Source of the DNA: Halorubrum yunnanense
GTDB taxonomy: Archaea; Halobacteriota; Halobacteria; Halobacteriales; Haloferacaceae
Assembly (NCBI RefSeq): GCF_026586675.1
Contig: NZ_JAODIX010000015.1
Coordinates: 8,093-46,793 of the forward strand
Length of the DNA stretch: 38,701 nucleotides
Direction: 5' to 3'
Shown here: positions 1-38,701 of the stretch, piece after piece
How positions within the stretch are numbered: position 1 is the stretch's first letter
Layout of the letters: every line of letters begins with the position of its first letter
Notes under the pieces: generated by a model
What the model saw: the letters and a program-made list of their open reading frames with translations, nothing else
The model's database searches: none
Told to the model about the DNA's origin: nothing
Program-made: the position numbers and the translations under genes

Positions 1-198
1 CCCCCCGAGGCTGGGGAGGTGTGAGGTGCGGTCGGGTGGGACCCAAAGGGGCAGTCGCGAGGACGAAGCCCGCTGCAGCAAGCACCGCAAGGAGCGAGTG
101 TAACGAGCGACTGAGGCGCGCAGCAAAGCGCGCGAGTCGTCGCGACTGGGGCTTTGGAGGTGTTCATCGCCCATCTGCGATCACTCATTTATAAGCGA
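1..198 (+). repeat. Structured dispersed element, copy A (5' end cut by window)
   Basis: Non-coding segment sharing long blocks with 4331-4540: a GAGGCTGGGGAGGTGTGAGG-like block, GGGACCCAAAGGGGCAG, GCAAGGAGCGA, GAGCGACTGA and GGGGCTTTGGAGGTG. It folds as CCAAAG (43-48), GGG, 13-nt arm (52-64), paired with arm 136-148, GGG, CTTTGG (152-157); the 13-bp stem has one mismatch. An inner hairpin pairs GCGCGC 116-121 with 128-133. It ends in a TATA-like ATTTATAAGCGA at 187-198. The 5' part lies outside the window. Whether it is transcribed is not visible; it could be an RNA gene or a non-autonomous mobile repeat. Confidence 0.8.
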
Positions 199-230
199 AT
201 GCCAGAGGCCTTCGAAGTGCTCTCGCCGTT

Positions 231-318
231 CGCGTCGTTCGGCGATCGGTAATCGCGTCGTTCGGCGATCGGTAATCGCGTCGTTCGGCGATCGGTAATC
301 GCGTCGTTCGGCGATCGC
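231..318. repeat. 23-bp tandem repeat, 3.8 copies
   Basis: Units start at 231, 254, 277 and 300, each opening CGCGTCGTTCGGCGATCG; the last is truncated and diverges after 318. The copies are identical, so the array is recent or homogenised. It lies between the structured element and the promoter of the gene at 392. There are no spacers, so it is not CRISPR. Confidence 0.9.
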
Positions 319-391
319 CAGTCCGATCGGGGGCAACGCCCGCCACTGTCACGCACGCTTTACCCGTCGCTCCCGAAACGGGCACAACCCA

Positions 392-1393
392 ATGACACGC
401 GCGAGCGCCGGCGCACGGCTCCACTTCGGCTTCTGTAACCTCAGCCTCTCGCACGAGCGGCTGTACGGCGCCCTCGGTCTCGGCCTCGCGGAGCCGCGGG
501 TCGTCGTCGACGCGGAGCCGGCCGAACGCGTGACGGTCGAGACGGCCGACGGCGACGCCGCGGCCGACCCGGCCACCCGCGACGACGTCCGCGAGTACGC
601 TCGCGTCGCCGCCGACCTGCTCGGCGTCCCCGGCGCCCGCGTCGCCCTCCGCGAGTCGCTCCCGCGCCACGCGGGGCTCGGGAGCGGGACCCAGCTGGCC
701 GCCGCGACCCTCGCCGCGATCGCGACCGCCCACGGGCGGGAAGTCGAACTCCGCGAGCGCGCCCCGGCGCTTGGCCGCGGCGGGCGCTCCGGCGTCGGCG
801 TCGCGACCTTCGAGGCGGGCGGGTTCGTCCTCGACGCGGGCCACCCGACCGCCCGGTTCACGACCGACCGCCCCGCGGACGGCGAGTGGACCGTGCCGCC
901 GGTGGCCGCCCGCCACGCCGTCCCGGACGACTGGCGCTTCCTGCTCGTGCGCCCCGACGCCGACCCCGGCCGGAACGGCGACGCCGAGGACGACGCGATG
1001 CGGACCGCGGTCGAGCGCGCGGAGCCCGGGCTCGCCGACCGGATCGGCGGGATCGTCACGCGGCGGGTGCTCCCCGCGATCGCGACCGGCAACGCCGAGC
1101 GGTTCGGCGCCGCGGTCGCTGAGATTGGCCGGCTCAACGGCGCGTGGTACGCCGACGAACAGGGCGGCGTCTACCGACCGCCCGTCGGTGACGTGGTGGC
1201 GTCGCTGTCGGCGTCCGCGGCCGTCTTCGGCGCCGGGCAGTCGTCGTGGGGGCCGACCGTGTACGGCGTCACCGACAACGACGACGTCGACGCCGCGGCG
1301 GCCGCGGGCGAGCGCGCGCTGGCGGAGGCGGGCGTGGCCGGGTCGGTCGCGGTCGTCCGCGCGGCGGGGGGCGGGGCGCGGGTGACGGAGTAG
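392..1393 (+). CDS. beta-ribofuranosylaminobenzene 5'-phosphate synthase family protein (GHMP superfamily)
   Basis: A 333-residue protein of the beta-RFAP synthase type. That enzyme condenses PRPP with a p-aminobenzoate-type substrate in the first committed step of methanopterin synthesis. The GHMP-like glycine/serine-rich motif LPRHAGLGSGTQLAAATLAA is at about residues 90-109. A second glycine-rich block, GRGGRSGVGVATFEAGG, follows at about 129-145, and the C-terminal GAGQSSWGPTVYG block is typical of the family. Length is normal. The ATG is chosen because a TATA-like GCTTTACCCG at 357-366 lies about 30 bases upstream, fitting a leaderless transcript. Haloarchaea are not methanogens, so the physiological product here (a modified folate or pterin) is an inference. 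Confidence 0.85.
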   Translation: MTRASAGARLHFGFCNLSLSHERLYGALGLGLAEPRVVVDAEPAERVTVETADGDAAADPATRDDVREYARVAADLLGVPGARVALRESLPRHAGLGSGTQLAAATLAAIATAHGREVELRERAPALGRGGRSGVGVATFEAGGFVLDAGHPTARFTTDRPADGEWTVPPVAARHAVPDDWRFLLVRPDADPGRNGDAEDDAMRTAVERAEPGLADRIGGIVTRRVLPAIATGNAERFGAAVAEIGRLNGAWYADEQGGVYRPPVGDVVASLSASAAVFGAGQSSWGPTVYGVTDNDDVDAAAAAGERALAEAGVAGSVAVVRAAGGGARVTE

Positions 1394-1483
1394 CGAATCG
1401 ATCAGTCGCTTCGCGCCTTTCCCGTCGCCAGCGACCCCCGCACGAGCAACAACACTAAGCGGGACGGCGACCCCGTACGGGAC

Positions 1484-2320
1484 ATGACGAGCGTTCCGTT
1501 CGGCGTCGCCCGCCTCGACTCGATCCTCGGCGGCGGCGCGCCGCCGGGCAACGTCGTGCTGCTCGCCGGCGAGTCCGGGGCCGGCGCGCGCGAGTTCCTG
1601 TATACGAGCGCCGCGATGAACGCCCTCGGACACGCCGACGCGGAGCTGTTCGACCTATACTACGGGGAGCTCTCGGCCGACGCCGAGCTCCCCGACGACG
1701 TCCACTACCTCTCTTTCACCGCCGACACGGACGCGCTCACGCGCGAGATGGGGTACACGATGGGCGACGAGATCGTCGACGCCGCGATCGACGAGATCGC
1801 CTTCCGGGACCTCTCGCCGGAGTACTTCCAGCTGAGCCCGATCCCCCGCGACTGGTACGAAGAGGAGACCGCGTCGATCACCGAGCTCGGGGACCGCGGG
1901 GAGTACGAGGACGTGCTCACGGCGTTCGGCGACTACCTCTCGGCGAACGCCGACGGCAGTCTCGTCTGTATCGACTCCGTCACCGACCTCGTCTCGATGG
2001 TCGACGAGGACACCGAGTGGAGCGACGTCGCGATGGTGATGAAGGGGCTCAAGAAGGCCGCCTACGAGTGGGGCGGGCTCATCCTCGTGCTGGTGAACAC
2101 CGACTCGCTCACCGACCGGGAGTTCGGCGCGCTGATGGACGCCGCCGGCGGCACCCTCCAGTTCACCTGGGAGAGCGGCGGCTCCCAGCGCGCCCGGACC
2201 ATGTTCGTCCGCGAGTTCCGCGGCGTCCTCTCGCGGCTGGAGGCGGAGAACATCGTCCGGTTCGAGACCGAGATCCACGAGGGCGGCTTCGACATCAGCG
2301 ACGTGCGGAAGATCCGGTGA
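1484..2320 (+). CDS. RecA-superfamily (KaiC/GvpD-like) protein with degenerate Walker A, haloarchaeal 'HTR-like protein'
   Basis: A 278-residue single-domain RecA-fold protein. The N-terminal FGVARLDSILGGGAPPGNVVLLAGESG layout is that of KaiC/RAD55-type ATPases. The Walker A loop at residues 29-37 reads GESGAGARE, where the family has GxxGxGK[S/T]: the lysine is Ala35 and the Ser/Thr is Arg36, so ordinary ATP hydrolysis is unlikely. A Walker B-like strand SLVCIDSVTDLV is at about 159-170. Similar proteins in halophiles carry the name HTR-like, without a proven function. A TATA-like ACACTAAGCG at 1451-1460 supports the start. It heads a same-strand run with the two zinc proteins downstream, which suggests but does not prove shared function. 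Confidence 0.75.
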   Translation: MTSVPFGVARLDSILGGGAPPGNVVLLAGESGAGAREFLYTSAAMNALGHADAELFDLYYGELSADAELPDDVHYLSFTADTDALTREMGYTMGDEIVDAAIDEIAFRDLSPEYFQLSPIPRDWYEEETASITELGDRGEYEDVLTAFGDYLSANADGSLVCIDSVTDLVSMVDEDTEWSDVAMVMKGLKKAAYEWGGLILVLVNTDSLTDREFGALMDAAGGTLQFTWESGGSQRARTMFVREFRGVLSRLEAENIVRFETEIHEGGFDISDVRKIR

Positions 2321-2378
2321 GGCCCCCGCTGCCAGCGACGGACGACCGCCGAGTATCGATCCAGAGAACGACGCGACA

Positions 2379-2433
2379 GATTACTTAAGTCTCCCCGCTA
2401 AACGGTGCGTAGATGACAGAGGATCCTCGATGA
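2379..2433 (+). promoter_or_regulatory. Promoter with a possible leaderless six-codon upstream ORF
   Basis: TATA-like ATTACTTAAG at 2380-2389 lies about 26-32 bases before an ATG at 2413. That ATG opens a six-codon frame (MTEDPR) whose stop TGA, 2431-2433, overlaps the ATG of the next gene (2430) as ATGA. If transcription starts at the first ATG, the main gene would be reached by termination-reinitiation. Confidence 0.45.
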
Positions 2434-3299
2434 GCGACCTCGATCCGACCGACGGGACGGTCGACGACGCGATCGAGGCCGCCGCCGACGAGGCCGGCGT
2501 CGGTCGCGAGGCGCTGCTGAAGCGCGCGGTCGTCGCGCTCGCGGAGGAGGAGGAGATCGACGTGCCGAACGCCGGGGAGGTGGCGGCGATCGAGTCGCGG
2601 GTGGACGCCCTCGACGCCGAGCTCGACGAGAAGGTCGCGGACCTCCGGGAGCGCTTCGTCGAGCTCTACCGCGACCTGGAGGCGACGGCGCCGGCCGACC
2701 ACGCGCACGCCGAGACGGCGGACCGACTGGACGCGCTCGCGACCGACGTCGACGGGATCGCCGAGCGGCTCGGCGAGCTCGAGGCGGACGCCGCGGCGCG
2801 GTCGACCGTCGACGAGGCGGTCGAGGGGCGCGTCGACGACCTCGACGACCGGCTGGCCGACGTCGAGGAGCGGCTGGGCGACCTGGCGGAGTCGGAGGCG
2901 CGCGCCGACGCGATCGACGCCGAGGACCTCGACGAGCAGCTCGACGACCTCGACGACAAGCTCTCGCGCGTCGCCAGCGCGGTCGTCAGGGTCCGGCGCC
3001 GGCTCGAGGCGGCCGAGCGCGATCGCGCCGACCGCGAGCGGCTCGACGCGCTGTCGGCGACCGCGAACCGAAACGGGATCAGGAAAGCCGCCTGCACCGA
3101 CTGCGGCGAGACCGTCGACGTCGGGCTCCTGACGGCGCCCGAGTGTCCCCACTGCGGCCGGTCTTTCGGCGAACTGGAGCCGAACCCCGGCTTCCTCGGC
3201 ACCGCCCGGCTCGTCGCCGAGGAGCAGCCCGCGCTCGACGGCGACGTCGACGGCGAGACGGGCGGCGTGAGCACCCGGGACCCCGGAGGCGACCGATGA
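2430..3299 (+). CDS. Coiled-coil protein with C-terminal zinc ribbon, function unknown
   Basis: A 289-residue acidic protein. A short N-terminal helical segment (residues 1-50, DEAGVGREALLKRAVVAL) resembles a small DNA-binding or regulatory helix pair but cannot be assigned. Residues about 55-205 are almost all heptad-like, with Leu and Ala alternating with Asp, Glu and Arg (ALDAELDEKVADLRERF; DDLDDRLADVEERLGDL), so a long coiled coil is expected. A CxxC...CxxC zinc ribbon follows: Cys222, Cys225, Cys239 and Cys242, then a FGELEPNPGFLG stretch. It overlaps the next gene by ATGA, so the two are probably co-translated. I do not recognise a named family with confidence. Confidence 0.8.
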   Translation: MSDLDPTDGTVDDAIEAAADEAGVGREALLKRAVVALAEEEEIDVPNAGEVAAIESRVDALDAELDEKVADLRERFVELYRDLEATAPADHAHAETADRLDALATDVDGIAERLGELEADAAARSTVDEAVEGRVDDLDDRLADVEERLGDLAESEARADAIDAEDLDEQLDDLDDKLSRVASAVVRVRRRLEAAERDRADRERLDALSATANRNGIRKAACTDCGETVDVGLLTAPECPHCGRSFGELEPNPGFLGTARLVAEEQPALDGDVDGETGGVSTRDPGGDR

Positions 3300-3907
3300 G
3301 CGACGAGGGAGACGGCCCGCGGGGCGAGCCGGACGCCGACGAGGGGAGCGACGCGTTCGACTCCCTCGACGACCTCGCGACCGAGACCGACGACCCCGAC
3401 GAGGTCGACGACCCCTTCGCCGAACTCGGCGCGGGCGTCGACGCGGAGGGTCCCGACTCCTCTCCCGCAGACTCCGACCCGGCCGACTCCTCTCCCGCAG
3501 ACTCCGACCCGGCCGACTTCGACCCGGCCGATCCCGACGCGCGGCGCGACGACCCCTTCGACGAGCTCGGCTCCGCCGATTCCGAGACCGACCTCGACGA
3601 CGCGTTCGAGCGGATGGACGTCGGCGGCGCGGCCGAGGAGGACGTCTGGGAATCCCTCGAGGCGGACGCCGAGGGCATCGACGGGGCCGGTGCGCTCGGC
3701 GCTGCGACGTCCGCGTCCGGCGACACCGAGCACGTCGTCTCCAAGCGGACCTACTGTCAGCAGTGCCCGCACTTCACCTCGCCGCCCGAGGCCGCCTGCA
3801 CCCACGAGGGGACGAGCATCCTCGAGGCGGTCGGCTTCGACGAGTTCCGGGTGCGGAACTGCCCGATGATCTCCGAGGAGGACCCGACGTTCGACGCCGA
3901 CGAATAA
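3296..3907 (+). CDS. Acidic protein with C-terminal four-cysteine metal-binding domain
   Basis: A 203-residue protein; the ATG overlaps the previous stop by ATGA, so longer upstream frames are not needed. Residues 1-145 are a low-complexity Asp/Ser/Ala/Pro region, including a 30-bp in-frame tandem duplication at 3455-3514 (SPADSDPADS type). The only domain is at the end, residues about 150-203: Cys154 and Cys157 (YCQQCPHF), Cys168 (CTHEG) and Cys189 (NCPMI), a probable zinc-binding fold followed by an acidic tail. Together with the upstream zinc-ribbon coiled-coil protein it looks like a small haloarchaeal module. Function unknown. Confidence 0.8.
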   Translation: MSDEGDGPRGEPDADEGSDAFDSLDDLATETDDPDEVDDPFAELGAGVDAEGPDSSPADSDPADSSPADSDPADFDPADPDARRDDPFDELGSADSETDLDDAFERMDVGGAAEEDVWESLEADAEGIDGAGALGAATSASGDTEHVVSKRTYCQQCPHFTSPPEAACTHEGTSILEAVGFDEFRVRNCPMISEEDPTFDADE

Positions 3908-3992
3908 CCCGCTGAGAGTTACGCTGCCTCCAAACGATCCCGGCGACGGTTTCTGGACAGATTCAAGCGAATCGGGACTAAACGCCGCAAAA

Positions 3993-4187
3993 GTGGGTAT
4001 CGTCGACAGCACGCGACGAGGCGGGATCGAGTTCGGTCCGGGCGCGCTCACCGGGGCGATAGGGGATTCGGTTACTGTCGTCCCCCTCGTCGTCGCGCTG
4101 GCGACGAACCTCGGCGTCGCCTTCCTGCTCGGGATCGTCGCGCACCTCGCGTGGGAGCGGGTCGGCGAGAACGATTACGAGTTATAA
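3993..4187 (+). pseudogene. Internally deleted remnant of a MOT1-type sulfate/molybdate transporter
   Basis: A 64-codon frame from GTG. Residues about 10-36, EFGPGALTGAIGDSVTVVPL, resemble the start of haloarchaeal MOT1-like sulfate/molybdate transporters, whose first motif is E-[LI]-[ST]-G-A-x-G-D. The sequence then passes directly into ATNLGVAFLLGIVAHLAWERV, which reads like a final membrane helix and tail. Family members are about 350 residues with about ten helices, so some 290 codons appear to be missing without a frameshift. It may alternatively be a real one-helix protein. It lies directly before the structured repeat element, which could have taken part in the deletion. Family assignment is from memory of the motif. 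Confidence 0.55.
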
Positions 4188-4203
4188 ATGGGGAACGGTT
4201 GCG

Positions 4204-4500
4204 GTGGCCCGCGCCTCCGAGTGGCCGACAGGCCACGAGGAGCGCGTGCGAGGTCGCCGGCGCTACGCGCCGGCTGCCAGAGGGACCGGAGGTCCCTCGC
4301 TGGACGCGGTGAGCGCTCGAAGAGCGCGAACCGCGAGGTTGGGGAGGTGTGAGGCTGTGGTCGCTGTGCGGTCGGGGCGGGGACCCAAAGGGGCAGCCGC
4401 GAGGACGAACTCCGCCGACGTAAGCACTGCAAGGAGCGAACGGAGTGAGCGACTGAAGCGCGCAACGAGGCGCAGGAGTCCTCGCGGCTGGGGCTTTGGA
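4204..4500 (+). repeat. Structured dispersed element, copy B (fuller copy)
   Basis: About 300 bases of hairpins with no credible gene. The 5' part (4204-4350) is a train of small inverted repeats: GTGGCC/GGCCAC, CCGGCG/CGCCGG, AGGGACC/GGTCCCT and GCGCTC/GAGCGC. From 4340 it aligns with copy A. CCAAAG (4385-4390), GGG and a 13-nt arm (4394-4406) pair with a perfect 13-nt arm (4478-4490), GGG and CTTTGG (4494-4499). The base pair C4397:G4487 is T55:A145 in copy A, a compensatory change. It is followed by the 57-bp repeats. It could be a structured RNA or a transposable repeat. Confidence 0.8.
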
Positions 4501-4677
4501 GGTGGTTAGCGACGATCCGCGGTCGATTATTTATAAGCGAGCGGCTGGGGCTTTGGAGGTGGTTAGCGACGATCCGCAGTCGATTATTTATAAGCGAGCG
4601 GCTGGGGCTTTGGAGGTGGTTAGCGACGATCCGCTGTCGATTATTTATAAGCGAGCGGCTGGGGCTTTGGAGGTGTT
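4484..4677 (+). repeat. 57-bp tandem repeat, three units plus partial, each with a TATA-like box
   Basis: Units begin at 4484, 4541 and 4598; a partial fourth starts at 4655. Each opens with the 3' arm of the element hairpin (GCGGCTGGGGCTTTGG) and closes with TTATTTATAAGCGA. The units differ at one visible base (4520, 4577, 4634: C-G-G, C-A-G, C-T-G). Because 57 is divisible by three, an open frame runs through them; this is a by-product. Confidence 0.92.
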
Positions 4678-4782
4678 GACGATGTCGTTGAGGTCAACTA
4701 CTCGTATACGAACACCATATTCACCTCCGTATCGAGCGCAGTCAGGGAAGCTAAACCGCTCGACATCCTACTCCGAGCAGAT

Positions 4783-5112
4783 ATGCAGTTCTGTGACGAC
4801 TGCGGCTCGATGATGGTCTCTCAGGACGGGGAGATGGTGTGTCAGAACGATGGCTGCGGCGGCACCGCCGAGCGCGACGAGGCGCTCGCCGCCGACTTCG
4901 AGTCGACCACGAAACAGACCGATGACGAGGTGATCGAGACGGAGGAGGGCGCGAACTTCGAGGGGAAGCCCACCGCGACCGACGTCGTCTGCGACGAGTG
5001 CGGCCACGACGAGGCGTGGTACACGATCAAACAGACCGGCGCCGCCGACGAGCCCCCGACGCGGTTTTTTAAATGTAAGGAGTGCGGGCGCCGCTGGCGC
5101 GGCTACAACTGA
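4783..5112 (+). CDS. tfs: Transcription factor S (TFS), archaeal transcript-cleavage factor
   Basis: A 109-residue homologue of RPA12/RPB9/TFIIS. It binds RNA polymerase and stimulates cleavage of the nascent RNA in stalled complexes. The N-terminal zinc ribbon has CDDCGSMM (Cys4, Cys7) and CQNDGC (Cys20, Cys25). The C-terminal ribbon has CDECG and CKECG, with the acidic hairpin GAADEPPTRFFKC whose Asp-Glu pair is inserted into the polymerase active site in TFIIS. Length is standard. A TATA-like AGCTAAACC at about 4750 precedes the ATG. The region upstream is the tandem repeat array, so expression could be affected by it. Confidence 0.97.
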   Translation: MQFCDDCGSMMVSQDGEMVCQNDGCGGTAERDEALAADFESTTKQTDDEVIETEEGANFEGKPTATDVVCDECGHDEAWYTIKQTGAADEPPTRFFKCKECGRRWRGYN

Positions 5113-5237
5113 CCGAGTCCGGTCAACACCTCCGGACCGCCTGCCGCCCGGGCGGTACCGGTCGGGCGGGAAGCAACGACCCGCGACATCGACGCCCCGT
5201 TTCGAGCGGCGTCGCGTCGCCCGACTGCGACGGCGCT

Positions 5238-5254
5238 CGGGGTTCGAACCTCCG
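5238..5254 (+). other. tRNA T-arm-like fragment in the gap before tRNA-Arg
   Basis: CGGGG-TTCGAAC-CTCCG can form a 5-bp stem (one G:U) closed on a canonical TTCGAAC loop. No matching acceptor or anticodon arm was found. The rest of 5113-5290 shows nothing I can name. It may be a decayed tRNA end or a chance palindrome (GGTTCGAACC). Confidence 0.25.
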
Positions 5255-5290
5255 CGCGCCGGATCGCCCGCCGCTCCGCTCCTCGCTGCA

Positions 5291-5365
5291 CGGGCACAGT
5301 GGGATTCGAACCCACGACCGTCGGATTAGAAGTCCGACGCTCTATCCGAGCTGAGCTATGTGCCC
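5291..5365 (-). tRNA. tRNA-Arg (anticodon UCU)
   Basis: The minus strand folds as a full cloverleaf: acceptor GGGCACA/TGTGCCC, D-stem GCTC/GAGC, anticodon stem TCGGA/TCCGA with loop CTTCTAA (anticodon TCT), and T-arm GTGGG-TTCGAAT-CCCAC, with discriminator G. It is 75 nt including the discriminator; CCA is not encoded and there is no intron. Confidence 0.97.
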
Positions 5366-5386
5366 TCACCTCGCCTTCTACCGCCC

Positions 5387-5397
5387 GATATAAAAAA
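5387..5397 (-). promoter_or_regulatory. TATA box of tRNA-Arg
   Basis: On the minus strand TTTTTTATATC lies 22-32 bases before the tRNA 5' end. It is the most AT-rich stretch of the intergenic region. Confidence 0.75.
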
Positions 5398-5467
5398 CGG
5401 CGACGGTTCGCGCCGGCGGACGGCGCCAACAGCAGACCTAAGTCCGGCACGGGACTACTCCGCGCCA

Positions 5468-6079
5468 ATGAACGTCATCGGAACCGTCGGGCTCCCCGGG
5501 AGCGGGAAGGGAGAGGCGGCGAACGTGGCCGAGGCGGCCGGGATCCCGGTCGTCGTGATGGGCGACGTGATCCGGGCGGAGTGCCGCCGCCGCGGGCTCG
5601 ACCCCGCCGAGCACCACGGTCGGATCGCGGGGGCGCTCCGCGAGGAGGAGGGCGACGACGCCATCGCGGCGCGGACCCTCCCGCTGATCCGCGAGGCCGC
5701 CGCCGAGAGCGACCGCGACGCCGTCCTCGTCGACGGCCTGCGCTCCACCGTCGAACTGGAGCGCTTCCGCGAGGCGTTCGGCGACGACTTCGCGCTCGTG
5801 GCGATCCGGGCGCCCTTCGAGCTCCGCGCCGAGCGCCTCGACGCCCGCGGCCGCGACGACTCCGACTCCGACTTGGAGGCCCTCCGCGAGCGCGACGAGC
5901 GCGAGATCGGCCTCGGCCTCGGCGACACCCTCGAGCGCGCGGACGTCGAGGTCGACAACACGGGGACGCTCGCCGAGTTCCGGACCCGCGTTCGAGAGGT
6001 GCTCGGCGTCGCCGAGGACGACGGAGACGGCGGGACGGAGTCGACGGCGGCCGCGAACGCCGGAGGTGACGGCGCGTGA
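5468..6079 (+). CDS. UPF0200 family nucleoside/dephospho-CoA kinase-like P-loop protein
   Basis: A 203-residue P-loop kinase related to dephospho-CoA kinase and UMP/CMP kinases (archaeal UPF0200). Walker A is GLPGSGKGE at residues 8-16. A lid-type MGDVIRAECRRRG and a strand ending VLVDGLRS follow, then a base-binding-like DNTGTLAEF near residue 172. The ATG is chosen at 5468 over the longer frame, because the longer frame runs back into the tRNA gene and a TATA-like GACCTAAGTCC at about 5435 fits this start. The last 25 residues are an acidic/Ala tail. The stop overlaps the next start (GTGA), and this pairing with UPF0201 is conserved in archaea. The phosphate acceptor is not known to me. Confidence 0.88.
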   Translation: MNVIGTVGLPGSGKGEAANVAEAAGIPVVVMGDVIRAECRRRGLDPAEHHGRIAGALREEEGDDAIAARTLPLIREAAAESDRDAVLVDGLRSTVELERFREAFGDDFALVAIRAPFELRAERLDARGRDDSDSDLEALRERDEREIGLGLGDTLERADVEVDNTGTLAEFRTRVREVLGVAEDDGDGGTESTAAANAGGDGA

Positions 6080-6528
6080 TCTACAGCATCGACGTGCGGA
6101 TCGAGGCCCCGGTCCGCGACACGGAGGTCACCGACCGGGTCGCCGACGCGGTGCGGAACGCCTTCCCGGACGCGGAGCCGGTCCACGAGGACGGCCGGCT
6201 CGTTGCCGAGGCGCACACCCTCGACGCCTTCTCCGACGTGCTCCACGAGCAGGAGATCCTCGACACGGCCCGCCGGGTGTTCCTGCGGAACAGCGCCGAC
6301 GACGGGTTCTCGTTCTCCTTGAAAAAGCAGGCCGCGTTCGAGGGCGTCGTCAACTTCGCGGTGGGCGAGCCGGACGAGCTCGGCGAGATCGACGTCGAGG
6401 TCCGCGTCCGCGAGCCCGACGTCGAGTCGTTCGTCGACTACGTCGCGCCGGAGACCGACGAGGGCCGGCCGGTCGACCCCGCCCGGGAGTACGGCGACCG
6501 GTTCGACCCCGACGAGGACGACTACTGA
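6076..6528 (+). CDS. UPF0201 family RNA-binding-fold protein
   Basis: A 150-residue archaeal UPF0201 protein. The family folds like the L5/ribosomal-type RNA-binding proteins and has no proven role. Diagnostic segments are the N-terminal IDVRIEAPVRDTEVTDRVADA, the central ILDTARRVFLRNSADDGFSF and FSLKKQAAFEGVVNFA. The start is GTG, sharing its TG with the stop of the upstream kinase, so the two are translationally coupled. The 35-residue C-terminal extension is acidic, typical of halophiles. Confidence 0.88.
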   Translation: MIYSIDVRIEAPVRDTEVTDRVADAVRNAFPDAEPVHEDGRLVAEAHTLDAFSDVLHEQEILDTARRVFLRNSADDGFSFSLKKQAAFEGVVNFAVGEPDELGEIDVEVRVREPDVESFVDYVAPETDEGRPVDPAREYGDRFDPDEDDY

Positions 6529-6708
6529 GCCCCGGGCGGTCGTCCGGCGCGACGCCTCTCGCGGCCGCTCGCCCGTTCAGTCGCTCAGCAGCGTCACGCC
6601 CGCGCCGCCGGCGACTCCGCCCGCTGCGCTCGTTCCGCTCTCCCGATCGGGGACCGACGTGTACCTGTCGCCGTTTCGGCCGTGGTAACTGTCTGTTGAC
6701 TCGAGAAC

Positions 6709-6728
6709 AACGCCGCGAGAGGCGTTTT
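6709..6728. terminator. Bidirectional hairpin terminator between convergent genes
   Basis: AACGCC (6709-6714), 6-nt loop and GGCGTT (6721-6726) are followed by TT. It separates the UPF0201 gene from the oppositely oriented permease, whose stop codon (6727-6729) it touches. The rest of 6529-6708 has an open minus-strand stretch without a start codon and nothing else I can name. Confidence 0.5.
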
Positions 6729-7647
6729 ACCCCGCGATCCCGTACTCGCGGAGCGCGGACCGCAGCGCCGCCCGCTTCACCAGCGCGAAGCCGACGCAGA
6801 TGATCAGGAAGCCGGCGACCGTGTTGAGGGTGATCCCCTCGCTTAACAATACCCAGCCGGAAACGGCGGCGAATATCGGGGCGACGTACGAGACGAGGTT
6901 GATCTCGATGGGGCCGAGCCGGTCGAGCAGGTCGAAGTAGATGAGGAAGCCGAGCCCGCTGGCGACGATCGACAGGTACGCCAGCGCCAGGACTCCCTCA
7001 GTCGTCCACGCGACGTCGGCGACCGACTCGCCGAGCACGACGGACACCAGGTGCATCAGCAGCGCGCCGAGGAGCATCGACCACGCCTCCATCGTCTCGA
7101 TCGGGAGGTCAGCGTCCGACGCTCGGGTGAGCACCGACCCGAGCGCGAACGAGGCCGCCGCCAGCAGCACGAGGAGCTTCGCGACCGTGCCGCCGCCGGT
7201 CAGGTTCGCGGGGTCGGGCGCGGCCAGCACGACTGCGCCGACGAGACCGACGAGGAGCCCGATCACGCCGACGACGGTCAGCCGCTCGGAGGGGAGGAAG
7301 GCGCGCGCGAAGACGGTCGTCAACACGGGCGAGAGGCTGACGATCACGGCCGCGACCGCGCTCGTCACGGCGGGGTCGCTTTCGCCGACGAAGAGGAGCG
7401 CGTGGTAGGTGGTGATGATCAGCGTCCCGCCGACCGCGACGACGGCCCACTCGTCCCGCTCGCGCGGGACCGGGTCGTCGACGGCGTACGCGGCGTACGC
7501 GAGCATGACGACGCCGGCGACGTCGAATCGGAACGCCGCGAACAACACCGGCGGAAAGTACGCCAGCCCGGCGTTGATCGCCATGAAGGCGGAGCCCCAG
7601 ACGGCGGCGAGGATGAGGAACAGCGAGAAGTCTCGTGATCGGCTCAC
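6727..7647 (-). CDS. EamA-family (DMT superfamily) permease
   Basis: A 306-residue drug/metabolite transporter with ten predicted helices in two EamA repeats. The first begins FLILAAVWGSAFMAINAGLAY; the second contains LALAYLSIVASGLGFLIYF and ends VAGFLIICVGFALV. These proteins export metabolites or amino acids, but the substrate cannot be read here. The GTG at 7647 is preferred over an ATG 27 bases earlier. A GGAGGAGGG Shine-Dalgarno-like stretch sits just before the GTG and a TATA-like TTTTGAAC about 25 bases upstream, while the longer start would overlap that TATA box. Confidence 0.88.
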   Translation of the reverse strand: MSRSRDFSLFLILAAVWGSAFMAINAGLAYFPPVLFAAFRFDVAGVVMLAYAAYAVDDPVPRERDEWAVVAVGGTLIITTYHALLFVGESDPAVTSAVAAVIVSLSPVLTTVFARAFLPSERLTVVGVIGLLVGLVGAVVLAAPDPANLTGGGTVAKLLVLLAAASFALGSVLTRASDADLPIETMEAWSMLLGALLMHLVSVVLGESVADVAWTTEGVLALAYLSIVASGLGFLIYFDLLDRLGPIEINLVSYVAPIFAAVSGWVLLSEGITLNTVAGFLIICVGFALVKRAALRSALREYGIAG

Positions 7648-7743
7648 ACGCCCCCTCCTCCGGGCGCAGTTCAAAAGGTTCCGGAAGCGGCCGGACGTGC
7701 GGGGAGACGGGCGGGCGAAGGGCCGAGCCCGGGCGCCGACCCG

Positions 7744-8421
7744 CTATCGAACGCGGTACCGGTCGGCGTCGCCGTCGGCGCTGGCCTCGCGGGCGAGCAC
7801 GCCGACGTCGGCGAGGCGGTTCATCGCGTCGTTGACGGTTCCCTCGCGGGCGCCGACCTCGTCGGCCACGGCCGCCGGCGTCCCGTCCGTCTCGATCACC
7901 GCGGCGAGGATCGCGGCGTAGAAGCGGCTGTCGGCCTCGGTGCCGAGCCGCTCGTCGATCTTCGCGAGCGTGTCCTCGACCCGGCCCTGCACCCACCGCT
8001 GGGCCAGCGAGAGCTCGCGGTCGAGGTCCTGCAGACGGGAGTACTCCCCCGCGAGGTCGGCGATGTCGTTCGACGCGCCCGACCCGTCGGGCGCCTCGAT
8101 AGTGAGATGCGGGCATCGCCCGGACATGTCGAGGCTGTTCTTGGCGGGGTAGGCGCTCTTCGCGCCGAACCCGTACGGCGAGACGCTCACCTCCAGCCGG
8201 AGACTGCGGGTGATCCGAAAGTACTTCCGGCGCTGGTCGTCGGTCGTCGACTCGATCAGGCCCGCCTCCTCCAGCTTCCGGAGGTGGTCGATGACGGCTT
8301 TCGGGCTCACGTCGAGGTACTCCGAGATCTCCGTGACGTAGCAGGGCTTGGTCGCGAGCAGCCGGAGGATGCGCCGCCGGTTCTCGTTGCCGAGGAGATT
8401 GAGCAGTACCGCGGAGTCCAT
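7744..8421 (-). CDS. ArsR-type winged-helix transcriptional regulator with a second HTH
   Basis: A 225-residue regulator. Residues 1-65 form a classic ArsR-like winged helix: LLNLLGNENRRRILRLLATK, VTEISEYLDVSPKAVIDHL and a wing at STTDDQRRKYFRI. A middle region (about 65-165) has a long helix and no recognisable ligand site. Residues about 170-215 form a second HTH: AVADEVGAREGTVNDAMNRLADVGVL. The start is at the ATG 21 bases after a strong TATA box; the much longer upstream frame is spurious. No target can be named. A TAAC-N5-GTTA repeat at its own start may be an autoregulatory site. Confidence 0.85.
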   Translation of the reverse strand: MDSAVLLNLLGNENRRRILRLLATKPCYVTEISEYLDVSPKAVIDHLRKLEEAGLIESTTDDQRRKYFRITRSLRLEVSVSPYGFGAKSAYPAKNSLDMSGRCPHLTIEAPDGSGASNDIADLAGEYSRLQDLDRELSLAQRWVQGRVEDTLAKIDERLGTEADSRFYAAILAAVIETDGTPAAVADEVGAREGTVNDAMNRLADVGVLAREASADGDADRYRVR

Positions 8422-8453
8422 TAACGTATAGTTAGCGTCACAAATATAAAAGG
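8422..8453 (-). promoter_or_regulatory. Promoter of the ArsR-type regulator, with inverted repeat at the start site
   Basis: CCTTTTATATTT (8442-8453, minus strand) is a strong archaeal TATA box 21-32 bases before the ATG. Between it and the ATG, TAAC-GTATA-GTTA (8422-8434) is an inverted repeat placed where a repressor would block initiation. Confidence 0.7.
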
Positions 8454-8587
8454 CTGGCTTCCAGGGCTCGCGGTGGGCACGGCGAAACCGCGTCCCGTCC
8501 CGGGATTCGTCGCTGGGCGCTCGGCGGTCGACGCCCTCCCGTCGACCGGAGCGAAGGGTAGTTACCCCGTCACGGGAAACGAGGGGT

Positions 8588-10210
8588 ATGGAGACGGCAC
8601 TCATCGTCCTCGACGGCTGGGGACTCGGAAGCGGCGCGGGAGGCGGCGACGGCGGGGACGGCGAGACGGTCGACCCCTCGGGACGACCGGCCGGCCGGGA
8701 CGCGGTCGCGGTTGCCGACACGCCGACGTTCGACGACGCGACCGAGCGCGGCGCCGACGGCCAGCTCGTCGTCCACGGCCGGCGCGTGGGGCTGCCCGAG
8801 GACCAGATGGGCAACTCTGAGGTCGGCCACCTGAACATCGGCGCGGGCCGCGTGGTCAAGCAGGCGTACACCCGGATCACGGACGCGCTCGAGGAGGGGT
8901 CGCTCTCGGACAACGACGCCGTCGCGGGCGCGTTAGAACACGCGGAGTCGACCGGCGGCCGCGTCCACTTCATGGGGCTCGTCTCCGACGGCGGCGTCCA
9001 CTCCGACGTCGAGCATCTGCTCGCGCTGATCGACGCCGCGGCCGACGCCGGGGTGCCGGCGACGAGCCACGCGTTCACCGACGGCCGCGACACGGCCCCG
9101 GAGATCGCCGACCGCTTCCTCGCCGAGGTGGAGGCGAAGGCCGACGAGCGCGGGACCGGCCACGTCGCCACGGTGACGGGGCGCTACCACGCGATGGACC
9201 GTGACGAGAACTGGGAGCGGACCAGGAAGGCGTACGACGCGATCGCCGAGCGCGAGGCGCCCCACGAGGCCGAGACCGCGGTCGAGGCCGCGACCGAGGC
9301 CCACGCCCGCGGCGAGACCGACGAGTTCATCGAGCCGACGCTCGTCGGCGGCGAGCCCGCCCTCGACGACGCCGATGAGCAGAGCTCATCGAGCCATCGA
9401 GGTGGGCTCGATGACGGCGACGCGGTGGTCTTCTTCAACTTCCGGGCCGACCGCGCCCGCCAGCTCGTCCGGCTACTCACGGACACCCGGCCCGAGTGGG
9501 CGTTCGAGGTCGACCAGCCCGACGTCCGGATGACGACGATGACCGAGTACGACGAGACGTTCGCGTTCCCGGTCGCGTTCCCGCCGGAGGCCCCCGAGAA
9601 CACGATCGGGGAGGTCGTCGCCGACGCGGAGTTCACCCAGCTCCGGATCGCCGAGTCGGAGAAGTACCCGCACGTCACCTACTTCCTCAACGGCGGCCGC
9701 GAGGTGAAGTTCTCCGGCGAGCTCCGCGAGATCGTGGCGAGCCCCGACGTCTCCACGTACGACCAGCGGCCGGAGATGTCGGCCCCCGAGCTCACCGACG
9801 AGGCGATCGGCGCCATCGACGGGGCGGACCCCGACCTGATGGTCCTCAACTACGCGAACCCCGACATGGTGGGTCACACCGGCGACTTCGAGGCCGCGGT
9901 CGAGGCCGTCGAGGCTGTCGACGCGCAGCTCGGCCGGCTCCTCGACGCCGTCGCCGACGCGGGCGGCCACGCCCTCGTGACGGCCGACCACGGCAACGCG
10001 GACGACATGGGCACGCCGGCGGACCCGCACACCGCCCACACGTTCAACCCGGTCCCCTTGGTCTACCTCTCGCCCGACGGCGACGATGGGGGACGGACCG
10101 TCCGCGAGAACGGGTCCCTCTGTGACATCGCCCCGACGCTCGTGGACCTGATCGGCCTCGACCGCCCGGCGGAGATGACCGGCGACCCGCTCCTCGAAGA
10201 GCGACGGTAA
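8588..10210 (+). CDS. gpmI: 2,3-bisphosphoglycerate-independent phosphoglycerate mutase
   Basis: A 540-residue iPGM of the alkaline phosphatase superfamily, converting 3- to 2-phosphoglycerate in the cytosol with two Mn2+ ions. The N-terminal metal Asp is in LIVLDGWGLG, the catalytic Ser in MGNSEVGHLNIGAGRVV, and the phosphate-binding part in AFTDGRDT and VTGRYHAMDRD. The second metal site is VTADHGNADDM plus HTAHTFNPVPLVY. TATA-like GGTAGTTACC at about 8557 supports the start. Compared with the family there are two additions: a Gly/Asp-rich loop after the first motif (residues about 17-35), and an insert EQSSSSHRGGL (9378-9410) made of two DNA palindromes. Confidence 0.97.
   Translation: METALIVLDGWGLGSGAGGGDGGDGETVDPSGRPAGRDAVAVADTPTFDDATERGADGQLVVHGRRVGLPEDQMGNSEVGHLNIGAGRVVKQAYTRITDALEEGSLSDNDAVAGALEHAESTGGRVHFMGLVSDGGVHSDVEHLLALIDAAADAGVPATSHAFTDGRDTAPEIADRFLAEVEAKADERGTGHVATVTGRYHAMDRDENWERTRKAYDAIAEREAPHEAETAVEAATEAHARGETDEFIEPTLVGGEPALDDADEQSSSSHRGGLDDGDAVVFFNFRADRARQLVRLLTDTRPEWAFEVDQPDVRMTTMTEYDETFAFPVAFPPEAPENTIGEVVADAEFTQLRIAESEKYPHVTYFLNGGREVKFSGELREIVASPDVSTYDQRPEMSAPELTDEAIGAIDGADPDLMVLNYANPDMVGHTGDFEAAVEAVEAVDAQLGRLLDAVADAGGHALVTADHGNADDMGTPADPHTAHTFNPVPLVYLSPDGDDGGRTVRENGSLCDIAPTLVDLIGLDRPAEMTGDPLLEERR
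9374..9413. repeat. Double-palindrome insertion inside gpmI
   Basis: GATGAGC-AGA-GCTCATC (9374-9390) and CATCGAGCC-N9-GGCTCGATG (9387-9413) are perfect inverted repeats that share CATC. They are in frame and encode a Ser-rich stretch just before the conserved VVFFNFRADRAR. The composition is unlike the surrounding coding sequence. Confidence 0.7.
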
Positions 10211-10241
10211 ACCCCGGTCGGATTCCCCGCGGTTCCACGGC

Positions 10242-10263
10242 CATTTAACAACGACACCGTCGT
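10242..10263 (+). promoter_or_regulatory. Promoter of the thiolase gene
   Basis: TATA-like CATTTAACA (10242-10250) lies 24-32 bases before the ATG at 10274. ACGAC-ACC-GTCGT (10251-10263), a perfect inverted repeat, follows immediately and could be an operator or chance. Confidence 0.5.
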
Positions 10264-10273
10264 GTGACTTACC

Positions 10274-11416
<1,143 letters not shown>

Positions 11417-11463
11417 GTCGACGCGGCAGCGGTTTTTTCACCGTTCGGAGCCGTAAAACGAGT

Positions 11464-12063
11464 ATGAGCGATCCCGACGCCTCCGACGCGGGAGACGCAT
11501 CCGACGCGGCGGACGCCGACGAGGGCCCAGTCGTCGTCCTGTTGGACGTGCTGCCGAACGGGCGGCCCGACGACGACCGACCCCAGTCGCGGAAGACCCC
11601 GGTCGCGTACGGCCTCGGGGTCGACTCCTTCCGGCTGTACGAGCTCGCGCTCGACGAGGAGGCGGAGGCGTCCGTGAGCGACCGGATCGGGCTCGACGGG
11701 CCGGCGGTCGGCCGGTACCACGAGGCGTCGTACGACGAGCTCACCCGGAACGCGGCCGCCGAGGTGGAGTACGCCGTCGAGGCGATCGTCGACGCCGACG
11801 AGGAGCGCTTCGTCGACTTCTACAACGAGGCCGGCCCCATAACCCTCCGGCTCCACCAGCTCAACCTCCTCCCGGGGATCGGCGAGCAGCTCCGGAACAA
11901 CGTCCTCGACGAGCGCAAGCGCGGGCCCTTCGAGAGCTTCGCGGCGGTGTCCGAGCGCGTCTCGGGGCTCCACCGCCCGCGAGAGGTGATCGTCGAGCGG
12001 ATCGTCGAGGAGATCGGGAAAGACGACCTGAAGTACCGGACGTTCGCGGGGCGCGAAGACTGA
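11464..12063 (+). CDS. DUF655 family predicted RNA-binding protein
   Basis: A 199-residue archaeal DUF655 (COG1491) protein. An acidic N-terminal tail (residues 1-20) precedes an OB/S1-like beta domain ([15 protein letters not shown], then [17 protein letters not shown]). A helix-hairpin-helix part follows: [27 protein letters not shown] at about 138-162 and [16 protein letters not shown]. The neighbourhood DUF655-KsgA-HemK2 is conserved in archaea and ties it to ribosome or translation maturation. The start ATG follows a TTTTTT-containing TATA-like stretch about 25 bases upstream. Confidence 0.9.
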
Positions 12064-12108
12064 TCCTCGAAACGGGACTTTTACCCGGAACGCCGGCCTA
12101 TCGCGGCC

Positions 12109-13014
12109 ATGACCGACATATCGACGGGTGAGGCCGCGGCGTACGGGGACCGCGACCCCGACGCCCTCGCGCGGCGGGCCGGGGAGCGCGCGAACCCCGA
12201 CCGCGACCAGCACTTCCTCGTCGACGACCGCGTGCTCGACCGGATCCCGGGGTACCTCCCGGACGACGCGGACGCGAGCCACCCGCTGGAGATCGGCGGG
12301 GGCGCGGGTGCGCTCACCGACCGGCTGCTGGCGGCGACCGCCGCGGACGGCGACGACCAGAACGTCCCCGGTCGCCTCTCCGTGATCGAGCGCGACGGGA
12401 CCTTCGCCGACTTCCTCCGCGAGGAGTTCGCGACCGCGGTCGACGACGGCCGCCTGGACGTGATCCAGGGCGACGCGCTCGACGTCGACCTCCCGCCCTT
12501 TACCGCCTGCGTCGCGAACCTCCCGTACGGCGTCTCCTCGGAGATCGCCTTCCGGCTGCTCCCCGAGGGGAAGCCGCTCGTGTTGATGTTCCAAGCCGAG
12601 TTCGCCGAGCGCATGGTCGCGTCGGCGGGGGAGTCGGAGTACGGCCGGCTCTCGGTCTCCGCCCAGCACTACGCCGCGGTCGAGATCGTCGAGCGCGTCC
12701 CGAAGGAGGCGTTCGACCCCCAGCCCGCCGTCGAGAGCGCCGTCGTTCGGTGTACCCCGCGGGACCCGGAGTACGAGGTGGGCGACGAGGCCTTGTTCCT
12801 CCGGTTCGTGAAGGCGCTTTTCACCCAGCGCCGCAAGACGGTCCGGAACGCGATCCGGAACACCGGCCACATCTCCGGGCTGGACGACCCGGACGCGGTC
12901 GTCGAGGCCGCCGACGAGAAGCTGCTCGGTCGGCGGCCCGGCACGCTGGAGCCGAGCGCGTTCGCCGCGCTGGCCGAGCTGGCCCGCGAGCGCGGCGCGC
13001 CGACCGAGGTGTGA
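12109..13014 (+). CDS. rsmA: 16S rRNA adenine dimethyltransferase KsgA/Dim1
   Basis: A 301-residue SAM-dependent enzyme that dimethylates two adjacent adenines near the 3' end of 16S rRNA during late small-subunit assembly. SAM motif I is [15 protein letters not shown] (residues about 62-76), preceded by the family's [12 protein letters not shown]. The catalytic motif is NLPY at 137-140 in [14 protein letters not shown]. The C-terminal rRNA-binding domain has [20 protein letters not shown] 20-residue N-terminal extension is poorly conserved. The TATA-like ACTTTTACC at about 12075 supports the start. Confidence 0.96.
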
Positions 13015-13022
13015 CCCCGCGG

Positions 13023-14339
13023 ATGGCGCTCGCAGACGTGGCCGTCGCGGTCGCGGCCGGATCGCTCTCTCTTTCCCCCGCTCCGCTCCACGTCGCCACG
13101 CTCTCCGCCGCCCCGCTCCCGGAGCTCCTGACCGCCGGCGGGGACGCCGCCGGCCCCGTCGGCGACCTCTACGGAACCCTGACCGAGAACGTCAGGCGCA
13201 CGATCGCCTCCGTCCTGATCGTCGGGGGCGTGCTCGGCGTGCGGGCGCTCACCTCGTGGGCGAAGCGGCGGGACGGAGAGGTCGCCTCGACGCAGCGCCT
13301 GTTGCTCTCGGCGTCCGTCGGCGCCGCCACCGGGATCGGCGCGCTCTCGCTGCTCGTGGTGTGGGACCGAAGCGGGGCCCTCGTCGACGCGTACGAGTCG
13401 GCGGCGATCGCCGACCAGCTGTCGAACGTCGTGATCGCGGTGGTGATCCTGGCGAGCGCCTACGCGCTCACCGACTTCCTCGGCGGCGTCATCCGCGAGA
13501 TATCCGCCGAGAGCACGGTCCTCACCGACCACCAGGAGGAGGTGGTCCGGCGGCTCACGCAGCTGACGGTGTATACCTTCGCGCTGCTCGTGGCCGTCGG
13601 GCTGTTCACCGACAACGTCGGCGGCCTCCTCGTCGGCGCGGGATTCCTCGGGATCGTGGTCGGGATGGCGGCCCGCCAGACGCTCGGCGCGGTGTTCGCC
13701 GGGTTCGTACTCATGTTCTCCCGGCCGTTCGAGGTCGGCGATTGGGTCCAGGTCGGCGACCACGAAGGGACCGTCACAGAGATATCGATCATGAGCACTC
13801 GTCTCCGGTCGTTCGACGGCGAGGTCGTCACGCTCCCGAACGACGACGTGCGCTCGGGCTCGATCGTCGACCGGTCGCGCCGCAGCCGCCTGCGGATCGA
13901 GGTCGAGGTCGGCGTCGACTACGCGGCCGATCTCGAGCGCGCGGCCGCGGCCATCGAGGAGGCGGTTGCGGGCGTCGACGACGTCGCCGCGATGCCCGAG
14001 CCGGACGTCGTGACGAAGCGGTTCGGCGACTCGGCGGTCGTCCTCGGCGCCCGGTACTGGATCCGGAACCCCAGCATGCGGAAGCGCTGGCGCACCCAGA
14101 CGGACGCGATGGGCGCGATGAAGTCCGCGCTGGAGGCGGAGGGGATCGTCATCCCGTTCCCGCAGCAGACGCTCTCCGCGCGCGAGGAGGGCGCGTCCGG
14201 GCCGCAACTGGATGCGTCGGTCGAGGGCAGGGCAACGACTCGGGACGGGTCTCCGTCGGGCGACGGCGAGGCCTCCGGGACCGAGAGCGACGGCGAGGCC
14301 TCCGGGACCGAGAGCGACGGATCGGGGGCGTCCCGATGA
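13023..14339 (+). CDS. MscS-family mechanosensitive ion channel
   Basis: A 438-residue small-conductance mechanosensitive channel. An N-terminal extension with several hydrophobic helices (about residues 55-165) precedes the pore helix [19 protein letters not shown]. The beta domain contains [20 protein letters not shown] (about 231-250), [19 protein letters not shown] and the later alpha/beta cytoplasmic cage. It relieves osmotic down-shock, relevant for a halophile. The tail after about residue 390 is Ser/Gly/Glu low complexity and includes a 27-bp tandem duplication (14262-14315, DGEASGTES twice). The stop overlaps the next start by ATGA. GTG codons nearer the KsgA stop are possible alternative starts. 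Confidence 0.92.
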
Positions 14340-14929
14340 CCGGAGCCGACACCGCCGCCGACCTCGCCGCGCGCCGCGGCGCCGACGACGCGGTCGTCTA
14401 CCAGCCCGCCGAGGACTCCGGGCTCCTCGCCGAGGCCGCGGTCGAGGTCGCCCGCGGTCGCGTGCTGGAGGTCGGCACCGGTTCCGGCTGGGTCGCCGCA
14501 AAGGTCGCCGCGGAGCGCGACCTCGACGTGGTCGGCAGCGACCTCAACCCGCACGCGGCGCGAGCCGCCCGCGAGCGCGGCGTCGAGGGAGTGGTCGCTG
14601 ACCTCTGTGCCCCGTTCCGAGAGAACGCGTTCGACGCCGTCTGTTTCAACCCGCCGTACCTCCCGACCGACCCCGACAACGAGTGGGACGACTGGATGGA
14701 GCACGCGCTCTCGGGCGGGGAGTCGGGCCGCGAGCTGATCGAACCGTTCCTCGCCGACGTGGGGCGCGTCCTCGCGCCGGGGGGCGTCGTCCTCCTGCTC
14801 GTCTCGTCGCTGACGGGGTACGACGAGGTGCTTGCGTTGGTCGACGAGGCGGGCTTCGACCACGAGGCCGTCGTCGAGGAGTCGTTCCCGTTCGAGACGC
14901 TCACGGTGCTCGCGCTGCGCCGGGCGTAG
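14336..14929 (+). CDS. HemK2/Mtq2-type protein (N5)-glutamine methyltransferase
   Basis: A 197-residue class I methyltransferase of the HemK2/Mtq2 type, which in archaea and eukaryotes methylates the Gln of the GGQ motif of release factor aRF1/eRF1. The N-terminal VYQPAEDSGLLAEA is diagnostic, SAM motif I is VLEVGTGSGWVAAKVA, and the amide-binding motif NPPY (105-108) is followed by LPTDPDNEWDD as in Mtq2. There is no N-terminal helical domain, as expected for the archaeal short form. Its start is coupled to the channel gene by ATGA, and it continues the DUF655-KsgA translation cluster. Confidence 0.92.
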   Translation: MTGADTAADLAARRGADDAVVYQPAEDSGLLAEAAVEVARGRVLEVGTGSGWVAAKVAAERDLDVVGSDLNPHAARAARERGVEGVVADLCAPFRENAFDAVCFNPPYLPTDPDNEWDDWMEHALSGGESGRELIEPFLADVGRVLAPGGVVLLLVSSLTGYDEVLALVDEAGFDHEAVVEESFPFETLTVLALRRA

Positions 14930-14941
14930 GCGGGCGCGGAC

Positions 14942-15862
14942 TCAGTCGGTCGGCTCCGCCGGACCGGCAGTCGGGGTCGCACCGACGCGCCGAACCCTCT
15001 CGCCGGTCCCGTCGAACCGCTCCGGATGAATCACGCCCGCTAACGCCTCCAGCGTGTCGACGACGCGGTGGCTGTGACGGTTTAAGTAGGCGGTACCGTC
15101 CATCGCGTACACCCGACCGTCGCGCACCGCCGCCACGCCGTCGAGGGGCTCGCGGTCCAGCAGGTCGCCGGCCGCCCGCTCGGCCTCGCCGATGTCGGCG
15201 CTACAAGGGCCGACCACGACGACCTCGGGGTCGAAAGCGCGCAGTTCGTCGAGACCGATCGCCCGCGACCGCTCGCCGGCCGCGACGGGCCCGGGCTCCC
15301 CGCCGGCGATCCGTATCAGGTCCGGGACCCACAGCCCGGCGTGGCGGAGCGGGTCGGTCCAGTCGAGGACGGCGACGCGGGGGCGGGAGTCGGCCGAGGC
15401 GACCGCGTCGGCGACGGCGTCGATCCGAGCGTCGAGACCGTCGCGGAGCGCCGCCGCGGCCGCCGGGCGCCCCACCGCTTCGCCGACGCGCTCGGCGTTC
15501 GCGAGGACGTCGTCGAGGTCGTCGGCGTGGACGTCGAGGACGGTTGCGTCGAGGTCGAGCCGTTCGACGGCCCGGCGCGCGAGCCCCGCGTCGAGCGCGC
15601 AGACCGCGCAGACGCCCTGGGTGAGGACCGCGTCGGGATCGGCCGCGGCGAGGCGGTCGCCGTCGAGGTAGTAGGTGTCGTCGTGGGCGGCGATCCGGTC
15701 GAGCTCTTCGGGGTCGGCGTCGAGGTCGCGGACGAGCCCGGTGAGCGTCGGTCGGTCTTTGACCGCGGGCGGGCGGTCGCACTGGTGGGAGACCGCGGCG
15801 GGCGTCGCGCCCAGCGCGGCCGCCAGCTCGGTGGCGGAGGGGAACAGAGAGACGACGGTCAT
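14942..15862 (-). CDS. Cobalamin-binding BtuF-like protein without signal peptide
   Basis: A 306-residue helical-backbone metal-receptor fold protein. It opens MTVVSLFPSATELAAALGA, as in BtuF/BtuF-like proteins, and has PDAVLTQGVCAVCALD and a second domain from RVAVLDWTDPLRHAGLWVPDLI. Secreted haloarchaeal BtuF proteins carry a lipobox signal peptide; this one has none, so it is probably cytoplasmic and may be a corrinoid-handling or unrelated ligand protein. The start is fixed by a TATA-like GGTTAAGC (15885-15892, minus strand) 23-30 bases upstream. It is divergent from the MetE pair, so a link to methionine/B12 metabolism is possible but unproven. Confidence 0.8.
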   Translation of the reverse strand: MTVVSLFPSATELAAALGATPAAVSHQCDRPPAVKDRPTLTGLVRDLDADPEELDRIAAHDDTYYLDGDRLAAADPDAVLTQGVCAVCALDAGLARRAVERLDLDATVLDVHADDLDDVLANAERVGEAVGRPAAAAALRDGLDARIDAVADAVASADSRPRVAVLDWTDPLRHAGLWVPDLIRIAGGEPGPVAAGERSRAIGLDELRAFDPEVVVVGPCSADIGEAERAAGDLLDREPLDGVAAVRDGRVYAMDGTAYLNRHSHRVVDTLEALAGVIHPERFDGTGERVRRVGATPTAGPAEPTD

Positions 15863-15907
15863 GGGTACCGATCCCCGACCGTCGGCTTAACCGTTCGGCC
15901 CCCGCCG

Positions 15908-15950
15908 AATATATTACTTTTAAGCATAAAACACATTAGCAAATATTATA
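15908..15950 (+). promoter_or_regulatory. AT-rich promoter region of the metE pair
   Basis: The stretch GAATATATTACTTTTAAG and the following CATAAAACACATTAG are strikingly AT-rich. AAATATTATA (15941-15950) is a TATA box 25-34 bases before the ATG at 15975. The extra AT-rich block upstream may be a regulator site. Confidence 0.7.
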
Positions 15951-15974
15951 CGACGGCATACCGAACTTCTGGTG

Positions 15975-16976
15975 ATGACCCAACGTGTCGCGGCCACGCC
16001 GGGGCTGTACCCGCTCCCGGACTGGGCGAAAGAGACGCTCTCCGACCTCAAGGGGCACCAGAAGGGCGACCTGTTGAGCGGCGACGAGAGCGAGGCGATC
16101 GTCGATCAGTACGACGAGGTCCGCGCGGAGTTCGTCGACGACCAGCTGGACGCCGGCCTCGACCGCGTCGTCGAGGGACAGGGCCGCTGGGACGACATGA
16201 TCGCGCACCCGCTGACGGTACACGACAGCGTCGAGACGGGCGGGATCGTCCGGTACTACGACAACAACAACTTCTACCGCGACCCGCGCGTGGTCGGCGA
16301 TCTCGACGTCTCCGGCGACGTGGCGCGCGAGCTGGAGGCGGCGACCGAGCTCGTCGACGGCGAGGCCCCCCTCGCCGCGACGCTGCCAGGCCCGTACTCG
16401 CTCGCCGACCTCGCGACCGACGAGCACTACGCCGACGAGGCGGAGTTTCAGGCCGCGATCGCCGAGTTCCTCGCGGGCGAGGTCGAGGCGCTCCCGGCCC
16501 ACGAGACGCTGTTCCTCCTCGAGCCGTCGCTCGTCACCAACCCGCCCGCGGAGGGCGAGGAGTCGACCGCGACGGACGCGATCGCGACCGTCGCCGACGC
16601 GACCGACGCCGACGTCGTCGTCCAGACCTCGTACGGCGCGCTCGGCGAGAAGCTGTACGCCCACCTCGTCGACGAGGCGGACGCGGACGCGCTCGGGCTC
16701 GACCTCGTCGCCGGCGACCGCGACGACACGGTGTACAACGTCCAGGAGTTCGGCGCCACCGACTCGCTCGCGCTCGGTCTCGTCGACGGGCAGAACACAC
16801 TCGTCGAGGAGCCGGAGACGCTCGCGGAGCGGGTCGAGTGGTTCGAATCGCAGATCCCCGCCGAGGGGTTCGACCGGACGTACCTGACCCCCAACACGGA
16901 GCTGTTCTACCTGCCTGCCAACAAGTACCGCGCGAAGCTGAACGCGCTGGCCGCCGCCACGGAGGTGCTCGACTGA
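15975..16976 (+). CDS. MetE-like protein lacking the zinc ligands (partner of MetE core)
   Basis: A 333-residue paralogue of the cobalamin-independent methionine synthase barrel. It aligns with the downstream protein along its length: GRWDDMIAHPLTVHDS, LPGPYSLADLA, FLLEPSLV, TSYGALGEKL and YLTPNTELFYLPANKYRAKL. Where the downstream enzyme has HVC and DC zinc ligands, this one has Gln217-Thr-Ser219 and Thr308, so it cannot hold catalytic zinc the same way. In bacterial MetE the N-terminal half is likewise a zinc-less duplicate, so the pair looks like a split MetE in which this half provides structure or substrate binding. ATG is preferred over the GTG one codon earlier. The stop overlaps the next start (TGATG). 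Confidence 0.85.
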   Translation: MTQRVAATPGLYPLPDWAKETLSDLKGHQKGDLLSGDESEAIVDQYDEVRAEFVDDQLDAGLDRVVEGQGRWDDMIAHPLTVHDSVETGGIVRYYDNNNFYRDPRVVGDLDVSGDVARELEAATELVDGEAPLAATLPGPYSLADLATDEHYADEAEFQAAIAEFLAGEVEALPAHETLFLLEPSLVTNPPAEGEESTATDAIATVADATDADVVVQTSYGALGEKLYAHLVDEADADALGLDLVAGDRDDTVYNVQEFGATDSLALGLVDGQNTLVEEPETLAERVEWFESQIPAEGFDRTYLTPNTELFYLPANKYRAKLNALAAATEVLD

Positions 16977-18046
16977 TGGTCCGAAACCCCGACGCCAACC
17001 GCGACCAGTTCCGCCCCGCCGACCACCCGAACGACGCGTTCCTGTTGACGACTGTCGTCGGCTCGTACCCGAAGCCGAAGTGGCTGAACCGCGTCGACGA
17101 GCTCGTCGACGACCCCGACTCGAAGTTCGACGAGGGGGACTTGGAGGAGGCGCACGACGACGCCTGTCGGGCCATCACCCACGAACACGAGCGCGCCGGG
17201 CTCGACACGGTCGTCGACGGCGAGATGCGCCGCAACGAGATGGTGGAGTTCTTCGCCGACCGCATCGACGGCTACGAGTTCAACGGCCCCGTGAAGGTGT
17301 GGGGCCACAACTACTTCGACAAGCCGTCCGTCGTCGAGGAGGTCACGTACGACGAGCCGTGGCTGGTCGACGAGTTCGAGTTCACGTCCGCGGTGTCCGA
17401 GCGCCCCGTCAAGGTCCCGATCACGGGCCCGTACACGCTCGGGTTCTGGGCGTTCAACGAGGCGTACCCTTCCACCGAGGAGCTCGTCTACGAACTCGCG
17501 GACCTCGTCAACGAGGAGGTCGAGAAGCTGGTCGAGGCGGGCGCGCGCTACATCCAGATCGACGAGCCCGCGCTGGCGACGACCCCCGAGGACCACGCCA
17601 TCGTCGGCGAGGCGCTCGAACGGATCGCCGCCGGAATCGACGAGGAGGTTCGGATTGGCCTCCACGTCTGCTACGGCGACTACTCGCGGGTGTACCCCGA
17701 GGTCAACGACTATCCGATCGACGAGTTCGACATCGAGCTCTCGAACGGCGATTACGAGCAGATCCCCGTGCTCGAAGAGCCCGAACTCGAACCGGACCTC
17801 GCGCTCGGCGTCGTCGACGCGCACACGGCCGAGGTCGAGCCGGTCGAAGAGATCAAGCAGAACATCCGGCAGGGGCTCCGCGTCGTCTCGCCGGAGAAGC
17901 TCACCATCTCGCCCGACTGCGGGCTGAAGCTCCTGCCCCGCGAGATCGCGTACGGCAAGACCGAGAACATGGTGACCGCCGTTCGCGAGATCGAGGCCGA
18001 GATCGATTCCGGCGAGATCGACGTCGAGAACCCGCTGGACGACTGA
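16976..18046 (+). CDS. metE: Cobalamin-independent methionine synthase, catalytic (C-terminal-type) protein
   Basis: A 356-residue MetE core enzyme, methylating homocysteine to methionine. It starts TTVVGSYPKPKWL, typical of archaeal MetE, with DTVVDGEMRRNEM, ITGPYTLGFWAF and QIDEPALAT. The zinc ligands are His230 and Cys232 (LHVCYGD) and Cys315 (SPDCGLKLLP), all intact, with a glutamate in the barrel expected as the fourth. It carries only the catalytic half of bacterial MetE; the missing half corresponds to the upstream gene, with which it shares one base (TGATG). The methyl donor in halophiles (a folate or modified pterin) is not determined by sequence. Confidence 0.93.
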   Translation: MVRNPDANRDQFRPADHPNDAFLLTTVVGSYPKPKWLNRVDELVDDPDSKFDEGDLEEAHDDACRAITHEHERAGLDTVVDGEMRRNEMVEFFADRIDGYEFNGPVKVWGHNYFDKPSVVEEVTYDEPWLVDEFEFTSAVSERPVKVPITGPYTLGFWAFNEAYPSTEELVYELADLVNEEVEKLVEAGARYIQIDEPALATTPEDHAIVGEALERIAAGIDEEVRIGLHVCYGDYSRVYPEVNDYPIDEFDIELSNGDYEQIPVLEEPELEPDLALGVVDAHTAEVEPVEEIKQNIRQGLRVVSPEKLTISPDCGLKLLPREIAYGKTENMVTAVREIEAEIDSGEIDVENPLDD

Positions 18047-18069
18047 GACGGCGACAGCCCGGGGACGCT

Positions 18070-18161
18070 GCGGTGTCCGGTTTAAATGCGCCGCGGTGTC
18101 CGGTTTAAATGCGCCGCGGTGTCCGGTTTAAATGCGCCGCGGTGTCCGGTTTAAATGCGCC
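18070..18161 (+). repeat. 23-bp tandem repeat, four copies, each with TTTAAAT
   Basis: Units begin at 18070, 18093, 18116 and 18139 and are identical. Each contains TGTCCGGTTTAAATGCG, with a TATA-like TTTAAAT. The array follows the metE stop by 23 bases, so it may sit in its 3' region, and it lies about 150 bases before the permease at 18312. Between 18162 and 18311 I see only the probable promoter of that gene. Confidence 0.92.
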
Positions 18162-18311
18162 GCGGCGCCCGTGCCGGCCGCACGGACTGCGGCGGTACGA
18201 TGCGGTCGCGGACTCACTACCCGAGAGCTTTCGATTCCATAGTATCTCTGCCCTTCTAACAGCGGTGTCCTAAGGAAAACTGCAATAGATGATTCCGACG
18301 ATGGTACACAC

Positions 18312-19700
18312 ATGCAGCCGACGATACTCCACGGCGTGTTCGAAGCCCTCCGCATCGGTGTCGGGTTCCTCTGGACGGCGGCGTGGGCGATCATCCTGGG
18401 ACTCACGGTCACGAGTCTCGTCCAGGTCTACGTCTCGAAGGACCGAATGGCGCGGGTGCTGGGCGACGGCGATCTGAACGGCCTCGCGAAGGCGACCGCC
18501 TTCGGAGCGGCGAGTAGCGGCTGCAGCTTCGGGGCCGTCGCCATCGGGAAGGGACTATTTAAGAAAGGCGCCCACGCCGTGAATTTCCTCGCGTTCATGT
18601 TCGCGTCGACGAACCTCATCGTCGAACTCGGGCTGATGATCCTGATCCTGCTGGGCTGGGAGTTCCTGCTCGCGGAGCTGCTCGGCGGCCTGATTCTCAT
18701 CGCCGTTATGGCCGTCATCGTCCACCTCACGCTCCCCGAGACCCTCTTCGACGAGGTCCGGGCGACGCTCAACGAGCGCGACCGCGAGTCGGGAGTCACG
18801 GAAGACCCCACGTGCGGGATGGAGGGCTCGAAGGAGTATTCGCTCACGACCGACGGCGGGGAGACGCTCGAATTCTGCTCGGAGGGCTGTCTGGAGACGT
18901 ACCGCCAGGAGACCGCCGGCCGCGGCGGCTGGCGCGACGAGTTGCTGTCGTGGGGCGGCTGGTACAAGGTCGCCAACCAGTACCGCAAGGAGTGGTCGAT
19001 GATCTGGACGGACATCGTCGCCGGCTTTCTCATCTCCGGGTTCGTCATCGTCTTCGTTCCGCGGTGGGTGTGGAACGCCCTGTTCATCCGAGGCGACGGC
19101 CTGCTCGTGACCGCCGAGAACGCGGTTATGGGAGTCACGATCGCCGTTCTCAGCTTCGTCGGCAGCATGGGAAACGTCCCGTTCGCGGTCGCGCTATGGG
19201 GCGGCGGCGTCAGCTTCGCCGGAATCATCGCGTTCGTGTACGCCGACCTCATCACGATCCCGGTCCTGAACGTGTACCGGAAGTACTACGGCTGGAAGAT
19301 TATGCTGTACATCCTCGGCGTCTTCTTCGTGACGATGGCGTTCACCGGCTTCCTCATGGAGGTGCTTTTCGACGCCCTCGGTATCGTGCCCGACCTCGCG
19401 GGCGGCGAGACGGCGACCGAGCAGACGTACTTCGAGCTCAACTACACGTTCTACCTCAACCTCGTCGCCTTCGCGCTCTCCGGATTCCTCGTGTACGTCT
19501 ATCGGCGGGGACTCGGCGCGCCCGGAGAGTATCGCGACCCGGTGTGCGGGATGCGGACCGACGACGACGGCCCGAGTGCGTCCCACGAGGGGACCACGTA
19601 CTACTTCTGCTCGACAGCGTGTAAGCGAACGTTCGAGGAGGACCCGACGGAGTTCGCCGATCAGCACCCGGCGGTCCGGAGTCAGGGCCACGACCACTGA
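18312..19700 (+). CDS. Permease (DUF318/ArsP-like) with two YHS metal-binding domains
   Basis: A 462-residue membrane protein of the predicted permease family that includes ArsP and SO_0444-type exporters. The first membrane half has ATAFGAASSGCSFGAVAIGKG (residues about 56-76), with the family's Cys-containing membrane motif. A YHS/TRASH-like domain follows in the central loop (DPTCGM...FCSEGC, about 162-198). The second membrane half has SFVGSMGNVPFAVALWGGGVSF, and a second YHS domain closes the protein (DPVCGM...YYFCSTACKRTF, about 410-441), before a His-rich tail (GHDH). YHS domains bind soft metals such as Cu, Ag or Hg, so efflux of such a metal is likely. There is no adjacent regulator gene. 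Confidence 0.85.
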   Translation: MQPTILHGVFEALRIGVGFLWTAAWAIILGLTVTSLVQVYVSKDRMARVLGDGDLNGLAKATAFGAASSGCSFGAVAIGKGLFKKGAHAVNFLAFMFASTNLIVELGLMILILLGWEFLLAELLGGLILIAVMAVIVHLTLPETLFDEVRATLNERDRESGVTEDPTCGMEGSKEYSLTTDGGETLEFCSEGCLETYRQETAGRGGWRDELLSWGGWYKVANQYRKEWSMIWTDIVAGFLISGFVIVFVPRWVWNALFIRGDGLLVTAENAVMGVTIAVLSFVGSMGNVPFAVALWGGGVSFAGIIAFVYADLITIPVLNVYRKYYGWKIMLYILGVFFVTMAFTGFLMEVLFDALGIVPDLAGGETATEQTYFELNYTFYLNLVAFALSGFLVYVYRRGLGAPGEYRDPVCGMRTDDDGPSASHEGTTYYFCSTACKRTFEEDPTEFADQHPAVRSQGHDH

Positions 19701-19743
19701 GGGGAGTACGGGGCCGAACGATCGGTGTCTCGTCTCCCGCTGC

Positions 19744-19755
19744 CGGAATATTCCG
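19744..19755. promoter_or_regulatory. Perfect 12-bp palindrome CGGAATATTCCG
   Basis: It sits in the 115-base gap between the permease and the next gene, about 30 bases upstream of the TATA-like GATACATAAC (19782-19791). An AT core flanked by GC arms suggests a transcription factor site; no factor can be named. Confidence 0.45.
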
Positions 19756-19815
19756 ATCTCAACTCACGTTGGAAAGAAGGGGGATACATAACACGCCGCC
19801 GCACCCACCGCCGAC

Positions 19816-20565
19816 ATGGAGATCGGTCTCACCGTCGGCGACGACATCGACCGACTGGCGGCGTCGCCGGCGCGGTTCGACTTCTGCGAGCTCGGGGTCG
19901 GCGAGCCGACGCTCGTGCCGGGCGAGGTCAACCCCGACCGGCTCGACGACGCGCTCGCCGGCCGCGACCTGCTCGTCCACCTCCCGTACGGGCAGCGGCT
20001 GGCGACCTACGCCTCAGAGGTGAACGACGCCATCGTCGACTATCAGCGTCGGCTTTTAAAAGCGACCGGAGCCCTCGGCGCCGAGAAGGCGGTCCTCCAC
20101 GCGACCTCCGCCGACCGTGACGACGTGGATTTCCGGGAGACGGCCGCCGAACAGCTCCGCCGCGTCGCCGACGCCGGCCGCGAGGCGGGCGTCGAGGTCG
20201 TCGTCGAGAACGTCGGCCACCAACACGCGGGGCTCCAGCTGTCCGTCCTCGGCGAGATCGCCCGCGAGACCGACACCCCGGTCTGCTTCGACGTGGGCCA
20301 CGCGTACATGGAGGGCGGGAACAAGGCGATAGCGCGGTTCCTCCGGAGCCACGCCGGTCGCGTCTCGCACCTCCACTGTCACGACGTCCGCCGTCGAGGC
20401 GACACGCACCTCCCGATCGGCGCCGGCGAGGTGGACTACGAGGCCGTGGCGGCGGAGCTCGACGGGTTCGACGGCACCGTCGCGCTGGAGGTGTTCACCG
20501 ACGACGACGCCCTGCTCGTCGACTCCGCGGAGCGCCTCGCCGACGAGCTCGGCGCGGACTTTTAA
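19816..20565 (+). CDS. Xylose isomerase-like TIM-barrel protein (sugar phosphate isomerase/epimerase family)
   Basis: A 249-residue AP-endonuclease-2/xylose isomerase-like barrel. The strand-end motifs are ELGVGEPT, VHLPYG, AVLHAT, VVVENVGHQHAG, PVCFDVGHAY, VSHLHCHDVR and VALEVF. Glu, Asp, His and Glu side chains there could form the usual divalent metal centre. The family includes sugar isomerases, endonuclease IV and many uncharacterised enzymes, so the substrate is open. A TATA-like GATACATAAC about 25 bases before the ATG supports the start. It ends in GACTTTTAAATG, with the stop inside a T-rich stretch that may help termination. Confidence 0.82.
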   Translation: MEIGLTVGDDIDRLAASPARFDFCELGVGEPTLVPGEVNPDRLDDALAGRDLLVHLPYGQRLATYASEVNDAIVDYQRRLLKATGALGAEKAVLHATSADRDDVDFRETAAEQLRRVADAGREAGVEVVVENVGHQHAGLQLSVLGEIARETDTPVCFDVGHAYMEGGNKAIARFLRSHAGRVSHLHCHDVRRRGDTHLPIGAGEVDYEAVAAELDGFDGTVALEVFTDDDALLVDSAERLADELGADF

Positions 20566-20601
20566 ATGCGGAGGAAGGCCGCAGCGCGCTCCGCGGGAGA
20601 A

Positions 20602-21462
20602 TCAGTCCTCGTCGCGGTCGCCGTCATCGTCCCGGCCGGCGGCGTCACCGTCGGCCTCCGTCGCGTCGGCGTCGTCCACACCGTCCTCGTTGTCCGTGTC
20701 GGCGGCCTCCGCACCGTCGTCGGCGCCCACCTCGCCGGCGTCTGCCTCGTCGCCGTCCATCTGCCGCTTGATCGACTCCAGTTCGGACTCGACGTCGACT
20801 TCGGGGGCCGAGTCGCCTTCGGGGGCCGAGTCGCCTTCGGGCTCGTCGGGACCGTCGTCGGGGTCGGTCACGTCGATCCGGATCCCCCGGTCGCCGACGG
20901 GCGGCTCGTCGTCACGACCGCCGCCTCCGTCTCGGCCGGCCGTCGCGCGGCTGTCTGTCCCGCGATCCCGGTCGCTCCCCCGCGCGGCGTCGGCCTCGCG
21001 GCGGCCCGCCTCGATGCGCGACTCGATCTCGGCGGTGAGGTCGCGGGCGTCGGCGACGATCGAGCGCGAGGCGGCCTCCTCGGGGAGGTCGGCCTCCGTG
21101 AGCGCGGTCCGGAGCTCCGAGAGCGACCGGGCGAGACCGGCGCTCGCGCCGTCGCGGACGTCGGCGAGGCGGTCGGCGGTCGCGCCGGCGTCGTCGGCGA
21201 CGCTCCGGCCGGGGTCTGCGAGGCGGAGCGTCCCCCGGAGCAGTTCGAGCGACCTGATCGTCGTCTCTAGGAGGGCGATGACCGTCGGGATCGTGTACTG
21301 CTCGGTGAACCGAAGGAGCTCGGAGAGGCGGGGCGGCCGCGGCGGTCCGCGCTGGTCCCGCTCGGTTTCCTGGAGGTCGCGCCGGAGCTCGCTCAGGACG
21401 TCGTCGAGCTCGTCGAGTCGCTCTTCGAGCTCGTCGTCGCGTCGGTCGTCGCGGGAACTCAT
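20602..21462 (-). CDS. Conserved-type haloarchaeal protein with coiled coil and acidic tail, function unknown
   Basis: A 286-residue soluble protein. Residues 1-40 form a charged coiled coil (LEERLDELDDVLSELRRDLQE). Residues about 45-160 are a helical domain with the most conserved-looking segment LSELLRFTEQYTIPTVIALL and LELLRGTLRL. The last 120 residues are acidic low complexity, including an 18-bp duplication at 20800-20835 (APEGDS repeated), but with one ordered motif, VDVESELESIKRQMDG. It may be the haloarchaeal DUF7547-type family; that is from memory and weak. No enzyme motif is visible. Confidence 0.75.
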   Translation of the reverse strand: MSSRDDRRDDELEERLDELDDVLSELRRDLQETERDQRGPPRPPRLSELLRFTEQYTIPTVIALLETTIRSLELLRGTLRLADPGRSVADDAGATADRLADVRDGASAGLARSLSELRTALTEADLPEEAASRSIVADARDLTAEIESRIEAGRREADAARGSDRDRGTDSRATAGRDGGGGRDDEPPVGDRGIRIDVTDPDDGPDEPEGDSAPEGDSAPEVDVESELESIKRQMDGDEADAGEVGADDGAEAADTDNEDGVDDADATEADGDAAGRDDDGDRDED

Positions 21463-21511
21463 ACGGCCGCCTACGCGTCGCGCCGATAAAAAGCCCGGCC
21501 GACGACCCGCC

Positions 21512-22615
21512 TCAGTCGAACCGGCCGCGCCGGTACTGCACCGGCCACTCGATATCCGCGTCGAGCTCGTGAGCGGCCTCCAGCGGCCAGTACGGATGTC
21601 GCAGCAGCTCCCGGCCGAGCGCGACGAGGTCGGCCCGCCCGTTCCGGACCAGGGCGTCGGCGTGGGTCGGCTCCGTGATCCCGCCGACCGCGGCGACGGG
21701 CACGTCGGTCCCCTCGCGGATCGCCTCGGCGTACGGCACCTGGTAGCCCGGTCCGGTGCCCGGGATCCGCTGGTCCGGGTGGATCCCGCCGCCGGAGACG
21801 TCGATCAGGTCGGCGCCGGCGTCGGCCAGCAGGGGGGCCAGTCGCACGGAGTCGTCGACGTCCCACGAGTCGCGGTCGGGGAGCCAGTCGGTCGCGGAGA
21901 CGCGGACGAAGACGGGCTTGCCGTCCGGCCAGACGTCTCGCACGGCCGCGACGACCTCGCGGACGAGCCGGGTGCGGTTCTCGAAGCTCCCGCCGTACTC
22001 GTCGTCGCGGTCGTTGGTGACCGGCGAGAGAAACTGGTGGAGGAGGTAGCCGTGGGCCGCGTGGACCTCGGCGATCTCGAAGCCGGCGTCGAGCGAGCGC
22101 GCCGCGGCGTCGGCGAACGACTCGATCACGTCGTCAACGTCGTCGCCGTCCATCCGGCGGGTCGCCGCGGGCTCGCCCCCCTCGGCGCCGTCGCCGTCGG
22201 GGTACGGCGCGTCGGTCGCCGAGATCGCCTCCCAGCCCTCGGGGTCGTCGGCGGGGATCGGGTCGCCGCCCTCGGCCGGCGGCCGGTGAGAGCCCTTGCG
22301 GCCGGCGTGTGCCAGCTGGATCCCGGGTGTCGCGCCCTGCGACCGGACGAACTCGATGATCGGCTCGATCGCCTCGGCGTGCTCCTCGGACCAGATCCCG
22401 AGACAGCCCGGGGTGATCCGGTCGCGCTCCTCGACGGCGGTCGCCTCGGTCATCACCGCGCCGGCGCCGCCGACCGCCCGGGAGCCGAGGTGGATCCGGT
22501 GCCAGTCGTTCGCGAACCCGTCGTTCGCGGAGTACTGGCACATCGGCGACAGCATCACGCGGTTCCGGAGCTCGGTGTCGCGCAGCGTGAACGGCGTAAA
22601 GAGCGAATCCGTCAT
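21512..22615 (-). CDS. NADH:flavin oxidoreductase, old yellow enzyme family (YqjM type)
   Basis: A 367-residue FMN-dependent TIM barrel that reduces activated C=C bonds with NAD(P)H. The YqjM-type signature MCQYSA is at residues 25-30 (redox-tuning Cys26). His185 and His188 in HAAHGYLLHQFLSP are the substrate-binding pair. FVRVSATDW, DVSGGG and VAAVGGIT complete the FMN site. Length is typical. The insert DGDGAEGGEPAATRR (about 140-154) replaces a shorter loop. It stands alone with no electron-transfer partner and probably acts in detoxification; substrate unknown. Confidence 0.93.
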   Translation of the reverse strand: MTDSLFTPFTLRDTELRNRVMLSPMCQYSANDGFANDWHRIHLGSRAVGGAGAVMTEATAVEERDRITPGCLGIWSEEHAEAIEPIIEFVRSQGATPGIQLAHAGRKGSHRPPAEGGDPIPADDPEGWEAISATDAPYPDGDGAEGGEPAATRRMDGDDVDDVIESFADAAARSLDAGFEIAEVHAAHGYLLHQFLSPVTNDRDDEYGGSFENRTRLVREVVAAVRDVWPDGKPVFVRVSATDWLPDRDSWDVDDSVRLAPLLADAGADLIDVSGGGIHPDQRIPGTGPGYQVPYAEAIREGTDVPVAAVGGITEPTHADALVRNGRADLVALGRELLRHPYWPLEAAHELDADIEWPVQYRRGRFD

Positions 22616-22750
22616 CGTCGGGACGGTCGGTCGCCGTCGGATAATGCGCTCCGATCCCCCGCACGACTCGCCGCGATCGACCGGTCGCCCGATCGCAGCG
22701 CCGGCCGCTGCGGCCCGGTCGCGGCGCGCATGGGTTTAGGCCGACCGAAA

Positions 22751-22783
22751 CCTATAACCTCCCCCACCTCCGACGAGGTGGTA
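22751..22783 (+). promoter_or_regulatory. Promoter and Shine-Dalgarno of the small protein at 22784
   Basis: TATA-like CCTATAACC (22751-22759) lies about 25-33 bases before the ATG. CCACCTC-CGA-CGAGGTGG forms a small hairpin whose 3' arm GAGGTGG is also a good ribosome-binding site 4 bases before the ATG, so the hairpin could mask it. Confidence 0.5.
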
Positions 22784-22945
22784 ATGAGTACTGGAGACCG
22801 GATCGAGCGCGGCGCCGAGGAGCCGGCGGACGCACGGCCGATCGTCGCGGCGAGTCGCTGCTCGCCCGATCGGACCGTCTTCACGGAACAGGGGAACACG
22901 GACGGGTGGATCGCGACCGACCTGACGGTCGAGTTGGACCGGTAA
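22784..22945 (+). CDS. Small conserved-looking haloarchaeal protein, 53 aa
   Basis: A 53-residue soluble protein. The N-terminal 18 residues are charged and variable in appearance. The rest, RPIVAASRCSPDRTVFTE and NTDGWIATDLTVEL, has the mixed hydrophobic/polar pattern of a folded small domain and resembles short proteins seen in many haloarchaea, but I cannot name the family. It has its own TATA box and ribosome-binding site, supporting translation. There is one cysteine and no metal motif. Confidence 0.7.
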   Translation: MSTGDRIERGAEEPADARPIVAASRCSPDRTVFTEQGNTDGWIATDLTVELDR

Positions 22946-23002
22946 CGCGGCCCGGCCGACTCTCCCTTTCCGCCGAGCCGAGGCTCCCGGCGAGCCGTCC
23001 GA

Positions 23003-23695
23003 TCAGAGAATCCCGGCGATGAAGCCGAGCCCCATAACGACCAGCACGACGGCGGAGAAGACCGGGAGGTACGGGGCGTACCGTTCGACGCGCTCCTCGG
23101 AGCGTTCGTAGCCCGCGATCAACAGCAATGTCAGGCCGACGATACCGGCGATGACGGTGAGCGCGTACGCTGTCATCAGCTCGAGGCAGTGGGTCGACCC
23201 CGCACAGAGGGCGATGATCTCGAACTCCTCCTCGTGGGCGAACCCGAGCACGAACGCGAACCACGCGATGCCGAGGAGCCCGCGGTCGGCGGCGTCGTCG
23301 TCGTGGTCGTCGCCGTGGTCGTGCGAGTGCCCCTGCCCGTGAGAGTGCCCGTGTCCGTGCGTATATTCCCGAATCCCGAGTCCGATGAGCAGAACGCCCG
23401 CCACGAGGCTGACGGGCCCCCCGATCTGCAGGTCGCCGAACGCCGTGATCGGCTCGTTGAGCTGCGTGAGTTCGAAGTACCCCTTCGCGTAGAAGAAGCC
23501 GCCCACCATCGCGATGCTGCTCACGAGGTGGCCGACGCCGATGATCAGGCTCGCGGCGAGCCCGTACGCCCAGGTGTGCGTCCGGTCGAGAGCGTAGGAG
23601 GCCGCGACCGGCCAGCCGTGTCCGGGTTCGACGCCGTGGACGGCGCCGAGCGCGATCGCCCCGAGGAGCAGTCCGGTGGCCTCGCCGTGGAGCAC
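23003..23695 (-). CDS. Nickel/cobalt transporter, RcnA/NiCoT-like with His-rich loop
   Basis: A 230-residue membrane protein of about six helices. Helix 1 carries HGVEPGHG (His20 to His26), closest to the HGLEPGH signature of RcnA-type Ni/Co exporters and related to the HX4DH motif of NiCoT importers. A cytoplasmic loop at about 112-135 is extremely His/Asp rich (THGHGHSHGQGHSHDHGDD), as in metal transporters. A second metal-like motif, GFAHEEEFEI, follows. The start is GTG with GGAGGT 7 bases before it. It is divergent from a NikR-type regulator, which indicates nickel. Direction of transport is not certain. Confidence 0.85.
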   Translation of the reverse strand: MLHGEATGLLLGAIALGAVHGVEPGHGWPVAASYALDRTHTWAYGLAASLIIGVGHLVSSIAMVGGFFYAKGYFELTQLNEPITAFGDLQIGGPVSLVAGVLLIGLGIREYTHGHGHSHGQGHSHDHGDDHDDDAADRGLLGIAWFAFVLGFAHEEEFEIIALCAGSTHCLELMTAYALTVIAGIVGLTLLLIAGYERSEERVERYAPYLPVFSAVVLVVMGLGFIAGIL

Positions 23696-23730
23696 TACCG
23701 TGACCTCCGAGGGAACCGCCGATAACGGTT

Positions 23731-23761
23731 GTTACTACCCGATCGGGCGGATCGTAATACT
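23731..23761. promoter_or_regulatory. Candidate metal-regulator operator between the divergent Ni genes
   Basis: GTTACTAC (23731-23738) and GTAATACT (23754-23761) form an imperfect inverted repeat with 15 bases between. The right half overlaps the TATA-like CGTAATACTC of the regulator gene, and the left half abuts the TATA-like GTTATCGG of the transporter. The geometry is NikR-like, but the match is weak. Confidence 0.35.
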
Positions 23762-23796
23762 CGGGACTCTTGTGGGGGCGCGGCGAACCCGGACCC

Positions 23797-24192
23797 ATGC
23801 GAACGAGCGTCAACGTTCCGGCGGACCTCCGGGACGAGTTCGACCGCGTCTGGCGGGAGGAGGGGATCGACAACCGGTCCCGAGCGGTCCGAGAGGCGAT
23901 GCGGGAGTACGTCGAGTCGCACGCGCGGCTCGAGTCGATGACCGGCGAGGTGGTCGCGCTCCTCGGGTTCGACTACCGCCACCACGACGTGATCCGGGAG
24001 CTCCACGGGGTCCAGCACGCGTACCAGGACGTGATACTCAACACCAGCCACACCCACCAGGGCGAGTGGTGTCTCGAGTCGTTGTTCTGCCGCGGCGACG
24101 CCGCGCGCGTCCGCGACCTGAGCTACCGGCTCCGCGACTTCGACGCGGTCAACCGGGTCAAGGCGATGGTCATCCGCGACCGTGGGGAGTGA
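23797..24192 (+). CDS. NikR/CopG-family nickel-responsive regulator
   Basis: A 131-residue NikR-like protein. The N-terminal ribbon-helix-helix has RTSVNVPADLRDEFDRVW and NRSRAVREAMREYV. The C-terminal ACT-type domain has candidate Ni ligands His74 (QH), His85 and His87 (HTH) and Cys92 (WCLE), equivalent to His76, His87, His89 and Cys95 of E. coli NikR. The spacing from the last His to Cys is one residue shorter than in E. coli. The start ATG is at 23797 rather than the longer frame, since the RHH strand begins right after it. Context with the divergent His-rich transporter supports a nickel or cobalt role. Confidence 0.87.
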   Translation: MRTSVNVPADLRDEFDRVWREEGIDNRSRAVREAMREYVESHARLESMTGEVVALLGFDYRHHDVIRELHGVQHAYQDVILNTSHTHQGEWCLESLFCRGDAARVRDLSYRLRDFDAVNRVKAMVIRDRGE

Positions 24193-24267
24193 GGCCGGAG
24201 CGGGGAAGAGAGACGCCGCTCGCGACGGCGGAGCGAGGCCGCCCGTCGCTGCCGGGTCGAGACGGCG

Positions 24268-24813
24268 CTACTCGATGTCCGGGGCGCGCTCCCCGGCCGG
24301 GACGACGATCTCCAGCCAGTTCTCCTCGGGCGGGAGCGGACAGGCGAACGTCTCGCTGTACGCGCAGAAGGGGCTGTACGCGAGGTTGAAATCGAGGGTG
24401 ACGACGTCGCCGTCGGCGAGTTTGCCCTCGGGCTCCAGCTCCATATACCGGCCCTGGTGGTACGTCTGCTGGCCGGTGGTCTTGTCGCGGAAGGGGACGA
24501 AGATCTCGCCGTCCTCGCCCTCCTGTCGGTACCCCGCGAGCGCGTGTTCCTCGTCGCCGACCTCGAACGCGAAGGTGACGACGCGGAGGTACCGGACCGG
24601 GTTGCTCGCGGTGGTCTCCATTTCGACCGGCTCGGGGTCGTCGTGGACCGTCGCGGTCGCCTCGACGCGGTAGTCGGAGTTCGGCTCGAAGTAGTCGAGC
24701 CCCTCGAACCCGTCGCGGTGCTCCGGGGGAATCGGCGACTGCGGGTGGTCGGCGAAAAAGTCGTCCTTCTCGCGGCGGTTGGCGCGAAGCCGGTCGGCGT
24801 ACTCGTCGGTCAT
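24268..24813 (-). CDS. DUF1684 family protein
   Basis: A 181-residue DUF1684 protein. Hallmarks are YFEPNSDYRVEA, the strand VRYLRVVTFAFEV, DGEIFVPFRDKTTGQQTY, GRYMELEP, VVTLDFNLAYSPFCAYSETFACPLPPEENWLEIVVPAGE. The family is found in bacteria and haloarchaea and has a conserved Asn-Tyr-Cys pocket, but no established reaction. The protein is cytoplasmic, with no signal peptide. Downstream and on the same strand as the XRE regulator at 24857, separated by about 40 bases, so co-transcription is possible. Confidence 0.87.
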   Translation of the reverse strand: MTDEYADRLRANRREKDDFFADHPQSPIPPEHRDGFEGLDYFEPNSDYRVEATATVHDDPEPVEMETTASNPVRYLRVVTFAFEVGDEEHALAGYRQEGEDGEIFVPFRDKTTGQQTYHQGRYMELEPEGKLADGDVVTLDFNLAYSPFCAYSETFACPLPPEENWLEIVVPAGERAPDIE

Positions 24814-24856
24814 GCGCGAACGGAGGAGCGCCGGCGGTTTCAGGGCCGCGGTTCGC

Positions 24857-25558
24857 TCACAGCGCCTGCAGGTCGGCGAGGCAGTCATCGAGGTCGCGCG
24901 TCGACGTCGCCAGCGAGAACTGGTCGACGCGCGCGAGGTCGGCGGCGTGCTCCCAGAGGTCCTCCGACTCGATCCCGTGCAGGACGACCGCGTTCGGCGT
25001 CGGGCTCACGACCCGCAGCGCGACCAGCGGCGACTCGCCGCGGGTCACCCCCGTGAACACGAGCGCCCGGTTCGTCGACTGCCCGTACAGGCGATAGAAC
25101 TCCTCGCTGGAGAGCCGCGTGATCGCCTCGATGGAGTTGATGACGGTGTGGCCGTTGACGTGGTCCTGGTCGCCGCGGACAACCTCCGTCGCGTCCATCG
25201 CCTCGTAGAACTCCTCGACCGGCACCGCGGTGGAGTACTCGCGGAGGTCGTGGACGATGTCGCTCTCGAACCCCGCCGAGAGCACGCGGGCGTACTGGCG
25301 GAGGCGCCCGCCGCCGCGGCGCTCGTCGATGTCCAAGAGCCCGTCGACGATCCGGCGCACGACGCCGATCCCCGGGCTCTCGCGCCGCCCGCTCTCGTAG
25401 TCGGAGATCACCGACGAGGAGACGTCGAGCTGCTCGGCGAGCTCGGTCTGGGAGACGTCGAAGTCGGTCCGCCACTTCCGGAGCGTCGCCCCGGGATCGT
25501 CGCTGAGCGTTATCTCGCCGGCGATCCGGCGAGAGAGCTCCTCGCGTGCGTCGCTCAT
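24857..25558 (-). CDS. XRE-type HTH transcriptional regulator (COG1709-like)
   Basis: A 233-residue regulator. Residues about 22-80 are a lambda-repressor-like HTH: LRKWRTDFDVSQTELAEQL, VSSSVISDYESGRR. The remaining 150 residues form a ligand-like domain with FYEAMDATEVVRGDQDHVNGHTV, EEFYRLYGQSTNRALVFTG and VVSPTPNAVVLHGI, as in the archaeal COG1709 group, whose ligand is unknown. Length is normal. The long overlapping minus-strand frame through 28310 is spurious. No operator was recognised near its start. Confidence 0.85.
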   Translation of the reverse strand: MSDAREELSRRIAGEITLSDDPGATLRKWRTDFDVSQTELAEQLDVSSSVISDYESGRRESPGIGVVRRIVDGLLDIDERRGGGRLRQYARVLSAGFESDIVHDLREYSTAVPVEEFYEAMDATEVVRGDQDHVNGHTVINSIEAITRLSSEEFYRLYGQSTNRALVFTGVTRGESPLVALRVVSPTPNAVVLHGIESEDLWEHAADLARVDQFSLATSTRDLDDCLADLQAL

Positions 25559-25672
25559 TGTGGCTTCCGAGGGCGGAGCGCCGCAAAAGGCTACCGAAAA
25601 CGGGGTTCGTCGGACGTCGATACTCTCCGAGCCCGTCGCCGCGACCTGCGGGGTGGAAGGACCCGAGCGCGG

Positions 25673-25951
25673 TCACTCCACGTACAGCGAGTAGACGATG
25701 ACGCCGAAGCCGACCGCGGTCAGCAGGCTGTCGATCGCGATCCCCACCGCCAGGTCGGCGCCGATGATCTGGTGGGAGACGCCGCCGACGAGCGCGCCGA
25801 CGGTCACGATCCCGAAGCCGAGCCCGAGCGCGCGCAGCGAGGGGTCGCCCGTTCTGCCGTACGCGCGGACCGCGTAGTAGGTGATGCTGCCACCGAGCGC
25901 GAGGATGGCGGTCTTTGCCACGATGATGGCGAGGTCGATGTGGGTTGTCAT
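25673..25951 (-). CDS. Small four-helix membrane protein paired with an HTH regulator
   Basis: A 92-residue protein with three to four hydrophobic helices (IDLAIIVAKTAILALGGSITYYAV, ALGLGFGIVTVGALVGGVSHQI, LAVGIAIDSLLTAVGFGVIVYSLYV) and short loops. Such proteins (I recall the name DUF7521) occur throughout haloarchaea directly after a winged-helix gene. It overlaps that gene by ATGA (25948-25951), so the two are translationally coupled. The role is unknown; a membrane sensor for the regulator is a reasonable inference. Confidence 0.82.
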   Translation of the reverse strand: MTTHIDLAIIVAKTAILALGGSITYYAVRAYGRTGDPSLRALGLGFGIVTVGALVGGVSHQIIGADLAVGIAIDSLLTAVGFGVIVYSLYVE

Positions 25952-26352
25952 GTTTCCTCTCGCAGTTCCGACCAGAGGTCGGCCAGCCGCTCGTCCCGCG
26001 TGGGCTCCGGGCGGGAGAACTCGACGGCGAGCCCCCGGCGTTCAGTTCCCTCGTCGCCGTCGTCGTCGCCGTCGATCGAGACCGTGACGGCGTCGAACGA
26101 GACGGAGTAACGCGTCGTGTGCTGCCCGTCGCGGCGGATGTCTGTCGACTCCCGGAGCAGGGAGGCGTCCGTGAGCTTCTCCAGCTTCCGGTACGTCGTC
26201 GACAGGGGGATGTCGCACTCCTCGGAGAGGTCGCTCGCCGTCTTCGGCTCGGTGAGCGCCGTGACGATCCGGCGCGCGGCGTCGTCGGCCAGCGCGTCCA
26301 GCACGTCGTCGACCGACGGCGGATCCTCCTCGCCCGACGGGTCCCGCACCAT
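25948..26352 (-). CDS. Winged-helix (ArsR/IclR-like) transcriptional regulator
   Basis: A 134-residue DNA-binding protein: LDALADDAARRIVTALTEPKTASDLSEEC is followed by the recognition helix PLSTTYRKLEKLTDASLL and a wing around RRDGQHTTRYSV. The C-terminal 50 residues are a beta strand (DAVTVSI) and a helix-rich end, LADLWSELREE. The start lies 20-odd bases after a TTTAAGACGC-like TATA box (minus strand, about 26377). Coupled with the downstream membrane protein. It is divergent from the potassium channel at 26478, so the two transcription units share a 125-base control region. Confidence 0.85.
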   Translation of the reverse strand: MVRDPSGEEDPPSVDDVLDALADDAARRIVTALTEPKTASDLSEECDIPLSTTYRKLEKLTDASLLRESTDIRRDGQHTTRYSVSFDAVTVSIDGDDDGDEGTERRGLAVEFSRPEPTRDERLADLWSELREET

Positions 26353-26457
26353 GTCTCTCCGTTGGACCCCCCGCGTCTTAAATCATCGAACTTCGGCTCT
26401 GGCGACCGCGCGACCGCACGCCACCCGCGCCGCCGGACGCGCCCCGTTTTTGTGAGT

Positions 26458-26473
26458 GGGCCGCATACGGCCC
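26458..26473 (+). promoter_or_regulatory. Hairpin directly before the potassium channel start
   Basis: GGGCCG-CATA-CGGCCC is a perfect 6-bp stem ending 4 bases before the ATG at 26478. A TATA-like CCGTTTTTGTG (26446-26456) just upstream means the hairpin overlaps the likely transcription start, so it may be an operator rather than an RNA structure. Confidence 0.45.
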
Positions 26474-26477
26474 TTCG

Positions 26478-28115
26478 ATGGACTCGTGGAAGCGCCGCGT
26501 CGTCGGGTATTTCGGCTTCGTCCTCTTCGTGCTGATCTTCACCGCGGTCGCCTACCGCTACGGGATGCGGGTGTACGAGGGCGATCCGCGGACGATGGTC
26601 GAGGCGCTCCGCTTCTCGGTCGAGATGTTCACCACGACCGGGTTCGGCGGGGACGCGCCTTGGGAGAGCCAACAGCTGAACGCGTTCATCGCCGTGATGG
26701 ACCTCGTCGGTATGGTGCTGCTGATCGGCGCGCTGCCGGTGGTGGTGACGCCGCTCTTGGAGGAGGCGTTCTCGACGTCCGCTCCCACGTCGCTCGACGG
26801 CGAGGTGTCGGACCACGTCGTCGTCTGTTCGGACACCTCGCGGGCGACGGCGCTCCTCGAGGAGCTCGACTCCCGGGAGATCCCCTACGCGGTCGTCGAA
26901 CCGGACGCCGACCGAGCGGTCCGACTCCACGAGGCGGGCCGGACCGTGATCCGCGTCGACCCCGAATCGGTCGAGGGGCTGGCGGCCGCGAACCTGGCCG
27001 ACGCCCGGGCGCTGGTGACGGACGTCTCCGACCAGGTCGACGCGAGCATCGTGCTCGCCGCGAAGGAGCTGGCGCCGGACGTGCGGGTCATCAGCGTCGT
27101 GGAGGACCCGGACCGCGAGCGATACCACCGGCTCGCGGGCGCGGACGAAGTGCTCTCGCCGCGGTCGCTCCTCGGCGAGAGCCTCGCGGCGAAGGTGACG
27201 ACCGCGCTCCAGACAGACATCGACGAGGCGGTCGCCATCGGCGACTCCCTGCAGCTGTCGGAGGTGTCGATCCCGCACGGGAGCCCGCTTGCCGGCTCGA
27301 CGCTCGCCGACAGCGGGATCCGCGAGCGCGCCGGCGTCAACGTGATCGGCGCGTGGTTCAACGGCGAGTTCGACGCGGCGCCCCCACCGGACGCGACGCT
27401 GTCGGCCGGGACGGTCCTGCTCGTCTCCGGGCGGCCAGACCAACTGGAGCGGCTCGTCGACCTGACGAACTCCGCCACGCGGCGGTTCGGCGCGGGTGAG
27501 ACGGTAGTCATCGGATACGGGCAGGTCGGTCGGACCGTTACCGAGGTGGTCGCCGACGCCGACCTGCCCGTCACGGTCGTCGACCGGGAGGACGCCGAGG
27601 GCGTCGACGTTGTCGGCGACGCGACCGAGCCGGAGACGCTGCGCGATGCGGGCGTCGAGTCGGCACAGACCGTCGTGCTCGCCCTGCCGGACGACACCAC
27701 GACGGAGTTCACCACGCTCGTGGTCCGTGACCTCGCGCCGAACACGCAGGTGCTCGCCCGCGTCGAGGAGACGGCGAGCGTCCGGAAGATGCACCGGGCG
27801 GGCGCCGACTACGTCCTCTCGCTCGCGACCGTCACCGGGCGGCTGTCGGCCTCGACCGTCATCGAGGACCGCGACGTGCTCTCGCTCAACCAGCAGATCG
27901 AGGTCGTCAGGAGCCGCGTGCCGCGGCTCTCCGGACGGACCATCGGACGGGCGAACGTCCGCGAGACGACCGGCTGCACCGTCATCGCGGTCGAGCGCGA
28001 CGGCGGCGAGGTCTTGACAGAGATCGGTCCCGACACGCGGATCGGCACGGACGACAGGCTGGTGGTCGTCGGCACCGACGAGGGGATCCGCTCGTTCGAG
28101 CGTCAGTTCGCGTGA
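26478..28115 (+). CDS. Two-helix potassium channel with two RCK (TrkA) modules
   Basis: A 545-residue single-chain K+ channel. TM1 is residues 10-27; the selectivity filter TTTGFGGD (52-59) has GFG in place of GYG; TM2 is about 68-92. Two full RCK modules follow. The first (about 111-320) begins DHVVVCSDTSRATALLEEL and lacks the glycine-rich nucleotide loop. The second (about 340-545) has VVIGYGQVGRTVTEVV, an intact Rossmann motif, followed by VVDREDAEG. Both halves end in a TrkA-C domain (SEVSIPHGSPLAGSTL and TIGRANVRETTGCTVIAV). The layout is MthK/GsuK-like, with a fused tandem ring. Cytoplasmic K+ is molar in halophiles, so gating of K+ flux is the expected role. Confidence 0.92.
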   Translation: MDSWKRRVVGYFGFVLFVLIFTAVAYRYGMRVYEGDPRTMVEALRFSVEMFTTTGFGGDAPWESQQLNAFIAVMDLVGMVLLIGALPVVVTPLLEEAFSTSAPTSLDGEVSDHVVVCSDTSRATALLEELDSREIPYAVVEPDADRAVRLHEAGRTVIRVDPESVEGLAAANLADARALVTDVSDQVDASIVLAAKELAPDVRVISVVEDPDRERYHRLAGADEVLSPRSLLGESLAAKVTTALQTDIDEAVAIGDSLQLSEVSIPHGSPLAGSTLADSGIRERAGVNVIGAWFNGEFDAAPPPDATLSAGTVLLVSGRPDQLERLVDLTNSATRRFGAGETVVIGYGQVGRTVTEVVADADLPVTVVDREDAEGVDVVGDATEPETLRDAGVESAQTVVLALPDDTTTEFTTLVVRDLAPNTQVLARVEETASVRKMHRAGADYVLSLATVTGRLSASTVIEDRDVLSLNQQIEVVRSRVPRLSGRTIGRANVRETTGCTVIAVERDGGEVLTEIGPDTRIGTDDRLVVVGTDEGIRSFERQFA

Positions 28116-28149
28116 CCGTCGCTCGAACGCCTTGCGCCGCGACGGACCT

Positions 28150-28186
28150 CGGCGCCCGCGAGGCGCCGGCTCGACGCCGGCTCGAC
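28150..28186. terminator. GC-rich hairpin after the potassium channel gene, with 11-bp duplication
   Basis: CGGCGCC-CGCGA-GGCGCCG (28150-28168) is a perfect stem-loop about 35 bases after the channel stop. GCCGGCTCGAC is then duplicated (28165-28175, 28176-28186). There is no T-run, so termination is plausible only by analogy. Confidence 0.35.
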
Positions 28187-28235
28187 GCCGAGACGAGTCG
28201 AACGCTTCAAGTATTCGCTGGCTGTTCGTATCTGT

Positions 28236-28607
28236 ATGAAAGACCAGGGACGCTCCACGCGCAAGCGGACGGGCGGTCGGCTCAAGCACGCCTCGAACAA
28301 GAAGCGCCACCAGCTCGGCCGCGAGCCCGCCGAGACCACGGTCGACGAGACGCGGCTCCAGTTCATCGACTCCCGCGGCACGGAGAAGAAGGTCCGCGCG
28401 CTCTCGACGAACGTCGCGCAGGTCGCCGACGGCGGCGAGGTCAGCGAGGCCGATATCGAGACCGTCGTCGACAACCCCTCCAACGTCAACTACGCCCGCC
28501 GGAACATCGTCACCAAGGGCGCCGTCATCGACACCTCAGCCGGCCGCGCCCGCGTCACCTCTCGTCCCGGCCAGACCGGGCAGGTCAACGCGGTCCTCAT
28601 CGACTGA
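28236..28607 (+). CDS. rps8e: 30S ribosomal protein S8e
   Basis: A 123-residue archaeal S8e. The diagnostic start MKDQGRSTRKRTGGRLKHAS and the motif NVNYARRNIVTKGAVIDT are both present. It binds 16S rRNA on the small subunit. Length is standard for archaea, shorter than eukaryotic S8. TATA-like CTTCAAGTATTC (28206-28217) is 19-30 bases upstream of the ATG. Monocistronic in appearance. Confidence 0.98.
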   Translation: MKDQGRSTRKRTGGRLKHASNKKRHQLGREPAETTVDETRLQFIDSRGTEKKVRALSTNVAQVADGGEVSEADIETVVDNPSNVNYARRNIVTKGAVIDTSAGRARVTSRPGQTGQVNAVLID

Positions 28608-28671
28608 ACGACCCGACCGCCCACGGCCCGCTTTCTGAACGTATTTACCGCTCGACGACGACCGGCGACGC

Positions 28672-29436
28672 GTGTACCTCGGCGTCGACGAGGCCGGCAA
28701 GGGACCCGTGCTCGGGCCGATGGCCGCCGCGGCCGTGCTCGCTGACCCGTCGAGCCTCCCGGCCGACGTCGACGACTCGAAGCGGCTCTCCCCCGAGCGA
28801 CGCGAGGCGATAGACGCGGCGCTCCGCGAGAGCGACGCCGTCGCTATCGGCGTCGGATTCGTCGAGCCCGCCGAGATCGACCGCCCCGACACCGACATGA
28901 ACACGCTCACCGTTCGGGGGCAGGCGCGGGCGACGCGGGCCGCGCTCGGCGGGTCGCCCGCCGCCGCCGCCCTCGGAGTCGCCGACACCCCGCTCGACGA
29001 ACCGGTCCATGTCGTCGCCGACGCGGGCGACACGAGCGAGGCGCGGTTCGCCCGCCGGCTCGCCGAGTTCATCGGCGGTGGTGACGGCGAAGAGGAGGGG
29101 AACGCCCCCGACCGCGACGGCGATGCAGCCGAGTCCGCGACTCTCCCCGCGGTCGATGTCGAGGCCTTCCACGGCGCCGACGAGGCGGACCCGGTCGTCG
29201 GGGCGGCGAGCGTGGTCGCCAAGGTGGCCCGAGACGCGCGGATGGCGGCGATCGACGCCGACTACCCCGAGTACGGCGACCTCGGCAGCGGCTACCCGAG
29301 TGATCCCGCGACGCGCTCGTTCCTCCGGGAGTACGCGGCCGGCCACGGGGCCGTGCCGGACTGCGCGCGCCGGTCGTGGGCGACCTGTGACGACGTGTTG
29401 GCCGCGGCCGAGCAGTCAGCGCTGGACGATTTTTAA
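28672..29436 (+). CDS. rnhB: Ribonuclease HII
   Basis: A 254-residue RNase HII that removes ribonucleotides from DNA and RNA primers from hybrids. The acidic active site is Asp6-Glu7 in GVDEAGKGPVLGPM, an Asp in VVADAGD, and the aspartate of GADEADPVVGAASVVAKV, with GSGYPSDPATRSFL completing the archaeal pattern. The usual Arg of DEAGRG is Lys here. An acidic insert after about residue 135 (GGGDGEEEGNAPDRDGDAAE) is a halophile-type loop. The start is GTG, 24-32 bases after a TATA-like GTATTTACC. Confidence 0.95.
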   Translation: MYLGVDEAGKGPVLGPMAAAAVLADPSSLPADVDDSKRLSPERREAIDAALRESDAVAIGVGFVEPAEIDRPDTDMNTLTVRGQARATRAALGGSPAAAALGVADTPLDEPVHVVADAGDTSEARFARRLAEFIGGGDGEEEGNAPDRDGDAAESATLPAVDVEAFHGADEADPVVGAASVVAKVARDARMAAIDADYPEYGDLGSGYPSDPATRSFLREYAAGHGAVPDCARRSWATCDDVLAAAEQSALDDF

Positions 29437-30161
29437 AAGAGCCCGGACGCGGCGGCGCCCGCGGCGCCGACGACCGTCTCCCAGACGGAGAACCCGGTGA
29501 GGATCGAGAGGACGGTGTCGGCGCCGAAGAAGGCGAACAGCACGGCCGAGACGACGTGTGCGAGCCGCATGTCGAACCGGTGCGCGAAGGTGTGGAAGAA
29601 GTACGCGTTCGCCAGGCTGATCGGGATGATAGCCAGCATCTCGCCGACCCAGATGGCGGAGGTGGCGCCGTACTGGACCGCCAATCCGATCGTGACGATC
29701 TGGGTCTTGTCGCCGAACTCCCCCGTGGCCGTGAGCACGAATATCGGGAGGAACCCGCCGAACGACCCCGCGTAGCGGTCGAGCGGTCCCGGGAGCGTCA
29801 CCGCCTCCAGCGCGGCGACCGGGTCCGCGGTCGCCGAGGGGTCGCTCTCGCCGTCGGCGTCGGCCCCGAATCCGCCGGCGCCGCGCTCGGGCATCGACCG
29901 GTAGAGGAGGTACGCGAAGAGGAAGAACAGCCCCGCGGTGACGGCGTCCAGAACGATCGCCGGGAGCGCCGCCTGCAGCGCCCGGCCGAAGGCGATCTCG
30001 AGGGCCGTCCAGCCGGCGAACGCCGACCCAGCGGCCGCGACGACCACTCTCGGGTCGAAGCGGGTCGACAGCGCGGCGATCATGAACTGCACCTTCTCGC
30101 CCGGCAGCACGGCGATCTGCGTGAGGAACGCCACGACGGCGATCTCGGCGTACGCGGTCAT
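29433..30161 (-). CDS. GDT1/TMEM165 family (UPF0016) cation transporter
   Basis: A 242-residue, six-helix protein with two inverted repeats. The second repeat has the canonical acidic motif in ATGEFGDKTQIVTIGLA; the first has AVLPGEKVQFMIAALS, lacking the first Glu and with GEK in place of GDK, as seems usual in haloarchaea. GDT1 proteins move Mn2+ or Ca2+, commonly Mn2+ export in prokaryotes. ATG 30161 is preferred to a GTG four codons earlier because GAGGTG sits 9 bases before it and covers that GTG. A hydrophilic loop (about 95-130) is acidic. The promoter region carries a perfect palindrome at 30285. Confidence 0.88.
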   Translation of the reverse strand: MTAYAEIAVVAFLTQIAVLPGEKVQFMIAALSTRFDPRVVVAAAGSAFAGWTALEIAFGRALQAALPAIVLDAVTAGLFFLFAYLLYRSMPERGAGGFGADADGESDPSATADPVAALEAVTLPGPLDRYAGSFGGFLPIFVLTATGEFGDKTQIVTIGLAVQYGATSAIWVGEMLAIIPISLANAYFFHTFAHRFDMRLAHVVSAVLFAFFGADTVLSILTGFSVWETVVGAAGAAASGLF

Positions 30162-30284
30162 CGGCTCCGACACCTCAGCCCGCCGCCGAGCCCCCGATCC
30201 CGCCGGGTCCGGCCCCGCTGGCCCCGACAGACGGCGCCGGCGGGTTCGGTACGACGGTCGACGACAGTGAGTCCCATATGAGAA

Positions 30285-30310
30285 TTAGACGCGTCTAAAC
30301 TATTAATTTG
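30285..30310 (-). promoter_or_regulatory. Promoter with perfect palindromic operator TTAGACGCGTCTAA
   Basis: The 14-bp perfect palindrome at 30285-30298 lies directly downstream of TATA-like AAATTAATAG (minus strand, 30300-30309). Its TTAG...CTAA ends resemble DtxR/MntR/SirR-type boxes. An ATG at 30277 just after it opens a 39-codon frame whose TGA overlaps the transporter ATG. The remaining 30311-30416 shows nothing further. Confidence 0.65.
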
Positions 30311-30416
30311 TCGCATACAGATTCCAGGCGAGACCGACCCGCGGTCGCGTCCGGACCCGAAGGTCGTCGGGAGCGCGTCGGACTCGGAAAGGCGGAGCGG
30401 GCCTCCACGCGTCGCC

Positions 30417-32018
30417 TCACCGGATCGTCAGCAGGCGGCGGAGAATGTCGCCGTAAGCCGGTCGGGTGATCAGGACGCCGATCAGGACGCCGAGGATGGT
30501 GAAGATCGCGAACCCGGAGAGGTCACCCAGCGAGAGCACCATCAGCGGGGACATCGCGACGATCGTCGTCGCGGCGGCGGCGCCGATGACCCAGAAGGCC
30601 CGGCGGAACCGGGAGTCGAACACCTTCCGGGAGTTCACCTCGCCCTCGCTCATCACCTCGTCGGCGATGATCACCAGGTCGTCGACGCCGGTCCCGACGA
30701 CCGCGATGAAGCCGGCGATGACCGCCAGCTCGATCGGGTAGCTCACCAGCGCAGCGAAGCCGAGCAGGGCGTACACCTCCGCGAGCGCCGTGACGATCAT
30801 CGGCAGCGCCACCGCGGGCTCGCGGTACCGGAGGAACACCATGCCCGCGACCGCGAACACCGCGAGGATCCCCGTCACCAGTGAGTAGTTCTTGTAGTTC
30901 TCTCCCTGCGCGGCCGAGATGGTGCTTGAGGTCCCCTCGCCGCTGATGTCGAGCTCCGCCGGCAGCGCGCCGGCGCGCAGGTTGACCGAGATCTCTTGAG
31001 CCGTCGAGAACTCGGGCGTGGTCAGCTCGAAGTTTGCGCTGTCGGCCCACGAGCCGCTCTCCATGCTGTCGGCGAGCCCCGGGTCCATCCCGAAGGAGTT
31101 GACGACCTCGCCGTCGACGGTGAGCAGGAGACAGGGGTTCGAGTTCTCGATCTCGCCCGTCTCGGGGTTGTACCCACACCGGTCCCCCTCCGACTGATAC
31201 GCGGCGGGGAAGCCGCGGTCGACGACGGCCTGTTGGAACGTCGCGGCCGGCGGCCGCTCGCCGTCGGCGGCGGTGTTCCGGACTGTCACCGGGACGTACG
31301 AGCCCGTGCCGCGGTCCCGCTGTGACGCCGTCCCGATGTTCTCGAAGTCGTCCTGAGTGAGCACCCCCTCCTCGACGGCGGTGCCGTTCTCGCTCGGGTA
31401 CGCGATGTTGATTTGGACCGTCCCTCGCTCTTGAAGCAGCGAGACGACGTCGCTCCGGCCCTCGCCGGGCACCTCGACGAGCACGAAGTACTCGCCGCTG
31501 AGCGACTGGACCTGCTGGACGCTCCCGCCCGAGAGGCCCGCCTCGTTGATCTTCCCCTCGATGATGCTCTGCGTGAGGTCGCGGGTCTCCGCAGTCACGC
31601 CGGGCCGGACGCCCTCGTAGGAGTAGCCCGAGGCGTCCATCGCCGCGCGGAACTCCTCCTCGGTCACGGCGGGGTCGGTGACCTCGATCGCCCGCTCGTC
31701 CTCGCCGACGCTCGACCCCACGTCGCGGAGCTGCACGCCGTCGAGCTCGTCGGCGACGGCGCGTTCGGCCGTCACGGGGTCGTCGCCGGCGAAGTCGACG
31801 CCGGTGGCGGTGTACCCCTCCAGCGGGGCCCGGACGCGGGTGCCGCCCTCCAGGTCCAGCCCGTACTGGAGGTTCGTGATCCCCTGGCTCGCCTCGCTCT
31901 GGTTCTCGCCGGGGGCGGTCTCAGGCGCGAACTGCGGCGCGAACAGCGCGATCGACGCGCCGACCACGACGACGACTAAGAGGAGGATCCGCCAGTTGTT
32001 CTTGATCGGCTCTAACAT
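30417..32018 (-). CDS. secD: Protein-export membrane protein SecD
   Basis: A 533-residue SecD, which with SecF assists late stages of protein translocation through SecYEG. One N-terminal helix (LLLVVVVVGASIALFA), then the large extracytoplasmic P1 domain starting LQYGLDLEGGTRV, and, from about residue 378, five helices with YSLVTGILAVFAVAGMVFL and the D5/D6 motif VVGTGVDDLVIIADEV. Length is typical for archaea. Its ATG shares one base with the SecF stop (TGATG), giving the order secF-secD usual in haloarchaea. Confidence 0.97.
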   Translation of the reverse strand: MLEPIKNNWRILLLVVVVVGASIALFAPQFAPETAPGENQSEASQGITNLQYGLDLEGGTRVRAPLEGYTATGVDFAGDDPVTAERAVADELDGVQLRDVGSSVGEDERAIEVTDPAVTEEEFRAAMDASGYSYEGVRPGVTAETRDLTQSIIEGKINEAGLSGGSVQQVQSLSGEYFVLVEVPGEGRSDVVSLLQERGTVQINIAYPSENGTAVEEGVLTQDDFENIGTASQRDRGTGSYVPVTVRNTAADGERPPAATFQQAVVDRGFPAAYQSEGDRCGYNPETGEIENSNPCLLLTVDGEVVNSFGMDPGLADSMESGSWADSANFELTTPEFSTAQEISVNLRAGALPAELDISGEGTSSTISAAQGENYKNYSLVTGILAVFAVAGMVFLRYREPAVALPMIVTALAEVYALLGFAALVSYPIELAVIAGFIAVVGTGVDDLVIIADEVMSEGEVNSRKVFDSRFRRAFWVIGAAAATTIVAMSPLMVLSLGDLSGFAIFTILGVLIGVLITRPAYGDILRRLLTIR

Positions 32019-32899
32019 CAGCGTTTCACCCCCTCGAACTTGTACCAGCGGAGCAGCGAGACGTTCAGCAGGTACGTGTTCATGAGGTCGGCACAGAGGC
32101 CGACCGCGAGGATGATCCCGATGTTCCGCAGGAGGTCGACGCCGAAGACGGTCGCGACGATCGCCATCACGATCATCGCGGCCATCGACGTGAGCGTCAT
32201 CGTGATCCCGGTCCGCATCGCCCGACTCACCGACTCGTAGAAGTCCCCCGTCCGGCGCAGCACGGAGTTGTTCAACAGGATGTCGGAGTCGACGCTGTAC
32301 CCGATGATCATCAGCAGCGCCGCGATCGTCCCCAGCGTCATCTGGATCCCGAGGAGGTTCATCACGGCGACGGGGATGACCAGGTCGGAGAACGCCGAGG
32401 CGACCACCGCGAGCGACGGGATGAACGTCCGGAACAGCGCGAACACGAGCACACTCATCCCGAGGAACGCCAGCGCGACGCCGAAGATCGCGGTTCGGGC
32501 CGTGTCGCCCGCGAAGCTCGGCGACACCTGATCGATTGCTGTCGTGGTGAGCCCCGCGTCGTCCGCCTGTTGCGAGAGCTCCTCGGCCAGCCCCTCGGGG
32601 TCCTCGTCGGCCGCCCGGAAGGTGACGACGTACACGTCGTCCGCGGGTATCGACCGGATCGAGTCGGGCTGTCGGTCGAACTCCGTTTCGATGCGTTCCT
32701 CAACGTTACCACCGTCGTCTGCGACCCGGAGCTCCACGCCGCCCGTGAACGCCAGTCCGAGGTTCGCCGGCGCTCCCGTGACGAGATACCAGCCCAGAAT
32801 GATCGCGAGCGCGAGCGCCAAGACCGCGAGCGGGACCGCCACGAGCTGCCGGTTCGAGTACTCGGTGTAGTTGACCTCCGGTACCTCGATCGCTATCAT
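32018..32899 (-). CDS. secF: Protein-export membrane protein SecF
   Basis: A 293-residue SecF: a first helix at about 22-43 (VPLAVLALALAIILGWYLV), the short P1 domain after LGLAFTGGVELRV, and five more helices including FGVALAFLGMSVLVFALF and GYSVDSDILLNNSVLRRTG, the family's cytoplasmic proton-relay loop. First gene of the secFD operon. TATA-like GCTTATTCCC (minus strand, 32923-32932) is 24-33 bases before the ATG, giving a leaderless mRNA. Confidence 0.97.
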   Translation of the reverse strand: MIAIEVPEVNYTEYSNRQLVAVPLAVLALALAIILGWYLVTGAPANLGLAFTGGVELRVADDGGNVEERIETEFDRQPDSIRSIPADDVYVVTFRAADEDPEGLAEELSQQADDAGLTTTAIDQVSPSFAGDTARTAIFGVALAFLGMSVLVFALFRTFIPSLAVVASAFSDLVIPVAVMNLLGIQMTLGTIAALLMIIGYSVDSDILLNNSVLRRTGDFYESVSRAMRTGITMTLTSMAAMIVMAIVATVFGVDLLRNIGIILAVGLCADLMNTYLLNVSLLRWYKFEGVKR

Positions 32900-32992
32900 A
32901 AATAGCGGTTCCTGCGCGGGCGGGAATAAGCCTTCTCACTCGCCCGTGACCCGGTTCTCAGTCGCCCGCACCCCGGCGCTCCGGAAACCGCA

Positions 32993-33523
32993 TCAGGGCA
33001 TATACCGCACGCTGACGACGCCCGGCTCGGAGCGGATCTCGACGCGGTTCACGCCGAGCCTGGCGGCCCGAGACAGCGTCGCCTCCCGGTCCTCGACCAC
33101 GTCGGCGACCGCGTCCTCGGTGTCACCCTCAGGCGGCGTCAGCACGTGGATCTCGCCCTCGCCGGCGCGGGGCTCGCGGGCGAGCTCCCCCGTCGGCGTC
33201 TCCGCCGCCAGATCGCGCTCGTGGACGGTCGGCGGCTCCTCGCTCTCCTCGATGGAGAGGCGCCGCCGCTCCGCCACCTCGATCACCCGGTACGTGACCT
33301 CCATCGGCGGGTCGGGCGCGACGGTCGCCTCGACCGCGTCGTCGGCCTCGAGCCCGGGGTTCGAGCTCAGCGTGTGGACCTGCCCGTCCCGGACGTCTTT
33401 CAGCACCGCCGAGTCGCTCTCGACGTGCGTGACGAGGAACGTGCTCTCTTTTCGGTCCGCCGCCTCCGTCGCGTCGGCGCCCTCCGACCCCTCCGCGTCG
33501 GTGCGCTCCGGCTCGTCGGTCAT
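32993..33523 (-). CDS. DUF5812-type haloarchaeal protein
   Basis: A 176-residue protein. The acidic N-terminal 25 residues precede ESTFLVTHVESDSAVLKDV and DGQVHTLSSNPGL, a small beta-barrel-like segment. It continues PPMEVTYRVIEVAERR and closes with the conserved ATLSRAARLGVNRVEIR and VVSVRYMP. I recall this as the DUF5812 family, limited to halophilic archaea, with no known role. Downstream of, and on the same strand as, the membrane protein gene at 33569, with a gap of about 45 bases. Confidence 0.8.
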   Translation of the reverse strand: MTDEPERTDAEGSEGADATEAADRKESTFLVTHVESDSAVLKDVRDGQVHTLSSNPGLEADDAVEATVAPDPPMEVTYRVIEVAERRRLSIEESEEPPTVHERDLAAETPTGELAREPRAGEGEIHVLTPPEGDTEDAVADVVEDREATLSRAARLGVNRVEIRSEPGVVSVRYMP

Positions 33524-33568
33524 TGGTCCGCGGTAGGCGGCCGACCCTTTTCGGGGTTTCGAGCCGCG

Positions 33569-34138
33569 TCAGTCGTCGGCCGCCGGATCGTCCGGCGCCG
33601 GCTCATCGCTCGTGTCCGCGTCGACCCCCTCGTCGGTCACGCGAAGCCGATAGTGGGTCGCGAACACGACGACCGCGGCGATCACTGAGGGGACCACTCC
33701 GGCGGCCTGCGGCAGCGCGTAGAGGGCGCCGACGACAGCGGACTCGGTCGGCTCCCGGAGCTCCGCCGGCGCGGAGATCACCAGGCCGACGTACAGCGAG
33801 AGGAGGAAGAGGAAGCCACCGTACGCCATCTTCCGGTCGTACCCCGGCCGCACGGAGTTGCCGCGGCGGTGCCGCCGCGCGACGAACAGCAGGGGCGCGA
33901 GCAGCGGCGCGACGGCGGCGAACCCGGCGACCACGTACAGCGAGCGCGAGAACAGGAACGTGCCGCCCTGCACGTCGGCCGTCTCCGCCATCCAGACGAC
34001 GAGCGCGAGGGTGACGACGGTCGCGATCAGCCCGGCCGCGAGCGCGCCGACGACCCCGTACACGCGCATCGTCCACGACTCGGTGTGCCGGATCGCGTAA
34101 GGGATCGCGCCGAACACTCCGCGGTAGCTGTCTGCCAT
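33569..34138 (-). CDS. Four-helix haloarchaeal membrane protein, function unknown
   Basis: A 189-residue protein with helices at about 25-50 (VYGVVGALAAGLIATVVTLALVVWM), 65-90 (LYVVAGFAAVAPLLAPLLFVA), 105-120 and 140-160 (PQAAGVVPSVIAAVVVFATHY), plus an acidic cytoplasmic tail. Start ATG 34138 is preferred to one three codons upstream, since TATA-like GGTTTAATCC (minus strand, 34161-34170) is 23-32 bases before it. No family recognised. Divergent from the cis-prenyltransferase homologue. Confidence 0.75.
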   Translation of the reverse strand: MADSYRGVFGAIPYAIRHTESWTMRVYGVVGALAAGLIATVVTLALVVWMAETADVQGGTFLFSRSLYVVAGFAAVAPLLAPLLFVARRHRRGNSVRPGYDRKMAYGGFLFLLSLYVGLVISAPAELREPTESAVVGALYALPQAAGVVPSVIAAVVVFATHYRLRVTDEGVDADTSDEPAPDDPAADD

Positions 34139-34186
34139 CGTCTGCACTACGGCCGACGGCGGATTAAACCCCTCGTCGGCGGACGT

Positions 34187-34199
34187 GATATTTTAAACC
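34187..34199 (+). promoter_or_regulatory. TATA box of the cis-prenyltransferase homologue
   Basis: GATATTTTAAACC lies 21-33 bases before the GTG start at 34220, one of the strongest promoter matches in the window. Confidence 0.7.
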
Positions 34200-34219
34200 C
34201 CGCGACGGAACCGTCTCAC

Positions 34220-34888
34220 GTGGGTCTGTACGACACGTATCTCCGCGTCCGCCACCGGCTCCACGACGGGGAGCCCCCCGCACACGTCGCGATCGTCATC
34301 ACCGAGCGCGACCTCCTCGCCGACGGGGCGTTCGACACCCTCGCCGAGGCGCTCGGGTGGGCGCTGGAGTACGGCGCCGAGCGCGTCACCGTCTCGGTCT
34401 CCGTGCTCGACGAGTCCGTGGTCCTGACGCTCACGCGCGAGCTCCGCCGGCTCGACGCGCCCGCCCCGTTCGTGGTGCGTGGTCCGGGCACCGACGGGAC
34501 CGCCGACGCCGACGTGAGGGGCGTCGAAGGCGACGAAGCGGGTGACGTCGGACCCGCCGACAGCGACGCTCCGATCAGGGTCACCGTCGGGCTCGGCGGA
34601 AAGGGGGAGTTCGCGGCCGCGGTTCGCGAGCTCGCGGTCGACGTCGACGAGGGGGACCTAGACCCGGCGACGATCGACGCGGACGACGTCGCCGACCGGC
34701 TCGTGTTCCCGGAGGAGCCGGACCTCGTGATCAAGACGGGCGCGGAGCGGCTCTCCGACTTCGCGATCTGGCAGTCGGTGTACGCCGAGCTCTACTTTAC
34801 CGACGTGAACTGGCGCGACTTCAGGCGGCGGGACTACCTGCGGGCGGTCCTCGATTTCCAAGAGCGACAGCGTCGGTTCGGGCGGTGA
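34220..34888 (+). CDS. cis-prenyltransferase (UppS/DHDDS) family protein lacking the catalytic DGN motif
   Basis: A 222-residue homologue of undecaprenyl/dolichyl diphosphate synthases. The C-terminal signature is well kept: PDLVIKTGAERLSDFAIWQSVYAELYF, then WRDFRRRDYLRAVLDFQERQRRF. LGGKGEFAAAVREL corresponds to the NYGGR segment. Motif I, which should read HVAIIMDGNRRWA, is HVAIVITERDLLADGAF here, losing the magnesium-binding Asp, so it is unlikely to be active alone. An acidic insert spans about 96-120. GTG start chosen from the TATA spacing. Architecture suggests a non-catalytic subunit comparable to eukaryotic NgBR/Nus1; a complete UppS partner is not in this window. Confidence 0.82.
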   Translation: MGLYDTYLRVRHRLHDGEPPAHVAIVITERDLLADGAFDTLAEALGWALEYGAERVTVSVSVLDESVVLTLTRELRRLDAPAPFVVRGPGTDGTADADVRGVEGDEAGDVGPADSDAPIRVTVGLGGKGEFAAAVRELAVDVDEGDLDPATIDADDVADRLVFPEEPDLVIKTGAERLSDFAIWQSVYAELYFTDVNWRDFRRRDYLRAVLDFQERQRRFGR

Positions 34889-34915
34889 GGGGCTGAGGCG
34901 AGCCGGTCCTCCCTC

Positions 34916-36082
34916 TCACCAGACGAACCGGAACAGCACCGTGAACGTGACGAGCGCCCCGACCGTCGAGAGGAGCGGAACGACGTTCTGCATTAAGACG
35001 ACGCGCGCGCTCGTCCCCGGGTTGAACAGGTCGGAGGCGGAGGGGATATCGGCCGGGTCGCCCTCGCCGATCGGGCCGGTCTCGTCGGCCTTCAGTGCGC
35101 CGACGGACACCGTCGGTTCCTTCTCACCTTTGATCCCCTGCCGCACCGTGACGGTCCGCGTCGCGCGCCCCCAGCCGAGCCCGACGATCGACATCGTCGC
35201 GATGATGACGAACGAGGCCGGGATCCCGACCGCGGAGAGGCTGATGACGATCCCGGAGGAGACGGAGGCGACGACGATCGCCGCGGTCAGCGGGAGGTCG
35301 GTGATGTCGTTACCGAGGGTGTCGAGCGTCCGGCGCGCGATCGTGAACGCGCCGACCGCGACCGCGGCGCTCCCGAGCAGGATCATCGGCGTCATCTCGA
35401 CGCCGTCGAGCGCGACGAGCGGCGCGATCGCGTTCGCGATGTTCGAGGTGCCCGACGAGAACGCCATCAGACAGCCGATCGCGATGACGACGAAGCCGCC
35501 GACGAGCTCGCGTCGAGTCGTGTTCGGGCCCGCGACCGGCTTCGGGATCGCCCCGGAGCGGTCGATCTCGAACAGCGCGCCCTCCGTGCTGTCTATCGCC
35601 ACCCAGCTGTCGATGGCCGGGTAGAAGTAGCGCCCGACGACCCCGGAGACCCAGAAGCCGATGATCGGGGCGACGATCCACCAGATGGCGATCTCCCCCA
35701 TCACCGCCCTGTCGAGGGTCCCTGTCGCGAGCCCGAGTCCCGCGATCGCCCCGACCGCCGTCATCGAGGTCGACGCGGGGACGCCGGCGAAGTTCCCGAC
35801 GAACAGCGCGCCGCCGATGAAAAAGAGGACGAGGATGCTCGTCTCCAGCGTGAACACGCTCCCGCCCGTGACGAGGTCTTCCCCGAGCGTCGTCACGACG
35901 CGCTGTCCGAGCGTGCCGGCGCCGATGAAGAAGAACACGGACATCAGCGCCGCCGCGCCCGACTTCGAGAGCACGTCCGACCCGACCGCCGGCCCGAACG
36001 CCGGCCCGGTCGTGGCGCCACCGATGTTGTACCCGACGAACGCCGCGACCACGAACCCGACGAGAAGCAAGACCTCAACCAT
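34916..36082 (-). CDS. Inorganic phosphate transporter, PiT family
   Basis: A 388-residue, about ten-helix transporter. The two inverted PiT repeats are VGYNIGGATTGPAFGPAVGSDVLS near the N-terminus and FSSGTSNIANAIAPLVALDG in the middle; helix motifs VPASTSMTAVGAIAGLGLA and GIPASFVIIATMSIVGLGWGRA match each other. A central cytoplasmic loop (about 180-200) is polar. It takes up phosphate with a cation. ATG 36082 is used because the longer frame adds a non-hydrophobic RCCSGY lead. There is no PhoU neighbour in the window. Confidence 0.9.
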   Translation of the reverse strand: MVEVLLLVGFVVAAFVGYNIGGATTGPAFGPAVGSDVLSKSGAAALMSVFFFIGAGTLGQRVVTTLGEDLVTGGSVFTLETSILVLFFIGGALFVGNFAGVPASTSMTAVGAIAGLGLATGTLDRAVMGEIAIWWIVAPIIGFWVSGVVGRYFYPAIDSWVAIDSTEGALFEIDRSGAIPKPVAGPNTTRRELVGGFVVIAIGCLMAFSSGTSNIANAIAPLVALDGVEMTPMILLGSAAVAVGAFTIARRTLDTLGNDITDLPLTAAIVVASVSSGIVISLSAVGIPASFVIIATMSIVGLGWGRATRTVTVRQGIKGEKEPTVSVGALKADETGPIGEGDPADIPSASDLFNPGTSARVVLMQNVVPLLSTVGALVTFTVLFRFVW

Positions 36083-36200
36083 ATACCCGCTACAACAACG
36101 CACGCCCGGTTAAGCGGACAGGTTCGCGCCGGCGACGCGGGAGGTTCTCACCGCGGCTATCGCCGGTCGACGAGGTGACGGCTGTCGTATAGAGGTATTT

Positions 36201-36257
36201 AAAAATGCACCGGCCGAGACTCCCGGCGAGTGAAACGAGCGGGGAGTCAGGCCGGTG
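36201..36257 (-). terminator. Hairpin terminator downstream of tRNA-Gly, reusing the tRNA 3' end sequence
   Basis: On the minus strand, CACCGGCC plus GACTCCC (36257-36242) pair with GGGAGTC plus GGCCGGTG (36224-36208), giving 8 and 7 bp with a small bulge, then TTTTT (36205-36201). TGCACCGGCCGAGA occurs both here (36206-36219) and at the tRNA 3' end (36281-36294). Confidence 0.6.
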
Positions 36258-36280
36258 GATCTTCGAGCGCAGCGAGAAGA

Positions 36281-36351
36281 TGCACCGGCCGAGATTTGAA
36301 CTCGGGTTGCAACCATGGCAAGGTTGCGTGATACCACTACACTACCGGTGC
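36281..36351 (-). tRNA. tRNA-Gly (anticodon GCC)
   Basis: Minus-strand cloverleaf: acceptor GCACCGG/CCGGTGC, D-arm GTG...CAC, anticodon stem CAACC/GGTTG with loop TTGCCAT (anticodon GCC), T-arm CCGAG-TTCAAAT-CTCGG, discriminator A. 71 nt, no intron, no encoded CCA. A TATA-like GGTTTAAGTG lies about 35-43 bases upstream (36384-36393). Confidence 0.97.
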
Positions 36352-36438
36352 GCGCTTCGCACTCGATAATTGATCGGAAGTCCACTTAAACCTGTCACAT
36401 CGGGACTGCGGCGAGGTCGTCTCGGTCCGCTCAGGGAT

Positions 36439-37167
36439 TCACTCCGTCCGCGACGCCGCGATTTCGGCCCCGTGCGCCCGGACGAGGGCGGCGAACGCCT
36501 CGGCCTCCGCGTCCGCCTGCGCGGCGTCGTCCCGCCGGTCGCGCACCCGACGTTTGACCGCCCGGATCGCGTCCGGCTCGCCGGACGAGATTTCGTCGGC
36601 GACCGCGCGGGGGTCGTCGACGACCCGGGAGACGAGCCCAGTCCGGAGCGCCTCGTCCGCGTCGAGGACGCGGCCCGAGAGCGCGAAGTCGAGGGCGTCG
36701 CCCTCGCGCATCACCCGCGGGAGGCGGATCGTGCCGCCCCACGCGCCGAACAGCCCGAACTCGACGCCCGGCTCGGCGAACGTCGCCGCGGGCGTGGCGA
36801 CCCGGACGTCGGCCGCGAGCGCGAGCTCGACCCCGCCCCCGCGGGCCGCGCCGTCGATCCCGCAGACGACGACCGTGTCGGCGTCCGCGAGCGCCGCGGC
36901 GGCGCGCTGGCCTCGGCGGGCGAACGACGCCGCGTCGGCGGTCTCGTCGCCGTCGGGACCGGCGCCTCCGGCGAGCCCGGCGACGACGTCGAGGTCGGCG
37001 CCGGCACAAAACGCGTTACCGGCGCCGCGGAGGTAGGTGACGGGCGTCTCGGCGTCGGCGATCGCGCTCCGGAGCGCGTCCAAGTCGTCGGGGCGGAGCG
37101 CGTTTCGCCGCGCCGGGCGGTCGATCGTGACGACGCGGACGCGGTCGTCGGTACGGGTGCGGATCAC
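36439..37167 (-). CDS. Enoyl-CoA hydratase/isomerase (crotonase) family protein
   Basis: A 242-residue crotonase-fold protein. The oxyanion-hole segments are RNALRPDDL, the AGNAFCAGADLDVV loop (about 50-63) and CGIDGAARGGGVELALAADVRV (about 102-123). The position of the second catalytic Glu in ECH lies in EPGVEFGLFGAWGGTIRLPR: the first Glu equivalent is Gly in AARGGGVE, so hydratase activity is doubtful and an isomerase or other role is possible. Length is slightly below the 255-260 typical for ECH. It is divergent from the gene at 37227. No beta-oxidation neighbours. Confidence 0.87.
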   Translation of the reverse strand: MIRTRTDDRVRVVTIDRPARRNALRPDDLDALRSAIADAETPVTYLRGAGNAFCAGADLDVVAGLAGGAGPDGDETADAASFARRGQRAAAALADADTVVVCGIDGAARGGGVELALAADVRVATPAATFAEPGVEFGLFGAWGGTIRLPRVMREGDALDFALSGRVLDADEALRTGLVSRVVDDPRAVADEISSGEPDAIRAVKRRVRDRRDDAAQADAEAEAFAALVRAHGAEIAASRTE

Positions 37168-37226
37168 GGCGTCGTATCCCGGTCGTTTCCAAAGGTCTTT
37201 GCCCTTCGCTCGAGTACCGCGTGGTA

Positions 37227-37892
37227 ATGGACGATGCCGCGCGAGCGCGTGAGGCCGCTCACGAGGCGCTCGCGGATGTGGAGCCCGACCAGCTGCGGGA
37301 GGCCCTCGAGAGCCGCATTCTGGACGCCGCGGTGACGCCCGGCGTGCTGGCGCTGGTCACGGCCCGCGCGGTCGACCCCGACCTGAACCCTGCCGATGTC
37401 GTCGACCGGGCGGCGGGCGTGCAGCTCATCTACGAGGGGCTCCGGCTCACCCGGACGGTGGCCCACGAGGAGCCGTGGGTGACCGCGCCGACGCGCGAGA
37501 CCGACATCGACGCGGACATGGACGTGCTCACGGCCGACGTGCTCGTCTCGCGCGGCTTCTCGCTGCTGGCGTGTACCGACGCGGCCGGCGCCGCGGTCGA
37601 GGTCGTGCGCGCGTTCGGTCGCGACCAGACGCTCCGCGATCGCGAGGGGACCGACCCCGCGGCGGCGACCGCGCTCGACCGGAACCTGGAGGTCGACGCC
37701 CTCGAGCTGGCGGTCGTCGCGGGCACCACGGCCGTCGGCGGCGAGCCGCCGGAAGAGCTGCTGACGTACGCTCGCGAGCTGGCGGCCGACTACGACGGCG
37801 AGTTCCCGCCGCCGGGGCGCGCGCTCCCCGACGCCACCGCCGACCGGATCGCGGACATCTCCGACCGCGCCGTTAGCGCGACGGACCGGTGA
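37227..37892 (+). CDS. Conserved haloarchaeal protein (DUF7114-like), helical
   Basis: A 221-residue, mostly helical acidic protein: EAAHEALADVEPDQLREALESRI, PGVLALVTARAVDPDL, VDRAAGVQLIYEGLRLTRTVA, DMDVLTADVLVSRGFSLLA and a final helix. The ordering of helices recalls polyprenyl synthase-like all-alpha folds, and the DVLVSRGF segment resembles their second half, but the DDxxD motifs are absent, so activity is unlikely. I recall such proteins as DUF7114. The ATG two codons after a GTG is used as start. Promoter shared with the crotonase gene. Confidence 0.75.
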   Translation: MDDAARAREAAHEALADVEPDQLREALESRILDAAVTPGVLALVTARAVDPDLNPADVVDRAAGVQLIYEGLRLTRTVAHEEPWVTAPTRETDIDADMDVLTADVLVSRGFSLLACTDAAGAAVEVVRAFGRDQTLRDREGTDPAAATALDRNLEVDALELAVVAGTTAVGGEPPEELLTYARELAADYDGEFPPPGRALPDATADRIADISDRAVSATDR

Positions 37893-37986
37893 TCGGCCGA
37901 CGGCGGCGGGACCGTGTGTGTCTCTGTGACGCGACGGCCCCGAATCGAAACCACTAAACTCGACTCCCGTCAACAACTGCTTGCGT

Positions 37987-38058
37987 GCCTGGGTAGCTTA
38001 GCGGTAAAGCGCGTCCTTGGTAAGGACGAGACCCCGAGTTCAAATCTCGGCCTAGGCT
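37987..38058 (+). tRNA. tRNA-Thr (anticodon GGU)
   Basis: Acceptor GCCTGGG/CCTAGGC (one G:U), D-arm GCTTAGCGGTAAAGC, anticodon stem CGTCC/GGACG with loop TTGGTAA (anticodon GGT), T-arm CCGAG-TTCAAAT-CTCGG and discriminator T. 72 nt, no intron, no encoded CCA. It is followed by CTTTCTC, a weak terminator. TATA-like ACTAAACTC lies about 30 bases upstream. Confidence 0.96.
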
Positions 38059-38180
38059 CTTTCTCCCGCCCCCGCTCTACGCGAGTGCGCTCCCGTCTTC
38101 GAATCGGTAGCGGATCCTCCCGCCCAGCGACGAGAGACCGGTCGAAGGGCGCGTCGCGGTCGGCTTCACTACGGTTATGA

Positions 38181-38390
38181 TATGAGACGAGTAGCGCAGC
38201 TATCGACTTCGATTCCGTCTCGACCGCCACCGTCGATTCGTACAGCACGCTCGTGGACATCGGCTCGCAGGAGGCGGTGCTCGAAGCGCACGTCGACGGG
38301 CTCGAGGAGACGCTCCCGACGGAGGAGCTGGGCCCCGCCCCGGACGTCGTCATCGAGGGGTTCCACGACCTCGCGGACCGCCTCGAGTGA
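38181..38390 (+). pseudogene. Open reading frame without a start codon, probable gene remnant
   Basis: From 38181 the frame is open to TGA at 38388 and reads like a real haloarchaeal protein: DFDSVSTATVDSYSTLV, QEAVLEAHVDGLEETLP, GPAPDVVIEGFHDLADRLE. It is preceded in frame by TGA (38178), and the two nearby ATGs (38177, 38182) are in other frames, so either a small indel has broken the 5' end or translation begins at GTG 38253 (45 aa). The family is not recognised. The surrounding 38059-38180 shows nothing else. Confidence 0.5.
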
Positions 38391-38493
38391 GGGGGTCGGG
38401 GCCGGCTGGCCGATGGCTCCCGGCGGGCACCGCGACCGGCCGACCGCACGGGCAGTCGCAACGCCGATACCCGTGGCCGACCACGGTCCGGCC

Positions 38494-38622
38494 ATGACCT
38501 TCGCCGACCTGTTCGAGCGGGGCGCCGAGCACGCCGCGACCGAGCGATACGCGTGGTCGCGCGACGCGGACGCGAACGCCTGTTTATACACTGATAGAAC
38601 CGTGCAATCACCACGTAGTTAA
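38494..38622 (+). CDS. Small ORF truncated at an AT-rich junction
   Basis: A 42-codon frame starting MTFADLFERGAEHAATERYAW, with normal haloarchaeal composition up to about residue 29 (DADANA). It then runs into AT-rich DNA (from about 38580), where it reads CLYTDRTVQSPRS to a stop followed by TAA. The start resembles short haloarchaeal proteins that begin MTF-[ADE]-LF-[DE]-R, but the C-terminal part looks foreign. It may be a gene cut by an insertion. A GTGGCC-rich hairpin region precedes it. No function can be given. Confidence 0.4.
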   Translation: MTFADLFERGAEHAATERYAWSRDADANACLYTDRTVQSPRS

Positions 38623-38701
38623 TAAAAAAAGAACGCTCTTCTGTAGGAGATTGTTGATACTGTTGAGCTGTCGCTGTGGAGTCGAAGAGGACAAGGGCAC
38701 C
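38580..38701. other. AT-rich segment at the window edge, possible mobile-element end
   Basis: From about 38580 composition falls sharply to roughly 45% G+C, with TGTTTATACACTGATAG, TTAATAAAAAAAG and TTGTTGATACTG. No terminal inverted repeat or transposase motif can be identified in the 120 bases available. The minus strand is open throughout but the length is not informative. Confidence 0.4.

Follow-up and report, generated by a model that had tools for sequence, protein, structure and literature searches.

We found that two loci in the window, by which we mean the whole 38,701-nt stretch of Halorubrum yunnanense DNA analysed, belong to a family of folded non-coding elements that extends across salt-loving archaea and is apparently undescribed. 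The fold is under selection, and its letters change in compensating pairs. Our preferred reading, which we put forward tentatively, is that the family is a BIME-like mosaic element of haloarchaea that is old and bound to the chromosome. Its 124-nt core would work as one folded strand, in all likelihood an RNA with rightward transcription.

A preceding sequence-only reading of the window had reported two copies of a structured element related by a compensatory base-pair change. The swap is indeed present, the pair T55:A145 of copy A being replaced by C4397:G4487 in copy B, and the internal loop in which GGG was said to face GGG was confirmed (positions 4391-4393 against 4491-4493 in copy B, with copy A alike). 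The 13-bp stem of copy B, also as described, pairs 4394-4406 with 4478-4490; it is flanked by GGG/GGG and then closed by CAAAG/CTTTG. When folded alone, copies A and B formed one common rod on the + strand (z -4.6 and -3.4), and no shuffled sequence folded equally well. Both copies score highly with R1, our covariance model of the core (E 3e-28 and 3.6e-26), and both are part of its seed. The extents assigned earlier, 1-198 and 4331-4540, do contain the two copies, but the elements are larger: copy B extends from ~4182 to 4678, and copy A starts ~130 nt ahead of the window (contig C24, locus L045). The loop, thought to vary more than the arms, is not merely variable, as it encloses a further hairpin that is itself conserved and contains tandem G.A pairs. 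An ORF over copy B had no Pfam match. The features of both copies are listed in the table.

Table. Features of element copies A and B, in window coordinates.
Feature	Position	Strand	Basis or remark
AT box TTATAAA, candidate TATA box	4182..4188	+	copy B left edge; overlaps upstream ORF stop codon
Left arm: GCGGTGGC-type box, first hairpin (GAGTGGCC..GGCCACGAG), GAGCGCGTGCGAGG	4200..4252	+	alignment of ~40 copies
Optional hairpin module: GTCGCCGGCGC-TACG-CGCCGGC + GAGGGACC-GGAGG-TCCCTC	4253..4304	+	
Second left-arm hairpin (CGCGGT..ACCGCG)	4305..4335	+	
G-rich linker GGTTGGGGAGGTGTGAGG (TGCGGT-like repeats)	4336..4380	+	
Copy B core	4381..4504	+	R1 match 135.4 bits; covariation
Copy B tail, 57-nt direct units	4484..4678	+	4484-4540, 4541-4597, 4598-4654, partial 4655-4678
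Copy A left-arm right end + G-rich linker	1..38	+	remaining left arm before window
Copy A core	39..162	+	R1 match 126.3 bits
Copy A single 57-nt tail unit	142..198	+	AT box 188-194

Read from left to right, the Halorubrum element consists of an AT box ~7-15 nt before GCGGTGGCGCG, two hairpins with optional extra hairpin modules (found in some copies only, at varying position), GGCTGGGGAGGTGTGAGG, a run of TGCGGT-like repeats, the core, and tail units. In copy B, the core is built of a basal stem, the GGG/GGG internal loop, the 13-bp stem, and, past an internal loop that is conserved, the tandem-G.A hairpin (4432-4454); it is followed by a tail of 57-nt direct repeats. Each tail unit contains the 3' arm and CTGGGGCTTTGGAGG, and the full units also contain the AT box TTTATAAGCGA. 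The 57-nt spacing is kept in most copies with more than one unit. Second, third, and fourth units agreed with the first unit of their own locus at 0.74, 0.73, and 0.64, compared with 0.58 across loci; since units within a locus are more alike than units of different loci, the arrays seem to grow locally while their outer units decay. At the other end of the element, AT content in 126 Halorubrum copies was 0.70-0.80 at positions -14 to -9 before GCGGTGGCGCG, and ~0.3-0.4 in most sequence further upstream. The AT boxes are a property of this Halorubrum-type mosaic; ahead of the cores of other genera, none are evident.

Several further observations concern the surroundings of the core. In some Halorubrum copies, another AT box precedes the first by ~32 nt (-47 vs -15), as if the left edge carried short repeat units. 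In the draft genome, left-arm hairpins contain runs of N (L020, L021, L025, L035, L038, L040, L045), which suggests that these structures resist sequencing or assembly. Directly after copy A, at window positions 230-316, there are about four copies of a 23-nt tandem repeat (TCGCGTCGTTCGGCGATCGGTAA). A small ORF ahead of copy B (3956-4190) looks like a remnant; in several relatives (for example, L048, L049, and L067), the parts matching its beginning and end lie ~0.9 kb apart, and the middle of the ORF thus appears to be deleted in the window.

Overwhelming evidence for the fold comes from covariation, and it bears out the earlier suggestion of a conserved fold both within Halorubrum and class-wide, far above shuffled and slid controls. 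In an alignment of 53 Halorubrum copies, prepared by sequence alone, 98.7% of cells paired, and 16 of 28 pairs showed double changes, in 163 cells. None of 500 shuffles reached the observed values, and partners slid along the alignment paired in 29-42% of cells. RNAalifold, run without a given structure, predicted 32 pairs, 19 of them with double changes. In a class-wide set of 34 loci, nearly all from outside Halorubrum, double changes were seen in 27 of 28 pairs (338 cells), with 97.8% of cells paired against 34-45% for slid partners; this alignment was fitted to the model and is biased in its favour, yet the effect is much larger than such a bias would produce. In both alignments, the cells represent related copies rather than independent events. 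The GGG/GGG loop was invariant in the 53 Halorubrum copies; class-wide, 45 of 52 matches had it, and several of those that deviated were very weak.

Conservation extends to the non-canonical pairs, the stacked tandem G.A pairs being almost invariant. A G.A followed by an A.G is found at columns 39/98+40/97, 51/86+53/85, 56/82+57/81, and 60/78+61/77. In the inner hairpin, two Watson-Crick pairs alternate with two G.A pairs, and shorter copies have this hairpin without some of the alternating units. The upper stem occurs in two forms, with a G.A plus a bulged A or fully paired. Since paired mutations preserve the shape as the sequence itself changes, something in the cell probably depends on that shape.

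Imperfect pairs were used to determine which strand folds. Equal weight on both DNA strands would give equal numbers of G.T and A.C among such pairs. On the + strand, with the variable basal pair left out, we counted 48 G.T and 5 A.C in Halorubrum, and 26 and 5, respectively, class-wide. The conserved G.A pairs, too, work on the + strand only. These results show that the folded molecule is the + strand, as RNA or single-stranded DNA; a strand-biased mutation process may be an alternative source of the G.T/A.C asymmetry.

The family is dispersed, as the sequence-only reading had proposed, with tens to more than 100 further copies per genome. A BLAST search of the window's genome with copy B gave 175 candidates, and the 43 matches listed were mostly separate full-length copies; each of the 34 further genomes sampled from the genus also gave matches. 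A short exact pattern recovered 122, 88, and 83 copies in three genomes, while the reversed control pattern recovered 0; in one of them (G018), all 88 copies were listed on contig 1. Halorubrum genomes contained 70-220 candidate copies each, the family was present in every one searched, and a chromosome carries roughly 80-140 copies. On a complete Halorubrum chromosome (G026), R1 gave 141 matches at a density of one per 22 kb; they lay on either strand, with no signal of replication strand (66 + vs 75 -) or of regular spacing (gap CV 1.04 vs 0.99 for random positions).

The covariance-model search proposed at the outset found further copies far beyond the genus. A diverged core was detected by R1, at E-values that are rough, in 223 of 292 genomes and 62 of 77 genera of the class. 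Copy numbers in other genera were 93, 67, 92, and 97 in some, and 5-36 in the remaining ones tested. At the strict filter, ~20% of genera had no match, and the element is thus dispensable. In a sample of 197 genomes of the phylum, no R1 match was obtained outside the class, all 25 positive genomes belonging to the window's order or closer. Named records matching the core pattern were nearly all from Halorubrum. Two viral-contig matches and a Pyrinomonadaceae match of the patterns were rejected as chance, the flanking element being absent, and a search of phages gave no match. The core had no match to Rfam families at the gathering score (the highest score was 15 bits, the cut-off being 50), and the literature searched held no description of the family, an absence that is weak given thin coverage of subscription journals.

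Comparison of genomes, one per species, showed that individual positions persist. At the TFS-gene locus, an element is found at the same place in many species and is absent in others. On contig C41 of the window's genome, six of eight assessable copies had a counterpart at the matching site of genome G004, as counted by reading coordinates. The matched cores were 69-86% identical, which does not exceed the identity found between unrelated copies, and in a sample of the window's own genome, the best pair of copies was 92.6% identical, with a median best identity of 85.7%. Taken together, matched sites, low identity of matched cores, and the lack of near-identical pairs imply that the positions are old, that there was no recent burst, and that, within the limits set by the fold, sequences either drift quickly or are exchanged. 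Variants of the TFS-gene locus were also observed, with the core loop inverted between the stem arms (L055), enlarged (L071), or deleted (L075).

A conserved RNA and a structured transposable repeat had both been suggested for the family; the dispersal and the conserved fold stand, and neither alternative is singled out by them. The second, in the form of a non-autonomous mobile element (MITE-, SMR-, or PATE-like), would be a selfish family whose fold is recognised in trans by a transposase or recombinase. We consider it a rather doubtful possibility, albeit the most serious rival. It would account for the 70-220 candidates per Halorubrum genome, for the mosaic build with its optional modules and inverted or deleted loops, and for sites filled in one species and empty in another, which do exist. 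In the proposed empty-site comparison, made between species whose intergenic DNA has diverged, these presence/absence sites showed neither a readable target duplication nor a clean boundary. In other genera, the core often occurs in head-to-head pairs with GACTGAAAG ends facing each other, and by eye some of these pairs have similar outer ends, which again fits mobility; the terminal inverted repeats of a MITE are shared with a transposon, and a target duplication usually accompanies them. Against this reading, near-identical copies are absent, and the fold far exceeds known terminal hairpins in elaboration and conservation. Mobile elements usually gather on large plasmids, yet large Halorubrum plasmids were seen without copies: there was no match in Halorubrum plasmids of PLSDB at E<=1e-5, and at E<=1 there were 23-nt matches only, on three plasmids of 301-607 kb, for which one copy per 22 kb would predict ~60 copies. 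Close pairs, moreover, enclose ordinary genes and no transposase. Among the Halorubrum close pairs (<2.5 kb) listed in three genomes, 12 of 15 are (+,-), with tails inward (L273-L281 of G026, L125); the genes between them include thi4, ffh, cysS, msrA, and hisA, with thi4 so bracketed in two genomes. An autonomous partner gene between close pairs was ruled out, only ordinary genes being found there.

The genomic context of the copies was assessed with a home-made, simple codon-composition gene caller. Of 101 placed copies, 45 had convergent neighbours and 12 had divergent ones, whereas the background of all gaps of at least 100 nt comprised 78 convergent and 94 divergent gaps out of 358. This enrichment in convergent gaps, and the bias towards chromosomes, would be expected of a structure acting between convergent genes as DNA, i.e., a cruciform, a single-strand hairpin, or a G-tract structure bound by a chromosome protein such as gyrase or a nucleoid protein. 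Gyrase is a protein partner of bacterial BIMEs. The G-tracts of the element (GGGTGGG..GGGG..GGGG) and the protein partners reported for bacterial BIMEs (PMC2817692) point the same way. A double-stranded site or cruciform, however, should constrain both strands alike, while the constraint found here is strand-specific, and conservation of the G.A internal loops points to a molecule of one strand; we therefore consider action at the DNA level unlikely.

Left edges commonly lie shortly past a stop codon, as they would if the element acted in cis to form the 3' ends of neighbouring mRNAs or to terminate them. The orientations of upstream and downstream genes around the copies are, however, about equal (66 and 68 of 101), so that the element is not bound to one gene's sense strand. 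Genes on its left are directed towards it as often as genes on its right, contrary to what a sense 3'-UTR role would require, and the left/right symmetry of the counts gives no sign of a regulated downstream gene. The conserved inner loop, furthermore, is not needed for termination, and a terminator role appears very improbable. Chance palindromes, although a GC-rich genome contains many chance inverted repeats, are ruled out by covariation within Halorubrum and class-wide and by the distribution over the class.

We thus return to the BIME-like mosaic element with a single-stranded core. The strand asymmetry, the conserved unpaired loops, and the AT boxes at promoter-like distance make a functional RNA the probable nature of the core. 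The AT boxes within the element would set the start of its transcription in Halorubrum. Its shape would be that of an elongated rod in which a GGG/GGG platform separates a 5-bp basal stem from a stem of 13-20 bp, followed by a conserved internal loop and by a hairpin in which two Watson-Crick pairs alternate with two presumably sheared G.A pairs. Selection acts on the fold, so that letters drift in compensating pairs; copies would swap sequence by recombination, while genomic positions, mainly between convergent genes, persist for long times. The restriction of the AT boxes to the Halorubrum-type mosaic, the dispensability of the element, and the left/right symmetry of its context speak against this reading, and the presence/absence sites would suit a mobile element too. 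We infer from these data the RNA nature of the folded strand, a role in the host, and turnover by recombination. It is conceivable, and to us somewhat less probable than the mosaic-element reading as such, that the family constitutes a new class of large, highly repeated, haloarchaea-specific non-coding RNA, with an invariant G3/G3 platform, a helix alternating Watson-Crick and tandem sheared G.A pairs, and a host function at convergent-gene borders. In such an RNA, the G3/G3 platform might join two molecules or hairpins through a K+-stabilised G-quadruplex.

The maintenance of one fold at roughly 80-140 chromosomal places, and over 62 genera despite turnover of its letters, is a strong sign of function, and this sign falls in an under-annotated part of haloarchaeal genomes. 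The family offers a class-wide RNA or DNA structure to test, for which R1 is a ready search tool, and it provides a natural example of sequences changing in concert at sites that stay fixed.

Among known systems, candidate structured RNAs of the Rfam type share strong covariation and conserved unpaired nucleotides with the haloarchaeal core. The latter differs in having no Rfam match, and cellular RNAs do not usually reach its copy number or occur in such a mosaic context. Integron attC sites have conserved ends, a covarying stem, one folding strand, a variable inner loop, and cassettes. The first three properties are found in the haloarchaeal core as well; its inner loop, in contrast, is conserved, no cassettes are present, and by eye there are no attC core boxes. 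Compared by description, the MITEs, PATEs, and small mobile repeats of Haloquadratum are likewise transposase-free dispersed haloarchaeal repeats; PATEs, in contrast, have near-terminal palindromes related to IS605-type transposons, and SMR-A is about 110 bp long with inverted termini (PMC3119063). A REP/RAYT origin was ruled out. The Y1 (RAYT) transposase PF01797 had no match at E<=0.001 in three high-copy genomes (G262, G288, and G058, with 93, 67, and 97 copies), and there was little association around Y1 genes, a full core lying within one of 14 Y1 transposase loci and a weak 44-nt match at another. The bacterial REP is a palindrome of a few tens of nucleotides with a GT(A/G)G head (PMC2817692). 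The haloarchaeal elements resemble REPs, BIMEs, and RAYT-associated REPINs in being intergenic, folded, mosaic, and present in high copy number, with inverted pairs and strand-polar palindromes, while their unit is distinguished as a 124-nt multi-part fold with conserved GGGACTCAAAGGGG / GGGACTGAAAGGGG ends.

Follow-up and report, generated by a model that had tools for sequence, protein, structure and literature searches.

Palindrome-associated transposable elements (PATEs), described from Haloquadratum walsbyi at about 180-190 copies per strain (PMC3119063), provide the closest architectural parallel to the repeat family reported here. Our element resembles them in being haloarchaeal, in lacking a transposase and terminal inverted repeats, in placing palindromes close to its ends and in suffering core deletions between internal repeats. 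PATE palindromes, in contrast, match IS605-type ends in the same genome, no tandem tail has been described for PATEs, and the positions of the present element are old while its content turns over. We do not claim PATE membership for it, because no IS605-type gene of this genome carries the element's ends.

Several other systems share part of this design. The element is like REP and REPIN sequences in having about 100 extragenic, structured and long-persisting copies per genome, and for those sequences local amplification by host replication is assumed (PMC3116915, PMC8049555); it differs in being archaeal and much longer, in its three hairpins and arm-plus-spacer tail, and in that a RAYT partner was not identified. 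BrickBuilt (PMC4596501) is likewise scattered through intergenic regions and has a tandem array inside it, but it has inverted-repeat ends and tested promoter activity, whereas here the repeated unit is one hairpin arm plus a spacer and the copies that we read contain no terminal inverted repeats. The element also departs from a MITE, as its ends are direct TTTATAA boxes and no inverted ends were seen in the copies read. The class I intergenic repeats of halovirus HF2 are of similar size (56-58 bp) and have an AT-rich TATA-like motif, but they occur singly at viral promoters and with another motif, TCTTTAAGTC (PMC8707807). The omega RNAs of haloarchaeal IS200/IS605 elements are also structured RNAs of mobile elements (PMC12558985), from which the present family is set apart by having no linked TnpB and no match to Rfam RF02656 or RF02657. 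The element is probably a non-autonomous structured repeat of the REPIN/PATE kind, in which a tail anchored at a hairpin changes length by slippage or recombination.

Architecture and fold of the element

The window, the whole stretch of 38,701 nucleotides of Halorubrum yunnanense DNA that was analysed, holds one copy of the element at 4181-4675, in front of tfs, and a second, copy A, near its start (Table 1). Tandem Repeats Finder resolves 4484-4675 into an array of period 57 with 3.4 copies and a 98% match, bearing out the 57-bp recurrence of 3' arm and tail described in the initial annotation; three full 57-bp units, each carrying TTATTTATAAGCGA, are followed by a fourth 3' arm (4655-4670). 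Scanning the window for the arm, GCGGCTGGGGCTTTGG, gave seven matches in total where 0.39 would be expected by chance, including four exact matches in the array, a one-mismatch copy at 142-157 and a minus-strand match at 4385-4400 that is the 5' arm. The box TTATTTATAAGCGA occurs three times exactly and once with a single mismatch at 185-198, in copy A, where the initial annotation had placed it (0.01 expected). The array is no peculiarity of the tfs locus: it forms the tail of an element shared by a whole family of copies.

Table 1. Features of the tfs-proximal element and its surroundings (window coordinates)
Feature	Position	Strand	Basis
Copy A, second element copy in the window (arm 142-157, box 185-198)	38..219	+	same family by genome search
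Left TATA-like box (GTTATAAAT)	4181..4189	+	family box position; gap to hairpin A longer in this copy
Hairpin A	4201..4249	+	covarying stem, both-side changes in 10/16 pairs
Hairpin B, length and sequence vary among copies	4250..4334	+	reading and alignment of copies
Linker motif GAGGTTGGGGAGGTGTGAGG, akin to tail arm	4335..4354	+	almost invariant in 32 copies
Hairpin C (5' arm 4385-4406, first 3' arm 4478-4499)	4385..4499	+	pairing, covariation
Tail unit 1 (arm + spacer)	4484..4540	+	tandem repeat and arm pairing analysis
TATA-like box, unit 1 (likewise 4584-4597, 4641-4654)	4527..4540	+	motif scan
Tail unit 2	4541..4597	+	tandem repeat and arm pairing analysis
Tail unit 3	4598..4654	+	tandem repeat and arm pairing analysis
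Terminal arm, then unrelated sequence	4655..4675	+	tandem repeat analysis
tfs promoter-like block GCTAAACCGCTCG, independent of element	4750..4762	+	conserved in orthologues
tfs, transcription factor S, ATG 4783	4783..5112	+	TIGR01384, 77.4 bits (cut-off 64.75)

Copies share a common order, consisting of a TTTATAAAT box that some of them lack, hairpin A, the variable hairpin B, the linker GAGGCTGGGGAGGTGTGAGG, hairpin C with arms CAAAGGGGCAGCC and GGCTGGGGCTTTGG, and a tail of one to six arm-plus-spacer units, mostly of 57 bp. The repeated unit is the 3' hairpin arm followed by a 33-nt spacer with TTTATAA at its end. The boxes at the two ends are direct TTTATAA repeats that point in the same direction. 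A left box with at most one mismatch to TTTATAAAT precedes hairpin A in 46 of 72 copies (0.7% in shuffles), generally by 6-7 nt, so that the near-terminal palindromes are hairpin A just past the left box and hairpin C ahead of the tail. At the right end, 55 of 90 copies carry a box, compared with 1.4% of shuffled sequences, and the TATA-like box thus belongs to the element, as had been proposed. Two further tandem arrays were seen in the window: one directly past copy A at 230-317 (23 bp x 3.8, TCGCGTCGTTCGGCGATCGGTAA), and one at 18066-18165 (23 bp x 4.3, CGCCGCGGTGTCCGGTTTAAATG) with a TTTAAA motif in every unit.

Covariation across 32 copies indicates that the element folds on one strand. 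In this alignment 98.1% of the cells of the fold were paired and 28 of 47 pairs had changed on both sides; the covariation score was equalled by none of 500 shuffles and was destroyed when partners were shifted. Cells with G-T outnumbered those with A-C by 74 to 7, and by 48 to 7 (p=1e-8) when one column pair was left out, an excess which suggests that the sense strand of the element is favoured, as RNA or single-stranded DNA alike. Hairpin C encloses a GGG/GGG internal loop and tandem G.A steps, and its lone 5' arm pairs with the first 3' arm over 22 nt (86%). The initial annotation had further envisaged that this 5' arm could pair with any of the four 3' arms. The calculated pairing energies speak against switching among them: the 5' arm binds arm 1 with -38.4 kcal/mol but each of arms 2-4 with -25.5 kcal/mol, and with this preference of 13 kcal/mol for arm 1 a switch is not expected; the extra arms, moreover, decay.

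Distribution and inheritance of copies

The element at 4181-4675 is one of about 100 dispersed intergenic copies in this Halorubrum genome. Searching the genome with 4360-4700 returned 43 matches, and the 5' arm pattern found 53 forward and 50 reverse matches, against 2 for a reversed-pattern control. In seven cases (C1, C44, C56, C58, C84, C90 and C94) a copy stands no more than a few hundred bases from the end of a contig, and some unit counts may consequently be limited by the assembly. Among 52 Halorubrum genomes, 48 hold between 7 and 176 copies, and some Halorubrum have none; in 118 genomes of other genera the element pattern showed no excess over background. Of 391 genomes of the class, by comparison, 167 carry the apical pattern of hairpin C; they represent 52 of 85 genera, and the control pattern matched nothing. 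The hairpin thus predates the genus Halorubrum, and the copies read in six other genera have somewhat variable outer arms like CTGAAAGGGG and GGGGCTTTC. The full form of the element appears confined to Halorubrum, with large-hairpin relatives across Halobacteria, and what began as a promoter curiosity at a single gene becomes a genome-wide system of about 100 folded elements with hairpin relatives throughout the class. Outside Halorubrum, 3' arms also occur in tandem, with a period of 75 bp in Haloparvum, where the tail unit is without a TATA box, and of 47 bp in a metagenome-assembled genome. In the class-wide relatives of hairpin C (for example L163-L192) the apical stems vary freely and GACGYAAGCACCG and GAGNNGCGCAGCGAG are conserved. 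Weak hairpin C relatives were present on four plasmids. A viral origin was considered and set aside, with no match in viral contigs or phage records. Against Rfam release 15, only tRNAs in the window scored above the gathering score, and a permissive search gave nothing credible; the open-access literature yielded no description of the family, by name or by sequence.

Sites were compared between our genome and two related genomes (45 and 38 copies), one genome per species, with pairs taken as orthologous when both flanks matched (91-93%) and related copies counted as separate in the statistics. The two relatives share 21 sites with each other and 18 and 12 with our genome, giving 51 pairs. Orientation is the same in all 51 pairs and inverted in none, and unit number differs at 26 of them. 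Hairpins A and B of orthologous copies are no more alike than those of random copies (0.651 vs 0.648), and the same holds for hairpin C (0.768 vs 0.752), while the intergenic DNA beside the element retains 20-28% of its signal (0.707 vs 0.595). Across the element the identity profile falls to background exactly at the boxes. The most alike copies inside one genome reach 0.91 identity, and for want of near-identical copies recent copying is not seen; this within-genome comparison and the identity profile used earlier arm assignments, but their results agree with those of the corrected parsing. The alignments show that position and orientation are passed on between species, whereas the sequence of the element itself turns over. 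The content is rewritten, whether by tract exchange, by swapping or by fast mutation under pairing. Inherited positions, fast-changing covarying stems and tail growth on the hairpin side raise the question of what copies or rewrites the element.

A kept position with changed content could also arise by repeated insertion at hot spots, or by swapping of whole elements through precise excision and re-insertion at TTTATAAAT, and both the abrupt fall of identity at the boxes and the directional boxes at the two ends are what such a process would leave. We regard it as unlikely: without a strong site preference about one shared site would be expected in the genome pair for which 21 of 45 were seen, and near-identical donor copies are absent. 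No close pair of empty and filled sites that would indicate a recent insertion was found.

The same observations bear on whether the element is a structured RNA with a host function, made from the sense strand and with the tail as its variable 3' end. Covariation and a G-U bias on one strand, conserved unpaired motifs, the conservation of hairpin C throughout the class and the inherited positions are all in keeping with such an RNA. Single-stranded DNA hairpins would yield the same bias, however, copies at fixed positions turn over in sequence, genomes range from none in some Halorubrum to about 176 copies, and the left box seems too near hairpin A for a transcript that retains the 5' strand of that hairpin, which makes an RNA of this kind a doubtful explanation of the family. 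For the same reason the TATA box was rejected as the element's own promoter, since transcription from it at this spacing would be expected to cut into hairpin A. A broader proposal, which we put forward tentatively and rate slightly above either of these two, is a class-wide structured nucleic acid outside Rfam that keeps inherited sites, constantly rewrites its hairpins and amplifies its 3' arm in a polar manner at the hairpin, with selection acting on the sense strand, in the form of RNA or of single-stranded DNA, for a host function that has not been described.

Turnover of the tail

Among 98 parsed copies of our genome, 99 of the 117 distances between arms came to 57. Spacers are much alike within a locus (identity 0.92, 27 of 59 pairs identical) and follow only the family pattern between loci (0.62, with no identical pairs), a distribution that separates the tail from a CRISPR array. 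Corrected parsing of 286 copies allowed the two ends of the arrays to be compared. Of the 69 arrays with at least three arms, 38 had a first pair of units that matched at 90% or more, but no array had such a match between its last two; in mixed arrays the duplicates lay at the hairpin end in seven of seven, and arm identity falls along the array, away from the hairpin. Tail units are copied locally, and the newest of them adjoin the hairpin. Distal arms may decay because pairing holds the first arm only, and hairpin-end duplicates together with arm decay fit repeated slippage or recombination between the pairing-preserved arm 1 and arm 2.

In the preferred reading, of a REPIN/PATE-like repeat, the hairpin would trigger replication slippage or recombination among intact first arms and the tail would lengthen or shorten as a result. 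The element itself may, like REPIN or PATE repeats, owe its spread to a transposition system that can no longer be readily recognised, its copies may exchange short tracts, and the TATA-like boxes at both ends could be its end or target signals. The Y1_Tnp inventory of the genome consists of two full genes that adjoin TnpB and two fragments at contig ends; IS605-type ends were rejected as a source, as none of the genome's Y1 or TnpB loci carries the element arms at its ends, and no transposase could be linked to the element. Whether hairpins drive minisatellite growth in archaea is a question that this tail raises.

One regularity counts against this reading, which leaves it unexplained: 263 of 271 distances between arms (97%) are divisible by three even though the units look non-coding. 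It would follow if the 57-bp units, themselves divisible by three, encoded a peptide repeat (AAGALEVFTADPQSTIYKR), and 52 of the 64 first units keep the corresponding frame open. Codon-position bias is absent, though (10.6, 11.5 and 11.8 bits), stops are about as frequent as column frequencies predict, no Pfam family scores above its cut-off and no start is conserved, so a coding role appears highly improbable.

TATA-like boxes and the tfs gene

The gene downstream of the array was correctly named as tfs in the initial annotation, scoring above the TIGR01384 cut-off, and the proposal had been that each tail unit acts as an outward promoter whose number tunes the downstream gene, here tfs. A box that is conserved while the rest of the spacer varies could mean a promoter: within the spacer it is TATAA that is conserved best, the distance from box to GTG suits a haloarchaeal start in our own reading of the sequence, and there are precedents in the promoter-bearing haloviral intergenic repeats of 56-58 bp (PMC8707807) and in BrickBuilt, a minisatellite-bearing MITE of Porphyromonas gingivalis whose segments show promoter activity (PMC4596501). 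Unit number does vary, as the initial annotation had supposed, both at orthologous sites between species and at tfs itself, where, in most genomes that share the upstream gene, an element with one to four arms occupies the interval up to tfs.

The setting of the copies argues against this role. With gene orientation taken from a simple codon-usage gene caller, 57 of the 82 tails run towards the end of a gene and only 25 towards a start. Gaps between convergent genes account for 34 copies and those between divergent genes for 11 (p=0.0008), although the two kinds of gap must be about as numerous as each other; a null built from neighbouring gaps was discarded as biased because the loci were centred on elements. 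A right-hand box with at most one mismatch to TTTATAAA is present in 14 of 25 copies facing a gene start and in 35 of 56 that do not, hence box conservation is independent of promoter use and the box is kept equally well in places where it has no gene to drive. Across 50 orthologous upstream regions, nearly all main-clade members have a promoter-like block, CTAAACCGCTCG, about 33 nt 5' of the tfs ATG, with the element present or absent, and the Haloparvum tails have another period and no TATA box. A bacterial promoter scan was set aside as inapplicable to archaea. An array of promoters tuning tfs is accordingly quite improbable, less so only than the peptide repeat; most likely the tail lies near tfs without effect on it, or with an incidental one. 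TATA-like motifs in such tails call for caution against promoter annotation without transcript data.

The tfs upstream regions also differ in how much of the element they contain. Two of them (L119, L121) have an 80-bp gap and no element, and are too diverged to define an insertion junction, while three others (L138, L147, L154) hold only parts of the element or a 16-bp variant repeat. The region closest by TFS sequence (L112) retains a remnant in which the linker motif is joined to a tail unit, a core deletion in which the linker motif was probably one partner. L147 is without the hairpin C pattern and has, 118-182 bases 5' of the ATG, a 16-bp unit, GAGGCTGGAGAGGTGT, that is present at least four times; these copies come after hairpins A and B, which suggests that another motif of the element was amplified there. 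In L132, the segment enclosed by the arms of hairpin C is reversed with respect to them, as though it had been turned round within the stem.
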